A stretch of DNA of 64,000 nucleotides from Deltaproteobacteria bacterium GWB2_55_19 (GTDB taxonomy: Bacteria > Desulfobacterota > GWC2-55-46), in the NCBI GenBank assembly GCA_001797465.1, contig MGPQ01000005.1, positions 1 through 64,000 on the forward strand, written 5' to 3'. The notes below the pieces were generated by a model. That model searched no databases. It was not told the DNA's origin and saw nothing but the letters and a program-made list of their open reading frames with translations. A program made the translations under genes and the position numbers. Shown here piece after piece: positions 1 through 64,000 of this stretch. The stretch's first letter is position 1, and each line of letters opens with the position of its first letter.

Positions 1-23
1 ATCCTGAGACAAGGAGCATTGAC

Positions 24-623
24 ATGACCGAGAGCGAATCACTCGCCCTTTTAAGGGAGGTCCTTTCCTACATGAGGGGCTCCTGCGAGGCCTTCGATTT
101 AAACATGAGCGGAGAGGCGCGCAGGCTCGCGTATTGTCTCCGCGTAATAGCCGAGGGGCAGGACTCGCTTCTGGACAGGCTCGGGCTCAAAAAGCTCAAC
201 TTCCATGACGGCTCGCCGGACTACGCGAAGAAGCTCGACCTCCCCTTCAGCGGGCTCGCGATAATCTCCATCGGCGGCAAGACACAGAGGTATTTCCCGA
301 GGCTTGATAACAACCTGCGCATCCAGTTCTCGTCATTCGAGAAGTGGTGGACGAAGCCTGTCCTTGTCGAGGTGGAAAAAGGCATCGACATGAACCGCGA
401 GGCGATACTGCAGAGCGTCTCGAATACGAAGGTCGGCGTCGTCGATTCCAAGCTGACCGGCGCGTTCGAAGCTATCGTAAACAAGGCCGGCCTCCCGGAG
501 ACCGGCGCCAAAGCGGCCTCTCCCGAGATGATGGAGGTCCTGTACGCGAGCGTCCGGCAGATAGCCTTCGAGGTCTTCGACACCCTCTACGGACAGTACG
601 GCGAGCACCTCCAGATACATTAA
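24..623 (+). CDS. Hypothetical protein, first of a tandem paralogue pair
   Basis: I do not recognise this 199-residue family. No signal peptide or membrane segment is visible, so it is probably cytosolic. The N-terminal third looks helical (LALLREVLSYMRGSCEAF). The middle has a conserved block, LPFSGLAIISIGG, then FEKWWTKP. The next gene repeats the same order of blocks, so the two are tandem duplicates. An AAGGAG ribosome site lies about 8 bases before the ATG. Upstream genes are outside the window, so the role cannot be inferred from context. The reading frame is real because the pair is conserved at protein level. Confidence 0.75.
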   Translation: MTESESLALLREVLSYMRGSCEAFDLNMSGEARRLAYCLRVIAEGQDSLLDRLGLKKLNFHDGSPDYAKKLDLPFSGLAIISIGGKTQRYFPRLDNNLRIQFSSFEKWWTKPVLVEVEKGIDMNREAILQSVSNTKVGVVDSKLTGAFEAIVNKAGLPETGAKAASPEMMEVLYASVRQIAFEVFDTLYGQYGEHLQIH

Positions 624-643
624 TATAAAAGGCCTGAAGCCCT

Positions 644-1264
644 GTGGGAGACGCGGCGAAGGAAAACTTGAAAGAGCTCTTGCGCGGCCTCGTCCGTTTC
701 ATGGAGGACTCTGCCTCTTCCTACGACAACGGGTTCACGGGCGAGGCGCAGAGGCTCGCCGTCTGCATCAGGGCGATAGCCGAAGACACCGGCTTTTCCC
801 GCTCACTCCTGGAGAGGCTAAAACTTAAATCCATCCTCTTCTGCGACAACTCACCAGACTACGACCAGTCCATAGGGCTCCCGTTCAGCGGCCTCGCCGT
901 CGTCACCATAGGCGGCCCGGTGAGCAGGTACACGCCTCGCCTCGGCAGGAACCCGCGGATAAAATCCGCGATGGTCCCCTTCGAGGCCTGGTGGAGGAAG
1001 ACGGAGATAGTGGATGAGGAGAAGGGGCTTGACCTCACGCGCGAGGGGATCGTCATCGCGGTATCCAACACGCAGGCGAACGATGTAGACCCGTCGCTTA
1101 ACGACAGCTTCAACAAGCTCCTCCTCAAGGCCGCCATCGGCTGGATCGACGAGCACGAGGCCGCGCGCGCCGACATGATGGTGATAGAATTCGCCTCGGT
1201 GCGCCAGATAGCCTATGAGCTGTTAAAATCCCTCCGGGAACAGGCGCCCGAGTACTTCGCCTGA
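644..1264 (+). CDS. Hypothetical protein, second tandem paralogue
   Basis: This 206-residue protein resembles its left neighbour along its whole length: EAQRLAVCIRAIAE matches EARRLAYCLRVIAE, LPFSGLAVVTIGG matches LPFSGLAIISIGG, and FEAWWRKTEIVDEEKGLDL matches FEKWWTKPVLVEVEKGIDM. It starts with GTG, 20 bases after the first gene stops, so the two are probably co-transcribed. It has no recognisable catalytic motif, transmembrane segment or signal peptide. The function is unknown. Only the duplication and the cytosolic nature are supported. Confidence 0.72.
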   Translation: MGDAAKENLKELLRGLVRFMEDSASSYDNGFTGEAQRLAVCIRAIAEDTGFSRSLLERLKLKSILFCDNSPDYDQSIGLPFSGLAVVTIGGPVSRYTPRLGRNPRIKSAMVPFEAWWRKTEIVDEEKGLDLTREGIVIAVSNTQANDVDPSLNDSFNKLLLKAAIGWIDEHEAARADMMVIEFASVRQIAYELLKSLREQAPEYFA

Positions 1265-1389
1265 CCCCCCTGCCCCCTCAACACCAGCTGACTGAAATTG
1301 ACAAATATGAAAGGCTCGCGTATCTTTTTGAAGTAACTTCCCCTACCTCGATGGGAGGGGATTGAGGGGAGGGTGAAATCTTTTCTTCC

Positions 1390-2256
1390 ATGACCATCAA
1401 CGAGGCCCTCACCTGGGCCGTAAAAAAGCTCGAAGAATTCAAAATACCCGACGCGAAGGCAGAGGCGGAGTTCCTGCTCACCCACCTCCTGAAACGCAAG
1501 AGGCACGAGCTCTATCTAAACTCCAGCCTCCCCCTGACTGAGGCCGAGGAAGAGGCGTTTCTCTCATTTATAGAACGACGCTCAAACCGGGAGCCTGCGC
1601 AGTACATAACAGGAGAGACCGAGTTCAGGGGCCACGCCTTCAAGGTCACGCGGGACACGCTCATACCGAGGCCTGAGACAGAACTGCTTATTGATGAAGC
1701 GATAGAGGCGGCGGGGTCTTTTAAGTCAAAAGCGCTTACAATAATAGACCTCTGTACGGGCTCCGGGTGTATCGCCGTCTCAACTGCCGTGGAATTACCT
1801 GACTCGATCGTCTACGCTACCGACATCTCAAAGGCCGCGCTCGTTATCGCCGAAGAGAACGCGAAAAGGAACGGAGTCGAGGGCCGCATAATGTTCATCG
1901 AAGGCGACCTCTTCTGGCCGTTACGGGATACAGACTTTAAAGGCGCGCACATCATCGTCACGAACCCGCCGTATGTCTCAGAGGCCGAAAAAGAGAGCCT
2001 CGCGCCCGAAGTAAAGGACTTCGAACCCCACGCCGCACTCTTCGGAGGCGCGGACGGGCTTGCAGTCATAAAACGGATAATCACGGAGGCCCCGGACTTT
2101 CTCTTACCGGGCGGCTTTCTCATAATGGAGATCGGCTGGGACCAGGCGGAAAAGGTAAAGGGGCTCCTTGAGGCTGACGAAAGGTACGAGGGAATAAAAA
2201 TCAGGAAGGACTACGGAGGGGTGGAGAGGATCGTGGTTGGGAGGAGGAAGGCGTAG
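1390..2256 (+). CDS. prmC: Release factor N5-glutamine methyltransferase PrmC/HemK
   Basis: PrmC methylates the glutamine of the GGQ motif in peptide chain release factors 1 and 2, using S-adenosylmethionine in the cytosol. The 288 residues have the usual length. A helical N-terminal domain is followed by the Rossmann methyltransferase fold, with the SAM loop DLCTGSGCI (residues 120-128) and the family signature NPPY (192-195) that holds the substrate glutamine. The ATG start gives the normal N terminus (MTINEALTWAVKKL). No strong ribosome site is seen directly before it. prmC usually follows prfA, which is not next to it here; the gene stands alone between repeat-rich spacers. Confidence 0.93.
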   Translation: MTINEALTWAVKKLEEFKIPDAKAEAEFLLTHLLKRKRHELYLNSSLPLTEAEEEAFLSFIERRSNREPAQYITGETEFRGHAFKVTRDTLIPRPETELLIDEAIEAAGSFKSKALTIIDLCTGSGCIAVSTAVELPDSIVYATDISKAALVIAEENAKRNGVEGRIMFIEGDLFWPLRDTDFKGAHIIVTNPPYVSEAEKESLAPEVKDFEPHAALFGGADGLAVIKRIITEAPDFLLPGGFLIMEIGWDQAEKVKGLLEADERYEGIKIRKDYGGVERIVVGRRKA

Positions 2257-2494
2257 ATATAACATTTTGCGCCCTGCCGTTTTTTTTCGGCATGGAAATT
2301 TTAAAAAACAAAAAGCCCGCAAGAAGTTTTCCCCTCTCCCATAGTGGGAGAGGGCCGAGGTGAGGGGGCCCTCTCCGGGCAGGCAAATTTGTAACGGACG
2401 GCTGGAGAATCGATTACCCCGGAGGCTCCGTACCGACTTTAGCCCTGCGCCGAGCAGTCACCCTCCCATCAAGGGAGGGGAAGTTAGAGAGCGA

Positions 2495-2690
2495 GTTTTC
2501 GTTCTGTCTTTACAAACACACAGGCGCATGGCGGAGAGCGCCTCAGGGAGGAAGCGGCGAGCGCGCCGGGGTAGATTAGACGCGTAGCGCTCTAAGGGGC
2601 GCGCGAGCGGGTGGGGGAGGTGGAAAGCGCTCTGAGCCATGCGAATGAGCGCGCGGAGCGCGCAAAAAGGCTTCAGGCAAAAAAACATTC
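2495..2690 (+). repeat. Dispersed intergenic repeat, copy A
   Basis: This stretch reappears, inverted and with scattered substitutions, at 9809-9998. The shared landmarks occur in the same order: the TCTGTCT..ACAAACACAC block, GCGCATGGCGGAGAGCGCCT, GATTAGACGCGT, CTCTAAGGGGCGCGCGAGCG, and a closing GCGCGCGGAGCGCGCAAAA. It lies between genes, and its open frames are not conserved between the copies. Confidence 0.8.
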
Positions 2691-2920
2691 GGCAGAAAGT
2701 TCGAATAGCCAAAAGAGACGTATATGGAATTCATAGAGTCCAAATCACCCCACCACTCCTCCCCTTATAAAAAGGGGAGGAGTGAAACGGCTCCCCTCCT
2801 TGACAATGAGGGGTCAAGGGAGGTCGGTTTTAACGAACCGATTTATTGCTCATTTTTCCATTTAGTCTTGCTGATGGTCTCCACCAACAAAAAACTTAAC
2901 TGGTGCGCGGAGCGCACCTC

Positions 2921-2953
2921 AAAAAAAAACGGCCCGCCTTTCGGCGGGCCGTT
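2921..2953 (-). terminator. Rho-independent terminator of the response-regulator gene
   Basis: A perfect 10-pair stem (ACGGCCCGCC / GGCGGGCCGT, loop TTTC) is followed on the minus strand by a run of nine T. It lies 12 bases past the stop of the NtrC-type regulator. Confidence 0.9.
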
Positions 2954-2964
2954 CGTAAAACAGC

Positions 2965-4356
2965 TTAATTATTCACCCCGTCCTTCACAATATCGAAGAC
3001 CTTGCACTTCTCCCAGAGCGTCTTCCTCGATACCCCAAGTAGCTTGGCGGCGAGGCTCTTGTTCCCTTTCGTCTCTTCCAACACCTTCGCGATGTACTGG
3101 CGCTCGAACTCCTTCATGGCCTTCGATAAGTTCTCGTAGCTCTGGATGTTGTGCTGTATGACCTTGAAGCACTCGGCGGCGTTAGTTATTTCTTCGGGTA
3201 AGTCCCAGGGCTGTACCTCGTCAGATTTGCCCATGACTACTGCCCGCTCTATCGTGTTCTCAAGCTCTCTCACGTTCCCCGGGAACGGGTACTTGAGTAA
3301 CAACTCCATCGCCTCAATAGAGATACCCTTAAGCTGTTTCTTGTGCTGTTCGGCGAAGAACTTCAAGAAGTGATTGGCAAGGAGCATGATGTCGCCCTGC
3401 CGCTCTCGAAGAGGCGGCAGCGTTATCGGCACGACGTTGAACCTGTAATAGAGGTCTTCCCTGAACGTCCCCTTCTGGACCTCCTTCTTCAGATCTCTCT
3501 GCGTCGCGCAGATGATGCGCACGTCCACGGACAAGGTCTCTGTCCCGCCGAGCCTGTCTATCTTTTTTTCCTGAAGGACCCGCAGGAGCTTAACCTGTAT
3601 CGCCGGTGATATCTCGCCTATCTCGTCGAGGAAAAAAGTCCCTTTGTGCGCGAGCTCGAACCTCCCCTTCTTCTGCTTCACCGCCCCGGTAAAGGCGCCC
3701 TTCTCATACCCGAAGAGCTCGGCCTCAAGGAGCGTCTCAGGCAAGGCCGCGCAGCTGATTTTGACGAACGGCTCTTTCTTCCGGACGCTGTTATAGTGGA
3801 CGGCGTTAGCGACAAGCTCCTTGCCGGTGCCGGATTCGCCGAGGATGAGCACGGTGGAATCCGTCTGCGAGACAATCTTGACCTTATCAAATATCTCCTG
3901 CATCCGCTCGCTCTTTCCGATGATGCCGCTGAAGTTGTATCTCCCCTCGACCTGTTCCTTAAGGAGGAGGTTTTCTTCCTCAAGGTCCTTGTACCTTATG
4001 ACCCTCTTGACCATGAGGAGCAATTCATCCATCGAAAATGGCTTGGTGATGTAGTCGTACGCCCCGTACTTCATCGCCTCCACGGCGGTGTCTACCGAGC
4101 CGTGCGCGGTTATGAGAATTACCATCGTGTCGGGCGAGTACCTCTTGCAGGCCTTCAGGACCTCTATGCCGTCGAGGTCCGGGAGCCGTAAGTCGGTTAT
4201 GACGACATCGAAGCTGAAGTCACGGAAGAGCGTTATGCCATCTTTGCCGAGCCCCGTCTCCCTGACCGAAAACCCTTCTACCTTAAGGGCGTCGCTGATG
4301 GATATGCGCATCAGCGGTTCGTCGTCTATTATAAGCACCTTCGGTGTCCTCAGCAT
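2965..4356 (-). CDS. Sigma-54-dependent response regulator, NtrC family
   Basis: This 463-residue cytosolic transcription activator has three domains. The receiver has acidic residues DD near 11-12, phospho-acceptor Asp55 (VVITDLRLPD) and Lys105. The AAA+ domain has Walker A GESGTGKE (173-180) and the sigma-54 contact loop GAFTGA (220-225). A Fis-type helix-turn-helix lies at the C terminus (NKSLAAKLLGVSRKTLWEK). When phosphorylated it should drive open-complex formation by sigma-54 polymerase at enhancer-controlled promoters. Its start overlaps the end of the sensor kinase gene by 7 bases, so the pair is one operon and cognate. Target genes are not evident from the window. Confidence 0.95.
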   Translation of the reverse strand: MLRTPKVLIIDDEPLMRISISDALKVEGFSVRETGLGKDGITLFRDFSFDVVITDLRLPDLDGIEVLKACKRYSPDTMVILITAHGSVDTAVEAMKYGAYDYITKPFSMDELLLMVKRVIRYKDLEEENLLLKEQVEGRYNFSGIIGKSERMQEIFDKVKIVSQTDSTVLILGESGTGKELVANAVHYNSVRKKEPFVKISCAALPETLLEAELFGYEKGAFTGAVKQKKGRFELAHKGTFFLDEIGEISPAIQVKLLRVLQEKKIDRLGGTETLSVDVRIICATQRDLKKEVQKGTFREDLYYRFNVVPITLPPLRERQGDIMLLANHFLKFFAEQHKKQLKGISIEAMELLLKYPFPGNVRELENTIERAVVMGKSDEVQPWDLPEEITNAAECFKVIQHNIQSYENLSKAMKEFERQYIAKVLEETKGNKSLAAKLLGVSRKTLWEKCKVFDIVKDGVNN

Positions 4357-6617
4357 GCCGCCTCCTTTGATGGTATAGGCAGATAGACCTTGAATACAGT
4401 CCCGTTGCCGACCTGGCTCTCCACGTCTATCCTGCCTTTATGGCGCTCGATTATACCCCTGCTTACTGAAAGCCCGAGGCCGGTCCCCTTGCCTACGCCC
4501 TTTGTCGTAAAGAACGGGTCGAATATCCTGGAGACGTTCTCAGGGGGTATGCCGCAACCGTTGTCCGCGATCTGGATGCAGAACCACCTGCCCTCGAACT
4601 TTGTCGAGACCTCTATGACGCCCTCGCCTGGCAGGGCCTGAACGGCGTTAAGGATGAGGTTCACGAGTATCTGCTCTATCTGGTGCTTATCCACGAGTAT
4701 CGGCGGGAGCCCCTGCCCGAGGTTGCGGACGAGCCTTATGTCGCGCCCTTTTATCGAGTGGACGAAGAGCGGGACTATCCCCTCTATCATCGAGTTTATG
4801 TCGGTAAGGCCCAATTCCGGCGCGTGCTGCTGAGAAAAGTCGAGCAGTTGCCTTACGATGTTCTGCACCCTCTTTACGCCGTCCTCCATGAAGTCGAGGT
4901 ACTCGACCTTACGCTCATCCGAAATCCTTGAGTTCCTGAAGTTGTAGAAGCAGTTCAAAATGCCGCCAAGGGGGTTGTTCACCTCGTGCGCTATGCCGGC
5001 GGCCAATTGACCGATCGCTGAGAGCTTTTCGCTCGCGAGTATCGAGGCCTCGAGTTCCTTTTTCTTTGTTATGTCCTCGGCCATCCATACGACGTAGTCC
5101 GCGTCCCTGCCCCTGCCCGAGAGTATCGGGAAGATGGAGGTGCGCACCATCATGTCCTTGCCGTCCTTTGAGGTTATCTTCTGCTCTATCTGGCAGGGCT
5201 CCCCGGTCTCGAAGACGTTGTTTATTATCTTGTCGAGCCCCCTCTTCATCTCCTGGTTCGGGAGATGCCCTATGAAGTTCAGGTTGTAGCAGTCCTCGCC
5301 GTTTTCGCACTTGCATACAGGGCAGGCCTGCGCGGCGTGGCGGTTCCAGACCGCGATGGATAGGTTCCGCTCAAGGACGTAGAGGCAGTACGGGAGGCTG
5401 TTTATGATGGATTCGATCAGGTTCTTCTGCTGGCGTAGCCGCACCTGGCTCTGACCTATCTTCTCCTCGTGGTCGCGGAGATTAATGACCATCTTGTCGA
5501 ACGTCCGCTCGAGGTCGGCGAGCTCGTCGTTGCCTTCCTTGACCTGCGCCTTGATGTCGAGGTTGCCCGAGGACACCAGCTGAGCCTTTTTCTTAAGCGC
5601 CTTTATGGGCCTCGTAATCCTGTACGTGATGAGAGAGCCGACGCCTGCGGCCATGACAAGCCCGATGAAGGCGATACCCGTCACCGCCTTTATGTTCTTG
5701 TACTGGAGGTCGACGAACTTCACCTTGGGCACGCCGACGAAGAGAGAACCGATTATCTTCCCCTGGTAGCTTATTATCGGGTCAAAGGCGGTTATGTACT
5801 TCTGGTGCGCGATTGCAGTCTCGCCGCGGAAGCTTAAGTTGCTGTTTACGGCCTCAACGACCTCCTTCGGTATGAGGTGGCCGAGCGTGCGCAAGCCCGA
5901 CTCCTGCCTGACGTTGGTCGCTATCTGGACGTCATTCATGGCGATTGTGGCTAAAGACCCGGGGATGGAGTCGGCCAGCGCGTCGGAGACGAAGTTGTCG
6001 TTATTGATGAGGTCGCCGGAGATGATGGCGCCTAAGACGGCATCGTTCTCGTCCATTACGGGAGTGACGACGAGGAGCATCATGCCGTCTTTGAGCTCGC
6101 CCTTGGGCCCTTCTTTTTCGGATTCGATCGTGATCCTCGCTATGCCGTCGAGGCCTTCGCTGACGAGGACGCTGTTCTGGACGACTTCGGTCGAGATGAA
6201 CGAGGTCTTTTTGTCAAGGGCCGTATCTACGAGGCCGTTAAAAGACATCCTGACGCCCGAATACGGGGAGTTCTGCGAGGCTATGAGGCGCTCTTTTTCA
6301 TCAACAACGGCCCAGAGGTCGACATACGGGCGGAACTTCTTCCAGGACTTCAACTGGTCCCTTAGGAACTCCTTGTCCTTTCTGATGATGGCGTCCTTGA
6401 AGTAGACCTCGGTCGAGGCCTGGAGCATGCCGTACTGCATCTGGTAGGCCCTGGCGTAGTACTGCATCCAGGCGGCCTTGAGGTTGTTGTTTATCGTCTC
6501 CTGGGCGTCGTCCTTTTTGCTGTTGCTTATGATGGTGGTGGTGAGGAAGGCTATCAGGACCGTGGGCAAGAGTGTAACCAGGAGGAAGGAGAGTATCAGT
6601 TTGCCGCCGATATTCAT
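4350..6617 (-). CDS. Membrane sensor histidine kinase (Cache-HAMP-PAS-HisKA-HATPase)
   Basis: This 755-residue inner-membrane kinase is the partner of the downstream NtrC-type regulator. Transmembrane helix 1 is near residues 7-30, a Cache-like periplasmic sensor spans about 35-305, and helix 2 is near 312-333. HAMP follows (334-390), then PAS (about 400-520), HisKA with phospho-acceptor His544 in AAGIAHEVNNPL, and an ATPase domain (N box around NLILNAVQAL; G1 DNGCGIP; G2 GKGTGLGLS). The PAS domain carries a tight cysteine cluster, CPVCKCENGEDC (near 432-443), plus GEPC, which could bind metal, an Fe-S cluster or haem, or act as a thiol sensor. The ligand of the periplasmic domain is unknown. 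Confidence 0.93.
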   Translation of the reverse strand: MNIGGKLILSFLLVTLLPTVLIAFLTTTIISNSKKDDAQETINNNLKAAWMQYYARAYQMQYGMLQASTEVYFKDAIIRKDKEFLRDQLKSWKKFRPYVDLWAVVDEKERLIASQNSPYSGVRMSFNGLVDTALDKKTSFISTEVVQNSVLVSEGLDGIARITIESEKEGPKGELKDGMMLLVVTPVMDENDAVLGAIISGDLINNDNFVSDALADSIPGSLATIAMNDVQIATNVRQESGLRTLGHLIPKEVVEAVNSNLSFRGETAIAHQKYITAFDPIISYQGKIIGSLFVGVPKVKFVDLQYKNIKAVTGIAFIGLVMAAGVGSLITYRITRPIKALKKKAQLVSSGNLDIKAQVKEGNDELADLERTFDKMVINLRDHEEKIGQSQVRLRQQKNLIESIINSLPYCLYVLERNLSIAVWNRHAAQACPVCKCENGEDCYNLNFIGHLPNQEMKRGLDKIINNVFETGEPCQIEQKITSKDGKDMMVRTSIFPILSGRGRDADYVVWMAEDITKKKELEASILASEKLSAIGQLAAGIAHEVNNPLGGILNCFYNFRNSRISDERKVEYLDFMEDGVKRVQNIVRQLLDFSQQHAPELGLTDINSMIEGIVPLFVHSIKGRDIRLVRNLGQGLPPILVDKHQIEQILVNLILNAVQALPGEGVIEVSTKFEGRWFCIQIADNGCGIPPENVSRIFDPFFTTKGVGKGTGLGLSVSRGIIERHKGRIDVESQVGNGTVFKVYLPIPSKEAAC

Positions 6618-6740
6618 CTACTACGCCTTTTTGAGGAGGAGCGGGGAAAAAGGCCGTTTTTCCGGTACGTTCCGGCCTTTAGGTGTGCACTGGTATAGAA
6701 AATAGAGTATTACAAAAAGGTAACACTGTCAAGAAAAACG

Positions 6741-6777
6741 GCAAAAAAGGATGGGAGGAGGCCCGAAGGGCCTCCTC
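6741..6777 (-). terminator. Rho-independent terminator in the 6.6-7.3 kb spacer
   Basis: A strong GC stem (GAGGAGGCCC / GGGCCTCCTC) is followed on the minus strand by TTTTTT a few bases later. It lies 30 bases past the stop of the 37-residue reading frame, which supports minus-strand transcription of this spacer. Confidence 0.65.
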
Positions 6778-6806
6778 TATGGGGGATGGGGTTTAAAGGG
6801 GGAGCG

Positions 6807-6920
6807 TCAAAAAGCGTAGATGCGGAGTATGGAAATGGTGATGATCAAAAGTACGGCAGGGACGACAAATCCATCGAGATTGCAGATCAATTTGTCAATG
6901 AGGTCCTGTTTTCTTTCCAT
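6807..6920 (-). CDS. Putative 37-residue single-span membrane peptide
   Basis: A short frame starts with MERKQDLIDK and continues into a hydrophobic helix (FVVPAVLLIITISIL) ending RIYAF, the layout of a small membrane protein with its charged end in the cytosol. GGAGG lies 11 bases before the ATG and an intrinsic terminator follows the stop. It sits alone in an otherwise empty spacer between the sensor kinase and the NlpC/P60 gene. Function is unknown; small single-span proteins often attach to larger membrane complexes, but no partner is visible. It was found by reading the spacer and has no homologue that I recall. Confidence 0.45.
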   Translation of the reverse strand: MERKQDLIDKLICNLDGFVVPAVLLIITISILRIYAF

Positions 6921-7057
6921 TTGTAAAGTCACCTCCTCGTAGCCTTAAGCCAGTTGCCCGGTGACCTCCCTTGTACAGCCAACATTGTACGGGTTGTAGA
7001 TTAAAGAACGATTAGAGGGCCCGGATTTAGGGAAAGACACCATAAAAACTTTTCTTT

Positions 7058-7144
7058 TCAGGGCGCGACTATTGAATAGGCGTGCGCCATGACGAAAATA
7101 TGGCCAATCCCAGAGAGAAACTCAATGGAGAGCCTTTTACCCAT
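7058..7144 (-). CDS. Possible 28-residue peptide
   Basis: The frame MGKRLSIEFLSGIGHIFVMA... ends in SIVAP and is preceded by GGGAGG six bases before the ATG. It lies 137 bases upstream of the 37-residue frame on the same strand. It has a basic N terminus and a mildly hydrophobic middle. Such a short frame can arise by chance; the good ribosome site is the only strong support. Confidence 0.25.
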   Translation of the reverse strand: MGKRLSIEFLSGIGHIFVMAHAYSIVAP

Positions 7145-7275
7145 CCGTCGCCTCCCTTCAAAGTGGATTTTAAAACCTGCTGAGTGCTGTTGTATGCTAA
7201 CGTGAAACCCATCAAATTCCAGCCAAGGCAAATATCAGCAAAATCAAAGAGTTAAAGTAAATACCTCAAGCCTTA

Positions 7276-8619
7276 TTAGAAGCTTTGCCGGCTATTATAC
7301 GCGTCGCCATCCGCCATCGCCGGCTTAACTATGGCGTTGACCGATCTGAGCCTCTCCCTGAACGGGCCGGACTTTGAGCGAGAGCCGATGTTAAGGTCTG
7401 TTACCGCGACCTTGTTTATTACCTTGAGGCGCGAGTTGTCCATGTACCCGAATATCTGGTGTATGACGTACGGTGTTCCCTTCCTCTCGCCGAGATATAA
7501 CATTATATGCCCAGGGGTCCCGAGGAGAGTGATGCCCGGCTCCGCCTCATCAAGCGCGAGCGCCATGTCTTCTCTCGTGATCTCGTATTCCTCATGGGCC
7601 CTGACGTCCCCCGCGACCGCCTGCCTGGACGAGTTCCTCGGGAGCCTTATGGACATCGTAGCGAATATCGACCTTATGAACTCCGAGCAGTCCCTCTTCC
7701 CGTCCCGCCCTCCCCAGCCGTACTCCTCGCCAAGCATCTTGAACGCCTGCCTTATGACGTTCCTCCTCGTATACGGCAGGAACCCCTTCGATACGTCAGC
7801 GCCCTTTTTTATGTAGGCGTCTTTCCATATGAGCCCATCGGCCCCTTGCGCCGGATACCTTATCGCCCACGCACCCTTAAACCGCCTTTTGGATGGATAA
7901 AAGACGGCGCCCATCGGCACGCTCGCGACGGTCTCCTTGAATTTAAGGTCAACGAAGATATCGACGGAAGATCCAGTGACTACTATTACATCCCCATCGC
8001 CACCGAGCGCCTCCCGCTCCCCGAGCGCAACCTTCTCAAGCGGAAGCCAGCCCCGGACTATCCTCGTCTGGAAGAAACCCCAGAGCCCGTCGCTGCTCGT
8101 GTGCAAAAGGGCGGCCGGCTCGCCGGGCGCTATGCTTGAATACTGGAATGTATCGAAGGCGGCCTTCTCAGGCGACTTCAATACCGGCCTGACTTCCGGG
8201 AATGCCCTGATATCCGCCCTCTCTATCACGTAACCGAACCTGACCGGGTTCTCGTCCGCAACGCCTGAGAGGTTCATATTATGCGCAAGGCCAGCGAAAA
8301 AGCCGTCGTCCAGAGGTATCCCGTCCGCGTCATACCTCTGGGGCGTGGGAAGGTGGTCCTCATTCAACCACGCTTGGAGCTGAGACCCCGATATGAGGTC
8401 AGGCAGGACGGATACATCCGCCATCTGGCCGTCTCCTTCGAGGATAGAGCGGTTCAGCGCCTCTATTTCTCCAGCCGTCATCACGGCCTTATCGGGACGT
8501 TTAAGCTTGCCTATCCAATAGTCGGAGTTGTTAACGCCCGCACGGGCCGCGGCTGACATGGACGGCAGGAGGAGAAAAACCAAAAAAAACAATGAGATGG
8601 AAAGATTTCTTGTCTTCAT
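7276..8619 (-). CDS. Secreted SH3-domain NlpC/P60 peptidase (C40 family)
   Basis: This 447-residue protein probably cleaves peptide cross-links of peptidoglycan outside the cytoplasmic membrane. A signal peptide occupies residues 1-26 (LFFLVFLLLPSMSAAARA). The middle region, about 125-270, fits two SH3b wall-binding domains (YVIERADIRAFPE, GLWGFFQTRIVRGWL). The C-terminal NlpC/P60 domain has catalytic Cys311 in RDCSEFIRSIFA, His371 in GTPGHIMLYLG and a third polar residue in VIHQIFG. The architecture matches YkfC-type gamma-D-glutamyl dipeptidyl peptidases with an N-terminal extension. It appears monocistronic. Confidence 0.9.
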   Translation of the reverse strand: MKTRNLSISLFFLVFLLLPSMSAAARAGVNNSDYWIGKLKRPDKAVMTAGEIEALNRSILEGDGQMADVSVLPDLISGSQLQAWLNEDHLPTPQRYDADGIPLDDGFFAGLAHNMNLSGVADENPVRFGYVIERADIRAFPEVRPVLKSPEKAAFDTFQYSSIAPGEPAALLHTSSDGLWGFFQTRIVRGWLPLEKVALGEREALGGDGDVIVVTGSSVDIFVDLKFKETVASVPMGAVFYPSKRRFKGAWAIRYPAQGADGLIWKDAYIKKGADVSKGFLPYTRRNVIRQAFKMLGEEYGWGGRDGKRDCSEFIRSIFATMSIRLPRNSSRQAVAGDVRAHEEYEITREDMALALDEAEPGITLLGTPGHIMLYLGERKGTPYVIHQIFGYMDNSRLKVINKVAVTDLNIGSRSKSGPFRERLRSVNAIVKPAMADGDAYNSRQSF

Positions 8620-8874
8620 ATGTCACATCCGGTACGGCTACTGCCTCGATCATTTATTATGAAAAACATTGTACTGCTTACGCCTGCGAGAGACAAGGGG
8701 GCAGGGGTGCGGATACTATCCTTTTGACTTGGACGGCCCCTTTCAGGTATATTTATCCCCCGACCGATGCGTTATCGACGGCACGCGCCCTGCTTTAATA
8801 TAGTCCATGTTCAAAAAAAAGGCTGTGACTAAAGTCCCGGCCTTTTTTTATTCATTAAAAAGGCTGACTACGAT

Positions 8875-9777
8875 ATGGAACGCAGACAACTTATAATCGG
8901 CTACCTGCTTTCAGCGGTCTCGGCCCTCACATTTTCCATAAAGGGTATCTTCGCAAAACTCCTCTACGGCCTCGGCGTCGACCCGGTCACGCTCCTTGCC
9001 CTCAGGTTCGCCATAGCCATACCGCTCTTCTGGCTCGCTGTGTTCTTCTTCCCCTCAGGCAAGGTAAACGCGAAAGACATACTCATACTCGTACTTAGCG
9101 GACTCCTCGGCCTGTATGCCGCGGCGCTCGCGGACTTCTACGGCCTTGTCTACATAGACGCGTCCCTGGAGAGGGTCATCCTCTACACCTATCCGGCGAT
9201 AGTAGTCGTCTGGGCGAGGATATTCCTGAAAGAGAGGCTCGGGAGGACGAAGCTCGTCTCCATGGCGCTCACCTACGCGGGGCTCGTGCTGGTGATGAAG
9301 TTGTACGGAGGCGTGCCGAGGGCCGGGCTCATAGGCGGTGGGCTTGTCTTGTTTTCAGCCGTGATATATTCGCTCAGCTACATCCTGACTGAGGTCTTGA
9401 GCAGGAGGGTATCCGGCGTAAAGATCGCGGCTTATACTACGACCTCCGCGGGGTTTGCCTTCCTTGCGACATGGCGCGGAAAGACCGTGCCAGAGGGGAT
9501 AGAGGCGTGGTCGCTCCTCGTACTCATCGCCACGATTTCGACGTTCGTCCCTGTCCTGACGCTCGCCCTCGGCATAAAGAGGATAGGAGCGACAAGGAGC
9601 GCAATCGTCAGCTTCCTTGGGCCGGTGTCTACGGCGGTACTCGCCTACCTCATCCTCGGAGAGACGATGGACCTCGTCCAGATAGCAGGCATGATACTCA
9701 TATTCGCGGGCGTCCTCGCCATCTCGCTTGAGAAGACGCCGAAACGATTGAAGATCGAGCCGCAGACGCGGAGTTGA
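8875..9777 (+). CDS. EamA/DMT-superfamily transporter
   Basis: This 300-residue inner-membrane protein has about ten hydrophobic helices in two EamA repeats. It begins with LLSAVSALTFSIKGIFAKLLY and ends the second repeat with AYLILGETMDLVQIAGMILIFAGVLA, the usual LGE motif near the C terminus. DMT carriers export or import small metabolites; the substrate cannot be read from the sequence. The ATG gives the usual N terminus just before helix 1. The gene stands alone, followed by the second copy of the dispersed repeat. Confidence 0.9.
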   Translation: MERRQLIIGYLLSAVSALTFSIKGIFAKLLYGLGVDPVTLLALRFAIAIPLFWLAVFFFPSGKVNAKDILILVLSGLLGLYAAALADFYGLVYIDASLERVILYTYPAIVVVWARIFLKERLGRTKLVSMALTYAGLVLVMKLYGGVPRAGLIGGGLVLFSAVIYSLSYILTEVLSRRVSGVKIAAYTTTSAGFAFLATWRGKTVPEGIEAWSLLVLIATISTFVPVLTLALGIKRIGATRSAIVSFLGPVSTAVLAYLILGETMDLVQIAGMILIFAGVLAISLEKTPKRLKIEPQTRS

Positions 9778-10126
9778 AGGGCTGAAGCGCAAAATATGTT
9801 GGGGGGGGATGTTTTTGCCTAAAGCCCTTTTGCGCGCTCCGCGCGCTTTCGGCGATGGCTCCGAGCGCTTTCTTCCTCTCCCACCCGCTCGCGCGCCCCT
9901 TAGAGCGCACGCGTCTAATCTCCTCGGCGCGCTCGCCTCTTCCTCCCTTAGGCGCTCTCCGCCATGCGCCCGTGTGTTTGTAGAGACAGAACAAAAACAA
10001 ACTTCTTTTTTGTTTTTCAGAAATCCAGGCATGGGGTGAGCGACCCTAAGGGAGGAAGCTGAATCGCGAAGCGCGAGCGTCCGGGGAAGTAAAAAGGCCG
10101 CGCCAGCGGCCCTAAGAGGCGAAGAC
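9778..10126. other. 349-base spacer with the inverted repeat copy
   Basis: This lies between the DMT transporter and the first bacteriohemerythrin. Most of it is repeat copy B. The remainder (10021-10126) is low-complexity GC-rich sequence with CGCGAAGCGCGAGCG and GGCCGCGCCAGCGGCC palindromes. No gene is seen. Confidence 0.6.
9809..9998 (-). repeat. Dispersed intergenic repeat, copy B (inverted)
   Basis: Read on the minus strand this matches copy A at 2495-2690 almost base for base, with small indels. The boundaries are the ATGTTTTTGCCTAAAGCC block at one end and TAGAGACAGAACAAAAAC at the other. The two copies are 7 kb apart in opposite orientation. Confidence 0.8.
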
Positions 10127-10549
10127 TCAGCCCTTCCCTTTGCGTTCGCTCTCGGCACTGGCGAGGAATTTCCCGAGCTCCTTATCTATGCCGCCAATAT
10201 GGTTTATGAGCCAGTCGACGACCTGTCTCTGGACCTTTATGACGAGGCCGGTCGTCATATTTTCCCCGCATTCGGCGCTGAGTTTCGATATATCATCGAT
10301 GAAGCGGGTATGCTCAACAAGGTGCGAGACCATCTGGGGGTAGTTGAACTTGCCCATGGCCTGTTCCTCGGCCTCGAAGTGGACTACTATGTAGTCGTCG
10401 AGGAACTGAAAGAGCCTTATTACCTCTTCCTTGCCCCTGCCGACGTTCATAGCCTCAAGGAGGTTGTTTATGCGCCTGAAAAGCTCCTTATGCTGGGTAT
10501 CCTGCCACAGTAGCCCTGTTGAAAGGCTGTTGGACCATTCTATCGCCAT
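10127..10549 (-). CDS. Bacteriohemerythrin
   Basis: This is a 140-residue four-helix O2-binding protein with a non-haem di-iron centre, used in the cytosol for O2 storage, delivery or sensing. The family ligands are visible: His in WQDTQHKEL, His and Glu in HFEAEEQAM, His in HLVEHTRF and the final HIGGIDKEL. The start MAIEWSNSL is chosen over an ATG 33 bases upstream because family members begin with xIxWxxxL and GGAG lies upstream of it. A paralogue follows about 100 bases upstream on the same strand, so the pair may be co-expressed. Confidence 0.92.
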   Translation of the reverse strand: MAIEWSNSLSTGLLWQDTQHKELFRRINNLLEAMNVGRGKEEVIRLFQFLDDYIVVHFEAEEQAMGKFNYPQMVSHLVEHTRFIDDISKLSAECGENMTTGLVIKVQRQVVDWLINHIGGIDKELGKFLASAESERKGKG

Positions 10550-10654
10550 ATGAATGAAATCTCCGGGGACACGGTTTTGCAAGACTGGAAAGGACTTATA
10601 GGTCGCGGGGGCTTTTGATGTATCCGGCGCTCTATTTTCAATGATTTGAAGGGG

Positions 10655-11134
10655 TCAGGAGAGAGTTTTCGTTGAATCCGTGCGGACCTGCGCAAGGTCT
10701 TCGGGCCGGGCCGGTTCTGTGACGCCTTTTTTCTCGATCCGGAGGATATATTCGCCGAGTACCTTGTCTATGCCGCCGATGTGGTTTATGAGCCAGTCCA
10801 CAACGAGCCTCTGTACCTTGATTACCGTGCTGGTCGTGATGTTGTTGCCCCTGCACTCGTCCCTTATCTGCTCGACGTCCTGCTGGAACCTCCGGTGCTC
10901 GGCCATGTGGAAGGCGCCTCCGGGGAAGTTATACTTCTTCATCGCCTCGTCCTCGGCGCTGAAGTGGATGACGAAGTATTCGTCAAGGAACTTGAAGATG
11001 CGTCCGACCTCGTCCCTGCCGAGCCCTACGTTCATGGCGTCGATAAGGGCGCTTATCCTCTTGAAAAGCTCCTTATGCTGGGTGTCCTGCCACTCAAGCC
11101 CCGTGGCAAGGCTTTTGCTCCATTCAATCGACAT
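10655..11134 (-). CDS. Bacteriohemerythrin (paralogue)
   Basis: This 159-residue hemerythrin has the same ligand order as its neighbour: WQDTQHKELF, HFSAEDEAM, HMAEHRRF and HIGGIDKVLGEY. It is longer by a charged C-terminal tail (about residues 138-159). It begins MSIEWSKSLATGLEWQD. The high identity in the first 45 residues suggests a local duplication. As in the family, it should bind O2 at a di-iron site in the cytosol. Confidence 0.93.
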   Translation of the reverse strand: MSIEWSKSLATGLEWQDTQHKELFKRISALIDAMNVGLGRDEVGRIFKFLDEYFVIHFSAEDEAMKKYNFPGGAFHMAEHRRFQQDVEQIRDECRGNNITTSTVIKVQRLVVDWLINHIGGIDKVLGEYILRIEKKGVTEPARPEDLAQVRTDSTKTLS

Positions 11135-11342
11135 GAAACCTCACGTTTTTGGGAAAATCGGGGGACCGTAGTATGGGAATATTATAAACCATTTGAAGAA
11201 GGAAAGAAATGCAAATAAGAAACCGAAAGGCAGGTTAAGGGCAGTTTAAGGTCATGCCCGGGACCATCTTGGACATCCATCACTGCAGTGCGCAATCCTC
11301 GGGACCATGAACCTTGTCATAATCATCCCTCCTTTCTGAGAG

Positions 11343-12182
11343 CTAATCGCCCTCATCGTGGGCGTCTAACGGACAGCTCTCGCCCCCGTTAAACAGAGAA
11401 AGCTGTTCCGGCGTAAGCGTCTTTTTTATATCCTCAATGGCCCTTATGTAAAGGAACGAGAGGTCAGCCTTTTTTGTAGCAATTTCAACCAGTTTTACCT
11501 TGACTCTATCAAGGTTTATAATGGCCGCGTCGAGCGTTTCGCGTAACTCTATCCGGGCGACCTCTATATCCGCGCCTGAGCGCGCCGCTTTTTTCCTTAA
11601 GTCCGCGTTTATCTCCCTCGCCTTTGCCGTCTGGACCGCGTCCAGGCCGACAGCCTTGAGCTTAATATACATTTTACCATAATTCGCGCCTTCCATCACT
11701 CCCATTTCATGCGCTTCGCACCCATCATTGAAATTGCCGTCCTTGCAACCGTGATCCTTAACAGCGCATGGAGCGGCGTCCTTATCACGGCCATGGCGGG
11801 CGTGTTCATGGACGCGCCCGCGCTCCGGCATGGCGATTGGCATAGGCTCAAGCGTTACATCAATTTTCTGAATGCTCCCGCTGGAGTCGACGTCGAGGGC
11901 GACTTTATCTCCCGCCTTAAACTCCATTATCCCCTTAATGAGGTCCGCGGTCCCTGATATCGGCTCTCCGTTCAGCCCTATGATAAGGTCGTCGGGGTCC
12001 ACCCCAGCCAGATCAGCCGGCCCTCCCGGGACTACCTCTGAGACGAGCACGGCCCCGCCCCTCTCGGGATCCTCTATGACGACCCCGAGCCAGGGCCTCT
12101 CGGATAGCTCCGCGAATGATGTCCCGGTTATGAAGAAGAACGAAAGAAAGGCGCTTAAAGCAACTGCCTTCAACTGTCTCAT
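11343..12182 (-). CDS. Periplasmic PDZ protein with CpxP/Spy-like domain and metal-rich linker
   Basis: This 279-residue exported protein has a signal peptide (about 1-24, ending TSFAE). A PDZ domain covers about 28-110 (PWLGVVIEDPERGGAVLVSE, DLIIGLNGEPI). A linker around 118-160 is rich in His and Cys (HEHARHGRDKDAAPC, CKDGNFNDGCEAHEMG). The C-terminal helical domain resembles the CpxP/Spy/heavy-metal-resistance family (LRKKAARSGADIEVARIELR, then LTPEQLSLF). CpxP-type proteins act as periplasmic chaperones or metal sensors, so a role in metal or envelope stress is likely. There is no protease domain with the PDZ, so it is not a DegP-type protease. The fusion is unusual. Confidence 0.8.
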   Translation of the reverse strand: MRQLKAVALSAFLSFFFITGTSFAELSERPWLGVVIEDPERGGAVLVSEVVPGGPADLAGVDPDDLIIGLNGEPISGTADLIKGIMEFKAGDKVALDVDSSGSIQKIDVTLEPMPIAMPERGRVHEHARHGRDKDAAPCAVKDHGCKDGNFNDGCEAHEMGVMEGANYGKMYIKLKAVGLDAVQTAKAREINADLRKKAARSGADIEVARIELRETLDAAIINLDRVKVKLVEIATKKADLSFLYIRAIEDIKKTLTPEQLSLFNGGESCPLDAHDEGD

Positions 12183-12286
12183 CCCTGCCTCCTGCGCGTT
12201 TTGGGAACAGGAAAAAACACTGCTTCAAGCGAAATGCGGTCCGATACTGCCTGATCCAGAAATGCTATTTTTAGGCGCCTCAAAGA

Positions 12287-13462
12287 TCAGGCCGGCATGA
12301 ACCTGGACTCCAACCACCTTCTTAAGACCTTCCAGGGTTTTGATTTCACCTTGTTATAGGCCCAGTTGTAGAAGGAATCCACCGCCTCTTCGCCCCTTAT
12401 GACGTTGTAGTAGCGTTGCATTATCTCGTGGTCTTTCTCGATTATGCTGTACCAGAGCCTTGGGTGGTTATAGACGAGGTCCGAGAGTTTTTCCGCGGCG
12501 CGGAACTCGGCGTAGACCTCTTTTTCAAGCCATTCCTTGTAGGCAGAGAGGTCGGCGTCCCCGGCCTTAAGGGCGGTGTCGATTGCGACTGAAGCGGCCT
12601 TCGCGGTCCTTATCGCGTAATAGATGCCTTCCCCGAGGAACGGGTCGACGAGGTGGCCGGTGTCCCCGGCGAGTATCACCCTCCCCCTTACGGGGGTCGC
12701 CGCGCCGGAGTAGAAAACAGGGACGGTCCAGCCGTCCCTGTGGTCTATCTTGAGGCCTTTAAGCGTTTCATGGGTCGAGACGAACTCGTTGAAATAGTCC
12801 TTGACCCTTCCGCCCACCTTGGCGGCGTCCCCTGCTATGCCGACGGAGAGACAATCTTTTTTGGGAAATATCCAGCCGTAGCCGAAGGGGATGGAGCCGA
12901 AGTCTATGAAGAGCCTGTTCTGGACTGTCTTGCCGGCAGGGCCATATGGGACCTCCGCTGTAATCGAAATGGCCGCTTCCTTGGGGTCAAGGCCGAAGTA
13001 TTCCCTGCCGACGACGCCGGAGGCGCCGTCTGAGCCTATGAGGAACTTCGCCCTGAACTCCTGGCCGCCGTCGCAGAAGACCGTTACAAAGCCGCCTCCT
13101 TCTGCGACGCCCCTTATCCTCAACCCCTCGATGACCTCGGCCCCGGCCTCCTTCGCCTTATTGAGCAGGTGGTTGTCGAAGACGTCCCGCATGACGTTAT
13201 ACCCTACGGGGCGGTCGGAGAGGATGTCCATGGCGCGGCCCGTCTTGTAGGTGAAGGTAGCGCCGAAGGCGGTCTCCTCGAGGGTCTCCTTTATGTCGAA
13301 GTCGAGGATGCGCTCGATCTTCGTCGATATGCAACCGCCGCAGGACTTGTACCTCGGGAACCTTGCCTTGTCTATGCCGAGGACCTTCCAGCCTTTTGTC
13401 GCGAGAGTGTATGCGGCGGTAGAGCCAGCGGGGCCGAGCCCGGCGATTATCGCGTCATACAT
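12287..13462 (-). CDS. Geranylgeranyl-reductase-family FAD oxidoreductase
   Basis: This 391-residue flavoprotein has the N-terminal dinucleotide motif IIAGLGPAGSTAAY and the Cys-containing signature FPRYKSCGGCIS that follows it. The second FAD motif is GRVILAGDTGHLVDPFLGEG (about 264-283). The family reduces isoprenoid double bonds, as in geranylgeranyl lipids, menaquinone side chains or chlorophyll. Which substrate is used here cannot be told. It starts six bases after the stop of the upstream ferritin-like gene, so the two are coupled. Membrane association through the lipid substrate is likely. Confidence 0.88.
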   Translation of the reverse strand: MYDAIIAGLGPAGSTAAYTLATKGWKVLGIDKARFPRYKSCGGCISTKIERILDFDIKETLEETAFGATFTYKTGRAMDILSDRPVGYNVMRDVFDNHLLNKAKEAGAEVIEGLRIRGVAEGGGFVTVFCDGGQEFRAKFLIGSDGASGVVGREYFGLDPKEAAISITAEVPYGPAGKTVQNRLFIDFGSIPFGYGWIFPKKDCLSVGIAGDAAKVGGRVKDYFNEFVSTHETLKGLKIDHRDGWTVPVFYSGAATPVRGRVILAGDTGHLVDPFLGEGIYYAIRTAKAASVAIDTALKAGDADLSAYKEWLEKEVYAEFRAAEKLSDLVYNHPRLWYSIIEKDHEIMQRYYNVIRGEEAVDSFYNWAYNKVKSKPWKVLRRWLESRFMPA

Positions 13463-13468
13463 GCTCCC

Positions 13469-14002
13469 CTACTCCCTCTCCTTCTCGACGCTATACTCCA
13501 TGTCCCCGCACCAGAAGCCGGTCTTGCCGAGCGACTCGGCCTCCCAGCGGAGTATCTTCAGGTGCCCCTTCTCCATCTCGAGGAAGTTCGTGAGGACTAC
13601 CTTCTCAACAGGCGTCTTCGCCTCTTTCAGGAGCCTGGAGTAGAAATCCACCGCGCTTTCCTCGTTTTCAATTGCAATCGCCACGGCGTTTACGTCGGTC
13701 TGGTTCTTCTCGAGCCTCTTTATGAGGTCGTTCTCGCCCTGGAATATCGGCAGGCCCTTCTGCGAGGCGACCCCTTCCCTCAACGCCTCCTCGTAGCCTA
13801 TCCAGCCCATGCCGTTCTTTACCGAATCGGCTATCCTGGAGATGACCCTTATGTGGTCGAGCTCCTCCTTGGCGAGGTGGCTGAAGATGTTCTTGCCCTT
13901 GTCGTCGCCGACCATTATCGCGGCGGTATTGTAGAAGAAGTACCCGGATATCTCGGTCTTGTAGGCGATTGAGAGCTGATCGACGATATTGTGGTCCGGC
14001 AT
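13469..14002 (-). CDS. Ferritin-like di-iron protein (rubrerythrin-type fold)
   Basis: This 177-residue helical protein has the two ExxH-type iron motifs of the ferritin-like superfamily: KTEISGYFFY with EELDHIRV, and ENEESAVDFY with EMEKGHLKIL. It lacks the C-terminal rubredoxin CxxC pair of true rubrerythrins. It could detoxify peroxide or handle iron. I prefer the second ATG (14002) because GGAGG is only two bases from the first (14005). It lies in an apparent operon between the zinc-ribbon peptide and the geranylgeranyl-reductase-type gene. Confidence 0.85.
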   Translation of the reverse strand: MPDHNIVDQLSIAYKTEISGYFFYNTAAIMVGDDKGKNIFSHLAKEELDHIRVISRIADSVKNGMGWIGYEEALREGVASQKGLPIFQGENDLIKRLEKNQTDVNAVAIAIENEESAVDFYSRLLKEAKTPVEKVVLTNFLEMEKGHLKILRWEAESLGKTGFWCGDMEYSVEKERE

Positions 14003-14030
14003 CATATCCTCCGAAGGGATTGTATTTGCG

Positions 14031-14201
14031 CTATCTCCTGCCTGAGTCGGTCCTGCCCGCCTTGTCTATCTCGTGCTTCTTCTCGACCGCCTCGCCCCTT
14101 ATCTTGTCCTCGCAGGCGTGGCATATCGTGAGCTCTGAAGGCTTTCCGCATATCGAGCAGACAACGTGCTTTTTTTCTTCCTTCTTTTCCTTCTCTTCCA
14201 T
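14031..14201 (-). CDS. Small zinc-ribbon-like protein, 56 residues
   Basis: This short frame starts MEEKEKKEEKKHVVC and contains two CxxC pairs, CSICGK (15-20) and CHACED (27-32), spaced as in a zinc ribbon. A charged tail (HEIDKAGRTDSGRR) follows. GGGGGTAT precedes the ATG. It lies 28 bases upstream of the ferritin-like gene on the same strand, so the two are likely co-transcribed. It is cytosolic. Function is unknown; small zinc ribbons often bind nucleic acid or other proteins. Confidence 0.75.
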   Translation of the reverse strand: MEEKEKKEEKKHVVCSICGKPSELTICHACEDKIRGEAVEKKHEIDKAGRTDSGRR

Positions 14202-14318
14202 GGATATACCCCCTTGGAACTTTCATTTTGCCGCACGCAGTGAAAATATCACAGACGCCGGAATTTTACAATAATCGGATTGGAGGTAATATAGGACAAA
14301 AACGGATTTTTCTCAATC

Positions 14319-15509
14319 TCAAAAGCGCGGCCCTGACGAAAGGTATTTGCCCATGTCCCTGAAGGAAAAACCGCTCAGCTCCGGCCTCTCTATCCCCTTG
14401 TGCTGTATGAGCACCTTGAAGGTCTCCCCGGCGCCGCCCGGGTTTATGAGGAGGCCAATAGACCTGTTCAGCGCGATGTCTTCAAAGGCCAAGGGCCCCT
14501 CGCCCGAGATCTCTTTGAGCTCCCCGGCTATTCCCAGCCCCAGGAGGAAGTTCTTCTGTGTCGTAAAGCCGGTGAGTCTAAGCCCCTCTTCCTCGCCTGT
14601 CTCCTTAAGCGCCGTAAAGTCCGCGTGCGTGGTTATGTCTTGAGCGCCGATATTAACGAACGGGTTGTCGTTGACCGTATGCCTGTGATGGCATATTAGC
14701 GACCCGCACCTGCCGGACTGATACAGCTCTTTGCCCGGAAGCCCGTAATCGATGGTAAAAACAAAACCCTTGTCAAGTAAGCGCGCCACCTTCCTTATCC
14801 AGTCTATCGCCGCGAGGTTGACCTCGGCCTTCTGACCCGCTTCGAGGCGTATGCCGAACCTGTCCATGTACCAGGAGAGCATTCCGGTTGATGGCTCGCC
14901 TGGGACCTCCTTGAACGAATCCCCGTCGAGCGCTACGTAGAGCTCTTTGATGCCTCCGTCCCCTGTCCCAATGACCCGGTGCACTGGAAAGGAGTCTATG
15001 AGCTCGTTTGACAGGATACAGCCGCTGACGGGAGAAGCTATTTCATCGAGGGAGCGGTGCCAGGAGGAGCCCGGCGGAAGTGGTTCAGAAGTGTCAGGGT
15101 TAAGCTCCACGAGCTTTAAGTCGAGGGCGTCAGCGAACCCGCGGTAGAGCTCGTCCGCGGCCTTCCTTATGCCTTTCGAGAGTAGCCCCCTGCCGGCGCC
15201 CGCCTCGATGAGCGTAAAACTCTCAGGCGAGCCGAGCGCAATCCACATCTCGTTCAACTCTTTTGCGATGAGCTTCGCGAATACCGGGCTTATGTCCACG
15301 TTGGTAACGTAGTCCCCGGCCTCGCCCCACCTTGCTCGCCCTGCCGTGTAATACCCCTCGCCATCCATGTAGAGCGCGAGCCGCATGAACTCCGCGAAGG
15401 TGATGGCGCCCTTTTCACGGACCTTCCTCCGTATCTCTTTCAAGGGGCCGCTGGAAGAAGCCCTGCCGGCAAGTCGACCATCCGCCGGCAGGGCGCTTCC
15501 ATCAAGCAT
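14319..15509 (-). CDS. MidA-family SAM-dependent methyltransferase (DUF185)
   Basis: This 396-residue protein belongs to the family of mitochondrial NDUFAF7/MidA, which methylates an arginine of a complex I subunit in eukaryotes; bacterial roles are poorly defined. The SAM-binding loop is LIEAGAGRGLLSKGI, preceded by the typical GEAGDYVTNVDISPVF and followed by LVELNP. The C-terminal half has the family block FTIDYGLPGKELY. The annotated ATG overlaps the end of the rubredoxin-like gene by eight bases (ATGCTTGA), so translation is coupled. The first 20 residues look dispensable, so a later start is possible. Confidence 0.88.
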   Translation of the reverse strand: MLDGSALPADGRLAGRASSSGPLKEIRRKVREKGAITFAEFMRLALYMDGEGYYTAGRARWGEAGDYVTNVDISPVFAKLIAKELNEMWIALGSPESFTLIEAGAGRGLLSKGIRKAADELYRGFADALDLKLVELNPDTSEPLPPGSSWHRSLDEIASPVSGCILSNELIDSFPVHRVIGTGDGGIKELYVALDGDSFKEVPGEPSTGMLSWYMDRFGIRLEAGQKAEVNLAAIDWIRKVARLLDKGFVFTIDYGLPGKELYQSGRCGSLICHHRHTVNDNPFVNIGAQDITTHADFTALKETGEEEGLRLTGFTTQKNFLLGLGIAGELKEISGEGPLAFEDIALNRSIGLLINPGGAGETFKVLIQHKGIERPELSGFSFRDMGKYLSSGPRF

Positions 15510-15621
15510 TCAGCACCTCGACGAACGCCTCGCTCGGAGCGAGGCAGAGCGGACAGGTATCAGGCGCATGCTCGCCCTCGTGTATGTATCCGCACTCTAT
15601 ACAGCGCCACTTCTTCTTCAT
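15502..15621 (-). CDS. Rubredoxin-like iron/zinc protein, 39 residues
   Basis: This tiny protein (MKKKWRCIECGYIHEG...) carries two CxxC motifs, CIEC (7-10) and CPLC (near 24-27), in the spacing of the rubredoxin domain found at the ends of rubrerythrins (APDTCPLCLAPSEAFVEV). It should bind one iron and carry single electrons in the cytosol. A longer frame exists upstream, but homology begins at this ATG. It overlaps midA by eight bases and lies 50 bases after the bacterioferritin-like gene, so it could be that protein's electron donor. That pairing is inference. Confidence 0.85.
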   Translation of the reverse strand: MKKKWRCIECGYIHEGEHAPDTCPLCLAPSEAFVEVLNA

Positions 15622-15671
15622 ATTACTTTTCAAGGCCTTTCGACGGATTTTTGAACCGGAACCGTATAAGG

Positions 15672-16109
15672 CTACTTCCTTATCCCGAGGGTCGTCTCCC
15701 ACACGTCGGCATGCCCCTCTTCCTGCTGGAGTATCTCCTCGAGCATAAGCCTTGTCGTCGAGTCGCCGAGGTCTGCGGCGAGCTTTATGTGGCCGCGGTA
15801 GCGCTCTATGGCCTCGTTTTCAGCCTCGAGGTCGTTTCCTATCATGGCGCGGAGGTCTCCGCCCCTCTTGACATTGGAGGCCTTCTGTACGGGCGTGCCT
15901 CCGAGGTAGACGATACGCTCGGCGAGCGCCTCTGCGTGCTTCATCTCGTCCATCGCGGTCTTCTTGAATATCTCTATGACCGCCGGGGACTCGATCCCCT
16001 CTGCCTCGTAGTGGTGCCCCATGTACTGGAGTATCGCGGCAAGCTCAAAAGACCTGTCCGTATTCAGCGCGTCTACTATCTTTTTCTTTGCGTCTTCGCT
16101 CAATGGCAT
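15672..16109 (-). CDS. Bacterioferritin-like iron-storage/DPS-type protein
   Basis: This 145-residue four-helix protein has paired di-iron motifs: ELAAILQYMGHHYEAEG, TAMDEMKHAEALAERI, NDLEAENEAIERYRGH and EEILQQEEGHADV. It should oxidise and store iron or protect against peroxide in the cytosol. The second ATG is chosen because GGAGGTGG directly precedes the first. It stands at the head of a minus-strand run with rubredoxin and midA. The methionine that binds haem in classical bacterioferritin is not obvious, so haem content is uncertain. Confidence 0.88.
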   Translation of the reverse strand: MPLSEDAKKKIVDALNTDRSFELAAILQYMGHHYEAEGIESPAVIEIFKKTAMDEMKHAEALAERIVYLGGTPVQKASNVKRGGDLRAMIGNDLEAENEAIERYRGHIKLAADLGDSTTRLMLEEILQQEEGHADVWETTLGIRK

Positions 16110-16347
16110 CATCCACCTCCGGTTTTTGGATTCGTTATGTACGCGCTAAGGCGCCAGAAAATATTCGACATTCTAACCGCTTCAACCCTTACATTCAATA
16201 CAAATTTGCCCTTCTGCAGGGACAAAACACTGTTATTATATCCTAAAAACAAAAGGTTGTCATGGGCGCCGTTGGGGCCCGTCAGGCCCGGGCCCCTTAA
16301 AATACGATATACTCTATCCGCTCCAAATAAAACGCCCGGAGGGCCGG

Positions 16348-18288
16348 ATGAGAAGACCGCTTGCCCGCATCATAATCGAAGACCATATCGTCTCGGGCCG
16401 CTGGGAGCCCGGCGCCGAAATAGGGGTAAGGATAGACCAGACCCTCACCCAGGACGCGACAGGGACGCTCGCGTACCTCGAGTTCGAGAGCCTCGGGCTC
16501 GACACCGTGAAAACCGAGCTATCCGCGAGCTACGTAGACCATAACCTCTTACAGACTGACTTCAAGAACGCCGACGACCACTTATTTCTAATGACCTCGG
16601 CGAAAAGGTACGGCGTATATTTTTCGCCTCCTGGAAACGGCATCTCACACCCGGTGCACATGGAGAGGTTCGGGGCGCCGGGTAAAACTCTCCTCGGCTC
16701 CGACAGCCACACCTGCACGGCAGGGGCGCTCGGGATGATAGCGATAGGGGTCGGAGGGCTCGACGTCGCGCTCGCGATGGCCGGCGAGCCGTTCTATTTA
16801 AGGGTGCCGAAGATACTCGGGGTCAGGCTCACGGGCAGGCTCGGCAAATGGGTCTCTGCAAAGGACGTGATATTAGAGATGCTCCGGAGGCATACCGTAA
16901 AGGGCGGGCTCGGGAGGATTGTAGAGTATTGGGGGCCGGGGCTTAAATACCTTGCCGCGACAGACCGGGCAACGATAGCCAACATGGGGGCCGAGCTCGG
17001 GGCGACGACCTCGATATTCCCGTCAGACACTCAAACGAGGGACTTTCTGGAGAGACACGGCAGGGTTGCCGACTGGGCGCCTCTTGAGGCGGAGCCTGAC
17101 GCCGAGTACGACGAGACCGACGAGATAAACCTGTCTATTCTTGAGCCGCTAATCGCCTGCCCGTCGTCGCCTGACAATGTGAAGAAGGTCTCCGAGGTCG
17201 AGGGGACCCCAATATCGCAGGTCATCATCGGCTCGTCCGTCAACTCCTCGTACAGGGACTTCATGATAGTCGCGAGGGCTGTAAAGGACCGGGGCGCGAA
17301 AGAGGGCGTCTCATTCGAGATAAACCCCGGTAGCAGGGAGGTCCTCATGAACCTCGATAAGGCCGGGGCAACACTCCTCCTGAACCGGGCGGGCGCGCGC
17401 ATACACCAGTCTGGCTGTCTCGGTTGCATAGGCATGGGGCAGGCCCCGTCCGTTGGGACAAACTCGGTGCGCACCTTCCCGAGGAACTTCCCCGGAAGGT
17501 CCGGCACCGAGGAAGACCGCGTATATTTAAGCTCCCCTGAGACGGCTGTGGCTTCGGCGATATTCGGCAGAATTACCGACCCGAGGAGGCTCGGGCCGTA
17601 CCCGAAGATAGTAGAGCCGAGGCACTACATACGGAACGATTCCATAATAATAAAACCGCTCCCCCCGGAAGAGAGAAAAAAGGTGGCGGTTATTCGCGGC
17701 CAGAACATCGCGCCCTTCCCGGCCTTTGACGCGCTCCCTGACTCATACGATGGCGAGATCCTCTTGAAAGTCGGGGACGACATCTCGACGGATTCCATAA
17801 TGCCTGCCGGGAACGAGGTCCTGCCGCTCCGTTCCAACGTCCCCCTTATAAGCGTCCACCTATTCGAGCGAGTGGACAGGACCTTTTACAAGAGGTGCGT
17901 TGAGGCAAAAGGCGGCGTGATCGTCGGAGGAGAGAACTACGGCCAGGGGTCATCCCGCGAGCACGCGGCAATAGCCCCGAGGTACTTGGGTATAAGGGTG
18001 AAGATCGCCAAGTCCTTCGCCCGCATACACCTTACGAACCTGATAAATTACGGCATAGTCCCCCTCACCTTCAAGTACCCGTCGGACTACGGGGAGCTTT
18101 CACTGGGCGAGCGCATTTCGTTCGAGGGGTTAAGGAGAGCGATAGAGGACGGGTCAACCGAGATTCACGGCGAGACTAACGGAAGGAGGCTCGTATTCAA
18201 CATCACCCTCACGCAAAGGGAGAGGTCATATATACTCGAAGGGGGGCTACTTAACCTCGCCAGGAAGAGAAGGGTTGCGCAGGGGTAG
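16348..18288 (+). CDS. Aconitate hydratase, 'Aquifex-type' short form
   Basis: This 646-residue cytosolic enzyme interconverts citrate and isocitrate in the TCA cycle. The substrate loop LGSDSHTCTAGALG, the cluster pair CLGC (357-360) and the swivel-domain signature YGQGSSREHAAIAPRYLG are all present. The length matches the short putative aconitase subfamily rather than AcnA or AcnB. The motif that is normally GSCTNSS, with the first 4Fe-4S cysteine, reads GSSVNSS here (295-301). The nearest upstream cysteine is Cys271 in ACPSSPDNV, so the third ligand is unclear. A strong shared terminator follows. Confidence 0.9.
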   Translation: MRRPLARIIIEDHIVSGRWEPGAEIGVRIDQTLTQDATGTLAYLEFESLGLDTVKTELSASYVDHNLLQTDFKNADDHLFLMTSAKRYGVYFSPPGNGISHPVHMERFGAPGKTLLGSDSHTCTAGALGMIAIGVGGLDVALAMAGEPFYLRVPKILGVRLTGRLGKWVSAKDVILEMLRRHTVKGGLGRIVEYWGPGLKYLAATDRATIANMGAELGATTSIFPSDTQTRDFLERHGRVADWAPLEAEPDAEYDETDEINLSILEPLIACPSSPDNVKKVSEVEGTPISQVIIGSSVNSSYRDFMIVARAVKDRGAKEGVSFEINPGSREVLMNLDKAGATLLLNRAGARIHQSGCLGCIGMGQAPSVGTNSVRTFPRNFPGRSGTEEDRVYLSSPETAVASAIFGRITDPRRLGPYPKIVEPRHYIRNDSIIIKPLPPEERKKVAVIRGQNIAPFPAFDALPDSYDGEILLKVGDDISTDSIMPAGNEVLPLRSNVPLISVHLFERVDRTFYKRCVEAKGGVIVGGENYGQGSSREHAAIAPRYLGIRVKIAKSFARIHLTNLINYGIVPLTFKYPSDYGELSLGERISFEGLRRAIEDGSTEIHGETNGRRLVFNITLTQRERSYILEGGLLNLARKRRVAQG

Positions 18289-18316
18289 TCAAGACCAAAA
18301 GACCTTCAAGCCATAA

Positions 18317-18349
18317 AAAGACGCGGCCCCCGAAGGGGGCCGCGTCTTT
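18317..18349. terminator. Bidirectional intrinsic terminator
   Basis: A perfect long stem (AAAGACGCGGCCCC / GGGGCCGCGTCTTT) lies between the convergent aconitase and peroxidase genes, with A and T runs on both flanks, so it can stop transcription from either side. Confidence 0.85.
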
Positions 18350-18366
18350 AATCTTGACGACCCGCT

Positions 18367-19317
18367 TTAAGGCAGTACCGGGTAGTTAAACTTCGGCATC
18401 TCTCCTGAGAGCGACTCCAGAAACGCGACTATATCCAGCACCTCGTCTTCCTTCGGCTCAATCTTGAGCATCTCGCGGGCCATTATCCTGACTGCCTGGG
18501 GAAGCTCCCTTACAGAACCGTTGTTGAAGTACGGGTAGGTAAGGGCGATGTTGCGGAGGGACTGGACCCTGAACTTGTACTTGTCCTCCTCCTTTTTAGT
18601 CACCTCGAACCTCCCGAGGTCGGTCGAGCCCGGCACCTGTATGCGGAAGAACCCGCTGTTGGAGAAATTCGCTCCCGAGTGACAGCCAACGCACCCCTTG
18701 TTCTGGAAGAGGGCCCATCCGCGCCTCGCGTCCGGGCTTATCGCCTCCTCGTCTCCCATGATATACCTGTCAAACGGCGCGTTCAGGGTCGTGAGCGTCC
18801 GCTCGAACGCGGCAAGGGACTTTGCTATGTTCGCCGGGGTCACGGGGTCCTTATCCCCGAACGACTCCTTAAAGAGCTTCACATAGGCCGGGATCCCCTT
18901 TAGCTTCACGACGACGTTTTCAAGCTTCTCGTTCATCTCGCCCGGCGCCTGTATGGGGCCGAGCGCCTGGTCCTCTAAAGTCGTTGCCCTGCCGTCCCAG
19001 AACTGGTTCTTGAGAAACGCTGAATTCAAAACCGTGGGCGTGTTCCTCGGCCCCACCTGATGCTTGTGCCCCAATGCCCTCGGTATCCGGTCCGTGAAGG
19101 CGAAAGAGGGGTTGTGGCAGGACGCGCAACTGACGGCTTCGCTTGAAGAGAGCCTCGGGTCGAAGAAGAGCATCTTCCCGAGCTCTATCTTGGCAGGGCT
19201 CATCGTGTTGTCCGCTGGTATCGGCGGCAGATACGGGAGCGGCTCCGTGGCTGATGCGGTGGAAGAGAGCGCGATTATTGCGAATAAATAGAACACGAAC
19301 GACAAAACCAACTGCAT
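18367..19317 (-). CDS. Di-haem cytochrome c peroxidase (CcpA/MauG family)
   Basis: This 316-residue periplasmic enzyme reduces H2O2 to water with electrons from small cytochromes. A signal peptide covers about residues 1-23 (ending STASATEP). Two c-type haem sites are visible: CASCHNPSFAF near residue 64 for the peroxidatic haem and CVGCHSGANFSN near residue 210 for the electron-transfer haem. The family block FDPRLSSSEAVSCASCH and the PRNTPTVLNSAF stretch are intact. AAGGAGG precedes the ATG. It converges on aconitase and shares its terminator. Confidence 0.94.
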   Translation of the reverse strand: MQLVLSFVFYLFAIIALSSTASATEPLPYLPPIPADNTMSPAKIELGKMLFFDPRLSSSEAVSCASCHNPSFAFTDRIPRALGHKHQVGPRNTPTVLNSAFLKNQFWDGRATTLEDQALGPIQAPGEMNEKLENVVVKLKGIPAYVKLFKESFGDKDPVTPANIAKSLAAFERTLTTLNAPFDRYIMGDEEAISPDARRGWALFQNKGCVGCHSGANFSNSGFFRIQVPGSTDLGRFEVTKKEEDKYKFRVQSLRNIALTYPYFNNGSVRELPQAVRIMAREMLKIEPKEDEVLDIVAFLESLSGEMPKFNYPVLP

Positions 19318-19421
19318 AGGGTTCCTCCTTGGGATTTCTGACTAAATATATCGGAGTTGGAGCGTTTGTCAAAGGAGAGCGCGTCTCGTCAGTCTGCCTT
19401 TCTTTGAAAGGAGTTATTCCT

Positions 19422-20093
19422 CTACTCCACGCACCCCTTTAGCTCTAAAATCGAATCTATTATAAAGTCGCACCCCGCGCCCTCAAGCTCCTTTCTCCCC
19501 CTGAACCCGTAAGTGACGCCGACGGTCCCGACGCGCGCGCTTCTGCCCGCCTCGCAGTCTACGGGGCTGTCGCCTACGATGAGCGACGCCGACGCGGGAA
19601 CGCCGAGCATGGAGAGGACCTTTTCCACCGGCTCAGGGTGCGGCTTCCTGTTCACGACCGAGTCTCCGCCGAGGACTGCACCGAAGTACGGGCCTATCTT
19701 GAGCTCTTCGAGTATGGCGACCGAGAGCGCGTGAGGCTTATTCGTCACGATAGCCATTTTCTTGCCGCCGGACCTCAGATACTCCAATATCTCGACGACG
19801 CCGGGGTATATGGTCGTCTGAACGACGAGGTGGCCTCCGTAGAACTTGAGGAACTTAAGGCGCGCCTCTTCTATCGCCTCCGGCGTCTCGCCTGGCATGA
19901 GTTTTTCAAGGAGGTTTTTCACGCCCCACCCGATCGCTTCCTTTATCACCTCCATGTCGAGCCTGTCGTATCCCATCGACTGGAGGACCATGTTCGCCGA
20001 CCACGCGATGTCCCTGCTCGAATCTATGAGCGTGCCGTCGAGGTCGAATATGACGAGGCCGCCCTTGAGCCTCTCCCTTTTACCTGAGATCAC
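19422..20093 (-). CDS. gph: HAD phosphatase, phosphoglycolate phosphatase-like
   Basis: This 223-residue soluble hydrolase has HAD motif I FDLDGTLIDSS (nucleophile Asp and acid/base Asp), motif II IVTNKPH, the motif III lysine in NRKPHPEPV and motif IV VGDSPVDCEAG. The cap domain after motif I is the alpha-helical type of Gph, which clears 2-phosphoglycolate formed during DNA repair. Exact substrate specificity cannot be proven from sequence. The start is GTG, with GGGAGGGACAAG before it. Confidence 0.88.
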   Translation of the reverse strand: MISGKRERLKGGLVIFDLDGTLIDSSRDIAWSANMVLQSMGYDRLDMEVIKEAIGWGVKNLLEKLMPGETPEAIEEARLKFLKFYGGHLVVQTTIYPGVVEILEYLRSGGKKMAIVTNKPHALSVAILEELKIGPYFGAVLGGDSVVNRKPHPEPVEKVLSMLGVPASASLIVGDSPVDCEAGRSARVGTVGVTYGFRGRKELEGAGCDFIIDSILELKGCVE

Positions 20094-20336
20094 CTTGTCC
20101 CTCCCTCAATATATTACGGCCCGTAAGTATAGCATATCTGGCCGCCCCCATACAGGCCGGGGCCTGACCCGCCATGCCAAGAGCGCCAGGAGGGGCCTTT
20201 TTTGCCTCGAAGCGCCTTCACTCCTTTACATAGCCCCTTCCTTTTGATAATATTTCAATCTATTCGAAGGGATAGGGGGTGCAAGGCCTGACGCCTTGGG
20301 CGTTCCTGTTCCGGGACCTTTAAATCAGGCGTACTG

Positions 20337-21140
20337 ATGACAAGAAGGCCGCCGTGCGTGGCCGGGAGGTTCTACCCCGGCGAGGCCGCTTCCCTTAAAA
20401 AGGCCGTCGAATCTTTCCTCATAAAGGGGATTCCTGCTGAGGAGGCTGTCTCAATAATCGCCCCCCACGCCGGATACATATACTCCGGGGCAGTCGCTGG
20501 CGCGGTATACTCAGCCGCAAAGATACCGGATACCGTCGTACTCATAGGCCCGAACCACACCGGCCTCGGCGAGCAGGTCTCCGTCATGCCTGAAGGCGCG
20601 TGGGAGATTCCGACGGGGACGCTGGGAATAAACGCGGAACTCTCCGACCTGATACTTGAGAACGGCCTCTTTACGTCGGACGCGTCCGCGCACTTGATGG
20701 AGCACTCGCTTGAAGTACAGCTCCCGTTCATAAAGGCGTTAAACGACAAGGCCGCTATCGTCCCCATAACGGTCATGCACGCGGACGCCTCCGAATGCGC
20801 CGCGCTCGGAGAGGCGCTCGCCGGGGCCGTAAAAAGGTACGGAAAGCCCGTCCTCATCGTCGTAAGCTCGGACATGAACCACTACGAGCCGGACGCCAGG
20901 ACGCGCGAAAAGGACAGACTCGCGCTCGACCGCGTATTGCAACTCGACGCCGACGGGCTCCTCCGGGTAACGAAGGGCAAAAACATCACCATGTGCGGTG
21001 TAGTCCCTGCCGCGATTGCCATAAACGCCTCCCGGCGCCTGGGCGCGAAAGAAGCGACACTCGTAAAGTACGCCACCTCCGGCGAGACGAGCGGCGATCT
21101 CCATCAGGTCGTCGGCTACGCCGGGGTGATTATAAAATAA
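20337..21140 (+). CDS. amrB: AmmeMemoRadiSam system protein B (Memo-like)
   Basis: This 267-residue protein belongs to the Memo/LigB-like family. The signatures are PCVAGRFYPGE at the N terminus, IIAPHAGYIYSG, LIGPNHTG, EHSLEVQLPFI and SSDMNHYEP, whose histidines form the metal site of the fold. In many prokaryotes it is encoded with an AMMECR1-domain protein and a radical SAM enzyme of a still undefined system. Neither partner is adjacent here. It lies ten bases upstream of gltX, so they may share a transcript. Confidence 0.92.
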   Translation: MTRRPPCVAGRFYPGEAASLKKAVESFLIKGIPAEEAVSIIAPHAGYIYSGAVAGAVYSAAKIPDTVVLIGPNHTGLGEQVSVMPEGAWEIPTGTLGINAELSDLILENGLFTSDASAHLMEHSLEVQLPFIKALNDKAAIVPITVMHADASECAALGEALAGAVKRYGKPVLIVVSSDMNHYEPDARTREKDRLALDRVLQLDADGLLRVTKGKNITMCGVVPAAIAINASRRLGAKEATLVKYATSGETSGDLHQVVGYAGVIIK

Positions 21141-21164
21141 AAAAAACCGTTGGAGGCTACAAAC

Positions 21165-22568
21165 TTGACAGTCAGAACACGCTTCGCGCCGAGCCCTACG
21201 GGCTATCTCCACATAGGGGGCGCAAGGACCGCGCTCTTCAACCTCCTCTTCGCGAGGCACAACAAGGGCAAATTCATTCTCAGGATCGAGGACACCGACG
21301 TCGCGCGCTCCACGGAGGAATCCATCAAGGCTATCATCGACGGTATGGAGTGGCTCGGGCTCCATTGGGACGAGGGCCCGTTCTTTCAAAGCAAAAGGTT
21401 CGACCTGTACAGGGAGCACGCCTACAAGTTGCTTGAGTCGGGCGAGGCCTACCGCTGTTACTGCACTCCGGAGGAATTAGAGGCCCGGAGGGAGGCGGCC
21501 ATGAAGGAAGGCCGCCCGCCTAAGTACGACGGCAGGTGCAGGGACATCCACGAGAAACAGGACAAGCCATTTGCGCTCCGGTTCAAAGTGCCTCCGGGGA
21601 CGACGGTGGTAAGGGACGTCGTAAAGGGGGCTATCTCCTTCGACAACTCGACGATAGAGGACCTTGTAATATTGCGGAGCGACACGACGCCTACGTACAA
21701 CTTCTGCGTCGTAGTGGACGACGCGACGATGGACATAACGCACGTGATCCGTGGCGACGACCACCTGAACAACACGCCTAAGCAGATACTGCTTTACAAG
21801 GCGCTCGGACACGAGCTCCCGGTATTCGCGCACCTGCCGATGATACTCGGCTCCGATAAGACCCGTCTCAGCAAGCGCCACGGCGCGACCTCTGTCATGG
21901 CGTACAAGGAAATGGGGTATCTCCCTCACGCGCTCATAAATTACCTCGCAAGGCTCGGCTGGTCGCACGGGGACGAGGAGATATTCTCCATGAACGACTT
22001 AATAGAAAAGTTCACTTTGGAGAGCGTCGGCGCGTCCTCAGGCGTATTCAACCCGGAAAAGCTCCTGTGGCTGAACCAGCACTATATAAAGGCGACGCCG
22101 GATGACGAGCTCGCGGGGCTCGTCGCGCCGTTTTTTGAGTCCCTTGGACTTAATGTGTCGGGGGACGCAAGGATGGCGAAGATAGCCGGGACGCTCAAAG
22201 AGCGCTCCAAAACCTTGAAGGAGATGGCTGAGTCCGGCGCGTTCTACTTCAAGGACAAGGTCGAGTACGACCCCAAGGCGGCTGAAAAGTTCCTCGCGCC
22301 TGATAACGACAGCCTATTCGCGCTTATCATAGAGCGTATTGAGCCTATCAATGCCTTTAATCATAAGTCTCTCGAAGAGGCGTTCAACGCTATACTTGCC
22401 GAGAAGGACCTGAAGCTCGGGAAGGTCGCCCAGCCTGTACGGGTCGCGCTCACCGGCGGGACCGTCAGCCCCGGCATATTCGAGATGATGGAGGCGATGG
22501 GAAAAGGGATGGTCATGGCGCGCCTTAATGACGCGCGCTCCCACATGAAAAGCCTTGCCGCAAAGTAG
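21165..22568 (+). CDS. gltX: Glutamyl-tRNA synthetase
   Basis: This is a class I synthetase charging tRNA-Glu in the cytosol. The HIGH motif is [15 protein letters not shown] and the KMSKS motif is [10 protein letters not shown]. The 467-residue length is normal. I place the start at a TTG directly before [12 protein letters not shown] because GGAGG lies eight bases upstream; the frame stays open to another TTG 15 bases earlier. No second copy is seen, so discriminating or misacylating activity cannot be judged. It may be co-transcribed with the Memo-like gene. Confidence 0.95.
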
Positions 22569-22587
22569 CCGGGGACCCGCAATTCCC

Positions 22588-22616
22588 TTGACTTATATTG
22601 GCAAAACTGTCTAAAT
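22588..22616 (+). promoter_or_regulatory. Putative sigma-70 promoter of pycA
   Basis: TTGACT and CTAAAT are separated by 17 bases, in the gap between gltX and pycA, about 110 bases before the pycA start. Confidence 0.4.
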
Positions 22617-22727
22617 AGCTGTTTGCTCGCGTCCAGTCCCCTGACGGGATTTTGTCTTTGGGACATACACTGTAAGTACGCATAACAGGGCGTCAGGACA
22701 ACGCAGATTATCACAAGAGGTTTTCGC

Positions 22728-24152
22728 ATGGGGCTCTTTAAAAAGGTACTGATAGCCAACAGGGGCGAGATCGCTACCCGCGTCATCAGGGCCTGCAAGG
22801 AACTCGACATCCCGACCGTCGCCATCTACTCGGAGGAGGACGCCACATCCCTCTATGTAAAAAAGGCGGACGAGTCCTACATGGTCGGCCCTGGCCCGAT
22901 ACAGGGGTACCTGAACATCCACAGGCTCGTCGACCTCGCCACAAAGGTCGGCGTCGACGCGATACACCCGGGCTACGGGTTCCTATCCGAAAACCCCCGC
23001 TTCCCGCAGCTCTGCGAAAAGAAAGGGATTACCTTCATAGGCCCCACTTCCAAGACCATCGCCGAGATGGGCGACAAGGTCATGGCCCGCAAGATGATGA
23101 AAAAGGCCGGGGTGCCGATACTCCCTGGGACAGAGGGCTCGATAAAGGACGTGGACGAGGCTGTCAAGTTCGCCGACGAGATCGGCTATCCCGTGATGAT
23201 AAAGGCCTCCGGGGGCGGCGGCGGCAGGGGCCTGCGCGTCGCGCGCAACAAGGCAGAGCTCGTAAGCCAGATATCGACCGCAAAAAAAGAATCCGCCGCG
23301 GCCTTCGGCGTCTCCGAGGTCTTTCTCGAAAAATATCTCGAAAAGCCGCACCATATAGAGTTCCAGATACTCGCCGACAAGCACGGGAACATCGTCCACC
23401 TCGGCGAGAGGGACTGCTCCATACAGAGGCGGCACCAGAAACTCATTGAGATTACGCCTTCGCTCATACTCGACGAGGGCTTGAGAAAACGGATGGGGGA
23501 GGCGGCGATAAAGGCCGCGAAGGCCGCTGACTACACCAACGCCGGGACGGTAGAGTTCCTCGTGGACAGCAAAAGGGACTTTTACTTCCTCGAGATGAAC
23601 ACGAGGATACAGGTCGAGCACCCGATAACCGAGGAGGTCACCGGCATAGACCTCGTAAAGAAGCAGATAGAGGTAGCCGCTGGCAAGCCCCTCGGGTTCA
23701 CTCAGGAGGACGTGCGCATAACCGGCTTCGCGATGGAGTGCAGAATATGCGCCGAGGACCCGAAGAACAACTTCTTCCCGTCCTTCGGGCGCGTAACGGC
23801 GTACTACTCCCCCGGAGGCATCGGCGTCCGCATAGACGGCGCCATATACAAGGACTTCATAATACCGAGCTACTACGACTCCCTTGTCGTAAAGCTCGTC
23901 GTAAGAGGCTCCACCTGGGACGAGACAGTAAGCAGGATGCACAGGTGTCTTGACGAGTTCGTCATAAGGGGTGTAAAGACGACGATACTCTTCCTCAAGA
24001 ACATAATGCGGGACGAGGACTTCAAGGCCGGTAACTTCGACACCGGCTACATAGACAGGAAACCCGAGCTTATGGCGTACGACGAGTACGGAGAGCCGAC
24101 AGACCTTGTCGCGGCGATAGCCGCGGCGATAGCCGCTCACCACGGGCTGTAA
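22728..24152 (+). CDS. pycA: Pyruvate carboxylase subunit A (biotin carboxylase)
   Basis: This 474-residue cytosolic ATP-grasp enzyme carboxylates biotin on the partner subunit with ATP and bicarbonate. The N terminus KVLIANRGEIATRVIRACKE is typical. The glycine-rich ATP loop is KASGGGGGRGLRVA, and the metal/biotin site includes EMNTRIQVEHPITE. The same fold occurs as AccC of acetyl-CoA carboxylase. The adjacent carboxyltransferase-biotinyl gene (32 bases downstream) identifies it as the A subunit of a two-subunit pyruvate carboxylase, giving oxaloacetate for anaplerosis. AAGAGG precedes the ATG. Confidence 0.9.
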   Translation: MGLFKKVLIANRGEIATRVIRACKELDIPTVAIYSEEDATSLYVKKADESYMVGPGPIQGYLNIHRLVDLATKVGVDAIHPGYGFLSENPRFPQLCEKKGITFIGPTSKTIAEMGDKVMARKMMKKAGVPILPGTEGSIKDVDEAVKFADEIGYPVMIKASGGGGGRGLRVARNKAELVSQISTAKKESAAAFGVSEVFLEKYLEKPHHIEFQILADKHGNIVHLGERDCSIQRRHQKLIEITPSLILDEGLRKRMGEAAIKAAKAADYTNAGTVEFLVDSKRDFYFLEMNTRIQVEHPITEEVTGIDLVKKQIEVAAGKPLGFTQEDVRITGFAMECRICAEDPKNNFFPSFGRVTAYYSPGGIGVRIDGAIYKDFIIPSYYDSLVVKLVVRGSTWDETVSRMHRCLDEFVIRGVKTTILFLKNIMRDEDFKAGNFDTGYIDRKPELMAYDEYGEPTDLVAAIAAAIAAHHGL

Positions 24153-24184
24153 AAAGCATTCACGGAATACGGAGGCTTAAGTAA

Positions 24185-26080
24185 ATGCCGAACAGAGCCA
24201 AAACCCCGGCAAACAACAAGGCCCGGGTAGTTGAAAAGAAAAAAGATACCCGCACGCGGATAACCGACACGATCCTTCGCGACTCGCACCAGTCGCTCCT
24301 CGCCACGCGCATGAGGACGGAGGACATGCTCGAGATGGCGCCGCTCCTGGATAAAGTCGGCTACTGGTCTCTGGAGGTCTGGGGCGGCGCGACCTTCGAC
24401 GCCTGCCTCCGGTTCCTGAAAGAAGACCCCTGGGAAAGGCTTAAACTCCTCAGGAAGGCGATCCCCAACACCAGGCTCCAGATGCTGCTCAGAGGCCAGA
24501 ACCTCGTCGGCTACCGGCACTACCCCGACGATGTCGTGCGGAAGTTCGTCGAACGCGCGGCTAAAAACGGCATCGACATATTCAGGATATTCGACGCGCT
24601 TAACGACATAAGGAACATTGAAGTAGCGGTCAAGGCCGCCAAAGAGGCGAAGGCCCACGTAGAGGCGACGATCTGCTACACGACGAGCCCGGTCCACACG
24701 CACGAGGGTTTCGTCGACATGGCCTTGAAGCTCGAGTCCATGGGCGCGGACACCGTCTGCATAAAAGACATGGCGGGGCTCTTGACGCCGGGCGCGGCCT
24801 TTGACCTCGTTACGAAACTCAAGGAGAAGGTCTCGGTCCCCATACACATACACTCGCACGATTCCTCAGGGCTCGCGGCGATGAGCTACCTTAAGGCCAT
24901 AGAGGCCGGGGCCGAGATAATCGACACGGCGTTATCGAGCCTCGCCTCCGGGACATCTCAGCCGCCGACGGAATCTATCGTAGCGGCTCTTAAGGACACG
25001 CCCTATGACACCGGGCTCGACCTCGCCCTGCTCTCCGACGTAGCCGACCACTTTAGAGAGGTAAGGAAGAAGTACAAGAAGTTCGAAAGCGAATTTACCG
25101 CCATAAACACAAAGACGCTCGTCGTGCAGATACCCGGCGGCATGATATCGAACCTCGCCAACCAGTTGAGGGAGCAGAACGCGCTTGACAAGATGAACGA
25201 CGTCTTCGCCGAAATCCCCAAGGTGAGGAAGGACATGGGATATCCGCCGCTCGTCACCCCCACGAGCCAGGTCGTCGGCACGCAGGCGACGCTGAACGTC
25301 CTCATGGGCGAGCGGTACAAGGTCATAACGAGCGAGACCCGGAACTACTTCAAGGGGCTCTACGGAAGGCCCCCCGGCCCCGTGGACGAGGACGCGAGGA
25401 AAAAGGCGATAGGCGATGAAAAGCCGATCACTTGCAGGCCAGCCGACCTGCTCGAGCCCGAGCTCGACAAGCTCATGAGGGAGATAGACGGGAAGGCGAA
25501 ATCGGTCGAAGACCTCCTCTCCTACGCGCTGTTCCCGATAGTCGCCCTTGAGTTCTTCGAGCAGAGAGAGGCGGGAAAACTCGCGCCCGAGCCGCTCGAG
25601 GTCGAGCCTGAGGTAAAGCCGGACCACGTGGTGCCGCATCTGGCGCCGAGCGAGTTCATAGTAACGGTCCACGGCGAGTCATACAGGATAAAGGTCGCAG
25701 GCGCCGGACACAGGGTCGAGGGAAAGAGGCCGTTCTTCATCTCGGTCGACAACCGCCTGGAAGAGGTGATGATAGAGTCCCTGACTGAGGTCATACCCAC
25801 TACCGCCGGTGAGATAGAAAGGCCCTCGATCACGCAGTCGGTCCGGCCCAAGGCCCGGAAAGAGGGCGACGTGACCACACCCATCCCCGGCAAGGTGACT
25901 TCCATTAAGATCGCGGTCGGGGCCAAGGTTGCCGAGGGAGATACCGTCCTGACCGTTGAGGCGATGAAGATGGAGAACGAGGTCCACACGCCCATCAGCG
26001 GCACCGTCAAGAGGATACTCGTAAAGATAGGCGACTCCGTGAACCCGGATGAGACGCTCATAGAGGTTGAGAAGGAGTAA
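24185..26080 (+). CDS. pycB: Pyruvate carboxylase subunit B (carboxyltransferase + biotinyl domain)
   Basis: This 631-residue protein moves the carboxyl group from biotin to pyruvate. The TIM-barrel carboxyltransferase domain has the signature RDSHQSLLATRM and the block GYWSLEVWGGATFDACLRFL. A conserved central/C-terminal region follows, and the C-terminal biotinyl domain carries the modified lysine in VEAMKMENEV. Oxaloacetate decarboxylase alpha has the same layout, but no beta/gamma sodium-pump genes are present and pycA is adjacent, favouring pyruvate carboxylase. GGAGG precedes the start. An intrinsic terminator closes the operon. Confidence 0.9.
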   Translation: MPNRAKTPANNKARVVEKKKDTRTRITDTILRDSHQSLLATRMRTEDMLEMAPLLDKVGYWSLEVWGGATFDACLRFLKEDPWERLKLLRKAIPNTRLQMLLRGQNLVGYRHYPDDVVRKFVERAAKNGIDIFRIFDALNDIRNIEVAVKAAKEAKAHVEATICYTTSPVHTHEGFVDMALKLESMGADTVCIKDMAGLLTPGAAFDLVTKLKEKVSVPIHIHSHDSSGLAAMSYLKAIEAGAEIIDTALSSLASGTSQPPTESIVAALKDTPYDTGLDLALLSDVADHFREVRKKYKKFESEFTAINTKTLVVQIPGGMISNLANQLREQNALDKMNDVFAEIPKVRKDMGYPPLVTPTSQVVGTQATLNVLMGERYKVITSETRNYFKGLYGRPPGPVDEDARKKAIGDEKPITCRPADLLEPELDKLMREIDGKAKSVEDLLSYALFPIVALEFFEQREAGKLAPEPLEVEPEVKPDHVVPHLAPSEFIVTVHGESYRIKVAGAGHRVEGKRPFFISVDNRLEEVMIESLTEVIPTTAGEIERPSITQSVRPKARKEGDVTTPIPGKVTSIKIAVGAKVAEGDTVLTVEAMKMENEVHTPISGTVKRILVKIGDSVNPDETLIEVEKE

Positions 26081-26104
26081 GGTTTCATCTCCCAGAAGGA
26101 TACC

Positions 26105-26135
26105 AAAGGGGCGGAACTTTCCGCCCCTTTTTTTT
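26105..26135 (+). terminator. Rho-independent terminator of pycAB
   Basis: The stem AAAGGGGCGG / CCGCCCCTTT, with loop AACTTT, is followed by a run of T, 25 bases after the pycB stop. Confidence 0.92.
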
Positions 26136-26291
26136 AAAGGCATTCCCGCCTCTCCCTTCCTGAATGGGGGCCACGGATGCCACATGTGGTTTTGCGATTC
26201 AATTCCTCCCCTTGCCCCTCCTTGGTAATGAGGGGGATCAAAACCCCACCCCTCTTTAGAAAAGAGGGGTCAACATAAATGCGATAACGCG

Positions 26292-27170
26292 ATGGCCCTA
26301 CTCAAAGTCTTATCAGTCGTATTCCCTGTCTTCTGCATCATTGGCCTGGGCTATCTCTTTGCCAGGTTCAAAAAAATAAGCCTTGAGCCTATTATCGAGA
26401 TACTCCTCTATCTCACCATACCCGCGCTCGTAATTTCCTCGCTCTCCAGGAAAAAACTCATATTCGACGACCTCGCTACGGTCTCGGTCGCCGCGCTCAT
26501 CGTCGTCCTCGGCACCGGGGCCATAGCCTTCGCCTATCTATCGGTCAAAAAAAGGAAGGACCTCCGGGGCTTTTATCTGCCTACGATGTTCATGAACTCC
26601 GGGAACATGTCGTTTCCGCTCGCCCTCCTCGCCTTCGGGCAGGAGGGGCTGACCGTCGCGATACTCTATTACATCGCGATAAGCCTCCTCGTCTATTCGC
26701 TCGGCATATACATCGCCAAGGGCAAGGGCGGGCTCTCCGAGATGTTCAAGCTCCCGCTCATATACGCGTCCGTCATCGGGCTCGCCCTGAACTTCGGCAA
26801 CATCGAGATACCCTCGCCGCTTCTTACGACCTTCGACATGCTCGGCGCCGCGACGATCCCGATCATGCAGGTGAGCCTCGGATACAGACTGCATTCGGCG
26901 AAGCTCCAGTACCCGGGGATGTCGATAGCGGGCTCCGTCATCAGGATAGGCGGCGGGTTGGCGATAGGATGGCTCGTCGTGACCGCGCTCGGGATAGAGG
27001 GGTTGAACGGGAAGATCATACTCCTGTCCTCAGGGATGCCTTCTGCCGTCATTAATTTTGTCGTAAGCCACCGCTACAACGTGAACAGCGACCTTGTAGC
27101 CTCGACCGTCGCGCTTTCCACCATTTTCAGTATTGTTACTACCCCGCTCCTTCTCCTATGGATAATGTAG
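26292..27170 (+). CDS. AEC-family transporter (auxin efflux carrier type)
   Basis: This 292-residue inner-membrane protein has about ten helices in two inverted halves, starting LLKVLSVVFPVFCIIGLGYLFARF. It has the family pattern of a polar break in the fourth helix (MFMNSGNMSFPLALLAFG) and its counterpart late in the protein (SSGMPSAVINFVVSHRYN). AEC carriers export or import organic acids such as malate, or auxin-like compounds in plants. The substrate here is unknown. It sits between pycAB and a deacetylase gene without clear coupling to either. Confidence 0.9.
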   Translation: MALLKVLSVVFPVFCIIGLGYLFARFKKISLEPIIEILLYLTIPALVISSLSRKKLIFDDLATVSVAALIVVLGTGAIAFAYLSVKKRKDLRGFYLPTMFMNSGNMSFPLALLAFGQEGLTVAILYYIAISLLVYSLGIYIAKGKGGLSEMFKLPLIYASVIGLALNFGNIEIPSPLLTTFDMLGAATIPIMQVSLGYRLHSAKLQYPGMSIAGSVIRIGGGLAIGWLVVTALGIEGLNGKIILLSSGMPSAVINFVVSHRYNVNSDLVASTVALSTIFSIVTTPLLLLWIM

Positions 27171-27206
27171 GCGGCTAACCTGTATGCCGCCGGAAAGGCC
27201 GCCCGT

Positions 27207-28139
27207 ATGCCGAAAAAAAACCTTATCGCCATTACCCTCCTTTTCCTCGCTTTCGCCTTTGTAGACATATCCCTTGCCGCAACCATCGCAAACCTGAGCC
27301 CCGTATTCAAGCCTTACAGGGACGCGAACAAAGGGATAAAGATCGCCATAAGGAGCTTTGAAGAGGACGGCCACGCGCGCCTCGTCTCCCTCGACCCCGA
27401 GACATTCACGACAGAGGTCGTCGATGAGGGGGCGATTTCTTTTGCAGACGTAAAGACAACTGAATGGAAAGGGACGCGGTTCATTCATGCTTTGCATAAG
27501 TACACGGCCCCTGTCGCTGGCTTTGAGAACCAGGGTATGAGGTCGGCTGAGGTAAAAAAAGGCGGGTTGTTTTTGACAATGGACCTCTGCCCTTCGACAA
27601 AGGGGTTTGATAGAGATGCCTTTGAGGCGACTGAGGCCCTTGGGACGCCCGCGCCGATAGCCATCGCCGTAAGCGGGCTCTGGATAGAGCGGCACCGGGA
27701 GGAGTTCGATTGGATAAGAAGGGAAGAGTCCGAAGGCAGGCTCGCAATCACATGGATGAACCACTCGTACTCGCACCCGTTTGACAGGCTCAGGGAGCCG
27801 AAGGAGAACTTCTTGCTTACGCCGGGCGTGGATTTTGAAGACGAGGTTTTGAGGAACGAAACGCTCCTCCTGGAGAACGGAGTAACGCCCGCGCCTTTCT
27901 TCCGCTTTCCGGGGCTCATATCTGACGCGAGCCTGCTTGAGAAACTTAAGGCGCTCTCGCTCATACCCATAGGCGCTAACGCGTGGCTCGCCAAGGGCGA
28001 GAGGCCGCGCAATGGGTCTTTTATCCTCGTCCACGGGAACGGCAACGAGGAGGGCGGGATTGAGAAGTTGCTAAAGTTCTACGGGGAGAACAAGGGGGTG
28101 AGGCTCCTGCCTTTGAAGGAGGCGTTCGAGCGCAAATGA
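27207..28139 (+). CDS. Secreted polysaccharide deacetylase-like protein (NodB fold)
   Basis: This 310-residue protein has a signal peptide (about 1-24, ITLLFLAFAFVDISLA). It carries NodB-type metal motifs: LTMDLCPS with the first Asp, NHSYSHPFD with the HxxxH pair, and FFRFPG, the arginine-proline motif. It should de-N-acetylate a glycan outside the inner membrane. The preceding domain of about 80 residues (RSFEEDGHARLVSLDPE) is not recognised. It follows the AEC gene by 36 bases. The divergent metal motifs make the precise substrate uncertain. Confidence 0.8.
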   Translation: MPKKNLIAITLLFLAFAFVDISLAATIANLSPVFKPYRDANKGIKIAIRSFEEDGHARLVSLDPETFTTEVVDEGAISFADVKTTEWKGTRFIHALHKYTAPVAGFENQGMRSAEVKKGGLFLTMDLCPSTKGFDRDAFEATEALGTPAPIAIAVSGLWIERHREEFDWIRREESEGRLAITWMNHSYSHPFDRLREPKENFLLTPGVDFEDEVLRNETLLLENGVTPAPFFRFPGLISDASLLEKLKALSLIPIGANAWLAKGERPRNGSFILVHGNGNEEGGIEKLLKFYGENKGVRLLPLKEAFERK

Positions 28140-28228
28140 ACAGGCGGGGCCGGAAAACCCCGCCTGTCGGATATCATGGACATACATCCCCCTTTTCTAA
28201 AGGGGAATTGAGGGGGATTTGATAACCC

Positions 28229-28750
28229 TTACCCTATCTTAAGCTCCGTCTCAAGCGGTATCGGGTTCGTGAGACAATAGACAGCGGGGCATCTTTCTTT
28301 CGAGAGCTCTTCGAGGGCGCGGAGCTTTTCAGCCGGCGCGTCGGACTCCACAAATAGCGTGAACCTGACCTTCTCGGCTATCGGGTTATCGGAGAGGCCG
28401 AATACGCGCGAAAAGTCTATCGAGCTCTCGGCGACGACCTTAAGTTTCTTTAAAGTTATCCCTTCCATCGCGGCCATCGTCGCGAATGTCGCGGCGTAGC
28501 AGGACGCTGAGCCGTAGAGGCAGTATATCATCGGCCCGGGCTGGGTCCCTCCGCCGCCAAGAAACGACGGCTGGTCCGCCTCAAGCGTAATTTTGCCGCC
28601 CTCGAACTGGACAGTCGCCCTGAACTGGCTCCCGGCCCCGAGGTTCCACTCCCCTTCTATCCTGTTTACCTTCTTCGCCTTGGAGAGGTCCTTGCTGACG
28701 TCCGCTATTGTCGCCTTTATCTTTTCAACATTGATATTGTTCGTCCCCAT
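28229..28750 (-). CDS. OsmC/Ohr-family protein
   Basis: This 173-residue cytosolic protein has the two reactive cysteines of the OsmC family: SCYAATFATMAAMEGI in the central helix, and ERCPAVYCLTNPIP near the C terminus. Members reduce organic hydroperoxides, though many OsmC-like proteins have unproven activity. AAGGAGG precedes the ATG. It lies 17 bases after selD and is the last gene of the selB-ydcF-selD-osmC run. Its cysteines are coded by Cys codons, so it is not a selenoprotein. Confidence 0.88.
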   Translation of the reverse strand: MGTNNINVEKIKATIADVSKDLSKAKKVNRIEGEWNLGAGSQFRATVQFEGGKITLEADQPSFLGGGGTQPGPMIYCLYGSASCYAATFATMAAMEGITLKKLKVVAESSIDFSRVFGLSDNPIAEKVRFTLFVESDAPAEKLRALEELSKERCPAVYCLTNPIPLETELKIG

Positions 28751-28767
28751 TACGGCCTCCTTAAAGG

Positions 28768-29811
28768 TTATTCTATGTATATCCGAACCCTGCTTTTTGC
28801 AACTACGATCCCCACCCTGAAGGCGTCGACCTTTTCTCTCAGCTTTTCAATAAACGCCGTCGCCTCCTCCTCGCGTATCGCGATAAGGAGCCCGCCCGAG
28901 GTCTGCGGGTCGTAAAGGACTAATTCGAGCCCCTCAGGCACTGACGCGCCGACCTCGACCTCCGGCCTTAAATACTCCCTGTTCGTAAGCAGAGTCCTCG
29001 GCCTGCACGACTTTTTAGCGACGAACTGCAATGCGCCAGGAAAGACCCTGACCGATGGCGCGTCTATTCTGATGGAAACGCCGGAGCCCTTCGCCATCTC
29101 CATCGCGTGGCCTATAAGACCGTAGCCTGTCACATCCGTGCAGGCGCTCGCGCCGAACTCTACCATGCAGGCGGAGGCGTGGCTGTTAAGAGCCCTCATG
29201 GAATCGAAGACCGCTTGCGCCTCCTCCTCGCGCATCTTCCCTGCCTTTATCGCGCTCGTAATAACGCCGGTGCCGATGGGCTTTGTTAGAATCAGCGCGT
29301 CTCCGGGCCTCGCGCCGGAGTTCGTAACTATCTTGTCTGGATGCCCAAAACCTGTAATAGACAGACCATATTTTATTTCGCTGTCCTCAATGGAATGTCC
29401 GCCTACAAGGAGTACCCCGGCCTCGTTCAGCTTCGATAAACTCCCTTTGAGTATCTCGTTCAATACATCAAATGTGAGCCCCTTAGGGAAGCATACGATG
29501 TTCATCGCGAGCCTCGGCGTGCCGCCCATGGCGTAGACGTCGCTTAAGGCGTTGGCCGCGGCTATCTCTCCAAAGGTGAACGGGTCGTCCACGATAGCCG
29601 GAAAAAAATCAACGGTTGAGATCACCGCAGTATCGTCGGACAAACGATAGACCCCCGCGTCGTCGGCGGTCTCGATGCCTACAAGAAGGTCTTTATCTTT
29701 TACGACTGGCAGCTGATGCAGTACCTGCATCAGGGCGTCCTGGCCTATTTTGGCCGCTCAACCGGCGCAACTCGCCCAGCTTGTGAGCTTTATCTTTCTT
29801 CCGGGACTCAA
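28768..29811 (-). CDS. selD: Selenide, water dikinase, itself a selenoprotein (in-frame UGA at codon 18)
   Basis: SelD makes selenophosphate from selenide and ATP for selenocysteine and selenouridine synthesis. Without recoding the frame begins at an internal methionine (MQVLHQLPVV, 29730) and lacks the essential N-terminal loop. Reading upstream through TGA (29758-29760) restores LTSWASCAGUAAKIGQDAL, with U exactly at the catalytic Cys/Sec site. The start is a TTG at 29811 with GGAG five bases before it, giving 347 residues. The core signatures (DDAGVY, TVDFFPAIVDDP, SDVYAMGG) follow. A hairpin just after the UGA and the nearby selB support recoding. It lies 25 bases after ydcF. Confidence 0.93.
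29713..29760 (-). promoter_or_regulatory. UGA codon and bacterial SECIS-like hairpin in selD
   Basis: On the minus strand the UGA (29760-29758) is followed 24 bases later by a perfect nine-pair hairpin, CTGATGCAG / CTGCATCAG, with loop GTA (29713-29733). A stem-loop close behind the UGA with G and U at the loop start is what SelB of bacteria recognises. Confidence 0.8.
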
Positions 29812-29836
29812 AAGCGCTCCTTTCCCGTATCAGTTT

Positions 29837-30526
29837 CTATATATATCCGTAAACCTTATAGAGCGCAAGGGCCGCGTACTCCCAGAGGACCTCCCGGAAG
29901 AGCGACAGGCGGTCGAGCGCGCCGCTCCTTTGCGCCGTATAGTCGTCTACGGGCGCGGCGTCGCAGTCGAGCTTAAGGGCCTTTGAGACCAAAAGCGCCC
30001 TCAACATGTGCGTAGGGGATGTGACGAGGATGCACTTTTTAAGCCCCTTGTCGCTCATGTACGCGTTTATGTTCCTCAAGTTCTCGTATGTGTTCGTTGA
30101 CGCTGGGTCCGCCTCAACCGCCTCATCCGACATACCGAATATGAGGGAGGTGTCCCTCATTATCTCTGACTCCTGTATCCCTATGGAGACAGCGCGGTCG
30201 CGCATGAATACCGTGTGCATGAGCTTCTTCGACGGCTCGATGATCGTCCCGCCAGAAAATATTATCCTCGGCGCGTTGCCGGATTTAAAGAGTATCAGAC
30301 CCTTTATGAGCCTCTCGCTCGATGCCGCGCCGAGGACGCCGTTCCTGTACGCGCCGCCTCCGAGTACGGCTATTATATCGGCCGCGCCCGGCTCAGGGTG
30401 GCGAAGGATGAGTGTGCTCGCCGCGAAGTTAGCCACAGGCGTGTACATGATTATAAGGAAGGCGGCCGTGAAAGCTGACGAGAACCACCTGATGAATCTA
30501 CTCAGCCACTTGAACCTGTCAGGCAA
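29837..30526 (-). CDS. YdcF/SanA-type DUF218 membrane protein
   Basis: This 229-residue protein has one N-terminal membrane helix (FSSAFTAAFLIIMYTPVANF, about 16-35). The DUF218 domain follows, with IIAVLGGGAYRNG, the SERLIKGLILFKSG block and VTSPTHMLRALLV. YdcF, SanA and ElyC relatives bind nucleotide-like ligands or act in envelope integrity; the reaction is not known. A TTG start follows a GGAGAGGGGG run. It lies between selB and selD in the same operon. A link to selenium use is suggested only by position. Confidence 0.85.
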   Translation of the reverse strand: MPDRFKWLSRFIRWFSSAFTAAFLIIMYTPVANFAASTLILRHPEPGAADIIAVLGGGAYRNGVLGAASSERLIKGLILFKSGNAPRIIFSGGTIIEPSKKLMHTVFMRDRAVSIGIQESEIMRDTSLIFGMSDEAVEADPASTNTYENLRNINAYMSDKGLKKCILVTSPTHMLRALLVSKALKLDCDAAPVDDYTAQRSGALDRLSLFREVLWEYAALALYKVYGYI

Positions 30527-30543
30527 TATATTGCCCCCTCTCC

Positions 30544-32451
30544 TTATTTACGGAGTACCCGCAAGTCCCCCTGGCGAAGCGTGAACCGCTCCCTGTCGAA
30601 GTGCTCGAGTATCTCTATGGCGAGTTTTCTGCCGCACCCGATAGCGTCCCTGAACTCCGCGGCCTTTATCGGGCCATTTGCGCCTATATGAAGGACGAGC
30701 CTTTCGCGCGCGGTCTGCAAATCAGCGCCTGAGAGGAAGCTCTCCTCCTTAAGCCTTATTATGGAACCCTTTTTAAAAAGAAAGTTCATCACCCTGGAGG
30801 TGTCGTCTTTCTTGAACTTGAGCTTTGCGATATCCTCCTTGTGGGGCGGTAAAAACGGAGTGCGGAAAAGCGCGAGTATCTCTCTCTCGATATCGGCGTC
30901 CTTTCCTGATGAGCCTGGAGTGTGCCAAGGGAGCGCAAGCGCGGAGGCGTCCCGCTTAAGGGCCTTTGAAGAGACGAGCCCCTCGCAGAACCCTTTCAGG
31001 AAAAGCCGCTCCTTAAGCGCCGGGAGCCCCGTATCTTTTTTGAGGGCCGAAAATATCGCGTCCTCGCTTAAGCCCGCATCCATCGGGCGCGCCGCGTGAT
31101 GGGCGGCGACGGACTCGACGATCTTTTTTCTCAGAGACCCGGCCCTCTCCGTGTCAACTACGAAGCCGCCCGTCTCCTCGTACGCATCTCCCAGCGCCTC
31201 GCTCAACGCTTTTTCAGAGAGGTTCAACATGAGACGGGCCTTCTGCGCGTCGACCGCCGCCCTCTCCCCCATGAGCGCGCGGAGGGCGGAAGAGTCAGAC
31301 TGGCCGCAGGGCGGCAAAAGTTTTTTCATCTTTGGCGCTAACGAGGCATCGAGATACGGGAATACGACAATCCCTCCCCCGACGGTCGCATTCCTCGAAG
31401 GGTCCCTTATTATGAACCTGTCCCCGCGGAGCATGAGGAGCGGCTTTTTAAGGATAAGCCTGCCGAAGGCCTTTCCGTCGTTTACGGCAACAAGACGGAT
31501 GACCGCGAGTGTCTCGTCAGTCAGGTGGTGCACCTTTACGATGGCGCGGTCTTTCAAGGGCACTTTAGACTTGCTATCACAAAGGAACTCGAACGAGCAG
31601 TCGACGATAAGGCCTTTAGCGGCCCTGTCCATAAACGGTTTGAGCCCGGCGGAACAGAGGAGCGCCCCCCTCCCTATCTCCCTGTGGTTCAAGCCCCCTA
31701 TATTTAACGCGGCGCGCTCTCCAGAGGATACGGCGTGCGCGTCCATGTGCATCGACTGTATGCCGCGCACCTTTACGACAGCGCCGGATGGAAATGAAAG
31801 TACCTCATCCCCCTTTTTAACCCCGCCAGAGGCGACGGTCCCGGTAACGACAGTGCCGAAGCCCTTTATCGCAAAGGACCTGTCGATCGGGAGCCTGAAA
31901 AAAGGCCCGCTCCCCCTATCTTCGGTCTTAACGGCCATTTCGCTTATCAGCGACTTAAGTGCCTCCATCCCTTCCCCTGTCACCGTAGAGACAGGCGCGA
32001 CCGGCGCGCCTTCAAGCGTAGTCCCTCTTACAAGCGCGGAGACTGCTTTCCTTACCTCCCCTACCCTCTCGACCGTCACGAGGTCGCATTTTGTGATGAC
32101 TATTATGCCGTCACGCACCCCGAGGAGCCGGACGATGTCGAGGTGCTCCCTCGTCTGAGGCATGACCCCGTCGTCCGCCGCCATGACGAAGAGGACGAAA
32201 TCTATGCCAGTGACCCCGGCGAGCATATTCCTTATGAAACGCTCGTGGCCCGGGACGTCGACTATGGCGGCCCTGCGCTTCTCGCCATTGTGGATAAACT
32301 CCATGTGGGCAAACCCCAGGTCTATGGTCAGCCCGCGCCTCTTTTCCTCAGAGAGCCTGTCGGTATCCATGCCGGTCAGTGCCTTTACGAGAGAGGTCTT
32401 CCCGTGGTCGACGTGCCCTGCTGTCCCGATTATCGCTGTGCGTTCAGACAA
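30544..32451 (-). CDS. selB: Selenocysteine-specific elongation factor SelB
   Basis: SelB brings Sec-tRNA to the ribosome at UGA codons with a SECIS hairpin. The GTPase domain has G1 [13 protein letters not shown], the [12 protein letters not shown] switch and TKCD. Domains II-III follow, and the C-terminal winged-helix repeats that bind the SECIS RNA occupy the last 250 residues ([20 protein letters not shown]). I place the start at a TTG before [16 protein letters not shown] because GAGGGG lies just upstream; the frame is open to an ATG at 32550. The 635 residues match the family. It heads the operon containing the Sec-encoded selD and is divergent from the hydrogenase genes. Confidence 0.92.
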
Positions 32452-32622
32452 ATGCCCCTCTTTAAGGGAAGGATTTAAGTAATTATTCGAAATATAAGAT
32501 AAAATATCCCTTATAAGGGTGGTTTGTCCAGAGGCATTTTTTGTTTTCACAGCCTGTACCGTATGATATGCTTTTTAAGTAATCTTAAGCGCCTGGCAAT
32601 TCAAAATGGTGGTTCAGACCTT

Positions 32623-33381
32623 ATGGAAAAAAAAGAACTCCCGAGGCTCGCCTTCTTCTCCTTCACCTGCTGTGAAGGGTGCCAGCTCGTGGTATTGAGT
32701 TGCGAAGACGAGCTCCCCGACATATTGAGCCTCGTAAAGATCGTCAACTTCAGGGAGGCGATGGACCAGAAGTCCGACGTCTACGACATCGCCTTTGTCG
32801 AGGGGTCGATAACGAAAGCGGAAGAGGTAAGGAAGCTCAAGAAGATACGCAAAAACGCGCGGGTCGTCGTCGCCCTCGGCGCGTGCTCCTCTACCGGCGG
32901 CCTTAACTGTCTTAAGAACCGCTGGCCCATGGAAGAGGTGAAGAAAGAGGTCTACGGAAAGGACGCTCTCCGGTCCGAGCTGTTCGCGACGCTCCCCACC
33001 CGCGCCATAGACGAGATAATACAGGTAGACTACTACCTCCACGGCTGTCCGATATCGAAAAAGGAATTCCTGAATCTTACGACCTCGCTCCTCCTCGGGA
33101 AAAGGCCCGACACAACCAACCACCCTGTCTGCGTGGACTGCAAGATGGCCGGAAACACCTGCGTCTTTGAGAAAGACATGACCTGCGTGGGGCCGATAAC
33201 GCGCGCGGGATGCGACGCTATTTGCGTCACCTACGGAGCGATATGCTGGGGTTGCAGGGGGCTCGTCGACAACCCGAACACGGACGCCCACGCCGAGACC
33301 TTGAAGAGACACGGGTTGACGGCAGACGCGGTCATGAGGAAGTTCAGCCTCTACGGGACCTGCAAGACGCGTAAGTGCTGA
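32623..33381 (+). CDS. NiFe hydrogenase small subunit, group 3-like
   Basis: This 252-residue cytosolic Fe-S subunit passes electrons to and from the catalytic large subunit. The proximal-cluster ligands appear in FTCCEGCQLV, GACSSTGGL and LHGCPISKKEF. A cysteine-rich C terminus follows (CVDCKMAGNTC, CVGPITRAGC, CWGCRG), as in F420-non-reducing and sulfhydrogenase delta-type subunits. There is no Tat signal, so it is not periplasmic. The ATG before EKKELPRL is preferred to an upstream in-frame ATG because homology starts there. It is followed 55 bases later by the large subunit. Confidence 0.88.
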   Translation: MEKKELPRLAFFSFTCCEGCQLVVLSCEDELPDILSLVKIVNFREAMDQKSDVYDIAFVEGSITKAEEVRKLKKIRKNARVVVALGACSSTGGLNCLKNRWPMEEVKKEVYGKDALRSELFATLPTRAIDEIIQVDYYLHGCPISKKEFLNLTTSLLLGKRPDTTNHPVCVDCKMAGNTCVFEKDMTCVGPITRAGCDAICVTYGAICWGCRGLVDNPNTDAHAETLKRHGLTADAVMRKFSLYGTCKTRKC

Positions 33382-33436
33382 GGCTCTGAAATCCTCCCCT
33401 TTTTATAAGGAGGGACTAAAAAGTAAAAAAGGTTTG

Positions 33437-34729
33437 ATGGCAATGAAAAAAAACCTCAACATAAAAATACACGAGATAACAAGAGTCGAGGGGCACGGCA
33501 ACATCGTCATCGACGTAAAGAACGGAAAGATAAAGGAGCTGAAACTCGAGATCATCGAGTCCCCGCGCTTCTTCGAGGCGATGCTCCGGGGCAGGCGTTA
33601 CGACGAGGCCCAGCACATAATGTCGCGCATCTGCGGGATCTGCGCCGTCAGCCACACTTCAGCGTCGCTTAAAGCCATCGAGTCAGCGATGGATATAAAG
33701 ATCTCAAAACAGGCCGAGTTGTTGCGCAAACTCGCCTTTTACGGCGAGACGCTTCAGAGCCACATACTCCACCTCTTCTTCCTCGTCCTCCCTGACCTCG
33801 CCGGGGTCGGCTCCATAGTCCCGCTCCTCGCCTCTCACCCCGAGTTGGCGAGGACCGGGCTCGAGCTTAAGAGGCTCGCTAACGACATCTGCGCGGTAGT
33901 CGGAGGCAGGCACATTCAACCCATATCCCTCTTTCCCGGAGGGGTCGTGCACACGCCGAAGCCGAAGGAATTAAAGAGGCTCAGGGAGGCGCTTGCCGGG
34001 TCTTTCGAGGGGCTCGATAGGATGCTCGCATTCCTTAACGACCACCCGGTCCAGGAATTTAATTTGAAGCGCGAGTACATCTCTTTAAAGGACAGGGGCG
34101 AGTACGGGCTCTATAATGGGGACCCGGTATCCTCCAACGGATACGCCTTCAAGCCCGAGAGCTACACGAAGAAGATAAAGGAGTATGTCGTCGAGCACTC
34201 AGCGGCAAAGCACGCCAGGACCAAGGGGACTTTCATGGTGGGGGCGTTGGCCCGCCTCAACAACAGCTTCAGACAATTGAGCCCCAGGGCAAAGGCGGCG
34301 GCTAAGAAGGCGAAACTCACGGTCCCGTCTTACAACCCGTTCCTCAATAACATCGCGCAGCTCGTCGAGTGCTATCACTCGACCGAAAAAGCCATATCCG
34401 TCATAGATAAGCTCCTCCTCATGGGGCCAAAACCTGAGCCCGTGAAGAAGCCAAAGGCCTGGGGGCGCGGCTTCGGGGTCGTCGAGGCCCCAAGGGGAAC
34501 GCTCTACCACGAGTACAAGATAAATAAAAACGGGCTGATCGAAAAGGCGGTCTGCATCATACCTACGGCGCAGAACCTCCGCTCGATAGAAGACGACCTC
34601 CGCTCGTTCGTGCCTGAACTCCTCGGCAGACCAAAGGCCGAGATAGCCCGCGCAGTCGAAGCGCTTGTCCGCGCATACGACCCCTGCATATCCTGCTCCA
34701 CCCACATCATGGACGTGAAGTTCGCTTAA
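33437..34729 (+). CDS. NiFe hydrogenase large subunit, group 3-like
   Basis: This 430-residue catalytic subunit oxidises or evolves H2 in the cytosol. The Ni ligands are present in L1 RICGICAVSHTSAS and L2 DPCISCSTH. The L2 cysteines are Cys codons, so this is not a NiFeSe enzyme despite the nearby selB. Seven residues (IMDVKFA) follow the L2 histidine, consistent with removal by a maturation protease. No diaphorase, FrhB-like or Hdr partner gene follows, which is unusual for group 3 complexes, so the physiological electron partner must be elsewhere. The true ATG is three bases after a TTG codon. Confidence 0.92.
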   Translation: MAMKKNLNIKIHEITRVEGHGNIVIDVKNGKIKELKLEIIESPRFFEAMLRGRRYDEAQHIMSRICGICAVSHTSASLKAIESAMDIKISKQAELLRKLAFYGETLQSHILHLFFLVLPDLAGVGSIVPLLASHPELARTGLELKRLANDICAVVGGRHIQPISLFPGGVVHTPKPKELKRLREALAGSFEGLDRMLAFLNDHPVQEFNLKREYISLKDRGEYGLYNGDPVSSNGYAFKPESYTKKIKEYVVEHSAAKHARTKGTFMVGALARLNNSFRQLSPRAKAAAKKAKLTVPSYNPFLNNIAQLVECYHSTEKAISVIDKLLLMGPKPEPVKKPKAWGRGFGVVEAPRGTLYHEYKINKNGLIEKAVCIIPTAQNLRSIEDDLRSFVPELLGRPKAEIARAVEALVRAYDPCISCSTHIMDVKFA

Positions 34730-34848
34730 TGCCGCGCCCCTTCTAAAGCCCTTGTAAATTCAATCCCTGTATAGTATTATTGATTTTTCTAGCCTCTTGG
34801 CCCATTAACGGCTTTCCTTCTGAAAAAGGTTTCAGGCCCCTTTCCCCG

Positions 34849-35946
34849 ATGCAGATTAACATAGCCCCAAAATACATACTGGATAAGACGCTCGAGCGTA
34901 AGAAAAAGGACGCTTACAGGCCGGAGTACATCGACTTGAAGGCGATGCTCAAAGAAATACTGACGCTCGCCAACAGGTTCGTGCCGTCCGAATCCGGCTC
35001 CATACTCCTCGACGACCCGATACTCAACCAGAACAGGCAGAAGGCGGGGGTCCTTCATTTTGTAGCCTGCTTCGGCAAGGGCTCTGCCGCCCTCATGGAG
35101 ACGATGCTCCCTGTGAAGATAGGCATAGCAGGCCGCACCTACACCTCCGGCAGGGTATACATAAGCAAGAGCGCGCGTGAGGACAAACACTTCTTCCCGG
35201 CGATGGACCAGAAGACCAAGTTCGTCACCAAGTCCATAGTATGCGCCCCTATAAGGATAAAGGGCGCGACCATCGGTGTAATAGAGCTCATAAACAGGAT
35301 AGACCGCGTAAACTACGACCAGGCGGACTTGAACCTCCTTAAGATATTCGCCGAGTACACCTCGACCCTCATCCAGAACCTGCTCGACGCCAGGCGTTTC
35401 GGCGAGCTCTCCATAAGGGACAACCTGACCGGCCTCTATAACGACAGGTACTTCTACGACAGGCTCACAAAGGACATCTCGAAGGCGCTTAAAAAAAAGT
35501 CCGACTTAAGCCTCCTCTTCCTCGACCTCGACAGGTTCAAGGAGGTTAACGACACACACGGCCACCTGGCCGGGAGCCGGGTGCTCGTCGAAGTAGGCGC
35601 GCTGATATTCGAGTCCATCGAAAGGTTCAGGACGGCTACCGCCGCGCGGTACGGCGGGGATGAGTTCGTGGTGATGCTCCCCGGGCTCGATGCCGAGGCC
35701 GCCGGGGCGGCCGCAGAGAGGCTGAGAGCGGCTATCGAGGGGTTCACCTTCCTGAAGACCAGGTTCCACGGCGGCAGGGCGATAAGGCTCAAAGGTCAGA
35801 TAACCTGCTCCATAGGGGTTTCCACTTTAAAATCATGCGCCGCAGGGCAGATGAGGGACGTCCACGAGGCCCTCATCAAGAAGGCCGACTCGGCCATGTA
35901 CCGCTCAAAGGATTCCGGCAAGAACAGGGTCACCATAGCGGACTGA
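34849..35946 (+). CDS. GAF-GGDEF diguanylate cyclase
   Basis: This 365-residue soluble signalling protein has a GAF domain at about 30-180 (FVPSESGSILLDD, APIRIKGATIGVIELINR), then a GGDEF domain with the intact active-site motif ARYGGDEFVVML and the upstream LFLDLDRFKEVNDTHGHLAG. It should make cyclic-di-GMP in response to a GAF ligand. No RxxD inhibitory site is seen at the usual place before GGDEF. I start at MQINIAPKYILD; the frame is open to a TTG 69 bases upstream, and neither has a good ribosome site. It is a single gene. Confidence 0.9.
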   Translation: MQINIAPKYILDKTLERKKKDAYRPEYIDLKAMLKEILTLANRFVPSESGSILLDDPILNQNRQKAGVLHFVACFGKGSAALMETMLPVKIGIAGRTYTSGRVYISKSAREDKHFFPAMDQKTKFVTKSIVCAPIRIKGATIGVIELINRIDRVNYDQADLNLLKIFAEYTSTLIQNLLDARRFGELSIRDNLTGLYNDRYFYDRLTKDISKALKKKSDLSLLFLDLDRFKEVNDTHGHLAGSRVLVEVGALIFESIERFRTATAARYGGDEFVVMLPGLDAEAAGAAAERLRAAIEGFTFLKTRFHGGRAIRLKGQITCSIGVSTLKSCAAGQMRDVHEALIKKADSAMYRSKDSGKNRVTIAD

Positions 35947-36037
35947 TAATATCCCCTTTCCCTGCCCATTTGGCCAGCCAGCCACATAACCCCCTTATTT
36001 TACTTATTTTTTTCCAACCCGTCGCGTCGGCCCTCTC

Positions 36038-36066
36038 TTGACACAAAAAAACGCGGGGACTATAAT
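36038..36066 (+). promoter_or_regulatory. Consensus sigma-70 promoter of the hsp20 gene
   Basis: Perfect TTGACA and TATAAT hexamers are separated by exactly 17 bases, about 60 bases upstream of the hsp20 start. No CIRCE element is seen next to it. Confidence 0.85.
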
Positions 36067-36128
36067 ATAGTCAGGGTCAGGCGAAAAAGTGAGATGAGAG
36101 TGGAGTAGCCTCAACGGAGGTGATATAT

Positions 36129-36611
36129 ATGTTCGAGCTTAAAAAATGGGATCCTTTAAAAGAGTTTTCAGGGATCCAGAGGGACATGGATGAACTCTTC
36201 AGGAGGGTCTTCGGCGGCTTGACACCCACGGGGCTCCTTAGGAGAGATGCGTTCAGGGGCGAATGGTATCCGGCGATCGACTGCTACATGAAGAATAATC
36301 AGTTCATAGTGCACGCGGATCTGCCGGGCGTAAACCCCAAGGATGTCGACATCTCGATAGTCGGCAACGTGCTTACCATCCGCGGCGAGAGGAAGTCCGA
36401 TATCGAGGAAAAGAAAGAGGGATATCTCTTCCACGAGACCTCTTTCGGGGCTTTCGAACGGGTGTTGACGTTGCCTGAGGGCGTGGACGCTTCCAAGGTA
36501 AAGGCCACTTACAAGAGCGGCGTCCTTGAGGTATTGATGCCCGCAAAGGCCGAGGCCCTTCCGAAGAAGGTGCTGATCGAGATCGAGGCTGAGACGAAGA
36601 AGGCCGCCTGA
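36129..36611 (+). CDS. Small heat-shock protein, Hsp20/alpha-crystallin family
   Basis: This 160-residue cytosolic holdase binds unfolding proteins without ATP. The alpha-crystallin domain spans about 45-145, with the early block FIVHADLPGVNPKDVDISIV and the C-terminal signature YKSGVLEVLMPA. The N terminus WDPLKEFSGIQRDMDELF is typical of the class. The ATG at 36129 is preceded by GGAGGTGATAT; an in-frame GTG nine bases upstream overlaps that ribosome site and is rejected. A perfect sigma-70 promoter lies upstream. The gene is monocistronic. Confidence 0.95.
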   Translation: MFELKKWDPLKEFSGIQRDMDELFRRVFGGLTPTGLLRRDAFRGEWYPAIDCYMKNNQFIVHADLPGVNPKDVDISIVGNVLTIRGERKSDIEEKKEGYLFHETSFGAFERVLTLPEGVDASKVKATYKSGVLEVLMPAKAEALPKKVLIEIEAETKKAA

Positions 36612-36791
36612 CCTGAATAAACAGGCCAAAAAGACCACCTCATCTCAAAACCCTAATGAGACCCGGCGAGGCATGACCTTACCGGGCCTTTCCGTTTCAT
36701 GGGACTTCGGCACGCCAAAGTCACGAACGGAGTCTTTGGGATCAATCGATTCTCCAGCCGTTCGATACGGATTTGCCAGTCCGGCCAGGAC

Positions 36792-36825
36792 AAAAAAAAG
36801 CCCGCCGGAGGTCCGGCGGGCTTTT
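36792..36825 (-). terminator. Rho-independent terminator of the PEP-CTERM gene
   Basis: The stem AAAGCCCGCCGGA / TCCGGCGGGCTTT is followed on the minus strand by eight T. It lies 24 bases past the stop of the PEP-CTERM gene. Confidence 0.92.
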
Positions 36826-36848
36826 ACCTTCTTCTAAAGAGAAAATTG

Positions 36849-37469
36849 CTACTTCCTTCTCCTGAACCTCATAAGCCCGAGCCCGGCCATGCCTGAGCCG
36901 AGGAGGATAAGCGTAGAAGGCTCGGGGACTGAGGCGGTGTTGTAAGAGAGGTCGTCCATGAGCCACCAATTGCCGGTGCCGCTCGAAGTGACCGTGAATG
37001 AATCCACCGGAGAGCCGAAGTTGAAGCTCAGGTACGAAAAGCTCGACGGGCTGAGCGACATGGACGCTGTCCCGACCGAGGCCGCGCCGAGGAACCCTTC
37101 CACGGTCACGGATGTGGAGGTGGCGGTATAGGCGTTGTTCATGTATCCCCAACCCTGAAACCATGCCCCTGTGAGGTCGACAGGCGAGCCGGTAGTCGTT
37201 ACCGTCAATACGCCGTAGCCGTTGAAGGCGGCCTCGTTGCCTGACACAAAGGTCGATGAATTCGCATAACCGCCATTGTAATAGTCCTGCGTGACGACGT
37301 AGTAATTCGAGTCCCATGTAAATCCGCCGTAGGAGGCGTCAAGCGCATTAAGGCTACCGAATGTGCTCCCGGTCTGACCTAATTCAAAATCAAGCGTGGC
37401 GGCCGAAGATACGCCGGCAAAACCGAGGGCAAGCGTGAGAGCGCAAAAACCTATGAGTTTCCTTTTCAC
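36849..37469 (-). CDS. PEP-CTERM sorting-domain exported protein
   Basis: This 206-residue exported protein has a signal peptide (1-24, FCALTLALGFAGVSSAA). Its C-terminal sorting tag has the three parts required for exosortase/archaeosortase handling: the motif VPEPSTL, a hydrophobic helix (LILLGSGMAGLGLM) and a basic end (RFRRRK). The body is rich in Gly, Ser, Thr, Tyr and Asn, typical of biofilm-matrix proteins of this class. No exosortase gene is in the window. Nothing in the mature part points to an enzyme. An intrinsic terminator follows. Confidence 0.92.
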   Translation of the reverse strand: MKRKLIGFCALTLALGFAGVSSAATLDFELGQTGSTFGSLNALDASYGGFTWDSNYYVVTQDYYNGGYANSSTFVSGNEAAFNGYGVLTVTTTGSPVDLTGAWFQGWGYMNNAYTATSTSVTVEGFLGAASVGTASMSLSPSSFSYLSFNFGSPVDSFTVTSSGTGNWWLMDDLSYNTASVPEPSTLILLGSGMAGLGLMRFRRRK

Positions 37470-37737
37470 TAAAATCCTCCTTGTTTGGGTGGTCAGTCAA
37501 CCAGATGTTAGATATTAAGCAAGTACCATGCCAGAGACACAATAGCCAGACAACCTATTGTTTTGTAATAGTTTTTTGAGCTTTATAGTTTCTGCAAGTC
37601 TTGAATTGTAAAAAAAGTGGACTCGCCTGGGACTCAAGAATCCGTAGACTCCCTAAAAAGTGCTTATTTTTCAATTGGATACTATTTTTTGAGGGTGTAA
37701 AATTTATAGACACACCTGATGAGATTATTGATGAAGG

Positions 37738-38088
37738 TTATCTCCTGAGCATCTCCTTAAGGAGTTTCCTGTGGCATGGTTCATCTTCTTTGCAGGTGCA
37801 AAGGAGGGTGACATCTTTCCGGGCTGTCTTTATAATGGATTTAAGCTCCGAGAGAAGCTCCCTCTTGCGGGCGTCCTTTCTGAACTCTTCCATGTAGGCG
37901 CGCTCAAACTCCGCCCATTCTATCTCCCCGGCCTTCCATTTCTTTATGAGCGTGGGCTCTGGCCCGAGGTCCCGTATCCAGTAGTCCTGCGCCTCTTTCC
38001 TTATCCCACGGGGCCAGTACCTCGTCACGAGCACCCTGAGGCCGTCATTTTCGTCCGGGACGCTGTAAACGGACTTTGTCTTGACCAT
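37738..38088 (-). CDS. DUF488-family protein
   Basis: This 116-residue cytosolic protein belongs to DUF488: VLVTRYWPRGIRKEAQDYWI near the start and the conserved cysteine motif LLCTCKEDEPCHRKLL near the end. No biochemical role is established. The start is an ATG following GGAGGCTTTC. It is a single gene between spacers of 268 and 224 bases in which nothing else is seen except palindromes and a terminator. Confidence 0.9.
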   Translation of the reverse strand: MVKTKSVYSVPDENDGLRVLVTRYWPRGIRKEAQDYWIRDLGPEPTLIKKWKAGEIEWAEFERAYMEEFRKDARKRELLSELKSIIKTARKDVTLLCTCKEDEPCHRKLLKEMLRR

Positions 38089-38253
38089 GAAAGCCTCCCT
38101 AAAACAAAAAGGCCCCCTCTGAAGGGATACCTTTGAGTAACCAGCCTGCCTGCATTACATCAGGTTTTCCCTGACTGGATTCCCGATTAAAACATCGGGA
38201 ATGACCTCCAAAAAAAGCCCCCCCTCTCTCAAGGGGATAAGGGGCTGAAGACA

Positions 38254-38286
38254 CAAAAAAAGGCGCGGCTGAAAGCCGCGCCTTTT
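38254..38286 (-). terminator. Rho-independent terminator after the UXS-like gene
   Basis: The stem AAAAGGCGCGGCT / AGCCGCGCCTTTT is followed by a T run on the minus strand, 27 bases past the stop of the dehydratase/decarboxylase gene. Confidence 0.92.
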
Positions 38287-38312
38287 AGGGACTTGGTTAA
38301 CAGCGGAAGTCG

Positions 38313-39266
38313 TCAGAGCGCGAACGACCCGGTCCCGTTTATCCGCTCGCTGAAGTAGTTAATAGTCTTTTTAAGGCCGTCCTCGAGCTTTATAGTCGGG
38401 TCCCAGTTAAGGGTCTTCTTCGCTATCGTTATGTCCGGCCGCCTCTGTACCGGGTCGTCAGGGGGCAAGGGCATGCGGATGACCTTGGAAGAAGACCCTG
38501 TCAGCCTCCTTATGATGTTGGCGAGCTCGAGCACCGTGAACTCCCCGGGGTTGCCGAGATTTACCGGGCCAGTGACGTCGTTATTATCCATCATCTTTAT
38601 GATGCCGTCGACGAGGTCGTCGACGTAGCAGAACGAGCGCGTCTGGGACCCGTCGCCGTAAATCGTGAGGTCCTGGCCCCTCAAGGCCTGGACTATGAAG
38701 TTCGACACCACCCTGCCGTCGTTCTCAAGCATCCGGGGGCCGTAGGTATTGAATATCCGTATGACCTTTATGTCGACCCCGTTCTGCTTGTTGTACGCGA
38801 ACATGAGCGTCTCGGCGCACCTCTTGCCCTCGTCGTAGCAGGCCCTTGGGCCTATGGGGTTGGTGTTGCCCCAGTAGTCCTCTGTCTGAGGGTGGACCTT
38901 CGGGTCGCCGTAGACTTCGGAGGTCGAGGCCTGGAGGATACGCGCCCTCACCCTCTTGGCGAGACCGAGCATGTTGAGCGTCCCCATAATGTTGGTCTTT
39001 ATGGTCTTAACCGGGTTGTACTGGTAGTGTACGGGAGATGCCGGGCAGGCGAGGTTGTAAATCTGGTCGACCTCTATGAGCACGGGCTCTGTGACGTCGT
39101 GCCTTACGACCTCGAAGACCGGGTTGTCCATGAGGTGCGCTATGTTCTCTTTCCTGCCCGTGAAAAAGTTATCCAGGCAGATGACCTCATTTCCTTCGCC
39201 AAGAAGCCTCTCGCAGAGGTGGGAGCCGATGAACCCGGCCCCGCCGGTCACAAGTATCCTTTTCAA
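38313..39266 (-). CDS. UDP-glucuronate decarboxylase-like SDR epimerase/dehydratase
   Basis: This 317-residue extended short-chain dehydrogenase has the NAD loop [16 protein letters not shown], the catalytic pair in ACYDEGKR (YxxxK) and a Ser/Thr in [11 protein letters not shown]. The blocks [28 protein letters not shown] and [16 protein letters not shown] are those of UDP-xylose synthase, which converts UDP-glucuronate to UDP-xylose. A UDP-sugar dehydratase role remains possible. It is 14 bases after a DegT-type aminotransferase, so both may act on a nucleotide sugar for surface glycans. Confidence 0.88.
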
Positions 39267-39280
39267 AAAAACCCCCTTCG

Positions 39281-40402
39281 CTACCTGTTGTGGAATTCTG
39301 CTATCTTCGCGACGACGTACTCCTGCTCAACCGGCTTCAATTCCGAGTATATGGGGAGCGCGAGCACCTCTTTGGCGGCGGTTTCAGAGGCCGGGAACGC
39401 GCCCTTCCTGTAGCCCAGGTACTTAAAACACTTCTGCATGTGGAGGCAGAGAGGGTAATATACCTCCGAGCCGACGCCCTCGCCTGAAAGCCAACCCCTC
39501 ATCTCGTCCCTCTTCTTAACCCTTATCACGTACTGGTTATAGACCGAGTAGTTCCATTCCTCGACGTGCGGGAGCGTGATTGCGCCTTCGAGCCCCGCCT
39601 TTTTAAAGAGCTTCGTGTATCTCTCCGCGTTCTTTACGCGCGCCTCGGTCCACTTATCAAGATATTTAAGCTTGACGCGGAGCACCGCGGCCTGGACCTC
39701 GTCGAGCCTGCTGTTCGCGCCGATCTCGTCGTGGTAGTAGCGCACCCTGGACCCGTGGACGCGGAGCATCCTGAGCCTGTCGGCGAACCTGTCGTTATCC
39801 GTCGTCACCATCCCGCCGTCGCCGAAGCAACCGAGGTTCTTCGTGGGATAAAAGGAGAAACAGCCGATGTCGCCTATGGCCCCCGCCTTTTTACCCCTGT
39901 ACTCGGCGCCGATCGACTGGGCCGCGTCCTCGATTACCGCTATCCTGTTCTTTTTGCATACCGCGTTTATCGGGACCATCTCCGCGCACTGTCCGTACAG
40001 GTGTACCGGGATTACGGCCTTGATGCCTTTTGTCTTTTTTATGACGGACGCAAGCGCGTCAGGGTCTATATTGTATGTGCGCGGGTCTATGTCGACGAAT
40101 ACCGGGATGGCGCCGAGACGGGCGATAGAGCCGGCTGTCGCGAAAAAGGTGAACGGGGTCGTCGCCACCTTGTCACCCTGTTTGACGCCCACGGCCATGA
40201 GGGCAAGGAGTATCGCGTCCGTCCCTGAGGCGACGCCTATCGCATGCCTTGCGCCGCAGTACGCGGCTATTTCGGCTTCTAACCCGGCTACGTTCTTTCC
40301 GAGGACGTAGTGCTGGGAGTCGCAGACAGCCTTTATTTCGCGGAGCACTTCACTTTTTATCTTATTGTACTGCGCGGCGAGATTGAGCAGTTGGACTTTC
40401 AA
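39281..40402 (-). CDS. DegT/DnrJ/EryC1/StrS sugar aminotransferase
   Basis: This 373-residue PLP enzyme transfers an amino group to a keto-sugar nucleotide. The PLP lysine lies in [16 protein letters not shown], and the substrate/cofactor block [15 protein letters not shown] is present near residue 60. The start is a TTG (CAGGAGACAGGG upstream). It leads an apparent two-gene unit with the UXS-like gene. The exact amino sugar made, and whether it enters LPS, capsule or protein glycan, cannot be read here. The reading frame is intact and of standard length. Confidence 0.9.
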
Positions 40403-40429
40403 AACCCTGTCTCCTGTATATTTGTATTT

Positions 40430-40861
40430 TCAGACCAGCTTTGACCTTGCGGGCCCTTCCCTTTCGATGGCCTTGCGCGCGTTATCGACTATGCCGTTTA
40501 TGAAGGCCCCGGATTCCGCTGACCCGAACTTCTTGGCGAGTTCCACGGCCTCATCTATCACGGCCTTGTACGGGACGTCGGAATATTTAAGCTCGTAGAC
40601 GGCGACGCGGAGGATATTCCTGTCCACGATTGCCATGCGCGCAACCGTCCAGTTGTCAGAATTCTCCTCTATGAGGCAATCTACCTCCGCCCTGTTCCTG
40701 ACAACGCCCTTTATGAGCTCCTCACAATAGAGGCGGGCCTCGGTCCCCTCGGCGAGCCCGTCCATCTCTCCGCCATAGTCTTCGGATGCGGCGTCCTCGG
40801 CCATGTCCATCCTGTATAGGACCTGGAGGGCCGTCTCCCTCGCCTTTCTTCTTACATTCAT
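40430..40861 (-). CDS. nusB: Transcription antitermination factor NusB
   Basis: This 143-residue all-helical RNA-binding protein joins NusE at boxA for rRNA antitermination. It begins RRKARETALQVLYRMDM and ends with the conserved ELAKKFGSAESGAFINGIVD. It lies 25 bases downstream of ribH, the common rib-nus arrangement, and is the last gene of the nrdR-rib run. The ATG at 40861 gives the standard N terminus. A separate, reduced NusA-like protein occurs on the mobile element at 50.8 kb. Confidence 0.93.
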   Translation of the reverse strand: MNVRRKARETALQVLYRMDMAEDAASEDYGGEMDGLAEGTEARLYCEELIKGVVRNRAEVDCLIEENSDNWTVARMAIVDRNILRVAVYELKYSDVPYKAVIDEAVELAKKFGSAESGAFINGIVDNARKAIEREGPARSKLV

Positions 40862-40886
40862 GCTGTTTTCCGTAAAGCCCCTTGGT

Positions 40887-41360
40887 TTATTTCTTCTTTA
40901 AGGTCTTCAAAAGGTTCGCCATCTCCATGGCGGTCAGCGCCGCGTCCCTGCCCTTGTTGCCGGACTTGGTCCCGGCCCGCTCTATCGCCTGCTCGAGGTT
41001 GTCGGCGGTTATGATGCCGAAGGATACGGGGCACCCAGTGTCGAGCGCGACTTTGGCTATGCCCTTGGCGGCCTCTCCGGCGACGTAGTCGAAGTGGGGC
41101 GTGCCGCCCCTGATGACGCACCCGAGGCAGACTATGGCGTCGTACCTGTTAGACGCCGCGAGCGCCTTTGCGACTACCGGCATCTCGTAGGAGCCGGGGA
41201 CCTTCACGATATCGACGTCGTCTTCGGCGCCGCCGCTCCTCAAGATGGTGTCGAGCGCGCCCTCGAGGAGCCTCCCGCTTATGAAGTCGTTGAACCTGCC
41301 AACCACGAGCGCGAACTTGAGACCCTTTGCTGTAAGGTTGCCTTCGATCGTCCTCGGCAT
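40887..41360 (-). CDS. ribH: 6,7-dimethyl-8-ribityllumazine synthase
   Basis: This enzyme condenses the pyrimidine from RibD with 3,4-dihydroxy-2-butanone 4-phosphate from RibBA, and forms cytosolic shells. The 157 residues have normal length. Signatures are [46 protein letters not shown] with the active-site histidine, and [22 protein letters not shown] precedes the ATG. A terminator-like hairpin separates it from ribBA. Confidence 0.96.
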
Positions 41361-41388
41361 AAAGCCTCCTGTAACAGGGGATTTTCAA

Positions 41389-41432
41389 ATCCAAAAATAA
41401 AAAACCGGACCCGCCCCCGTTAAACGGGGCGG
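41389..41432 (-). terminator. Intrinsic-terminator-like hairpin between ribBA and ribH
   Basis: On the minus strand a GC stem (CCGCCCCGT / ACGGGGGCGG) is followed by TTTTTTATTTTT a few bases later. It lies 50 bases after the ribBA stop and upstream of ribH, so it may limit read-through into ribH-nusB. Confidence 0.6.
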
Positions 41433-41481
41433 CCCCTGGTCTGTCGATACCGGACTTTCTCCCCCAGCACCCTGCCCCGCC

Positions 41482-42723
41482 CTACTTCGTCGTCTTCCCC
41501 GGGACTGCTTCGAACGAGTCGAGGTTCGTGAGGAGGTGCCCCATCTTCTCCTTTTTCACGCGGAGATAATTGACGTTCTTCGCGTGGGGGGTCGACTCTA
41601 TGGAAACCCTTTCGACGACCTCTAATCCGTAGCCTTCGAGCCCGACTATCTTCTTCGGGTTGTTCGTGATTATGCGCATCTTGCGCACACCGAGGTCGAG
41701 GAGTATCTGCGCGCCTATGCCGTAATCGCGCAGATCCGCCTTGAAGCCGAGCCTCTCGTTCGCCTCAACGGTGTCGAGCCCCGCGTCCTGCAGCGTATAC
41801 GCCTTCAATTTGTTCACAAGCCCTATGCCGCGCCCTTCCTGGTGCATGTATAAGAGGATGCCCTTGCCCGCCTTCTCTATCATCTTCATCGCGCCCTTCA
41901 ACTGCTCGCCGCAGTCGCACCGCTCGCTCCCGAAGACGTCGCCTGTCAGGCACTCGGAATGCACACGGACGAGCACCGGCTCATCCGGGCTTATATCACC
42001 CTTAACGAGCGCGAGGTGCTCGTGAATGTCTATGTCGTTCGTATAGGCCACGGCCCTGAACTCGCCGCCGTACCTCGAAGGTATAAATGCCTCGGCGGCC
42101 CTGTGTACGAGGAGGTCTTTCTTCAACCTGTACTCGATTATGTCCGCTATTGTCACTATCATGAGCCCGTGCTCTTTGGCGAATATTTCAAGGTCCGGCA
42201 TGCGGGCCATGGTGCCGTCCTCGTTCATTATCTCGCAGATGATCCCCGCCGGACGAAGACCCGCCAGACGCGATAAATCTATCGACCCCTCGGTCTGTCC
42301 CGTGCGGACCAGTACCCCGCCCTTACGCGCGCGTAGCGGAAATACGTGTCCTGGGCGGGCCAGTTCTTCGGGCTTCGCATGGTCCTGTATGGCGGTAAGA
42401 ATGGTGACGGCCCTATCGGAAGCGGAGATGCCGGTCGTGACGTCCTTCTTCGCGTCGATCGATACAGTAAAGGCGGTCCTGAAGAGCGAGGTATTGTCCT
42501 CGACCATGGGTTTCAGGCCGAGTTCGTCCGCCTTCTCTTCGGTGAGCGTCAGGCAGATGAGGCCGCGCCCGTACTTTGCCATGAAGTTTATCGCCTCGGG
42601 GGTCGCAAGCTCGGCGGCCATGCAGAGGTCGCCCTCGTTCTCCCGGTCCTCATCGTCGACGAGGATGACGATCCTGCCTTCCCTTATCTGCCTTAATGCC
42701 TCTTCTATTCTCTTGATCGACAT
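41482..42723 (-). CDS. ribBA: Bifunctional DHBP synthase / GTP cyclohydrolase II
   Basis: This 413-residue fusion makes both riboflavin precursors. The N-terminal RibB domain (1-200) has the acidic loop [11 protein letters not shown] and makes 3,4-dihydroxy-2-butanone 4-phosphate. The C-terminal RibA domain (about 205-400) has the zinc cysteines in [18 protein letters not shown] and the [10 protein letters not shown] motif, and opens GTP. The ATG is 17 bases after ribE. A short extra tail (EAVPGKTTK) follows the RibA domain. Confidence 0.96.
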
Positions 42724-42739
42724 ACTTTAAAAGCTCCTG

Positions 42740-43381
42740 CTACTTCTTTAAAAACCCGTGTTCAGCGAGAAAGTCTTCGGTCATGCCTTTTTTCCCGGAT
42801 GATAAGTACCTCTCGACGTACTTCCCGATGACGTCAGTCTCTATGTTCACCTTTGCGCCTTCGGGCTTGTCCAGTAGGGTGGTTTTATTGAATGTGTGGG
42901 GGATGATCGCGGCCCTTATACTACGGCATGTTATCTCCGCGATTGTGAGGCTTATCCCGTCTATGGCTATCGAGCCCTTCCTTACTACCTGCCCCATGAG
43001 GGTGTCGGGGATCTCGACCTCGATGTCCATGGCGCCGCCCTTCGGCGTCTTTTTGAGTATCCTGCCGATACCGTCGACGTGCCCGGTTACCATGTGGCCG
43101 CCTAAGGGCTTCGATAAGGTAAGGGCGCGTTCCAGATTGACGCGGACCCCGGCCTGCAACTCCCCGAGCGTCGTACCAGCAAACGTCTCTTCGCTCAGAT
43201 CCGCCGTGAACGCGCCCGCGGACTTACCCGCGACCGTGAGGCAGGCCCCGTTGATGGCGATGGAGTCGCCTAAACTTACTTCATCGAGAGAAAGGGCGGT
43301 CTCTATGGTTATTCTACCAAACGCGCCTTTTTTTTCAATGCTTTTTACTCTCCCGACGTCCTCTATGATGCCTGTGAACAT
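42740..43381 (-). CDS. ribE: Riboflavin synthase alpha chain
   Basis: This enzyme dismutates two lumazines to riboflavin plus the pyrimidine. It has 213 residues with two internal repeats, each starting with a FTGI- or VTGHVDGI-type block: MFTGIIEDVGRVKSIEKKG for the first and GGHMVTGHVDGIGRILKK for the second. The lumazine-binding INGACLTV and IDGISLTI signatures are both present. The ATG gives the canonical MFTGIIE start. It lies 85 bases downstream of ribD. Confidence 0.95.
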   Translation of the reverse strand: MFTGIIEDVGRVKSIEKKGAFGRITIETALSLDEVSLGDSIAINGACLTVAGKSAGAFTADLSEETFAGTTLGELQAGVRVNLERALTLSKPLGGHMVTGHVDGIGRILKKTPKGGAMDIEVEIPDTLMGQVVRKGSIAIDGISLTIAEITCRSIRAAIIPHTFNKTTLLDKPEGAKVNIETDVIGKYVERYLSSGKKGMTEDFLAEHGFLKK

Positions 43382-43466
43382 GGCGAAAACCCCATTAAAG
43401 CCTGAAAGAAGGCCACATACGCTTCCAAACCACCCCGCCCGGCCCCCCCTGTCAAGGGGAAGAGAT

Positions 43467-44552
43467 TCAAGCTGGAGCGCCCTCTATCAATATATCGCAA
43501 CCTGACCTTTTTACAATGACATCCTTCAACCTTGGGGCGGCCTCAAGCCTTCGGAGACCCAAGGCGCCGATTGACGGCCTCCCGTCGCCCCCGATGAGCA
43601 TGGGAGAGATGAAGAAGACGAACCTGTCGACGAGGCCGGCCCTTACAAGGGACGCGGCGAGCGTGCCGCCGCCTTCGACAAGGAGGCTTGATACCTCAAG
43701 CCTCCCGAGTTCCTTCAAAACGCGTCTTATATCGAGGCCGGCCTTTTTTGAGGGGACGGGAACAACCCTCGCGCCGAGCGCGCGCGCCCTTGCAACCTTT
43801 GCCGCGCTCGCGCCATGTCCGGTGAATATGACGAGCCTGCCCGGGTTATTAAAGACCTTCGCGCCGAAAGGTGTTTTGAACGAGCTGTCGAGGACGGCCT
43901 TCAAGGGGTCTTTGCCACGTACCTTCCTCACGGTAAGCTCCGGGTCGTCGCGCAACAGCGTGTTGACGCCGACCATGACGGCGTCGGCCTCAGCGCGTAA
44001 TCTATGTACCGCCTTGCGTGACGCCTCAGAGGTTATCCAGCGCGATTCGCCGGAGGCAATGGCAATTCTCCCGTCGAGCGTGGAAGCGAGCTTTAAAGTG
44101 ACAAATGGCGTCTTCGTGGTGATAAACTTCTCGAAGGGCCTGTTTATCGCGCGGCATCCCGCCTCAAGGACCCCGCTTTCGACCTCAAGCCCCGAGGCCT
44201 TGAGCTTCTTTATGCCCTTGCCCGCCACGAGCGGGTTCGGGTCTTTCGCGCCGATTAGCACCCTTTTTATCCCGGCGCTTATTACGGCGTCGACGCAGGG
44301 CGGAGTGCGCCCGTAGTGCACGCACGGCTCGAGCGTTACATAGAGGGTAGCGCCTTTGACGCCGCCTTTCGCCGACCTTAACGCCTCTATCTCAGCGTGC
44401 GGCCCCCCGGCCTTCCTGTGCCAGCCGGACCCGATAACCTCTCCGTTTTTTACTATGACCGCGCCTACGGCAGGGTTTGGGGACGTCTTTCCAACGCCCT
44501 TTTTGGCGAGCCTTAAGGCGAGCCCCATGAAGCGCTCGTCGCTTGTCCTCAC
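43467..44552 (-). CDS. ribD: Riboflavin biosynthesis deaminase/reductase RibD
   Basis: This 361-residue fusion is the second step after GTP cyclohydrolase II. The N-terminal zinc deaminase has PHAEIEAL and the [16 protein letters not shown] ligands. The C-terminal NADPH reductase (about 150-361) has [13 protein letters not shown] and [16 protein letters not shown]. It starts with GTG that overlaps the nrdR stop by four bases (GTGA), so translation is coupled. The frame is complete and of usual length. No FMN riboswitch was found upstream of the operon. Confidence 0.95.
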
Positions 44553-45016
44553 TTCGACCTCTTCTTGACGTCGAGCAGGTCCTTCAGCTCCTTCATGAAC
44601 TCGTTTATGTCGCGGAACTCGCGGTAGACGGAAGCGAACCTCACGTACGCGACCTCGTCCAGGGTCTTCAGCTCCTCCATCACCGCCTCGCCTATCGAAG
44701 ACGACGGTATCTCTCTCTCGCCCGAGTCCAGGAACCGCAACTCTAGCCTGTCTGCGGCCTTCTCCATCTCCTCCATGGATACGGGCCTCTTTTCGCAGGC
44801 CTTCACTATGCCGCCGAGGATCTTGCCCCTGTCGAACGACTCCCTTGTCCCGTCCTTTTTAACGACGAGCGGGAGCGTCTCCTCCACCCGCTCGTAGGTG
44901 GTGAAACGCTTGGCGCACTCGAGGCATTCCCTGCGCCTCCTTGTAGTGGAGCCGTCCTGGGAGAGCCTTGAGTCAATGACCTTGTCTTCGAGAAAACCGC
45001 AGAAGGGGCACTTCAT
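44549..45016 (-). CDS. nrdR: Transcriptional repressor NrdR
   Basis: This 155-residue zinc-ribbon/ATP-cone protein represses ribonucleotide reductase genes at NrdR boxes according to dATP/ATP. The zinc ribbon has CPFC (3-6) and CLEC, with the conserved [20 protein letters not shown]. The ATP cone follows ([20 protein letters not shown]). The ATG before [16 protein letters not shown] is chosen because it is the universal start; the frame is open far upstream. It heads the riboflavin operon, a common bacterial neighbour arrangement. Confidence 0.95.
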
Positions 45017-45106
45017 ATCCGGGCAATATACAAAAAAAAGGCGGAAAAGACAAGAGGTTTGAGGGGGTTTGCCGTCTTGACCGCGCCGAAAAGAGTTAGC
45101 GGGCCT

Positions 45107-45139
45107 CATTGCGAGGAGCGCGCGCGACGAAGCAATCTC
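45107..45139. repeat. CATTGCGAG...AAGCAATCT-type intergenic repeat
   Basis: The imperfect palindrome CATTGCGAGGAGCGCGCG / CGACGAAGCAATCTC is the dispersed element known from intergenic regions of many Gram-negative genomes. One copy is seen, between nrdR and the HU terminator. Confidence 0.5.
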
Positions 45140-45251
45140 CGGGCCAGGACTGACTGAAAAAAAACAAGATGCTTCGCTCGCCTGTGGCCGTGGTTTATGA
45201 AGGACAGTGAATCTCCGCCGACAGGAGTCTGGTGTCTTACCGGCTAAAATA

Positions 45252-45281
45252 ACAAAGGGCCCCCTTCCGGGGGCCCTTTGT
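45252..45281 (-). terminator. Rho-independent terminator of the HU gene
   Basis: The stem ACAAAGGGCCCCC / GGGGGCCCTTTGT is followed on the minus strand by TATTTTA, 43 bases past the HU stop. Confidence 0.85.
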
Positions 45282-45323
45282 CTCAATGCGACGGGTAGAT
45301 GAGTTTGCGCGTTCGACAGTCCC

Positions 45324-45611
45324 TTACTTGTCGCCGAGTACAGCGTCCTTGCAGGCCTTGGCGACCCTGAATTTCACGACCTTCTTGGCAGGGATCTTTA
45401 TCGCGGCGCCGGTCTGGGGGTTCCTGCCCATGCGGGCCTTCCTCTTGACGAGCACGAGTTTGCCTATCCCCGGTATCGTAAAAGAGTTCTTCGCTTCCTT
45501 GTAGGAGAGCTGTGCAAGCTGGTTGATCATCTCGCCGGCGATCTTCTTGGTGACTCCCACCTTCTTTGCCAACTGATCCGCTGTCTGTGACTTCGTTAAC
45601 GCCTTTCCCAT
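45324..45611 (-). CDS. DNA-binding protein HU/IHF family
   Basis: This 95-residue nucleoid protein bends DNA. The dimerisation helices ([20 protein letters not shown]) are followed by the signature [32 protein letters not shown], in which the RNPQTG arm enters the minor groove. CAGGAGG precedes the ATG; the open frame upstream is not used. It is monocistronic with its own terminator. Whether it is HU or one IHF chain cannot be settled, but its basic end and homodimer-type sequence favour HU. Confidence 0.94.
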
Positions 45612-46105
45612 CTGAACCTCCTGTTTTTGTAATAAGAGATTTTTGGAATCCGCGCCGCGGCTTTCCCCGCGGCCACACACTTTAAACTCCGGCGGACGTT
45701 TCATTACCGCGCCCGAATTGAGCCCGCCGACACCTTGATGCCTCTATTTTCAAACGCGGCCAGGCCTCTAAACGCTCCCGGCTTTTCATACCGCGCGCCC
45801 GTTCAGGTTGCGCCGCCCCTTTGTTTACGCGGTCTCTGTAATTTAGGGTTTCTTATTCATACAATTTTTTTAAACCATTTGCAAGAACAAAAGTAGATTT
45901 TTTTTTAAAACGTCCATCGGGAAAACCGGCGCGCCAGGCCTCGAAAAAACCTCTTTCCATGATACGGTCCGAGCCATACCCCGCGCGCGAGAAAAATCCC
46001 GGCGCCTATTTTAATTTTCATTGACACATCACCCAACGAATGATAATAATGTCTATTACGCCCCCGGCGGCAGTCAGGATTGTTGCAGGGCGGCTTCGAC
46101 AATGC
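45612..46105. other. 494-base spacer between HU and tRNA-Ala, no gene seen
   Basis: The region drops in GC around 45840-45910 (T- and A-rich runs), which probably holds the HU promoter. No reading frame with support is present. Confidence 0.5.
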
Positions 46106-46181
46106 GGGGCAGTAGCTCAGTTGGGAGAGCGCAAGGCTGGCAGTCTTGAGGTCAGGGGTTCGATCCCCCTCTGCTCCACCA
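46106..46181 (+). tRNA. tRNA-Ala (anticodon GGC)
   Basis: The 76 bases fold as a cloverleaf. The acceptor GGGGCAG pairs with CTGCTCC and the D arm is GCTCAGTTGGGAGAGC. The anticodon stem CAAGG/TCTTG encloses loop CTGGCAG, giving anticodon GGC. The T arm is CAGGGGTTCGATCCCCCT and CCA is encoded. The recombinase gene starts 15 bases past its end, so its 3' half is the probable attachment site of the element. Confidence 0.95.
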
Positions 46182-46195
46182 AGAAAACCAAGGGG

Positions 46196-47299
46196 TTACG
46201 CGTTAAGCGTAGCCCCTTTTTCATTGGACTGTTGCAAAACTGTTGCAACTTTATCCAGCACCTCTACCCCATCCCTCAAGCTCTCCGGATAATGATGCGA
46301 ATACCTCTGCGTCATTTTGATATCCTTATGTCCCAGAAGCTTCGCTATCTTGTAGAGGTCTACTCCTGCCTGAGCAAGCCTTGTGGCAAAGGTATGTCTG
46401 AGGTCATGGAATCTGAAATCCTCTATCTTGGCGCGATCCACAACATTGTAAAACGCCCTAAGGAGATTCCTTCTTAAAATCTTCGAGCCAGCCTCGCTTG
46501 CAAAGACATAACTGTTTCTGATATGCCTTACCTTTGCCTTCTCCTTCAGAAGCTCGAAGGCTTTCTGGTTCAAGGGTATGGTTCTCTTTTCGCCGTTCTT
46601 GGACCTCACAACGGTGACGGTCTTTCTGAAAAGGTCAACATCAGGCCACTCAAGAGAAAGGATTTCATCCTGGCGCATCCCGGTGCTAAGGGCAAAGACA
46701 ACTATCTCCTGCAGCCAATAGCGCGGCTCTGTCTTGTTTTCCTTTAGCGTGGGATGAAGGACGCATTTCTCTATCAACTTCTTCTCCTCATTCACAGTCA
46801 GCCATCTGTCCCTTTCATTCCTGACCTTTTCCCTTGAGACCTTTTCAACAGGATTTGTCTGACACCACTCCCACTCCCTTACAGCCAGCTTGAAGGCCTG
46901 ATGCAATAGCGTGCGTCTATGGTTTAAAGAAGCTGCAGCAAGACCCTTTTCCCTGCATTTGGCCCTATAGGCCGATATGAGGCTTGGAGTAACATCCTTC
47001 AAACGCGTGTCCCCAAAAAACTCCTTCATATCCTTCACCATGCAGATATCGTTATTAGCGGTACCGGGTGCCTTATTGGGAGCAGAATGCTCTTTAATAT
47101 ATTTATCCAATAAGTCACCTAAGGTCTTATCTGCTGTGACAGGCTTCTCAAACCACTTGCCTTCAGCTATTTTGGTTACGACCTTTGCTTCAATCTTTTC
47201 GGCAAGTTTTCTATCTTTCACCTTTGTGGACCTTTGTATCCGTTCACCATTGTGGGTAAAACTCATCCACCAGACCCGGCCTCTCTTAAAAAGCCCCAT
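46196..47299 (-). CDS. Tyrosine recombinase (phage/ICE integrase)
   Basis: This 367-residue site-specific recombinase probably integrates the element at the tRNA. An N-terminal Arm-type DNA-binding part (MGLFKRGRVWWMSF) is followed by a SAM-like core-binding domain. The catalytic domain has Arg in STGMRQDEILSLEW, HDLRHTFATRL with His and Arg, LGHKDIKMTQRY and the nucleophilic Tyr in QRYSHH. The ATG before GLFKRG is chosen because GGAGGAGAAGG precedes it; an upstream in-frame ATG has no support. Its stop lies 15 bases from the tRNA, and its 5' end overlaps the excisionase-like gene. Confidence 0.93.
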   Translation of the reverse strand: MGLFKRGRVWWMSFTHNGERIQRSTKVKDRKLAEKIEAKVVTKIAEGKWFEKPVTADKTLGDLLDKYIKEHSAPNKAPGTANNDICMVKDMKEFFGDTRLKDVTPSLISAYRAKCREKGLAAASLNHRRTLLHQAFKLAVREWEWCQTNPVEKVSREKVRNERDRWLTVNEEKKLIEKCVLHPTLKENKTEPRYWLQEIVVFALSTGMRQDEILSLEWPDVDLFRKTVTVVRSKNGEKRTIPLNQKAFELLKEKAKVRHIRNSYVFASEAGSKILRRNLLRAFYNVVDRAKIEDFRFHDLRHTFATRLAQAGVDLYKIAKLLGHKDIKMTQRYSHHYPESLRDGVEVLDKVATVLQQSNEKGATLNA

Positions 47300-47636
47300 C
47301 CTTCTCCTCCTTTCCGAGGCCCTTGGTCGGTCTGACTTTCCGGTGATTAGAGTATACCTTTTTCCCTGTAGTTTCCTCAATAGCTTTCCGCATGATGACA
47401 TCTATATCAATCATGTCATTTTTGTCAAAACTTCTGATAATATCTTTGGCCCTTTTATCGGCGTCAACTATCTTCCTCTGGCCAATCTCCCATGTGTCTA
47501 TATCGGACTTTTTAAACCTGACCAGCCTGCCAAATTTGAAATAAGGGATTTCTCCCCTATTGGCTTTGTTATATAAGGTTTTCTTTTTAATCCCCAGATA
47601 TTCAGATAGTTCGTCAATATTTAAATACCCTTTCAT
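47286..47636 (-). CDS. Excisionase-like helix-turn-helix protein
   Basis: This 116-residue protein begins with a winged helix of the AlpA/excisionase type: NIDELSEYLGIKKKTLYNKA then GEIPYFKFGRLVRFKKSDID. The basic C-terminal half (VRPTKGLGKEEKDGAF) is unique. Such proteins bend DNA at attachment sites and direct the recombinase towards excision. Its end overlaps the recombinase start by 14 bases, so the two are translated from one message. The assignment rests on the domain and position. Confidence 0.85.
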   Translation of the reverse strand: MKGYLNIDELSEYLGIKKKTLYNKANRGEIPYFKFGRLVRFKKSDIDTWEIGQRKIVDADKRAKDIIRSFDKNDMIDIDVIMRKAIEETTGKKVYSNHRKVRPTKGLGKEEKDGAF

Positions 47637-47815
47637 TTAACAATCCCTCTCGGCCTTATAAACATTTTTTCAGCCTTATTCAGATCAAGCGATTCACTTA
47701 TGGGAGATATACTTAAATATTACTTTCACAGGTAATATATCTATACAGGCATTCCTTCTCTTTAAAGTCTTTCCCTCCCTCTCTCAATCTGCTTTTCCCC
47801 TTTCCTGAAACCGCT

Positions 47816-47848
47816 AAAAAAAAGGGGGAGCAAAAATGCTCCCCCTTA
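47816..47848 (-). terminator. Rho-independent terminator of the ParB-like gene
   Basis: The stem AAGGGGGAGCA / TGCTCCCCCTT is followed on the minus strand by eight T, 36 bases past the stop. Confidence 0.9.
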
Positions 47849-47883
47849 CCTGCCATTGTTGTATAAAACAACTTATTTGAATA

Positions 47884-49053
47884 TCAGGCGATGTCTTTGA
47901 CTATATTGGCAGTCTCGGACAACACCTCCTGTATCTCCGCCAAAAATTTTTTAATCTGTTTTTTCTTCTCAGCGCCGATCTCCTTCAGCGTGAAATTGCG
48001 CCCTAACATCAGTTCATTGAACGTCCGTAGGTCCTCACGAACGCCCTCAAACTTATGGATAGTCTTGTCGATATCCGTGGCCTGCTCCAGCAATTCCTTG
48101 AAGGTCGAAAGCTTTTCCTCATAATGACGATTTTCATCCACAAGGTCTTTCTTCTGTCGCTCCAAGGCCTTTATAGCATCCTTTTTTTCCTCCAGTTGCG
48201 CCTGAAGGCTTTTGTAGCTTTCGTTAGCCTTCTCAAGGTTGTTCTTGGCATGCTTGATTTCATCCGCGTACTGCTTGGCCACCTCTTTCTCTATTTTCTT
48301 TATCACCTTATCCCTATCTTCAGGGTCATCAGGAATGACAAGCTTTTTGCTCTCCTGTAAAGCCTGAACTTGAGCTTTGGCCTCTTCTGCAAAGCTCTTG
48401 AGTCTTTGCTCGAACTCCTTTTCCTTAGCCTTAATCTGCTGTCTGGCCTCTTCCAGCTCTTCCTCTATCTCCTTTTTACTGACATCGAGCTTGTCGAGTT
48501 TTTCGGTCATTTCCTGAACCGCAACATCAACAGCCCCGGCTGAAAAATCCCTAAGCGCCTTCTCCTGTCGATCCTCTGAAAGGTTCGCCCAATCCGAGAT
48601 CAAAGCAACCTCCTCTTTACGTATCTCGGGGTTCTTCAGCATGCTCGATGCTTTATCTCTCAATGCAGGAATAAGACGATCCAGCAGAGAGTGAGGGGCT
48701 ATTGCTAACAATGCGTCCTTCTCTTTTTCGTAGTGCTTTCTCTGTTTTACATCCATGTGCCTACGGCAAAGTTCAGTCTCATATGGGATCACAGCGGTGT
48801 ATAACGCAGGATCCGCAAGGGAGCATTCTACCGCCGTATAGCCGAGTTCCCTCAGCACCCCTAATCTGGTCCGGCCATCGAGAACTTCGAATGTATCATC
48901 AGGCAGATCCCTGACGAGAAGAGGATAGAGAAGACCTAACGCTATGACGCTTCGTTTCAGCCTTTCTACATCTTCAGACCCTACCGGCTCAATCGGTTGA
49001 CCAGTTATGACAAGTTTGTCGATCTCGATCAAAATCGTTTTGCCTTTTTCCAT
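47884..49053 (-). CDS. ParB-like nuclease-fold protein with long coiled coil
   Basis: This 389-residue cytosolic protein has a ParB/Srx-type N-terminal domain (about 5-110) with IEIDKLVITGQPIEPVGSED and the phosphate-binding block EVLDGRTRLGVLRELG. A helical region follows, then a coiled coil of about 150 residues (EIEEELEEARQQIKAKEKEF through LERQKKDLVDENRHYEEKL). ParB-fold proteins use CTP to load at parS sites or act as nucleases; the coiled coil is unusual for a partition ParB. GGAGGTCT precedes this ATG; a 51-base repeat keeps the frame open upstream, but that extension is artefactual. No parA gene is adjacent. Confidence 0.82.
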   Translation of the reverse strand: MEKGKTILIEIDKLVITGQPIEPVGSEDVERLKRSVIALGLLYPLLVRDLPDDTFEVLDGRTRLGVLRELGYTAVECSLADPALYTAVIPYETELCRRHMDVKQRKHYEKEKDALLAIAPHSLLDRLIPALRDKASSMLKNPEIRKEEVALISDWANLSEDRQEKALRDFSAGAVDVAVQEMTEKLDKLDVSKKEIEEELEEARQQIKAKEKEFEQRLKSFAEEAKAQVQALQESKKLVIPDDPEDRDKVIKKIEKEVAKQYADEIKHAKNNLEKANESYKSLQAQLEEKKDAIKALERQKKDLVDENRHYEEKLSTFKELLEQATDIDKTIHKFEGVREDLRTFNELMLGRNFTLKEIGAEKKKQIKKFLAEIQEVLSETANIVKDIA

Positions 49054-49112
49054 TATTTTGAGACCTCCTTTTAGGTTTTGACCCTCTAAAGCGAAAATGA
49101 ATCGTATTTTTA

Positions 49113-49233
49113 GTAACCGGGTGACTCCAAACGGACATCCTTCATAACTCGTGTCCGCTTTTGGTAACCGGGTGACGCCAAACGGACATCCTTCATAACT
49201 CATGTCCGCTTTTGGTAACCAGGTGACGCCAAA
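49113..49233. repeat. 51-base tandem repeat, two full copies plus a partial copy
   Basis: Units start at 49113, 49164 and 49215 (each beginning GTAACC) and differ at only a few bases. The third, partial unit lies inside the 3' end of the upstream gene and codes for its last residues (ASPGYQKRT). The period is 17 codons, so the minus-strand frame stays open through all copies. It separates that gene from parB. Confidence 0.9.
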
Positions 49234-49940
49234 AACTTGATTTTTTCGAACCTTTCCAGTAATTCGCCGGAAAGATCGACATTGTCTTCCAATAGTTTTT
49301 CTATTACCTCATCAATACAGGAGCTGATTTTTCTCAGAGCCTCTTGTTCCTGATGAAAAGCTTGCTGTATCATATAATTCGACACCTGATTCTCCGAAAT
49401 CAGGCCTCGGTTCTCTTTTTGCAGTTTTCCCTCTTTTGCCAGTCGTCTTATATGTCGAGAGCTCATTCCGAGTTTTCTGGCGGCTTCATCGGTGCGAAAC
49501 GTCTTCCTTTCGTAAAGCTCGTCCCTTACGAGTCCAAGAAAATCGACCACGTAATCCTTGACTGAAAGGGTTTCTATAGCTGGTATGCCGCCCTCAAGTT
49601 TCACTTTAAGATACCCCTCCATCCTTTCAGCTACGCCGAGCTCACCGCAACTTCTTATTGACTGCATCATCGCTATGTATGTTTTTGGATCGGAATCCTT
49701 TGAGACTTCTTCAAAAGATTTTCTCCACTTCTTGTATGCCGTTTTTTTTGAATACCCGGCTTTTCTGATCAACCTGACATACTCGCGGCGAGAGAGAATA
49801 TCATTAAGATGGAGATAATCTATCTCCTGTTGCGACAGCCCATACCTCAAAACATCTTGATATGTGACTTTCTTGCAGAGCAATTTATCGAGTAGTTCTT
49901 TTCTGAATTGAGCGCTTTGCACCACAGTAGCGGTACTCAT
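49200..49940 (-). CDS. Element-encoded helix-turn-helix protein, unknown family
   Basis: This 246-residue protein lies upstream of the ParB-like gene. A helix-turn-helix of the excisionase/MerR type is at about 150-195 (TDEAARKLGMSSRHIRRLAK, then GLISENQVSNYM). The N-terminal half (LDKLLCKKVTYQDVLRYGLS) is helical and unrecognised. A cysteine pair, SCGE and SSCIDE, is not in a metal pattern. It could regulate or act in partition with ParB. Its last residues are encoded by a repeat unit that is then duplicated outside the gene. No enzyme motif is seen. Confidence 0.72.
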   Translation of the reverse strand: MSTATVVQSAQFRKELLDKLLCKKVTYQDVLRYGLSQQEIDYLHLNDILSRREYVRLIRKAGYSKKTAYKKWRKSFEEVSKDSDPKTYIAMMQSIRSCGELGVAERMEGYLKVKLEGGIPAIETLSVKDYVVDFLGLVRDELYERKTFRTDEAARKLGMSSRHIRRLAKEGKLQKENRGLISENQVSNYMIQQAFHQEQEALRKISSCIDEVIEKLLEDNVDLSGELLERFEKIKFLASPGYQKRT

Positions 49941-49990
49941 TAACTTTCACCTCGCTATGTGCCGTGGCTCCTTACTGAGGAATTGGTATT

Positions 49991-50467
49991 TCACTCCTCC
50001 TCCTTGGCCATATCTTCGAGCCAGTCACCATTTTTGTCAGCGTCTTTTTTCGCCATATCCACAAACGCGCGCTTGCTGCGAACCGTATGGGCCGATGGCA
50101 GATCCTTCTTACGCCTGGCGTACTCACTGCCGTGCAACGATTTCACGTGCTTCCCATCCGCGTCGTATACGTCATAGATTACACGGTCGGTATCAACGGC
50201 GAGCTGGAAATGCTTCTGGAGATACCAGTATGCGTAAGTCTCCAACTTCATTTGACTGCTTTTGCCTTTCCTGTACTTCGCAACGGCGGACATCAAAGCG
50301 ATGAACGCCTGCTGCTTCAGATCATCGAGGCTCGTATCGTCGAACCTCATTATCCGGCGCGCAAGCTTGTTAATGGCCGGCTCCATCCTCTCATACAGGG
50401 TCTGCACGTCTCGCCATGAATCCTTCTCTTCCATTGCCTTTTCCCGTCGTTTCTTCTTTACATGCAT
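49991..50467 (-). CDS. Sigma-70 region-2-like protein lacking region 4
   Basis: This 158-residue protein contains one recognisable domain, similar to sigma factor region 2: DDTSLDDLKQQAFIALMSAV then KLETYAYWYLQKHFQLAVDT (about 45-105). It continues into a charged tail with no region 4 helix-turn-helix for the -35 element. A sigma-like factor reduced to region 2 could bind core polymerase or another sigma, or act on -10 elements only. AAAGGAGGGC precedes the chosen ATG. It is divergent from the NusA-like gene across a 286-base gap. Function is inferred from fold only. Confidence 0.7.
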   Translation of the reverse strand: MHVKKKRREKAMEEKDSWRDVQTLYERMEPAINKLARRIMRFDDTSLDDLKQQAFIALMSAVAKYRKGKSSQMKLETYAYWYLQKHFQLAVDTDRVIYDVYDADGKHVKSLHGSEYARRKKDLPSAHTVRSKRAFVDMAKKDADKNGDWLEDMAKEEE

Positions 50468-50624
50468 TTTGCCCTCCTTTTTTTGTATTACCTCCAAAAA
50501 CGTAATTACCCTCTCACTACCTCTCTTCGATGTTTCTTATTTAAAATTCAACTAATTATTTAAATATGTTAATAGCCTGTACTTTCGTACGGGTCTAATT
50601 TCAAGATGATGAAAAACAAAAAAG

Positions 50625-50650
50625 CCGCCAAGGAAAACCTCGCGGCTTCG
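50625..50650 (-). terminator. Possible minus-strand terminator in the divergent gap
   Basis: AAGCCGCGAGG / CCTTGGCGGCTT forms a hairpin followed on the minus strand by TTTTTTG. No minus-strand gene ends at it, so it may stop antisense transcription. Confidence 0.4.
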
Positions 50651-50753
50651 TTTGAAGACATACTCAAAAGACTCTGTTTATCAATTACGTCCGTACGCTC
50701 GTCGGCAGTCGAAGGTAATAGATAGATGGATTCTTTACCTGGGGCTATAGAAC

Positions 50754-51383
50754 GTGCAGATAGGACACTTGGTCAATTTTTTCGTGGTCAAAGCGATGGC
50801 AGACTACGACTCGTACCTCGTATGTCTTCAGGGTGGGGAGTTGCTCGCGTTACTGCCCAGGAAATACGCGAACCGTCTCTACAAGGTAGGGGAAGCGGGG
50901 TGGGCGGCGGTCTTCGAGATCAAGGGGGCAAGAATAAACCTCTCCCAAAAATCTCCCCAGTACATCAGGAAAATCCTCGAGTACCTCACCGCTCCCCTTA
51001 TTCAGGAAAAAAAGATCAGGTTCAAGAAAGTGGCCCTAGTCGCCGGTGCCCCGTTTTGCAAGGTGGCAGTAGCGGTAGACAACGAAATGTCACAGAAAGA
51101 CCTAGTGGAGCTCTGTAAACCGTATCTTGCGGACCTCAAGCAATACATCGCCGAGCACGTGACCTTCGTCAAATACTCCGACGATATCGAGAAGTACGTC
51201 GTCAACGCCCTGTCGCCTGGACCGAAAAAAGCAATAAAAAAAGTAATATTCTTTCAGGAATCCAATACCGCCGCGGTCTACGTAAAGTCTTCCAGTCTCG
51301 CCATCTTCTACGGAAGGCACGGACAGAACGTAGCGGCCGCTGCAAAGCTCACGGGGATAACCATCGAAATCAAGGGAGACTAA
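50754..51383 (+). CDS. Miniature NusA-like protein (S1-KH1-KH2)
   Basis: This 209-residue protein has the NusA RNA-binding core without the polymerase-binding N-terminal domain or C-terminal repeats. An S1-like part spans about 5-60 (LVCLQGGELLALLPRKY). A KH1-like part follows, with the NusA linker pattern INLSQKSPQYIRKILEYL, but the GxxG loop of KH1 is missing. KH2 has VNALSPGPKKAIKKV and YGRHGQNVAAAAKLTGITIE, close to NusA's IGKxGQNxRLAAxLTGWxIDI. It may bind nascent RNA to change pausing, termination or antitermination of element transcripts. Start is GTG with a weak ribosome site. Confidence 0.75.
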   Translation: MQIGHLVNFFVVKAMADYDSYLVCLQGGELLALLPRKYANRLYKVGEAGWAAVFEIKGARINLSQKSPQYIRKILEYLTAPLIQEKKIRFKKVALVAGAPFCKVAVAVDNEMSQKDLVELCKPYLADLKQYIAEHVTFVKYSDDIEKYVVNALSPGPKKAIKKVIFFQESNTAAVYVKSSSLAIFYGRHGQNVAAAAKLTGITIEIKGD

Positions 51384-51537
51384 AGAAGAATGAAGAACAC
51401 CACAGGATGACCCCGATCACGGTAATACCAATAAGGGTCCGGTGATTCCGGGTAATTCCTGCTCGATAAGTCCCAGCCCTATTGGCGAAGGGATATCGCC
51501 AACCGAAATATCCCATCCTCTAAAAAGAGGAAAAAAA

Positions 51538-51563
51538 GCCCTGCCTGGAGCGGCAGGCAGGGC
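51538..51563 (+). terminator. Strong hairpin between the NusA-like gene and the next genes
   Basis: A nine-pair GC stem (GCCCTGCCT / AGGCAGGGC) is followed by ACTAATTTTC. It stands about 155 bases past the NusA-like gene and 28 before the next start, so it could be a terminator or attenuator. Confidence 0.55.
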
Positions 51564-51591
51564 ACTAATTTTCAACGGAAGGGAATTTTTC

Positions 51592-51783
51592 ATGAGAAAC
51601 AGCTGTAAAACCGACAAATCGCTCAAGCCGTTCAGGGTAGGCGCCTCATCTCGTACAATCTATGCAAAGGACGCGCTACACGCAATGGAGATATATCGCA
51701 AGAGACTCAAGGGCGTCAGAAAACACGGGATCATACAGGTAGTCCCGCTACAACCCAAAAAAGAAAAGGGAGAAATATTATGA
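51592..51783 (+). CDS. 63-residue unknown protein
   Basis: This short basic protein has the middle block RTIYAKDALHAMEIYRKRLK and a strand-like end (KHGIIQVVPLQPKK). The ATG is chosen because GGAAGGG lies just before it; the longer open frame upstream crosses the hairpin and is unlikely. Its stop overlaps the next ATG by four bases (ATGA), so the two genes are coupled. It is cytosolic. I do not recognise the family. The arrangement suggests a small partner of the 259-residue protein that follows. Confidence 0.6.
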   Translation: MRNSCKTDKSLKPFRVGASSRTIYAKDALHAMEIYRKRLKGVRKHGIIQVVPLQPKKEKGEIL

Positions 51784-52559
51784 CCGAAGAAAAAAGAAGA
51801 TGGAAAGAAAAGACACCGGCAGAGATAGAGATACTCAAGGCGAAGGCGCAGAAACGGCGCGAAAAAAACCTCCGAATAATAACCGAACATATAGATTCGG
51901 TGTGTATTATTCCGGCTGATAAACCGGCATCGGCGAGGTACGCACTCGTTGATATGATTTTAAACGCCGACAAGATGGTCTCTTTACTCAAAAGACAGGT
52001 CGGCTTCAATCTATCGTTTGATATAGCCAGGAATCTCCTTGAAAACCTCAATGACTTCATTGATCATCTCTGGGCTAATGTCATCAAAACCTCGCCCCAT
52101 CTCTATTCCTTCAACAAAAGACATTGGCGCGAGCTCAACGACACAATAGACATAAAGCTGAAACTCGTGGAGGGTAGGAATTTCGTCAATGTTATTGACC
52201 CACGAAGCGAGGAAATAGGGCAGATTGCCATCGCCGTAAAAATCCTGGAAAATCACATACTCTACGTCCGGACAACAGGGTCGTTCGATAAGATGGAAGA
52301 GACCATCAACATCTATCGGAACACTATTGAGGAATTCGACTCCTTTCTGATCGGCCTCGCGAAGACGATAAAATTCGATTACAGGTCTTCCCTCAAAAAA
52401 CACGAATTCGGAGAGGATGGGCAGAAAACGGACAGAACAGCCTGGCCTCTCCTCTCCGAGGAAACAACGGAAGCAACAAACTCCGTGGAACAAGCGGAAA
52501 AAGAGGAAAAGGCCGACCCGAAGAAAAGGCGGAAAATGGTGTTACCGGGCTCGACATAG
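51780..52559 (+). CDS. Unknown helical protein, 259 residues
   Basis: This soluble, mostly helical, charged protein is coupled to the 63-residue gene upstream. The N terminus is strongly charged (TEEKRRWKEKTPAEIEILKA). The middle carries patterns such as NLSFDIARNLLENLNDFIDH and NHILYVRTTGSFDKMEETIN, and the C-terminal 45 residues are acidic then basic and probably unstructured. No enzymatic motif, signal or membrane helix is seen. It ends before a hairpin. The family is unknown. Confidence 0.65.
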   Translation: MTEEKRRWKEKTPAEIEILKAKAQKRREKNLRIITEHIDSVCIIPADKPASARYALVDMILNADKMVSLLKRQVGFNLSFDIARNLLENLNDFIDHLWANVIKTSPHLYSFNKRHWRELNDTIDIKLKLVEGRNFVNVIDPRSEEIGQIAIAVKILENHILYVRTTGSFDKMEETINIYRNTIEEFDSFLIGLAKTIKFDYRSSLKKHEFGEDGQKTDRTAWPLLSEETTEATNSVEQAEKEEKADPKKRRKMVLPGST

Positions 52560-53059
52560 AATATAACCGGCAACCTTTGAATCTAAAAAACCCCGATTAC
52601 GCTAACAGGTAATCGGGGTTTCTATTTCGGCACCCTAAGCAGGTGACGACCCACAACGCCTCAACATCTGCAGCCACTCTTCCGATTCGTTCTGCCACCA
52701 GTTCTGACAAAAAACTGCAACTCTCATAGTTTTAACATGCTGAAATATCCTTAACAAAATCAGTGGCTTTTTGTTGTGTGCAGGTCGTTTTTTTAGAAAG
52801 CCTTACGGCTATCGATGGCTGAGTAACGGTGCCATGCCCACCTCACATGCCTGTAGAACGCAGCTTGGCATCAGGAAGTCCGGTTACGCCGTAGGACAAA
52901 TAGTGCCCCTTTAAAACTGCGTTCAGGTACCGCGATGCCATTCCGATGGCTGATTTCCTTTCTCCTTGCACCAGCTCGTGACCAAGCTCAACGCCTTGCT
53001 ATGTCGGCTAAATTCAATGGTTGCACCATAGCCTTTCAGGCCCCTGGAATTTTTGCAGT
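52560..53059. other. 500-base spacer, no gene seen
   Basis: Apart from the terminator at 52588-52621, I find no frame with a plausible start and composition. The base composition is closer to AT-balanced than the flanks. It separates the plus-strand unknown genes from the minus-strand conjugation operon. Confidence 0.5.
52588..52621. terminator. Intrinsic terminator after the 259-residue gene
   Basis: A 13-pair stem (AAACCCCGATTAC / GTAATCGGGGTTT) with loop GCTAACAG has an A run on one side and a T-rich flank on the other. It stops the plus-strand unit and perhaps read-through from the right. Confidence 0.75.
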
Positions 53060-53416
53060 TTAAATTTTGTCGTTCTCAGCATAGCACCAGAATACGTTTC
53101 CTTGTTGTAGCCAAAAATGACTCTTGCATCCGACTTTGCGCCACACTGAAGGATAAAGACTTACCGCGCCGTCATCATGCTCCGTAATGGTCCATCGCGG
53201 GCGCTGGTTGTGCATTAATCCCATTTGAAGGACTTCCCCGCACCCGCAAGGGCAAATCATCGCAGCATACCATAGATGATCATTTTCCCCCGCGACATAA
53301 ATCGTCCGTGGATGTAATTGCTCAGGCAAATTCTCTACCTTTATTGCTGTATAGAAAGCTGGTTTGCAGCAAAACCAATTCCAGATTTTATTTAAAACGT
53401 CCACTATCCACTTCAT
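53060..53416 (-). CDS. DUF6527-family zinc protein of the ubiquitin-like operon
   Basis: This 118-residue protein matches the DUF6527 pattern found next to prokaryotic ubiquitin-like/E1 genes: ICPCGCGEVLQMGL (cysteines 55, 57, 59), then PRWTITEHDDGAVSLYPSVW and GCKSHFWLQQGNVFWC (cysteines 97 and 111). These cysteines could hold a zinc ion. The N terminus is hydrophobic and Trp-rich (IVDVLNKIWNWFCCKPAF) and may contact a membrane or partner. Its start overlaps the E1 gene by four bases (ATGA). Its activity is unknown. Confidence 0.85.
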   Translation of the reverse strand: MKWIVDVLNKIWNWFCCKPAFYTAIKVENLPEQLHPRTIYVAGENDHLWYAAMICPCGCGEVLQMGLMHNQRPRWTITEHDDGAVSLYPSVWRKVGCKSHFWLQQGNVFWCYAENDKI

Positions 53417-54822
53417 GCTACTGATTCCTTCCTTTTGTCACTCAGTGCTGGCATATCCAGGAGTGGGATCACATCCCCACGCCCTAGGTGGTTGGATAGC
53501 AAAGCACAGGGCACATCATGTGCCGCATGTTCGTAAATACCATGGCTGAGACTTATAGTATGCCGATCGTACTCAGCATTAGGGTCTAGCCGATATGGGT
53601 GAAGGCGCGCCAGCAGCTCATTGACAGCTAATGCCGCATATACCATGTTTACAGACATCACGGCCGGTTTTTCTTCGTGAACACCCTCGATGTAGCCATC
53701 CCCCACCTGTTCTGCATATGCTACGGGATCGGTACTAAATAGTGCGGCGGCATGCGCCTGGTCGAGAGTATAAAGACCTCTGCTGAGTAGGCTGGATCCG
53801 CCAGGCTTGAGATAATGGACAGAACCACAAACCTGTTCAACGCCACCTGCGCCGTCTGCTATTAACCTTACCCCAATATCAAAATAGGGGAGGATGTAGA
53901 ACGACGATATCCTGTTTAACAGGTGGCGTCCGTCTATGCTGTCCATACATCCAAAAACTATATCACACGCGGTAACCGCCCTGACCGCATCTGGATCATA
54001 TAGGTCTGTCGCGAAAGTCTCCACCTTGGTCCCAAAGCCCATTTCGCCTATGGCCCGTGCCATTACATCAACCTTGAAGGCCCTGCATTTGGCATCTTCC
54101 ATTGTTGCCTGTGGAATTCGATTAAGATTCTTCTCCTCAATACGCTCTGGATCTATAAGAACTAAAGTGCCGACACAATTTCGGCTCAATAACTCAATGA
54201 CGAGGCTTCCCGTTCCGGAACAGCCCACTACACCGATTTTTAGGCGACGAAGTAATTGATAGGTCCCATCTCCAAAAGCTTGGGCTATACGGATACCGTA
54301 TTCAGGAATCGTATTGGAATCCAAATGCGAACAACCCCAGAACTTCAGATCATCTCCGACCCATTTTATCGAGGCAAGTGGCCGGAATTGGCCTTCCTGA
54401 TTTATGGTCCTCCCTATCAATTTGCCATCAGGCAACATAATTAAGCTTGCATGAGGGCTATTATCACCTAACCAAATGCCGAGATAAGAGAAAAACTCAC
54501 GGTCCGATTTATCGTCAGTACGTGAAAAAGAGGGATAACCATTCGGGTGACTATGAATTTTCATCACTGCCATACCGGTTCTTTCTGCTCGGGACAGCAA
54601 TTCCGGCATTTGGCTAGTCGACCAATTAACGCACTCAGGCGTACGCACTCCACAAGAATGGTAAGGTATGGTAACGATTTCCCTCACGAGCAGGCCTTGC
54701 TCTCCTTTTCCATGCCGGCGACCGCATAAGGCGAAAGCAACGGCTTCCTTCCCATCACCGGGAAAAAGATGCGCCGTAAGCTGATCGTGCTGCTTATCTG
54801 TTAGCGACAGAGTGACATTCAT
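53413..54822 (-). CDS. JAB protease-ThiF/E1 activating enzyme fusion
   Basis: This 469-residue protein joins two activities. Residues 1-150 form a JAB/JAMM metalloprotease with KIHSHPNGYPSFSRTDD (His90, His92, Ser100, Asp103), which in related systems removes ubiquitin-like tags. Residues 190-450 form an E1 adenylation domain: nucleotide loop VVGCSGTGSLVIELL, acidic/Arg block LIDPERIEEKNLNR and GCMDSIDGRHLLNR. Cys332 (VEQVCGSVH) is a candidate thioester cysteine. The later CxxC zinc motif common in ThiF proteins is replaced by serines (PGGSSLLSR). The ATG lies two bases after the E2 stop, with GGGAAAGG before it. Confidence 0.88.
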   Translation of the reverse strand: MNVTLSLTDKQHDQLTAHLFPGDGKEAVAFALCGRRHGKGEQGLLVREIVTIPYHSCGVRTPECVNWSTSQMPELLSRAERTGMAVMKIHSHPNGYPSFSRTDDKSDREFFSYLGIWLGDNSPHASLIMLPDGKLIGRTINQEGQFRPLASIKWVGDDLKFWGCSHLDSNTIPEYGIRIAQAFGDGTYQLLRRLKIGVVGCSGTGSLVIELLSRNCVGTLVLIDPERIEEKNLNRIPQATMEDAKCRAFKVDVMARAIGEMGFGTKVETFATDLYDPDAVRAVTACDIVFGCMDSIDGRHLLNRISSFYILPYFDIGVRLIADGAGGVEQVCGSVHYLKPGGSSLLSRGLYTLDQAHAAALFSTDPVAYAEQVGDGYIEGVHEEKPAVMSVNMVYAALAVNELLARLHPYRLDPNAEYDRHTISLSHGIYEHAAHDVPCALLSNHLGRGDVIPLLDMPALSDKRKESVA

Positions 54823-54824
54823 GA

Positions 54825-55538
54825 CTAAACCTTTCCCAGTTCTTGTTTTAACCATTCAGACACTAGGATCATGTGAGTTTCGAGGCTATCGATACCTGGT
54901 CGCCATGGGTTCTGTGGAGTTCTATGCCTGGACCAGCGCTGCCAATCCTTGCCGTCGAACCTGTCACTACATACGGCTTTGATTGCCCTACCATCCGATC
55001 TGACCAAGGCAGGGAAGAAATATACCATGTCAATTTGGGTATCGGGGTAAGTACGCTCGATCCTGACGTTCAAGTCCGCATACGTTGGTTCATAGCTATT
55101 GGGGAGTTTGTGACCGTAAATCACTACCCGCTGCACAGTACCTTCGTTAACTGCCTCCCAGGGAAGGCCAAGGCGTTCAAGAAAATTCAAGTCCTCTTCA
55201 GGCAACTCGAAATCCCGCCTAAGCTCCTGCTTTTGTTGTGCAGGTTCAGCGCCTTCCGTCTGGTCGAGCGGCAAAGTCATAAATCTTTCAACACCAGGGG
55301 TGCGGAAATCTGCAACCTGATCAAGCCCAACTATTCTGGTCTCTCCGCCCTTAAGCTTCTGATAGAGCGAAAAACGATCCGGGGGCTGCTTTCCGGCCAA
55401 AATCAAAAGTTGCCTACCAGTCATCTCGGGCACGGTCACATCATATTTCTTATTGTCGATACGTATACGATACTGTTCTGCGTGAAGAATTTCCTTGCCC
55501 TCTTTGGCATATTCCTCAATGTCGATAATCTTTTCCAT
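54825..55538 (-). CDS. Ubiquitin-like domain fused to an E2-like domain
   Basis: This 237-residue fusion joins a ubiquitin-like (Multi_ubiq-type) domain at about 20-95 (YRIRIDNKKYDVTVPEMTG, GLDQVADF) with a Prok-E2_E-like domain at about 110-230. The latter has the family pattern VCSDRFDGKDWQRWSRHR, Cys190 as candidate thioester cysteine, then NPWRPGIDSLETHM. Gly96 in LPLDQTEGAEP ends the ubiquitin-like part, so tail processing would need cleavage inside the fusion, perhaps by the JAB domain. Substrate unknown. It follows the 57-residue gene by 47 bases. Confidence 0.86.
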   Translation of the reverse strand: MEKIIDIEEYAKEGKEILHAEQYRIRIDNKKYDVTVPEMTGRQLLILAGKQPPDRFSLYQKLKGGETRIVGLDQVADFRTPGVERFMTLPLDQTEGAEPAQQKQELRRDFELPEEDLNFLERLGLPWEAVNEGTVQRVVIYGHKLPNSYEPTYADLNVRIERTYPDTQIDMVYFFPALVRSDGRAIKAVCSDRFDGKDWQRWSRHRTPQNPWRPGIDSLETHMILVSEWLKQELGKV

Positions 55539-55585
55539 TTTTCTTCTCCCTTATGGTTTTGAATTTAAGTTGCTATTTTGGGCGC

Positions 55586-55759
55586 TTAGTCTTCCTTGCG
55601 AACGCCCTTGAAAGGCTTGTTGTCGACTTTCTGATCCATAAACTTTCCAGTTTCGGCGTCACGCTTGATCCAGCGATCAACAACTGGATTGTAGACTTGG
55701 CTACGGTCTTTCACTGCACCTTGCCGATGTCCGTCACCATTAGGCGGATTCTTAGCCAT
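55586..55759 (-). CDS. 57-residue basic protein at the head of the ubiquitin-like operon
   Basis: This small gene starts with an ideal GGAGGTGATAT ribosome site. It reads MAKNPPNGDGHRQGAVKDRS, QVYNPVVDRWIKRDAETGKF, then MDQKVDNKPFKGVRKED. It is basic, with no hydrophobic helix, and I expect a small soluble protein. It is directly upstream of the ubiquitin-like/E2 fusion on the same strand and probably the first gene of that transcript. Lysines are plentiful, so it could be a conjugation substrate, an adaptor or an antitoxin-like partner; this is inference. I believe short proteins of this pattern (KRDxxTGxFMDQK...PFKGVRKE) recur widely but could not check. Confidence 0.8.
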   Translation of the reverse strand: MAKNPPNGDGHRQGAVKDRSQVYNPVVDRWIKRDAETGKFMDQKVDNKPFKGVRKED

Positions 55760-55808
55760 ATATCACCTCCTTTTTCAATATTGTTCAAATCAACTTCTAA
55801 CTTGTTTC

Positions 55809-55828
55809 CTAAACATTAAACATTAAAA
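55809..55828. promoter_or_regulatory. TAAACATT repeat upstream of the ubiquitin-like operon
   Basis: CTAAACATTAAACATTAAAA holds two direct copies of TAAACATT, about 50 bases upstream of the 57-residue gene. The same pattern occurs at the XRE promoter and at 59289, suggesting an operator. Confidence 0.6.
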
Positions 55829-55844
55829 GCAAAAAAAAGGATGC

Positions 55845-56534
55845 TCAATAAAGCGAACCTTGTTGAACTTTAGAATCGATGACAAGATCCAGATCAACCA
55901 AACGATAGCACATCGACTCAATTGAGACGTTAGAAAATCCAAATTGGATTATTTGCCTGGCAACGGTTCGCAAATTATAATTCTCTGCAACATTAAGCCT
56001 GTTCTTTTCCAAATCTTTAATCGGAAACAGTCCATGCTCTTGAATAGTCGATATAGAGGCTCGCACCATAGAACTCGGCATCAGAAGCATGGCCGCAAAC
56101 TGGTCCGCCTGCCATTCAGCCGGATCCTTTTTTTTACCAGATCGACATACTACAGCAGGTGTTGGCCGCATGTGCTCTTCATAAGCAAACAAAGGAAGAG
56201 TTACCTTATCCATCTCGTATATCGGTCGATGCATCCACCAATGTCCAATCTCATGGGCCATCGTAAAAGAAAGCCGCCCTTCTTTTTGTTCCAAAGAGGA
56301 GTCAATCCGTATAACCTTGTCTTCAAACCAGGTGGCCCCTAAAACATCTGGCATAGAAAGAAGTTCTTTGAGGTCAAAAAGTTGAAGATCTATTTTCAAA
56401 TAACCTTCTACTATATCGTCAATATCGATTGGAGGTACGAGCCTTACACCCTTCCAAGACTCATACTTGTGCAAAAGGTCTAAAGCCATACCTTCAATCT
56501 CTAATTTTTTCCAAAAAGGGACTTTTAAACTCAT
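55845..56534 (-). CDS. ImmA/IrrE-family metallopeptidase
   Basis: This 229-residue cytosolic protein has the zinc protease motif HEIGH within TMAHEIGHWWMHRP (about 88-101), and a glutamate in EWQADQFAAMLLMPSSMVRA, the typical third zinc ligand region. Proteins of this family cleave an XRE-type repressor to induce mobile elements (ImmA) or stress genes (IrrE). Its start overlaps the XRE gene by four bases. The natural target is that repressor, which would then control the ubiquitin-like operon or the element. Confidence 0.9.
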   Translation of the reverse strand: MSLKVPFWKKLEIEGMALDLLHKYESWKGVRLVPPIDIDDIVEGYLKIDLQLFDLKELLSMPDVLGATWFEDKVIRIDSSLEQKEGRLSFTMAHEIGHWWMHRPIYEMDKVTLPLFAYEEHMRPTPAVVCRSGKKKDPAEWQADQFAAMLLMPSSMVRASISTIQEHGLFPIKDLEKNRLNVAENYNLRTVARQIIQFGFSNVSIESMCYRLVDLDLVIDSKVQQGSLY

Positions 56535-56875
56535 TTCTTCGACTTTCTCTCTTCAAGCATCTTTAATAATTCGGTTGCAGAAACATTATCTTCTTTAGCT
56601 CTCCTTAAAAATGCCGGCATGCTTGAGTCGGATTTTATCAGATCAGAGACTTCTCCTGGTACTCGCCCTGCTAACCGCATTAAGTCGTCAAAGTTGTCAT
56701 TGAGCACTTCTGCCAGCTTTAAAATCTTCTCTTCGCTGGGAGGACTCGTTTCGGCATTGTTCTCTATTCGTGAAAGATAAGTTGCAGAAATGCCTACCTT
56801 GTTAGCTGTTTCGCGTAATCCAAGCCCACGCAAAGATCTCATCCTTTTCAAACGGGCTCCAAGTGTTTCGCCCAT
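56531..56875 (-). CDS. XRE-family helix-turn-helix repressor
   Basis: This 114-residue DNA-binding protein has an N-terminal helix-turn-helix (LKRMRSLRGLGLRETANKVG then ISATYLSRIENN, about 8-35) and a short C-terminal helical part (EDNVSATELLKMLEERKSKK). It should repress its own promoter, where the operator-like repeat overlaps the -35 region. It is translationally coupled to the ImmA-like protease, as in conjugative-element switches where the protease cleaves the repressor under DNA damage or quorum signals. That mode of control is inferred here. Confidence 0.92.
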   Translation of the reverse strand: MGETLGARLKRMRSLRGLGLRETANKVGISATYLSRIENNAETSPPSEEKILKLAEVLNDNFDDLMRLAGRVPGEVSDLIKSDSSMPAFLRRAKEDNVSATELLKMLEERKSKK

Positions 56876-56894
56876 AATTCCTCCTTATTTCTAT

Positions 56895-56923
56895 TTTATA
56901 GCATACTACGACGCGCCTGTCAA
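56895..56923 (-). promoter_or_regulatory. Promoter of the XRE-ImmA genes
   Basis: On the minus strand TTGACA and TATAAA are separated by 17 bases. TGTTTAGTGTTTAG abuts the -35 hexamer, so a bound repressor would block polymerase. Confidence 0.75.
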
Positions 56924-56939
56924 CTAAACACTAAACATT
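56924..56939. promoter_or_regulatory. TAAACATT-type operator at the XRE promoter
   Basis: CTAAACACTAAACATT is a direct repeat with one mismatch, matching the motif at 55809 and at 59289. It lies against the -35 box of the XRE gene. Confidence 0.65.
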
Positions 56940-57308
56940 CCCCGTGTTGGACAAAGAGGCGTGCATCTTATTTGATCCTCGTCCTAACCCCAAATTGCGG
57001 GCAGCTACTTATATCCCACATTTCAAGAAACCAACAAATAATGCCCATTCGGGACTCGTAGATACAGGCATAAAGGCTCGTAACCCGGCGTATAAGCCTG
57101 TAGAAAGGCGAGTGCCAAGGAGACCCTGACCGATTCGACTGTCCTTCTCTTTGACGTGCCATGAACAAAATTTGCGTTTACAGTCGGTCTCCGGGTTAAG
57201 GCACCTCTGAGTCTACATCATCACCTCCTTTTCCTCCACAGGATTTTCATAGACATACTGCTGATAGAGCTTCAGGCCGTCTAAGAATGTCTGAAGCGGG
57301 GTTCACCC

Positions 57309-57995
57309 CTATCTGTTTCCATTGCCACAGCGCCTATCTTTCATCATAAGATATCCTTTCAGGTCGTTCAAATCGTGAAAGGCCGTAGCTACATTCCTTA
57401 TCTCCAAAGACGTCATATCCGACCGTCCAACACAAATGATCTTCTTCCCCAAGTTCTTGAGATGGTTGAACACAACCACGAAATCGGAATCCCCGCCGAA
57501 AAACACCAGCTCGTCATATCTGTCTATCTCGGTCAGAAGCCTGAAAGCTATCTCCACGTCCATGTTGCCCTTTATCTTATCCGGCAGCACCTTAACTTCC
57601 TTGTCGATGACGTTATATCCGCTGTATATCAGTGCCTTCCTGAAGGCGTGATACCTGCTGATCTTTTCAACCTCCGACGCCGGTGGATACGCGGTGAAAA
57701 AAAAGGCCCCGCTCATCTTCTTCCGGCTGCCGAAATAACGATATGCCTTCTCCCAGTCTATGAACCAACCGTTATTCATCTGCGCGTAAAACATATTCCC
57801 GCCATCAACAAACAACGCAACCCTTTCCTCAGCTACATGACCCTTACGCTTCTCACCATCATGTTTCATGGCGTCATGAGCTTCTTCCTTACATGAAGAA
57901 CATGTTCCTGACCTTAAATCCTCCCACCTTCCGCAAACCCTACAGATACCATTAGAATCCTTAGCCGCTCCACCTCTGTGAGCCTTAAGTCTCAT
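57309..57995 (-). CDS. NYN/LabA-type endoribonuclease-like protein with N-terminal zinc ribbon
   Basis: This 228-residue protein has an N-terminal zinc ribbon (GICRVCGRWEDLRSGTCSSC: CxxC, then CxxC) and a NYN/PIN-like nuclease domain (about 60-220). The acidic residues of the fold appear in VALFVDGGNMFYAQ, GNMDVEIAFRLL and FFGGDSDFVVVFNHL, which hold the catalytic metal. NYN proteins cut RNA or are toxin-like; LabA relatives also act in clock and signalling. The added zinc ribbon may guide target binding. It is a single gene left of a small paralogue pair. Confidence 0.88.
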   Translation of the reverse strand: MRLKAHRGGAAKDSNGICRVCGRWEDLRSGTCSSCKEEAHDAMKHDGEKRKGHVAEERVALFVDGGNMFYAQMNNGWFIDWEKAYRYFGSRKKMSGAFFFTAYPPASEVEKISRYHAFRKALIYSGYNVIDKEVKVLPDKIKGNMDVEIAFRLLTEIDRYDELVFFGGDSDFVVVFNHLKNLGKKIICVGRSDMTSLEIRNVATAFHDLNDLKGYLMMKDRRCGNGNR

Positions 57996-58153
57996 ATTCG
58001 TACGCTCCTTGTTCTCAGTCTGCTAAGCTCGCAATCCTTTAAAAGTCTCTCTCCTCGTTAGCAACAAAAGCGCTGAACCGCCAAACATAGAAACCGACGA
58101 ACCACCAAACGCGCCAAACAAAACCCTCAAGCACCAGAAAGCTCATCTCCCGC

Positions 58154-58513
58154 TCAAATCTTCTTCAGCTCCGGATGCCTTCTCAGCCGCGCCCTTACCC
58201 TTAATTTCACCTTCTGTGCTACCCTTACTAGAAACGGCAATGTCTTCGGATTCATTCTAAACCGGCGCCTGCACAAGGAAGCAACCTCCCGTGGGGTCTT
58301 TCTCGGGTCCCTACCAAACTTTTTCTCCAGCCACGCCTCCAAATCCTTCCACACGAGATCGGGATAGGTCATCTCACAGACCAACTGCATCCACTGAAGG
58401 CGCCTGGCTTCACTGAGTTCGGCAAGAAGACCATCGATAAAAAGCCTTTGATGGCGGGCATCAACACAATTGAGCATCCTGGCGGCCGTGATTGCGCATT
58501 TTTCCTGATTCAT
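58154..58513 (-). CDS. Unknown 119-residue protein, paralogue B of a tandem pair
   Basis: The chosen ATG follows GGAGGACACT and gives MNQEKCAITAARMLNCVD, aligned with the neighbour's MNQKKYVATGIKLVKGLD. The two share HQRLFIDGLL/QQRLFMKTLT, RLQWMQLVCEMTYPD/RLQWLEWTCHTLYPE, W.DLEAWLEKKF/W.KIDRWMEGMF and an arginine-rich end (KVKLRVRARLRRHPE). This looks like a small nucleic-acid-binding helical protein. There is no catalytic motif. It is a duplicated gene whose function is unknown. Confidence 0.65.
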   Translation of the reverse strand: MNQEKCAITAARMLNCVDARHQRLFIDGLLAELSEARRLQWMQLVCEMTYPDLVWKDLEAWLEKKFGRDPRKTPREVASLCRRRFRMNPKTLPFLVRVAQKVKLRVRARLRRHPELKKI

Positions 58514-58571
58514 AGTGTCCTCCTTCCCGCTAAAAGCACCAAACGCACCAAACCGCTGAAGGGAGCAGTCA

Positions 58572-58955
58572 TCAACCCTGCCAATCGTCTTCCTGGCCGG
58601 CATATCCCTCAGGGTGCATCCGCATACGCATCAAAACCCTGCATTTTACCCTCCGCGCCATCTTCATCAGGAACGGATACATCTTTAAGTTCGTATGGTA
58701 GTAATTGACACACATTGAAACTATCATCCCGGGGGTTCTCTTCATGTCGCTTCTAAACATCCCTTCCATCCAGCGGTCTATCTTCATCCATCTTGTCTCC
58801 GGGTAAAGGGTATGACAGGTCCACTCAAGCCATTGAAGGCGCTTTTTATCGCAGAAACCCTTAGTAAGAGTCTTCATGAAAAGACGCTGCTGAGAGTAAT
58901 CGTCGAGGCCTTTGACCAACTTGATACCGGTTGCGACATACTTTTTCTGATTCAT
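58572..58955 (-). CDS. Unknown 127-residue protein, paralogue A of a tandem pair
   Basis: It is the upstream member of the pair and shares the features above (MNQKKYVATGIKLVKGLDDY, RLQWLEWTCHTLYPETRW). It ends in a basic stretch (CRVLMRMRMHPEGYAG) and a short acidic tail. A 20-base palindrome lies 65-84 bases upstream of its start and could be its operator. The two proteins are about one-third identical by eye, so they diverged some time ago. No domain name is recognised. Confidence 0.65.
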   Translation of the reverse strand: MNQKKYVATGIKLVKGLDDYSQQRLFMKTLTKGFCDKKRLQWLEWTCHTLYPETRWMKIDRWMEGMFRSDMKRTPGMIVSMCVNYYHTNLKMYPFLMKMARRVKCRVLMRMRMHPEGYAGQEDDWQG

Positions 58956-59019
58956 AATTAGCCTTTCTTTCTATGTTATTAATCAATCCAGTAGCATCCT
59001 GACAGAATTTGAGCAGCCG

Positions 59020-59039
59020 ACATATAAGTACTTATATGT
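59020..59039. promoter_or_regulatory. Perfect 20-base palindrome
   Basis: ACATATAAGTACTTATATGT reads the same on both strands. Its half-site ACATATA also occurs, in the opposite arrangement, in the inverted repeat at 60968-60989. It may be a dimeric repressor or partition-protein site. Confidence 0.6.
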
Positions 59040-59288
59040 TGTGTGTTAATTTGACTGCTACAATCCGCTCCGAAACAAAATATGCCCTGTGAATAAAGGG
59101 CAATTTTTTCAAACGGGATGTTCGGCCACATGCCTACTAAAAGGTCCGGTCGCCATACGCGACTCTTGACGGAGACGATGAGCTCCATATATGTATTACC
59201 TTTGAAAGTCAGGCGGCGAGGAAAGAAATTGAAAATTTCTTGTATAGAGGAACTTTTTTATTTTTATCAAGTCATAGAATGAAACGAA

Positions 59289-59303
59289 CTAAACATTAAA
59301 ATT
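59289..59303. promoter_or_regulatory. Third TAAACATT-type site
   Basis: CTAAACATTAAAATT resembles the two sites in the XRE/ubiquitin-like module. It lies in the spacer upstream of the actin-like gene, so the same repressor could act here. Confidence 0.4.
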
Positions 59304-59632
59304 GCCGATTTTAAAAAAATGCCAGGAACAATTTTGATTTTTTTGTGGTTCTGCCCTGAAAAGTCTCTACATGACCCTTCCTGAATCTATTCCCATCAAA
59401 GAATGCTAAAAATCCCCACCACTCACCCCGACTCTACGATCCCATAAACCACCGAAACGTCCCCGTGATTTAAATTTGCGCTTCGAATCTCATGCCAAAA
59501 AAGTCGCAATAGGTAAGCTACCGTCTTTTCGAGAAAATTCCGGAGATGGTACCAATCTGGTTCCTTTCTTTCACAAAAAAACGGCAAAAATCATTTAAAA
59601 GTTCCTAATTCCGCACTCTCTGGCGGTAATAC

Positions 59633-60658
59633 ATGAATATGACGGCAAGAATTTCCTATATCAATCAATTCAAAAGGATGGAAAAGGATATGCAGAAGAT
59701 AGTAGGCATCGACTTGGGATTTGGTTTCTGCAAGGTATTCTCTGACAACGGAAGGCACATATTTCCTTCAATCGCGGGCCCTTGTAACGAAGAGGTCCTG
59801 AGAGTTTCAGGGGTGCGTAACCCGGCTTATGAACACGAGACCGTCTTTCTCGACAACAAGAAGTTCCTGGTCGGGAACAGCGCTGCCAGATACTCCGAAA
59901 GGGTCTACCAGGCAAGGGACAAGGACTGGATAGACTCGTTTACCTACCGCTGCCTGCTGCACCACGCCCTAAGGCTCGCCGGAGTCGACAACTCGTCCCT
60001 AACTCCCCAGGAAACGGTTATTGTAACCGGACTGCCGGTCACCCATTACCGCTCCTGCAGGCCCAAGCTCATAGACCTCGTAAAGAGCATGGCCCATCCT
60101 GACGTATCCGTCAAAGTGACCCTGCAACCCCTCGGCAGCTATTTCGATCACCTCCTCTGCGATGACGGGGGCATACAAGACATGGAACTCGTACACAACC
60201 GGGTCGGGGTCATAGACATCGGTTTCTACACGAGCGATTTTATAACAGTTGAGTCCCTCGAACTCGTGAAGAACCTCTTGGAGACGCGAGAAGGTGGGAT
60301 GTCCTCGGTCTACCAGGAGATAGCCAGGGACATATTCAACAGCCACGGCATCAGGAAGGAGACCTACGAAGTCGAGCGCGTAGTCGCCGACGGCTACGTA
60401 AAGGTGTACGGCGAGAAGAAGAGGATCGCCGACATTGTACGGCCGAGGTTCGAGAGGTTCGCCAGGGAGATCGAATCAACGGCAAGGATATTGTGGAAAG
60501 ACGGGGCCGATATCGACCGGATTCTTGTAACAGGCGGGGGAAGCGAAGACTTGAAGGATTATCTTGAATTCTACAAGCACGCTACTTTCATGTCTGGCGG
60601 CCAGTTCGCCAACGTAAGAGGTTACGTGAAATTCGCCAGGAGCCTAAAGGAGGTATAA
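59633..60658 (+). CDS. Actin-like plasmid-segregation protein (ParM/StbA family)
   Basis: This 341-residue ATPase has the actin fold motifs: phosphate 1 IVGIDLGFGFCKVF, phosphate 2 VGVIDIGFYTSDFI and the adenosine motif ILVTGGGSEDL. It should form filaments that push DNA copies apart, or help hold an excised element. Other in-frame ATG codons at 59678 and 59690 follow AAAAGG-like sites and may be the true start, because homology begins at KIVGIDLG. A small gene two bases downstream is its probable DNA-binding partner. Confidence 0.85.
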   Translation: MNMTARISYINQFKRMEKDMQKIVGIDLGFGFCKVFSDNGRHIFPSIAGPCNEEVLRVSGVRNPAYEHETVFLDNKKFLVGNSAARYSERVYQARDKDWIDSFTYRCLLHHALRLAGVDNSSLTPQETVIVTGLPVTHYRSCRPKLIDLVKSMAHPDVSVKVTLQPLGSYFDHLLCDDGGIQDMELVHNRVGVIDIGFYTSDFITVESLELVKNLLETREGGMSSVYQEIARDIFNSHGIRKETYEVERVVADGYVKVYGEKKRIADIVRPRFERFAREIESTARILWKDGADIDRILVTGGGSEDLKDYLEFYKHATFMSGGQFANVRGYVKFARSLKEV

Positions 60659-60660
60659 AA

Positions 60661-60933
60661 ATGAAAACACAGAGTAAAAATGGCTCTAACTCCCGTAAGA
60701 CATTGGTGGTCAAGGTAACGTTCTCAAGCCTGAACACGATTGATGCCGAAATCATACCAATCCTGGAGAAGCAGAGGAACAAGGCGAGCTATGTCAGGAA
60801 GGCAATCTTTTGCCACATCAAAGGCCTACCGAATAAACGGCCGGGCGAGGACCTGAACCCTTCAGCCACCAGGCACAAGCTGAACGCGGCTATGAAGGGA
60901 AAAATGTCCATGCTCGAGAACCCGGACTTTTAG
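60661..60933 (+). CDS. Probable ParR-type partner of the actin-like protein
   Basis: This 90-residue basic protein is two bases after the actin-like gene, preceded by AAAGGAGGT. A block TLVVKVTFSSLNTIDAEIIP then KQRNKASYVRKAIFCHI fits a ribbon-helix-helix fold (strand then two helices), as in ParR/StbB proteins that bind centromere repeats and the actin filament. The C terminus is charged and probably flexible. Assignment rests on position, size and this pattern. It lies just upstream of a 22-base inverted repeat it might bind. Confidence 0.65.
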   Translation: MKTQSKNGSNSRKTLVVKVTFSSLNTIDAEIIPILEKQRNKASYVRKAIFCHIKGLPNKRPGEDLNPSATRHKLNAAMKGKMSMLENPDF

Positions 60934-60950
60934 GAAGGAGCATTTACCTC

Positions 60951-60979
60951 TTGACAAAAGTTATTTGTATATGTATTAA
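60951..60979 (+). promoter_or_regulatory. Promoter of the DUF6788-type gene
   Basis: TTGACA and TATTAA are separated by 17 bases; the -10 lies inside the inverted repeat at 60968-60989. Confidence 0.7.
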
Positions 60980-60989
60980 AATACATATA
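60968..60989. promoter_or_regulatory. Perfect 22-base inverted repeat over -10 and start codon
   Basis: TATATGTATT and AATACATATA flank AA. The repeat covers the -10 element and runs to the first base of the start codon, so a bound dimer would silence the gene, and the transcript must have almost no leader. Confidence 0.7.
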
Positions 60990-61324
60990 TGAAGAGAGAA
61001 ACACCCGAGCAGGTATTTGAATGGTTCAAGAATGAAGTACAGAAACTCTGGCCGGTTGCGAAAGGTTCTTTTGGGCTCAGAAAGAACACCTGCGTACGTT
61101 CAGATTGCAAAGCCTGCAAAAAAGGTAAGGGACATCCGGTTTATACGCTTCATATCGGTGTGAAAGACAGGAAAACCTCTATTTATATACCCGAGGAGTT
61201 GGCAGGGACTGTGGAAAAGGCTGTCAGCAACGGCAGGGAACTCGAAAAGCTCGCGGTACTCGCCGGCGAACGGTATGTAAAGGCTTTAAAAAGGGAAAGA
61301 GAACGGGAGCGTAAGAAAAAGTGA
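60989..61324 (+). CDS. DUF6788-like cysteine-containing protein
   Basis: This 111-residue protein has a zinc-type pattern CVRSDCKACKKGKGHP (about 36-51) followed by VYTLHIGVKDRKTSIYIPEE. This is like the short DUF6788 proteins found near transposases and mobile DNA, where no function is established. It ends with a long basic helix (RERERERKKK). A sigma-70 promoter overlaps a 22-base inverted repeat, and the start ATG is at its edge, so the message is nearly leaderless. It is the first gene before the Cas4-like pair. Confidence 0.75.
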   Translation: MKRETPEQVFEWFKNEVQKLWPVAKGSFGLRKNTCVRSDCKACKKGKGHPVYTLHIGVKDRKTSIYIPEELAGTVEKAVSNGRELEKLAVLAGERYVKALKRERERERKKK

Positions 61325-61335
61325 AGGGAGGGGCG

Positions 61336-61596
61336 ATGGATAAGACCGATCTCAAAATCAGCGCTACGGACTTGAAACAATGGTCTTTTTGCCCTCGCCA
61401 GTGGTTTTACTATAAGGTAACCGGACAAAAACCGAAGTTCAACAAGGCTATCAAAGGGGGCCTTGCACACCACCGGCTAAAAGGAGAGGCGGTGGACTCG
61501 GTTGTCAGGGCCCAAAATAACCTTGTTTTCATGTTCAAGACAGGGGGTGTTATATGCTTGTTATTGTTTTCGTTATACTGGCTTTTTTTACGATAA
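61336..61596 (+). CDS. Cas4-like nuclease, N-terminal half with membrane helix
   Basis: This 86-residue protein has the first cysteine of a Cas4/RecB-type Fe-S nuclease: SATDLKQWSFCPRQWFYYK (Cys19), then GGLAHHRLKG (His45) of the first nuclease motif. The C terminus is a membrane helix (GGVICLLLFSLYWLFLR). The catalytic Asp and ExK are absent but appear in the next frame, which overlaps it by 43 bases in a different phase. GGGAGGGGCG precedes the ATG. It and the next gene may form a split enzyme, or an ancestral gene broke. Confidence 0.7.
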   Translation: MDKTDLKISATDLKQWSFCPRQWFYYKVTGQKPKFNKAIKGGLAHHRLKGEAVDSVVRAQNNLVFMFKTGGVICLLLFSLYWLFLR

Positions 61597-62030
61597 TACT
61601 GGTCTCCTGGATTGTCCTTCTGAAAAGGCGTTCGGAAGCCGGCATAGGCGGCTGGGTGAAGGATTCGGACCTCAAAGGCGGAGGGAGGAAATATGTTGAC
61701 CAGGCTACCGGAATAGTAGCCAAGCCTGATATAGTTCTAAAGGGCAAGGTCATCGAGGTTAAGAGTTACGCCGTGAAGAATAGACCATTTAGTGGAGATA
61801 TTCTTCAAACCACTGCCGAGATGAACGCCGTTGGAGTGGGTAAGGCCGAAATCCATTATCTAAACAGGAAATTCCGAGTGGAGAACACCCTACATCTGAG
61901 AGGCGTTCTTATGCGCGTTTTTCATACGATGAAAGAGCATCTTGACCATAATACAGCGCCGCATGGGACTCCTACTAAGGGGAGATGCCGGGTTTGTGAA
62001 TTTAACGACATATGCCAGGAACGGTGCTGA
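61554..62030 (+). CDS. Cas4-like nuclease, membrane-anchored core
   Basis: This 158-residue protein has an N-terminal membrane helix (VIVFVILAFFTIILVSWIVLL, residues 3-23). The nuclease core follows, with Asp59 (GIVAKPDIVL) and Glu68-x-Lys70 (VIEVKSY). The C-terminal iron-sulphur ligands are CRVCEFNDICQERC (145, 148, 154, 158). Cas4-type enzymes are exonucleases that hold a 4Fe-4S cluster with one N-terminal and three C-terminal cysteines. The N-terminal one is in the previous gene. No CRISPR array or cas1/2 is near, so a DNA-transfer or repair role in the element is likelier. Confidence 0.75.
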   Translation: MLVIVFVILAFFTIILVSWIVLLKRRSEAGIGGWVKDSDLKGGGRKYVDQATGIVAKPDIVLKGKVIEVKSYAVKNRPFSGDILQTTAEMNAVGVGKAEIHYLNRKFRVENTLHLRGVLMRVFHTMKEHLDHNTAPHGTPTKGRCRVCEFNDICQERC

Positions 62031-62156
62031 AATTCGAGTGAACTGCAAAAAGCAACTCAACAATTTTTACTCATAATGGCCTGGCAACGATCATTTTACC
62101 CATCTTGACAGCCCTAGAGGCCAAGAGTAGAATGGTGTCAAAAGGAGCGTAACCTT

Positions 62157-62339
62157 ATGGATATTTTAATTATATGGGGTGTTGGGATCGCATTTCTAAT
62201 TATTATCGCCATTGTAAATAAAATAAAAAAGGCTAAAGGGATTGAAAAAGTGGCAGTCGAGTCTCATCACTATCCGCTTGATATTGGAAAGGAAATGGAC
62301 TTCCCTAACACAGGTGGTTACCGAAAAAACAAATTTTAA
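62157..62339 (+). CDS. 60-residue single-span membrane protein
   Basis: A small frame starts MDILIIWGVGIAFLIIIAIV, a membrane helix, followed by a basic stretch (NKIKKAKG) and a polar tail ending GGYRKNKF. AAAGGAG precedes the ATG. The positive side suggests its C terminus faces the cytosol. It is convergent with the TraG-like gene, overlapping it by four bases at the stop codons. The family is unknown; small membrane proteins of conjugative elements often join the transfer apparatus. Confidence 0.6.
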   Translation: MDILIIWGVGIAFLIIIAIVNKIKKAKGIEKVAVESHHYPLDIGKEMDFPNTGGYRKNKF

Positions 62340-64000
62340 TCGGGTTTCTTTCTTAGTTCCTCCAAATCCATCTGACGTATATTCTCGCCTACCTTGTCGA
62401 GCACATGTTTAGCTGTGCCTACCGGGGCATCTGCTCCATAGTCTATTGATTTTGCTTCTCTGGATTGGTCATAGAGATTTTGCGTAAAATCACCTATCTT
62501 GCCTGCCACATATTTTTCTGTAGTATTTCTATCGAACCCTTTTTCTTTGGCCTCTGATACCGATTGACGGATGAGTTTATCGTACTCTGAAGTAAGTAAA
62601 TTAACATTTTCTTCTTCTGCTGATCTTCTACCTATTATCCCATCTACACTTCCAGATATCCCTCCGCCGTTTCCAAGTATACTTAAACCAACTCCTCCGT
62701 GTAAGTTGCCACTTGCACTACCATCTGAATATCCCATACTCTTCCCTTTTCGACTCAACCATTTTCCCATATCCTCCCCGAGGTCCTTGGCGGTCTCGGC
62801 AATATTGGCGTTGCGTTTATACTTGTTAAGCGTGGGATCAGATACGAAACTCGCTATCGCTGGATCCCTTGCCAGCGCCATTTGCATTGCGGAGCCAAGA
62901 TTAACCCCGTGATCCGAGATACCCTTGTCCACGTCCTTATGGATTGCTTCCCTCCCGGAAGTCCTATTGCTCAAATCCTTCCAATCCGTCTCCGCCCCAT
63001 GCTTCGCGTGGAATGTAGCGCTCTTGCCGTCTAAGCCTGTTTCCGCCTTAAAGGCTATAGCCTCACTGCCTTTCAGCCCTTTGGCTATCTCTTCCAGCCC
63101 TTCAGCGGCTGCGCCATGCCCGTTGGCCCTGAGATCCCTGGCTTTCTCCAGAGCCTCAGAAGCGGTAAGAGTGCCTTCCCTTGTAACCTTGCCACCGCCA
63201 ATAGAGACCGAGCCGTTTGAGTCCAGTAATTCGGCCCCGGTAAAGCTCAACGCGCCGGTCTCAGAGTTTACGCCGATACCCTGTTTTTTAACTATCATAC
63301 CGGATTTTACAGGACCGCCATCGGGATTATCGGCCCCGAGAGCCTTATTGAGGGCGCGACTTGACTCCGGCGTTATCGTGCCTCCGTTTTCAAACTGTGC
63401 AAGCTTCGATATCGCCGCTGAAGCTCCTTCTGACTCATAAGTCTCAGGGAAAAGAGCCGCCGCTTTAGTGGACATTTGCTGTAATTTTCCGATATCTTCA
63501 GCGCCCTGAGTGGAGCCTTTCATCCTGGCCAGCTCGATACCTGCGGCAGTTTTCTGATCTCTAAACTTTTTAGACATTTCTTCTTTGGAAAGCTCATTGC
63601 CGTTGCCATCCTTGGCAAAAGAATCATAAAGACCCATCGTCTCCGAATCGTCCTTGAAATGTTCAGCAAAATCCTCCTTTGAAGAAGAACCTTTGAGAAA
63701 ACTATTGAAATTACCAAGAGCGACAGAACTTACACCGTATTTATTAGCCATAAAATCTCTGACCGCCCCGCTGTTGAAATACTCCCCTAACTTCGCCCCC
63801 TTTTCTGCTCCCCCGTGTATGCCGATAGCCGCTGCTGAAACCTCTGCCGGCAGGCCTGTGGCATCCGAAAGACTCTTAACTGCGCGCAGCGTGCCTTCAC
63901 CTTTTTCTATGTTATCAAACAGTCCTATTTTCGCCCCCTCTTCAGCAGCTGAACGTATATTTCCATCACCCCAGTGTTTAATTTCCCCAAGGCCCTGGAG
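62336..64000 (-). CDS. TraG-like conjugation protein, C-terminal part (cut by the window edge)
   Basis: The frame is open to the right edge (554 residues visible), so the true start is outside. The visible part is Gly-, Ala- and Ser-rich with helical, amphipathic repeats. Blocks include LGEIKHWGDGNIRSAAEEGA near the edge and LHGGVGLSILGNGGGISGSV near the end. This resembles the C-terminal part of F-type TraG, which stabilises mating pairs and excludes superinfection. The ATG at 63751 is internal. No membrane helix is visible in this part; TraG's are N-terminal. Confidence 0.65.
   Translation of the reverse strand, partial: LQGLGEIKHWGDGNIRSAAEEGAKIGLFDNIEKGEGTLRAVKSLSDATGLPAEVSAAAIGIHGGAEKGAKLGEYFNSGAVRDFMANKYGVSSVALGNFNSFLKGSSSKEDFAEHFKDDSETMGLYDSFAKDGNGNELSKEEMSKKFRDQKTAAGIELARMKGSTQGAEDIGKLQQMSTKAAALFPETYESEGASAAISKLAQFENGGTITPESSRALNKALGADNPDGGPVKSGMIVKKQGIGVNSETGALSFTGAELLDSNGSVSIGGGKVTREGTLTASEALEKARDLRANGHGAAAEGLEEIAKGLKGSEAIAFKAETGLDGKSATFHAKHGAETDWKDLSNRTSGREAIHKDVDKGISDHGVNLGSAMQMALARDPAIASFVSDPTLNKYKRNANIAETAKDLGEDMGKWLSRKGKSMGYSDGSASGNLHGGVGLSILGNGGGISGSVDGIIGRRSAEEENVNLLTSEYDKLIRQSVSEAKEKGFDRNTTEKYVAGKIGDFTQNLYDQSREAKSIDYGADAPVGTAKHVLDKVGENIRQMDLEELRKKPD

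What the first reader, a model, noticed from the sequence alone, without database searches (positions are those of the whole stretch)
53060..56940. Compact ubiquitin-like conjugation module under its own repressor/protease switch on a mobile element
Seen: six minus-strand genes in a tight row: XRE, ImmA/IrrE protease, a 57-residue protein, a ubiquitin-like/E2 fusion, a JAB/E1 fusion and a DUF6527 zinc protein. Gene overlaps or spacings are 4, 85, 47, 2 and 4 bases. Known: ubiquitin-like, E2, E1 and JAB families cluster in bacteria, and some such clusters (Bil, CBASS-type) act against phages. Inference: activation, transfer and removal are packed into two fusion proteins, and the repressor/protease pair would make it inducible. 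The ubiquitin-like domain being fused to the E2 raises the question of how its tail is freed.
Basis: partly seen in the sequence, partly recalled or inferred. Interest (0 to 1): 0.85.

Follow-up and report, generated by a model that had tools for sequence, protein, structure and literature searches.

The report
Mobile bacterial ubiquitin-like (Bub) operon
A mobile stretch of a bacterial chromosome carries a known kind of ubiquitin-like tagging operon (Bub) behind a damage-sensing switch; the fresh part is that the switch comes with a tiny, widely conserved companion gene and also occurs, in a related bacterium, in front of a completely different anti-phage system.

Summary
The six genes are real. 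The core (ubiquitin-like/E2 fusion, JAB-E1 fusion, DUF6527) is a Bub operon, Iyer et al. 2006 type 6e. Its proteins match the solved Citrobacter BubA, BubB and BubCD. Ubl-E2 fusions in this class were reported in 2006, and CapH+CapP switches beside Bub operons have been published, so the headline is not new. (1) The E2 is not a classical one: no cysteine is conserved in 29 relatives, while W202-S203-R204-H205 is invariant. (2) The tail question has a likely answer: split relatives end exactly at ...TEG, fused ones carry that glycine (G96) in a disordered linker, and the invariant JAMM site of the partner enzyme is the obvious cutter. What looks unreported: the 57-residue protein (PADLOC PDC-S38) belongs to the switch. 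A genus-mate has the same promoter-CapH-CapP-S38 block, homologous up to the S38 stop codon, in front of a CBASS operon. S38 also lies next to CapW, CapK+CapS and HTH-ImmA controllers, before CBASS, YegP and AbiTii, and at the end of other Bub operons. Two matching 20-bp candidate operators, the only ones in the genome, flank capHP.

The parts
56918..56937 (-). candidate CapH operator O1, TGTTTAGTGTTTAGTTGACA, overlapping the -35 box (TTGACA, 17 nt, TATAAA) of the capH promoter
   Evidence: same motif as O2; no other site in the 2.6-Mb genome at up to 1 mismatch; 19/20 conserved in genus-mate L038. Motif defined after the fact; binding untested
56531..56875 (-). CapH-like HTH repressor (114 aa)
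   Evidence: HTH_19; capH 1e-10; 83% identical to L038 CapH
55845..56534 (-). CapP-like ImmA/IrrE metalloprotease (229 aa), HEIGH at 94-98
   Evidence: Peptidase_M78; capP 4e-19; weak match to solved CapP 7T5T
55803..55822 (-). candidate CapH operator O2, TGTTTAATGTTTAGGAAACA, between capP and the small gene
   Evidence: 20/20 identical in L038
55586..55759 (-). 57-aa protein S38 (PADLOC PDC-S38, phrog_12550), unknown function
   Evidence: homologs on plasmids, genomes and phage contigs; contexts
54825..55538 (-). BubA-BubB fusion: Ubl (23-89), tail ending T94-E95-G96, disordered linker 93-104, cysteine-less E2-like domain (112-232)
53413..54855 (-). BubCD: JAB/JAMM protease (E37, H101, H103, S111, D114) fused to E1 (R246, K261, D298, C303); probable start ATG at 54822
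   Evidence: (9EA4, E=5e-78 over 16-474)
53060..53416 (-). DUF6527 predicted zinc protein, C55-x3-C59-x37-C97-x2-H100
46196..47401 (-). tyrosine integrase of the element, beside tRNA-Ala 46106-46181

Best explanation
It is a Bub (type 6e) ubiquitin-like conjugation operon with a CapH+CapP switch. Shown by sequence: gene content, domain homology to solved Bub proteins, intact JAMM and E1 sites, lack of a conserved E2 cysteine, and homology of the promoter-CapH-CapP-S38 block to one in a related genome up to the S38 stop codon. Inferred, by analogy with studied CapHP and Bub proteins: at rest CapH holds the operators before capH and before S38. DNA damage or phage-derived single-stranded DNA activates CapP, which cuts CapH and releases S38 and the Bub genes. 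The BubA-BubB precursor is cut after G96 by the JAB domain of BubCD, freeing a ubiquitin-like protein with a C-terminal glycine and a separate BubB. The E1 domain adenylates that glycine, and BubB passes it to targets without a cysteine thioester, with S203/H205 as candidate active residues. JAB also removes conjugates. DUF6527 probably helps as a zinc-binding adaptor. S38 is an accessory of the damage-controlled cassette with unknown biochemistry, not a conjugation enzyme.
For: Bub identity. Switch: plus recurrent HTH-ImmA neighbours and PMC13373217. Tail: six split Ubls end exactly ...TEG*, four run a few residues beyond it, and fused proteins carry an aligned Gly there; G96 invariant in A1; residues 93-104 are the only segment with pLDDT below 50; the solved construct BubA 155-229 ends at the position of G229 in a closely related natural 362-aa BubA-BubB protein. 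No conserved E2 Cys, WSRH 29/29. JAMM residues 29/29. Cassette: window 55586-56937 aligns to L038 at 74% DNA identity and stops at the S38 stop codon; L038 cargo is SAVED-HNH, CD-NTase and E2. Operators.
Against: No experiment here. Bub has no demonstrated phage protection (PMC13373217). CapP similarity to the solved CapP is weak, and ImmA/HTH pairs also control ICE transfer. The operator motif was defined after seeing it. O2 has no clear promoter behind it. S38 is absent from most Bub operons examined and is also found on phage contigs without any controller, so its tie to the switch is a tendency, not a rule. The S203/H205 assignment rests on conservation alone.
Confidence: 0.8

Rival explanations
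1. The fusion stays uncut: the Ubl works in cis as a non-covalent activator or self-assembly domain of the E2-like protein, and no free Ubl is made.
For: Solved multi-ubiquitin relatives form filaments (9D59 and 9D5B titles), so Ubl assembly may matter in itself; the E2-like domain lacks a cysteine.
Against: Split homologs end precisely at the glycine, the glycine is kept in the fused ones, and an intact JAMM protease is encoded next door.
Confidence: 0.08
2. The HTH/ImmA pair is the element's own ImmR/ImmA-type transfer switch and only happens to lie beside the Bub genes.
For: Integrase and partition-type genes lie in the same element; ImmR/ImmA pairs do govern some ICEs (title and abstract of PMC10233336).
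Against: In L038 the same block precedes CBASS with no other shared DNA; the next closest CapHP in the phylum sample (L115) precedes another Multi_ubiq/E1/DUF6527 operon; the two operator copies flank capHP and occur nowhere else in the genome; PADLOC assigns capH/capP.
Confidence: 0.1
3. The operon serves general DNA-damage or stress response rather than phage defence.
For: Bub not shown to defend (PMC13373217); S38 and a WYL/CapW-type controller also sit before YegP.
Against: Swap with CBASS behind the same switch; plasmid and defence-island settings.
Confidence: 0.35
4. S38 is an unrelated passenger (a phage or plasmid small gene) caught between CapP and BubA.
For: Found on phage contigs and in an arsenic-gene setting; absent beside most Bub operons.
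Against: Next to all of CapHP, CapKS, CapW and HTH-ImmA controllers in several phyla; kept with CapHP across a cargo swap; last gene of two further Bub operons (L086, L097); 47/57 identity to the L038 copy.
Confidence: 0.2

Closest known systems
Citrobacter Bub proteins (PDB 9EA4, 9EA5, 9EA8, 9EAE, 9EAV; Ye et al. 2026, not readable here)
   Same: BubCD alignable over nearly its whole length (5e-78); BubB and BubA domains both matched; a near relative is likewise one fused BubA-BubB protein with Gly at the junction
   Different: Citrobacter BubA has further N-terminal Ubl domains, the window has one; related Enterobacterales plasmid loci use CapK+CapS, not CapHP; no S38 there
Iyer et al. 2006 operon type 6e (PMC1779556)
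   Same: Ubl, cysteine-less E2/RWD-like domain (sometimes fused), JAB-E1, zinc protein with paired Cys/His
   Different: 6e was described without the HTH-ImmA switch and without S38
CapH+CapP controllers (CBASS; PMC13373217 for Bub)
   Same: HTH repressor gene overlapping an ImmA-like protease gene in front of an immune-type operon
   Different: CapP here is shorter and only weakly similar to the solved CapP; block includes S38 and two candidate operators
PADLOC PDC-S38 / phrog_12550
   Same: full-length match of the 57-aa protein
   Different: listed as a candidate or unknown; no function and no controller association found in the papers searched
Bil operons
   Same: Ubl, E1, E2 and JAB gene set
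   Different: Bil E2 uses a catalytic Cys in a CEHH motif (PMC11354881), absent here; operon layout differs

Membership tests
Bub / Iyer type 6e | Multi_ubiq-type Ubl | tested here: met
   2e-15; BubA 9EA8
Bub / Iyer type 6e | Prok-E2_E domain without catalytic Cys | tested here: met
Bub / Iyer type 6e | JAB fused to the N-terminus of the E1, both sites intact | tested here: met
Bub / Iyer type 6e | metal-binding partner with paired Cys/His signature | tested here: met
   (C-x3-C-x37-C-x2-H; Iyer print the last pair as H-x2-C)
Bub / Iyer type 6e | conjugation of the Ubl to proteins | not testable with these tools
   needs biochemistry
CapH+CapP controller | HTH repressor and ImmA-like protease in one transcription unit before an immune-type operon | tested here: met
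CapH+CapP controller | sequence match to solved CapP | tested here: inconclusive
   E=0.007, partial
CapH+CapP controller | ssDNA-activated cleavage of CapH | not testable with these tools
   none
Bil | E2 with conserved catalytic Cys | tested here: not met
PDC-S38 | full-length profile match | tested here: met
   1e-32 over 1-56

The most novel reading that the evidence does not exclude
S38 is an unrecognised general component of damage-controlled bacterial immune operons: a highly conserved protein of about 57 residues made at once when any of several unrelated DNA-damage controllers (CapHP, CapW, CapKS, HTH-ImmA fusions) is released. Controller plus S38 move as a cassette in front of interchangeable cargos (Bub, CBASS, AbiTii, YegP).
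Probability: 0.5. Interest if true: 0.68.

Novelty: new member of a known kind. Interest (0 to 1): 0.5.

Why it matters
Bub operons have known chemistry partners but no proven role. A related genome with the same switch in front of CBASS is circumstantial evidence that cells use Bub as an immune cargo, and offers a matched pair for testing. The G96 site gives a one-residue test of how a fused ubiquitin-like protein is freed. S38, unstudied as far as the searches here show, highly conserved across phyla and found beside several kinds of damage controllers, could point to a shared step of bacterial immunity.

Tried and rejected
PF14461 (Prok-E2_B): none in the genome. Phages: no BubAB relative, none in viral contigs. 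PDB search of S38: nothing; its model is poor (pLDDT 62) and Foldseek gave no significant match, so no fold is claimed. Att repeats for the element's right end: none of 15 bases within the first 160 kb of the contig. Papers naming DUF6527, PDC-S38 or the S38 peptide: none. Ye et al. 2026 and Gong et al. 2025 are not in the library, so their results enter only through PDB titles and citing papers; I recall non-cysteine oxyester chemistry for Bub but could not verify it. Reading the E2 as catalytic through window C190 was rejected: its alignment column is mixed. Viral-contig search with CapP: none.

Full report
Observation. The six minus-strand genes are present at the stated coordinates with the stated spacings. 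The 2-base gap between the Ubl-E2 gene and the JAB-E1 gene assumes the E1 begins at the ATG at 54822, which has a gggaaagg stretch before it. Profiles place every domain well above cut-off, so this is not a chance reading.

What the core is. The fusion protein matches Citrobacter BubB (9EAV/9EAE, 8e-20) and Citrobacter BubA (9EA8, 4e-6); the JAB-E1 protein matches Citrobacter BubCD from residue 16 to 474 (9EA4, 5e-78). The AlphaFold model of the fusion finds the same entries (9EAE, E=8e-10, TM 0.88 on the target; 9EA8, TM 0.82). The set also fits operon type 6e of Iyer et al. 2006 (PMC1779556): one to three Ubl domains, in some species fused to an inactive E2/RWD-like domain, JAB fused to the N-terminus of the E1, and a zinc protein. 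It is therefore a Bub operon, and the Ubl-E2 fusion is not new.

The E2-like domain. In 29 E2 sequences (28 from the window and its operon relatives plus the solved BubB) no cysteine column is conserved. The window's C190 column is mixed. W202, S203, R204, H205, W212, P176, Y164 and M171 are kept in all 29. Classical thioester transfer is thus unlikely; S203 and H205 are candidates only.

Freeing the tail. Among split relatives, six Ubl genes end exactly at ...TEG (L002, L007, L018, L020, L086, L092), and four run on by a few residues after TEG (L005, L083, L084, L094). Fused relatives show a glycine at the aligned place just before the E2-like domain: DQTEG-LGTD, DQREG-EALR, DVNNG-EESP, and in the window DQTEG-AEPA. 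G96 is invariant in the seven-sequence alignment. In the model, residues 93-104 are the only segment with pLDDT under 50. In a near relative of the solved Citrobacter protein (L095, 362 aa, naturally fused), residue 229 is that glycine, and the published construct is BubA 155-229. The JAMM residues E37, H101, H103, S111 and D114 are invariant in 29. Cleavage after G96 by the partner enzyme is the natural inference; it was not tested here.

The switch. PADLOC scores the HTH and ImmA proteins as capH and capP; CapP carries HEIGH at 94-98. HTH-ImmA pairs recur beside homologous operons, usually divergent. PMC13373217 already reports CapW or CapH+CapP beside 219 of 544 Bub operons and CapK+CapS beside others. 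Related Enterobacterales loci L021 and L095 carry two genes that fit the CapK+CapS pair by size, order and annotation; this identification is mine. The same paper says Bub has not been shown to protect against phage.

A swapped cargo. The fusion was not found in any of 96 relatives other than the window's own genome, and in 395 genomes sampled from the phylum its E2 family gave only two weaker hits besides the window. One genus-mate, G397, has no Prok-E2_E hit but carries the same CapH (83%), CapP (71%) and S38 (82%) in the same order. The DNA alignment runs from window 56937 to 55586 at 74% identity and stops at the S38 stop codon; nothing else in the 64-kb window aligns to that 19-kb stretch. 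Behind it in G397 lie a SAVED-HNH effector, a CD-NTase and an E2, that is, a short type II CBASS. The next closest CapH-CapP found in the phylum sample (L115, CapP 48%) lies before Multi_ubiq, a DUF6791-ThiF E1 and DUF6527, without S38.

Operators. A 20-base motif, TGTTTANTGTTTAGNNNACA, occurs twice in the window, over the -35 box of a good capH promoter (TTGACA, 17 nt, TATAAA) and between capP and S38. It occurs nowhere else in the 2.6-Mb genome at up to one mismatch. Both copies are kept in L038. The motif was defined by inspection, so the shuffle count is only a guide.

The 57-residue protein. S38 is PADLOC PDC-S38 and phrog_12550. It is found on 75 plasmid records, in 11 of 297 genomes of the phylum sample and on 11 viral contigs. 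R12, G14, K32, R33, K44 and F50 are invariant in 23 copies. Its neighbours include CapHP then CBASS (L038), CapK+CapS then CBASS (L096; matched to the L021 pair), WYL/CapW-type controllers before CBASS, YegP and a nucleotidyltransferase-like gene (L098, L100, L014), HTH-ImmA fusions (L055, L101, the latter before AbiTii), and the end of two further Bub operons (L086, L097). It also occurs in an arsenic-gene setting (L013) and on phage contigs with no controller detected. The loci were not a random sample, so this is a pattern to be counted properly, not a statistic.

Verdict. An ordinary but clean Bub operon by type, with a likely resolution of the tail question and a correction on the E2. The cassette with S38 is the part worth following.

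Noticed in passing
window 55586-55759; L038, L096, L098, L100, L101, L086, L097: The small protein S38 recurs beside CapHP, CapKS, CapW and HTH-ImmA controllers and at the end of other Bub operons.
   Followed up: partly
L115 4144-7168: CapH-CapP before Multi_ubiq, DUF6791-ThiF and DUF6527 with no E2 gene seen: a possible E2-less version.
   Followed up: partly
L053 6083-8847: CapH, S38, a diverged Prok-E2_E-like protein (below cut-off) and a ThiF protein in a row; no Ubl gene seen.
   Followed up: partly
L092 3923-8795: A Bub operon directly followed by nucleotidyltransferase and SAVED genes (CBASS-like) on a Nostoc plasmid.
   Followed up: no
L085 6437-8690; L094 812-3607: S8 peptidase and AAA ATPase gene pair beside Bub operons in two rhizobial plasmids.
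   Followed up: no
window 58154-58955: Two neighbouring, similar-looking short proteins (149 and 127 aa) with no significant Pfam family.
   Followed up: no
window 57309-57995: NYN-domain protein with a cysteine-rich N-terminus directly upstream of the switch.
   Followed up: no
window 46106-47401: tRNA-Ala with adjacent integrase; lower G+C continues past the window, right end of the element not found.
   Followed up: partly
window 59633-60658: ParM/actin-like protein on the element, suggesting a partition system.
   Followed up: no
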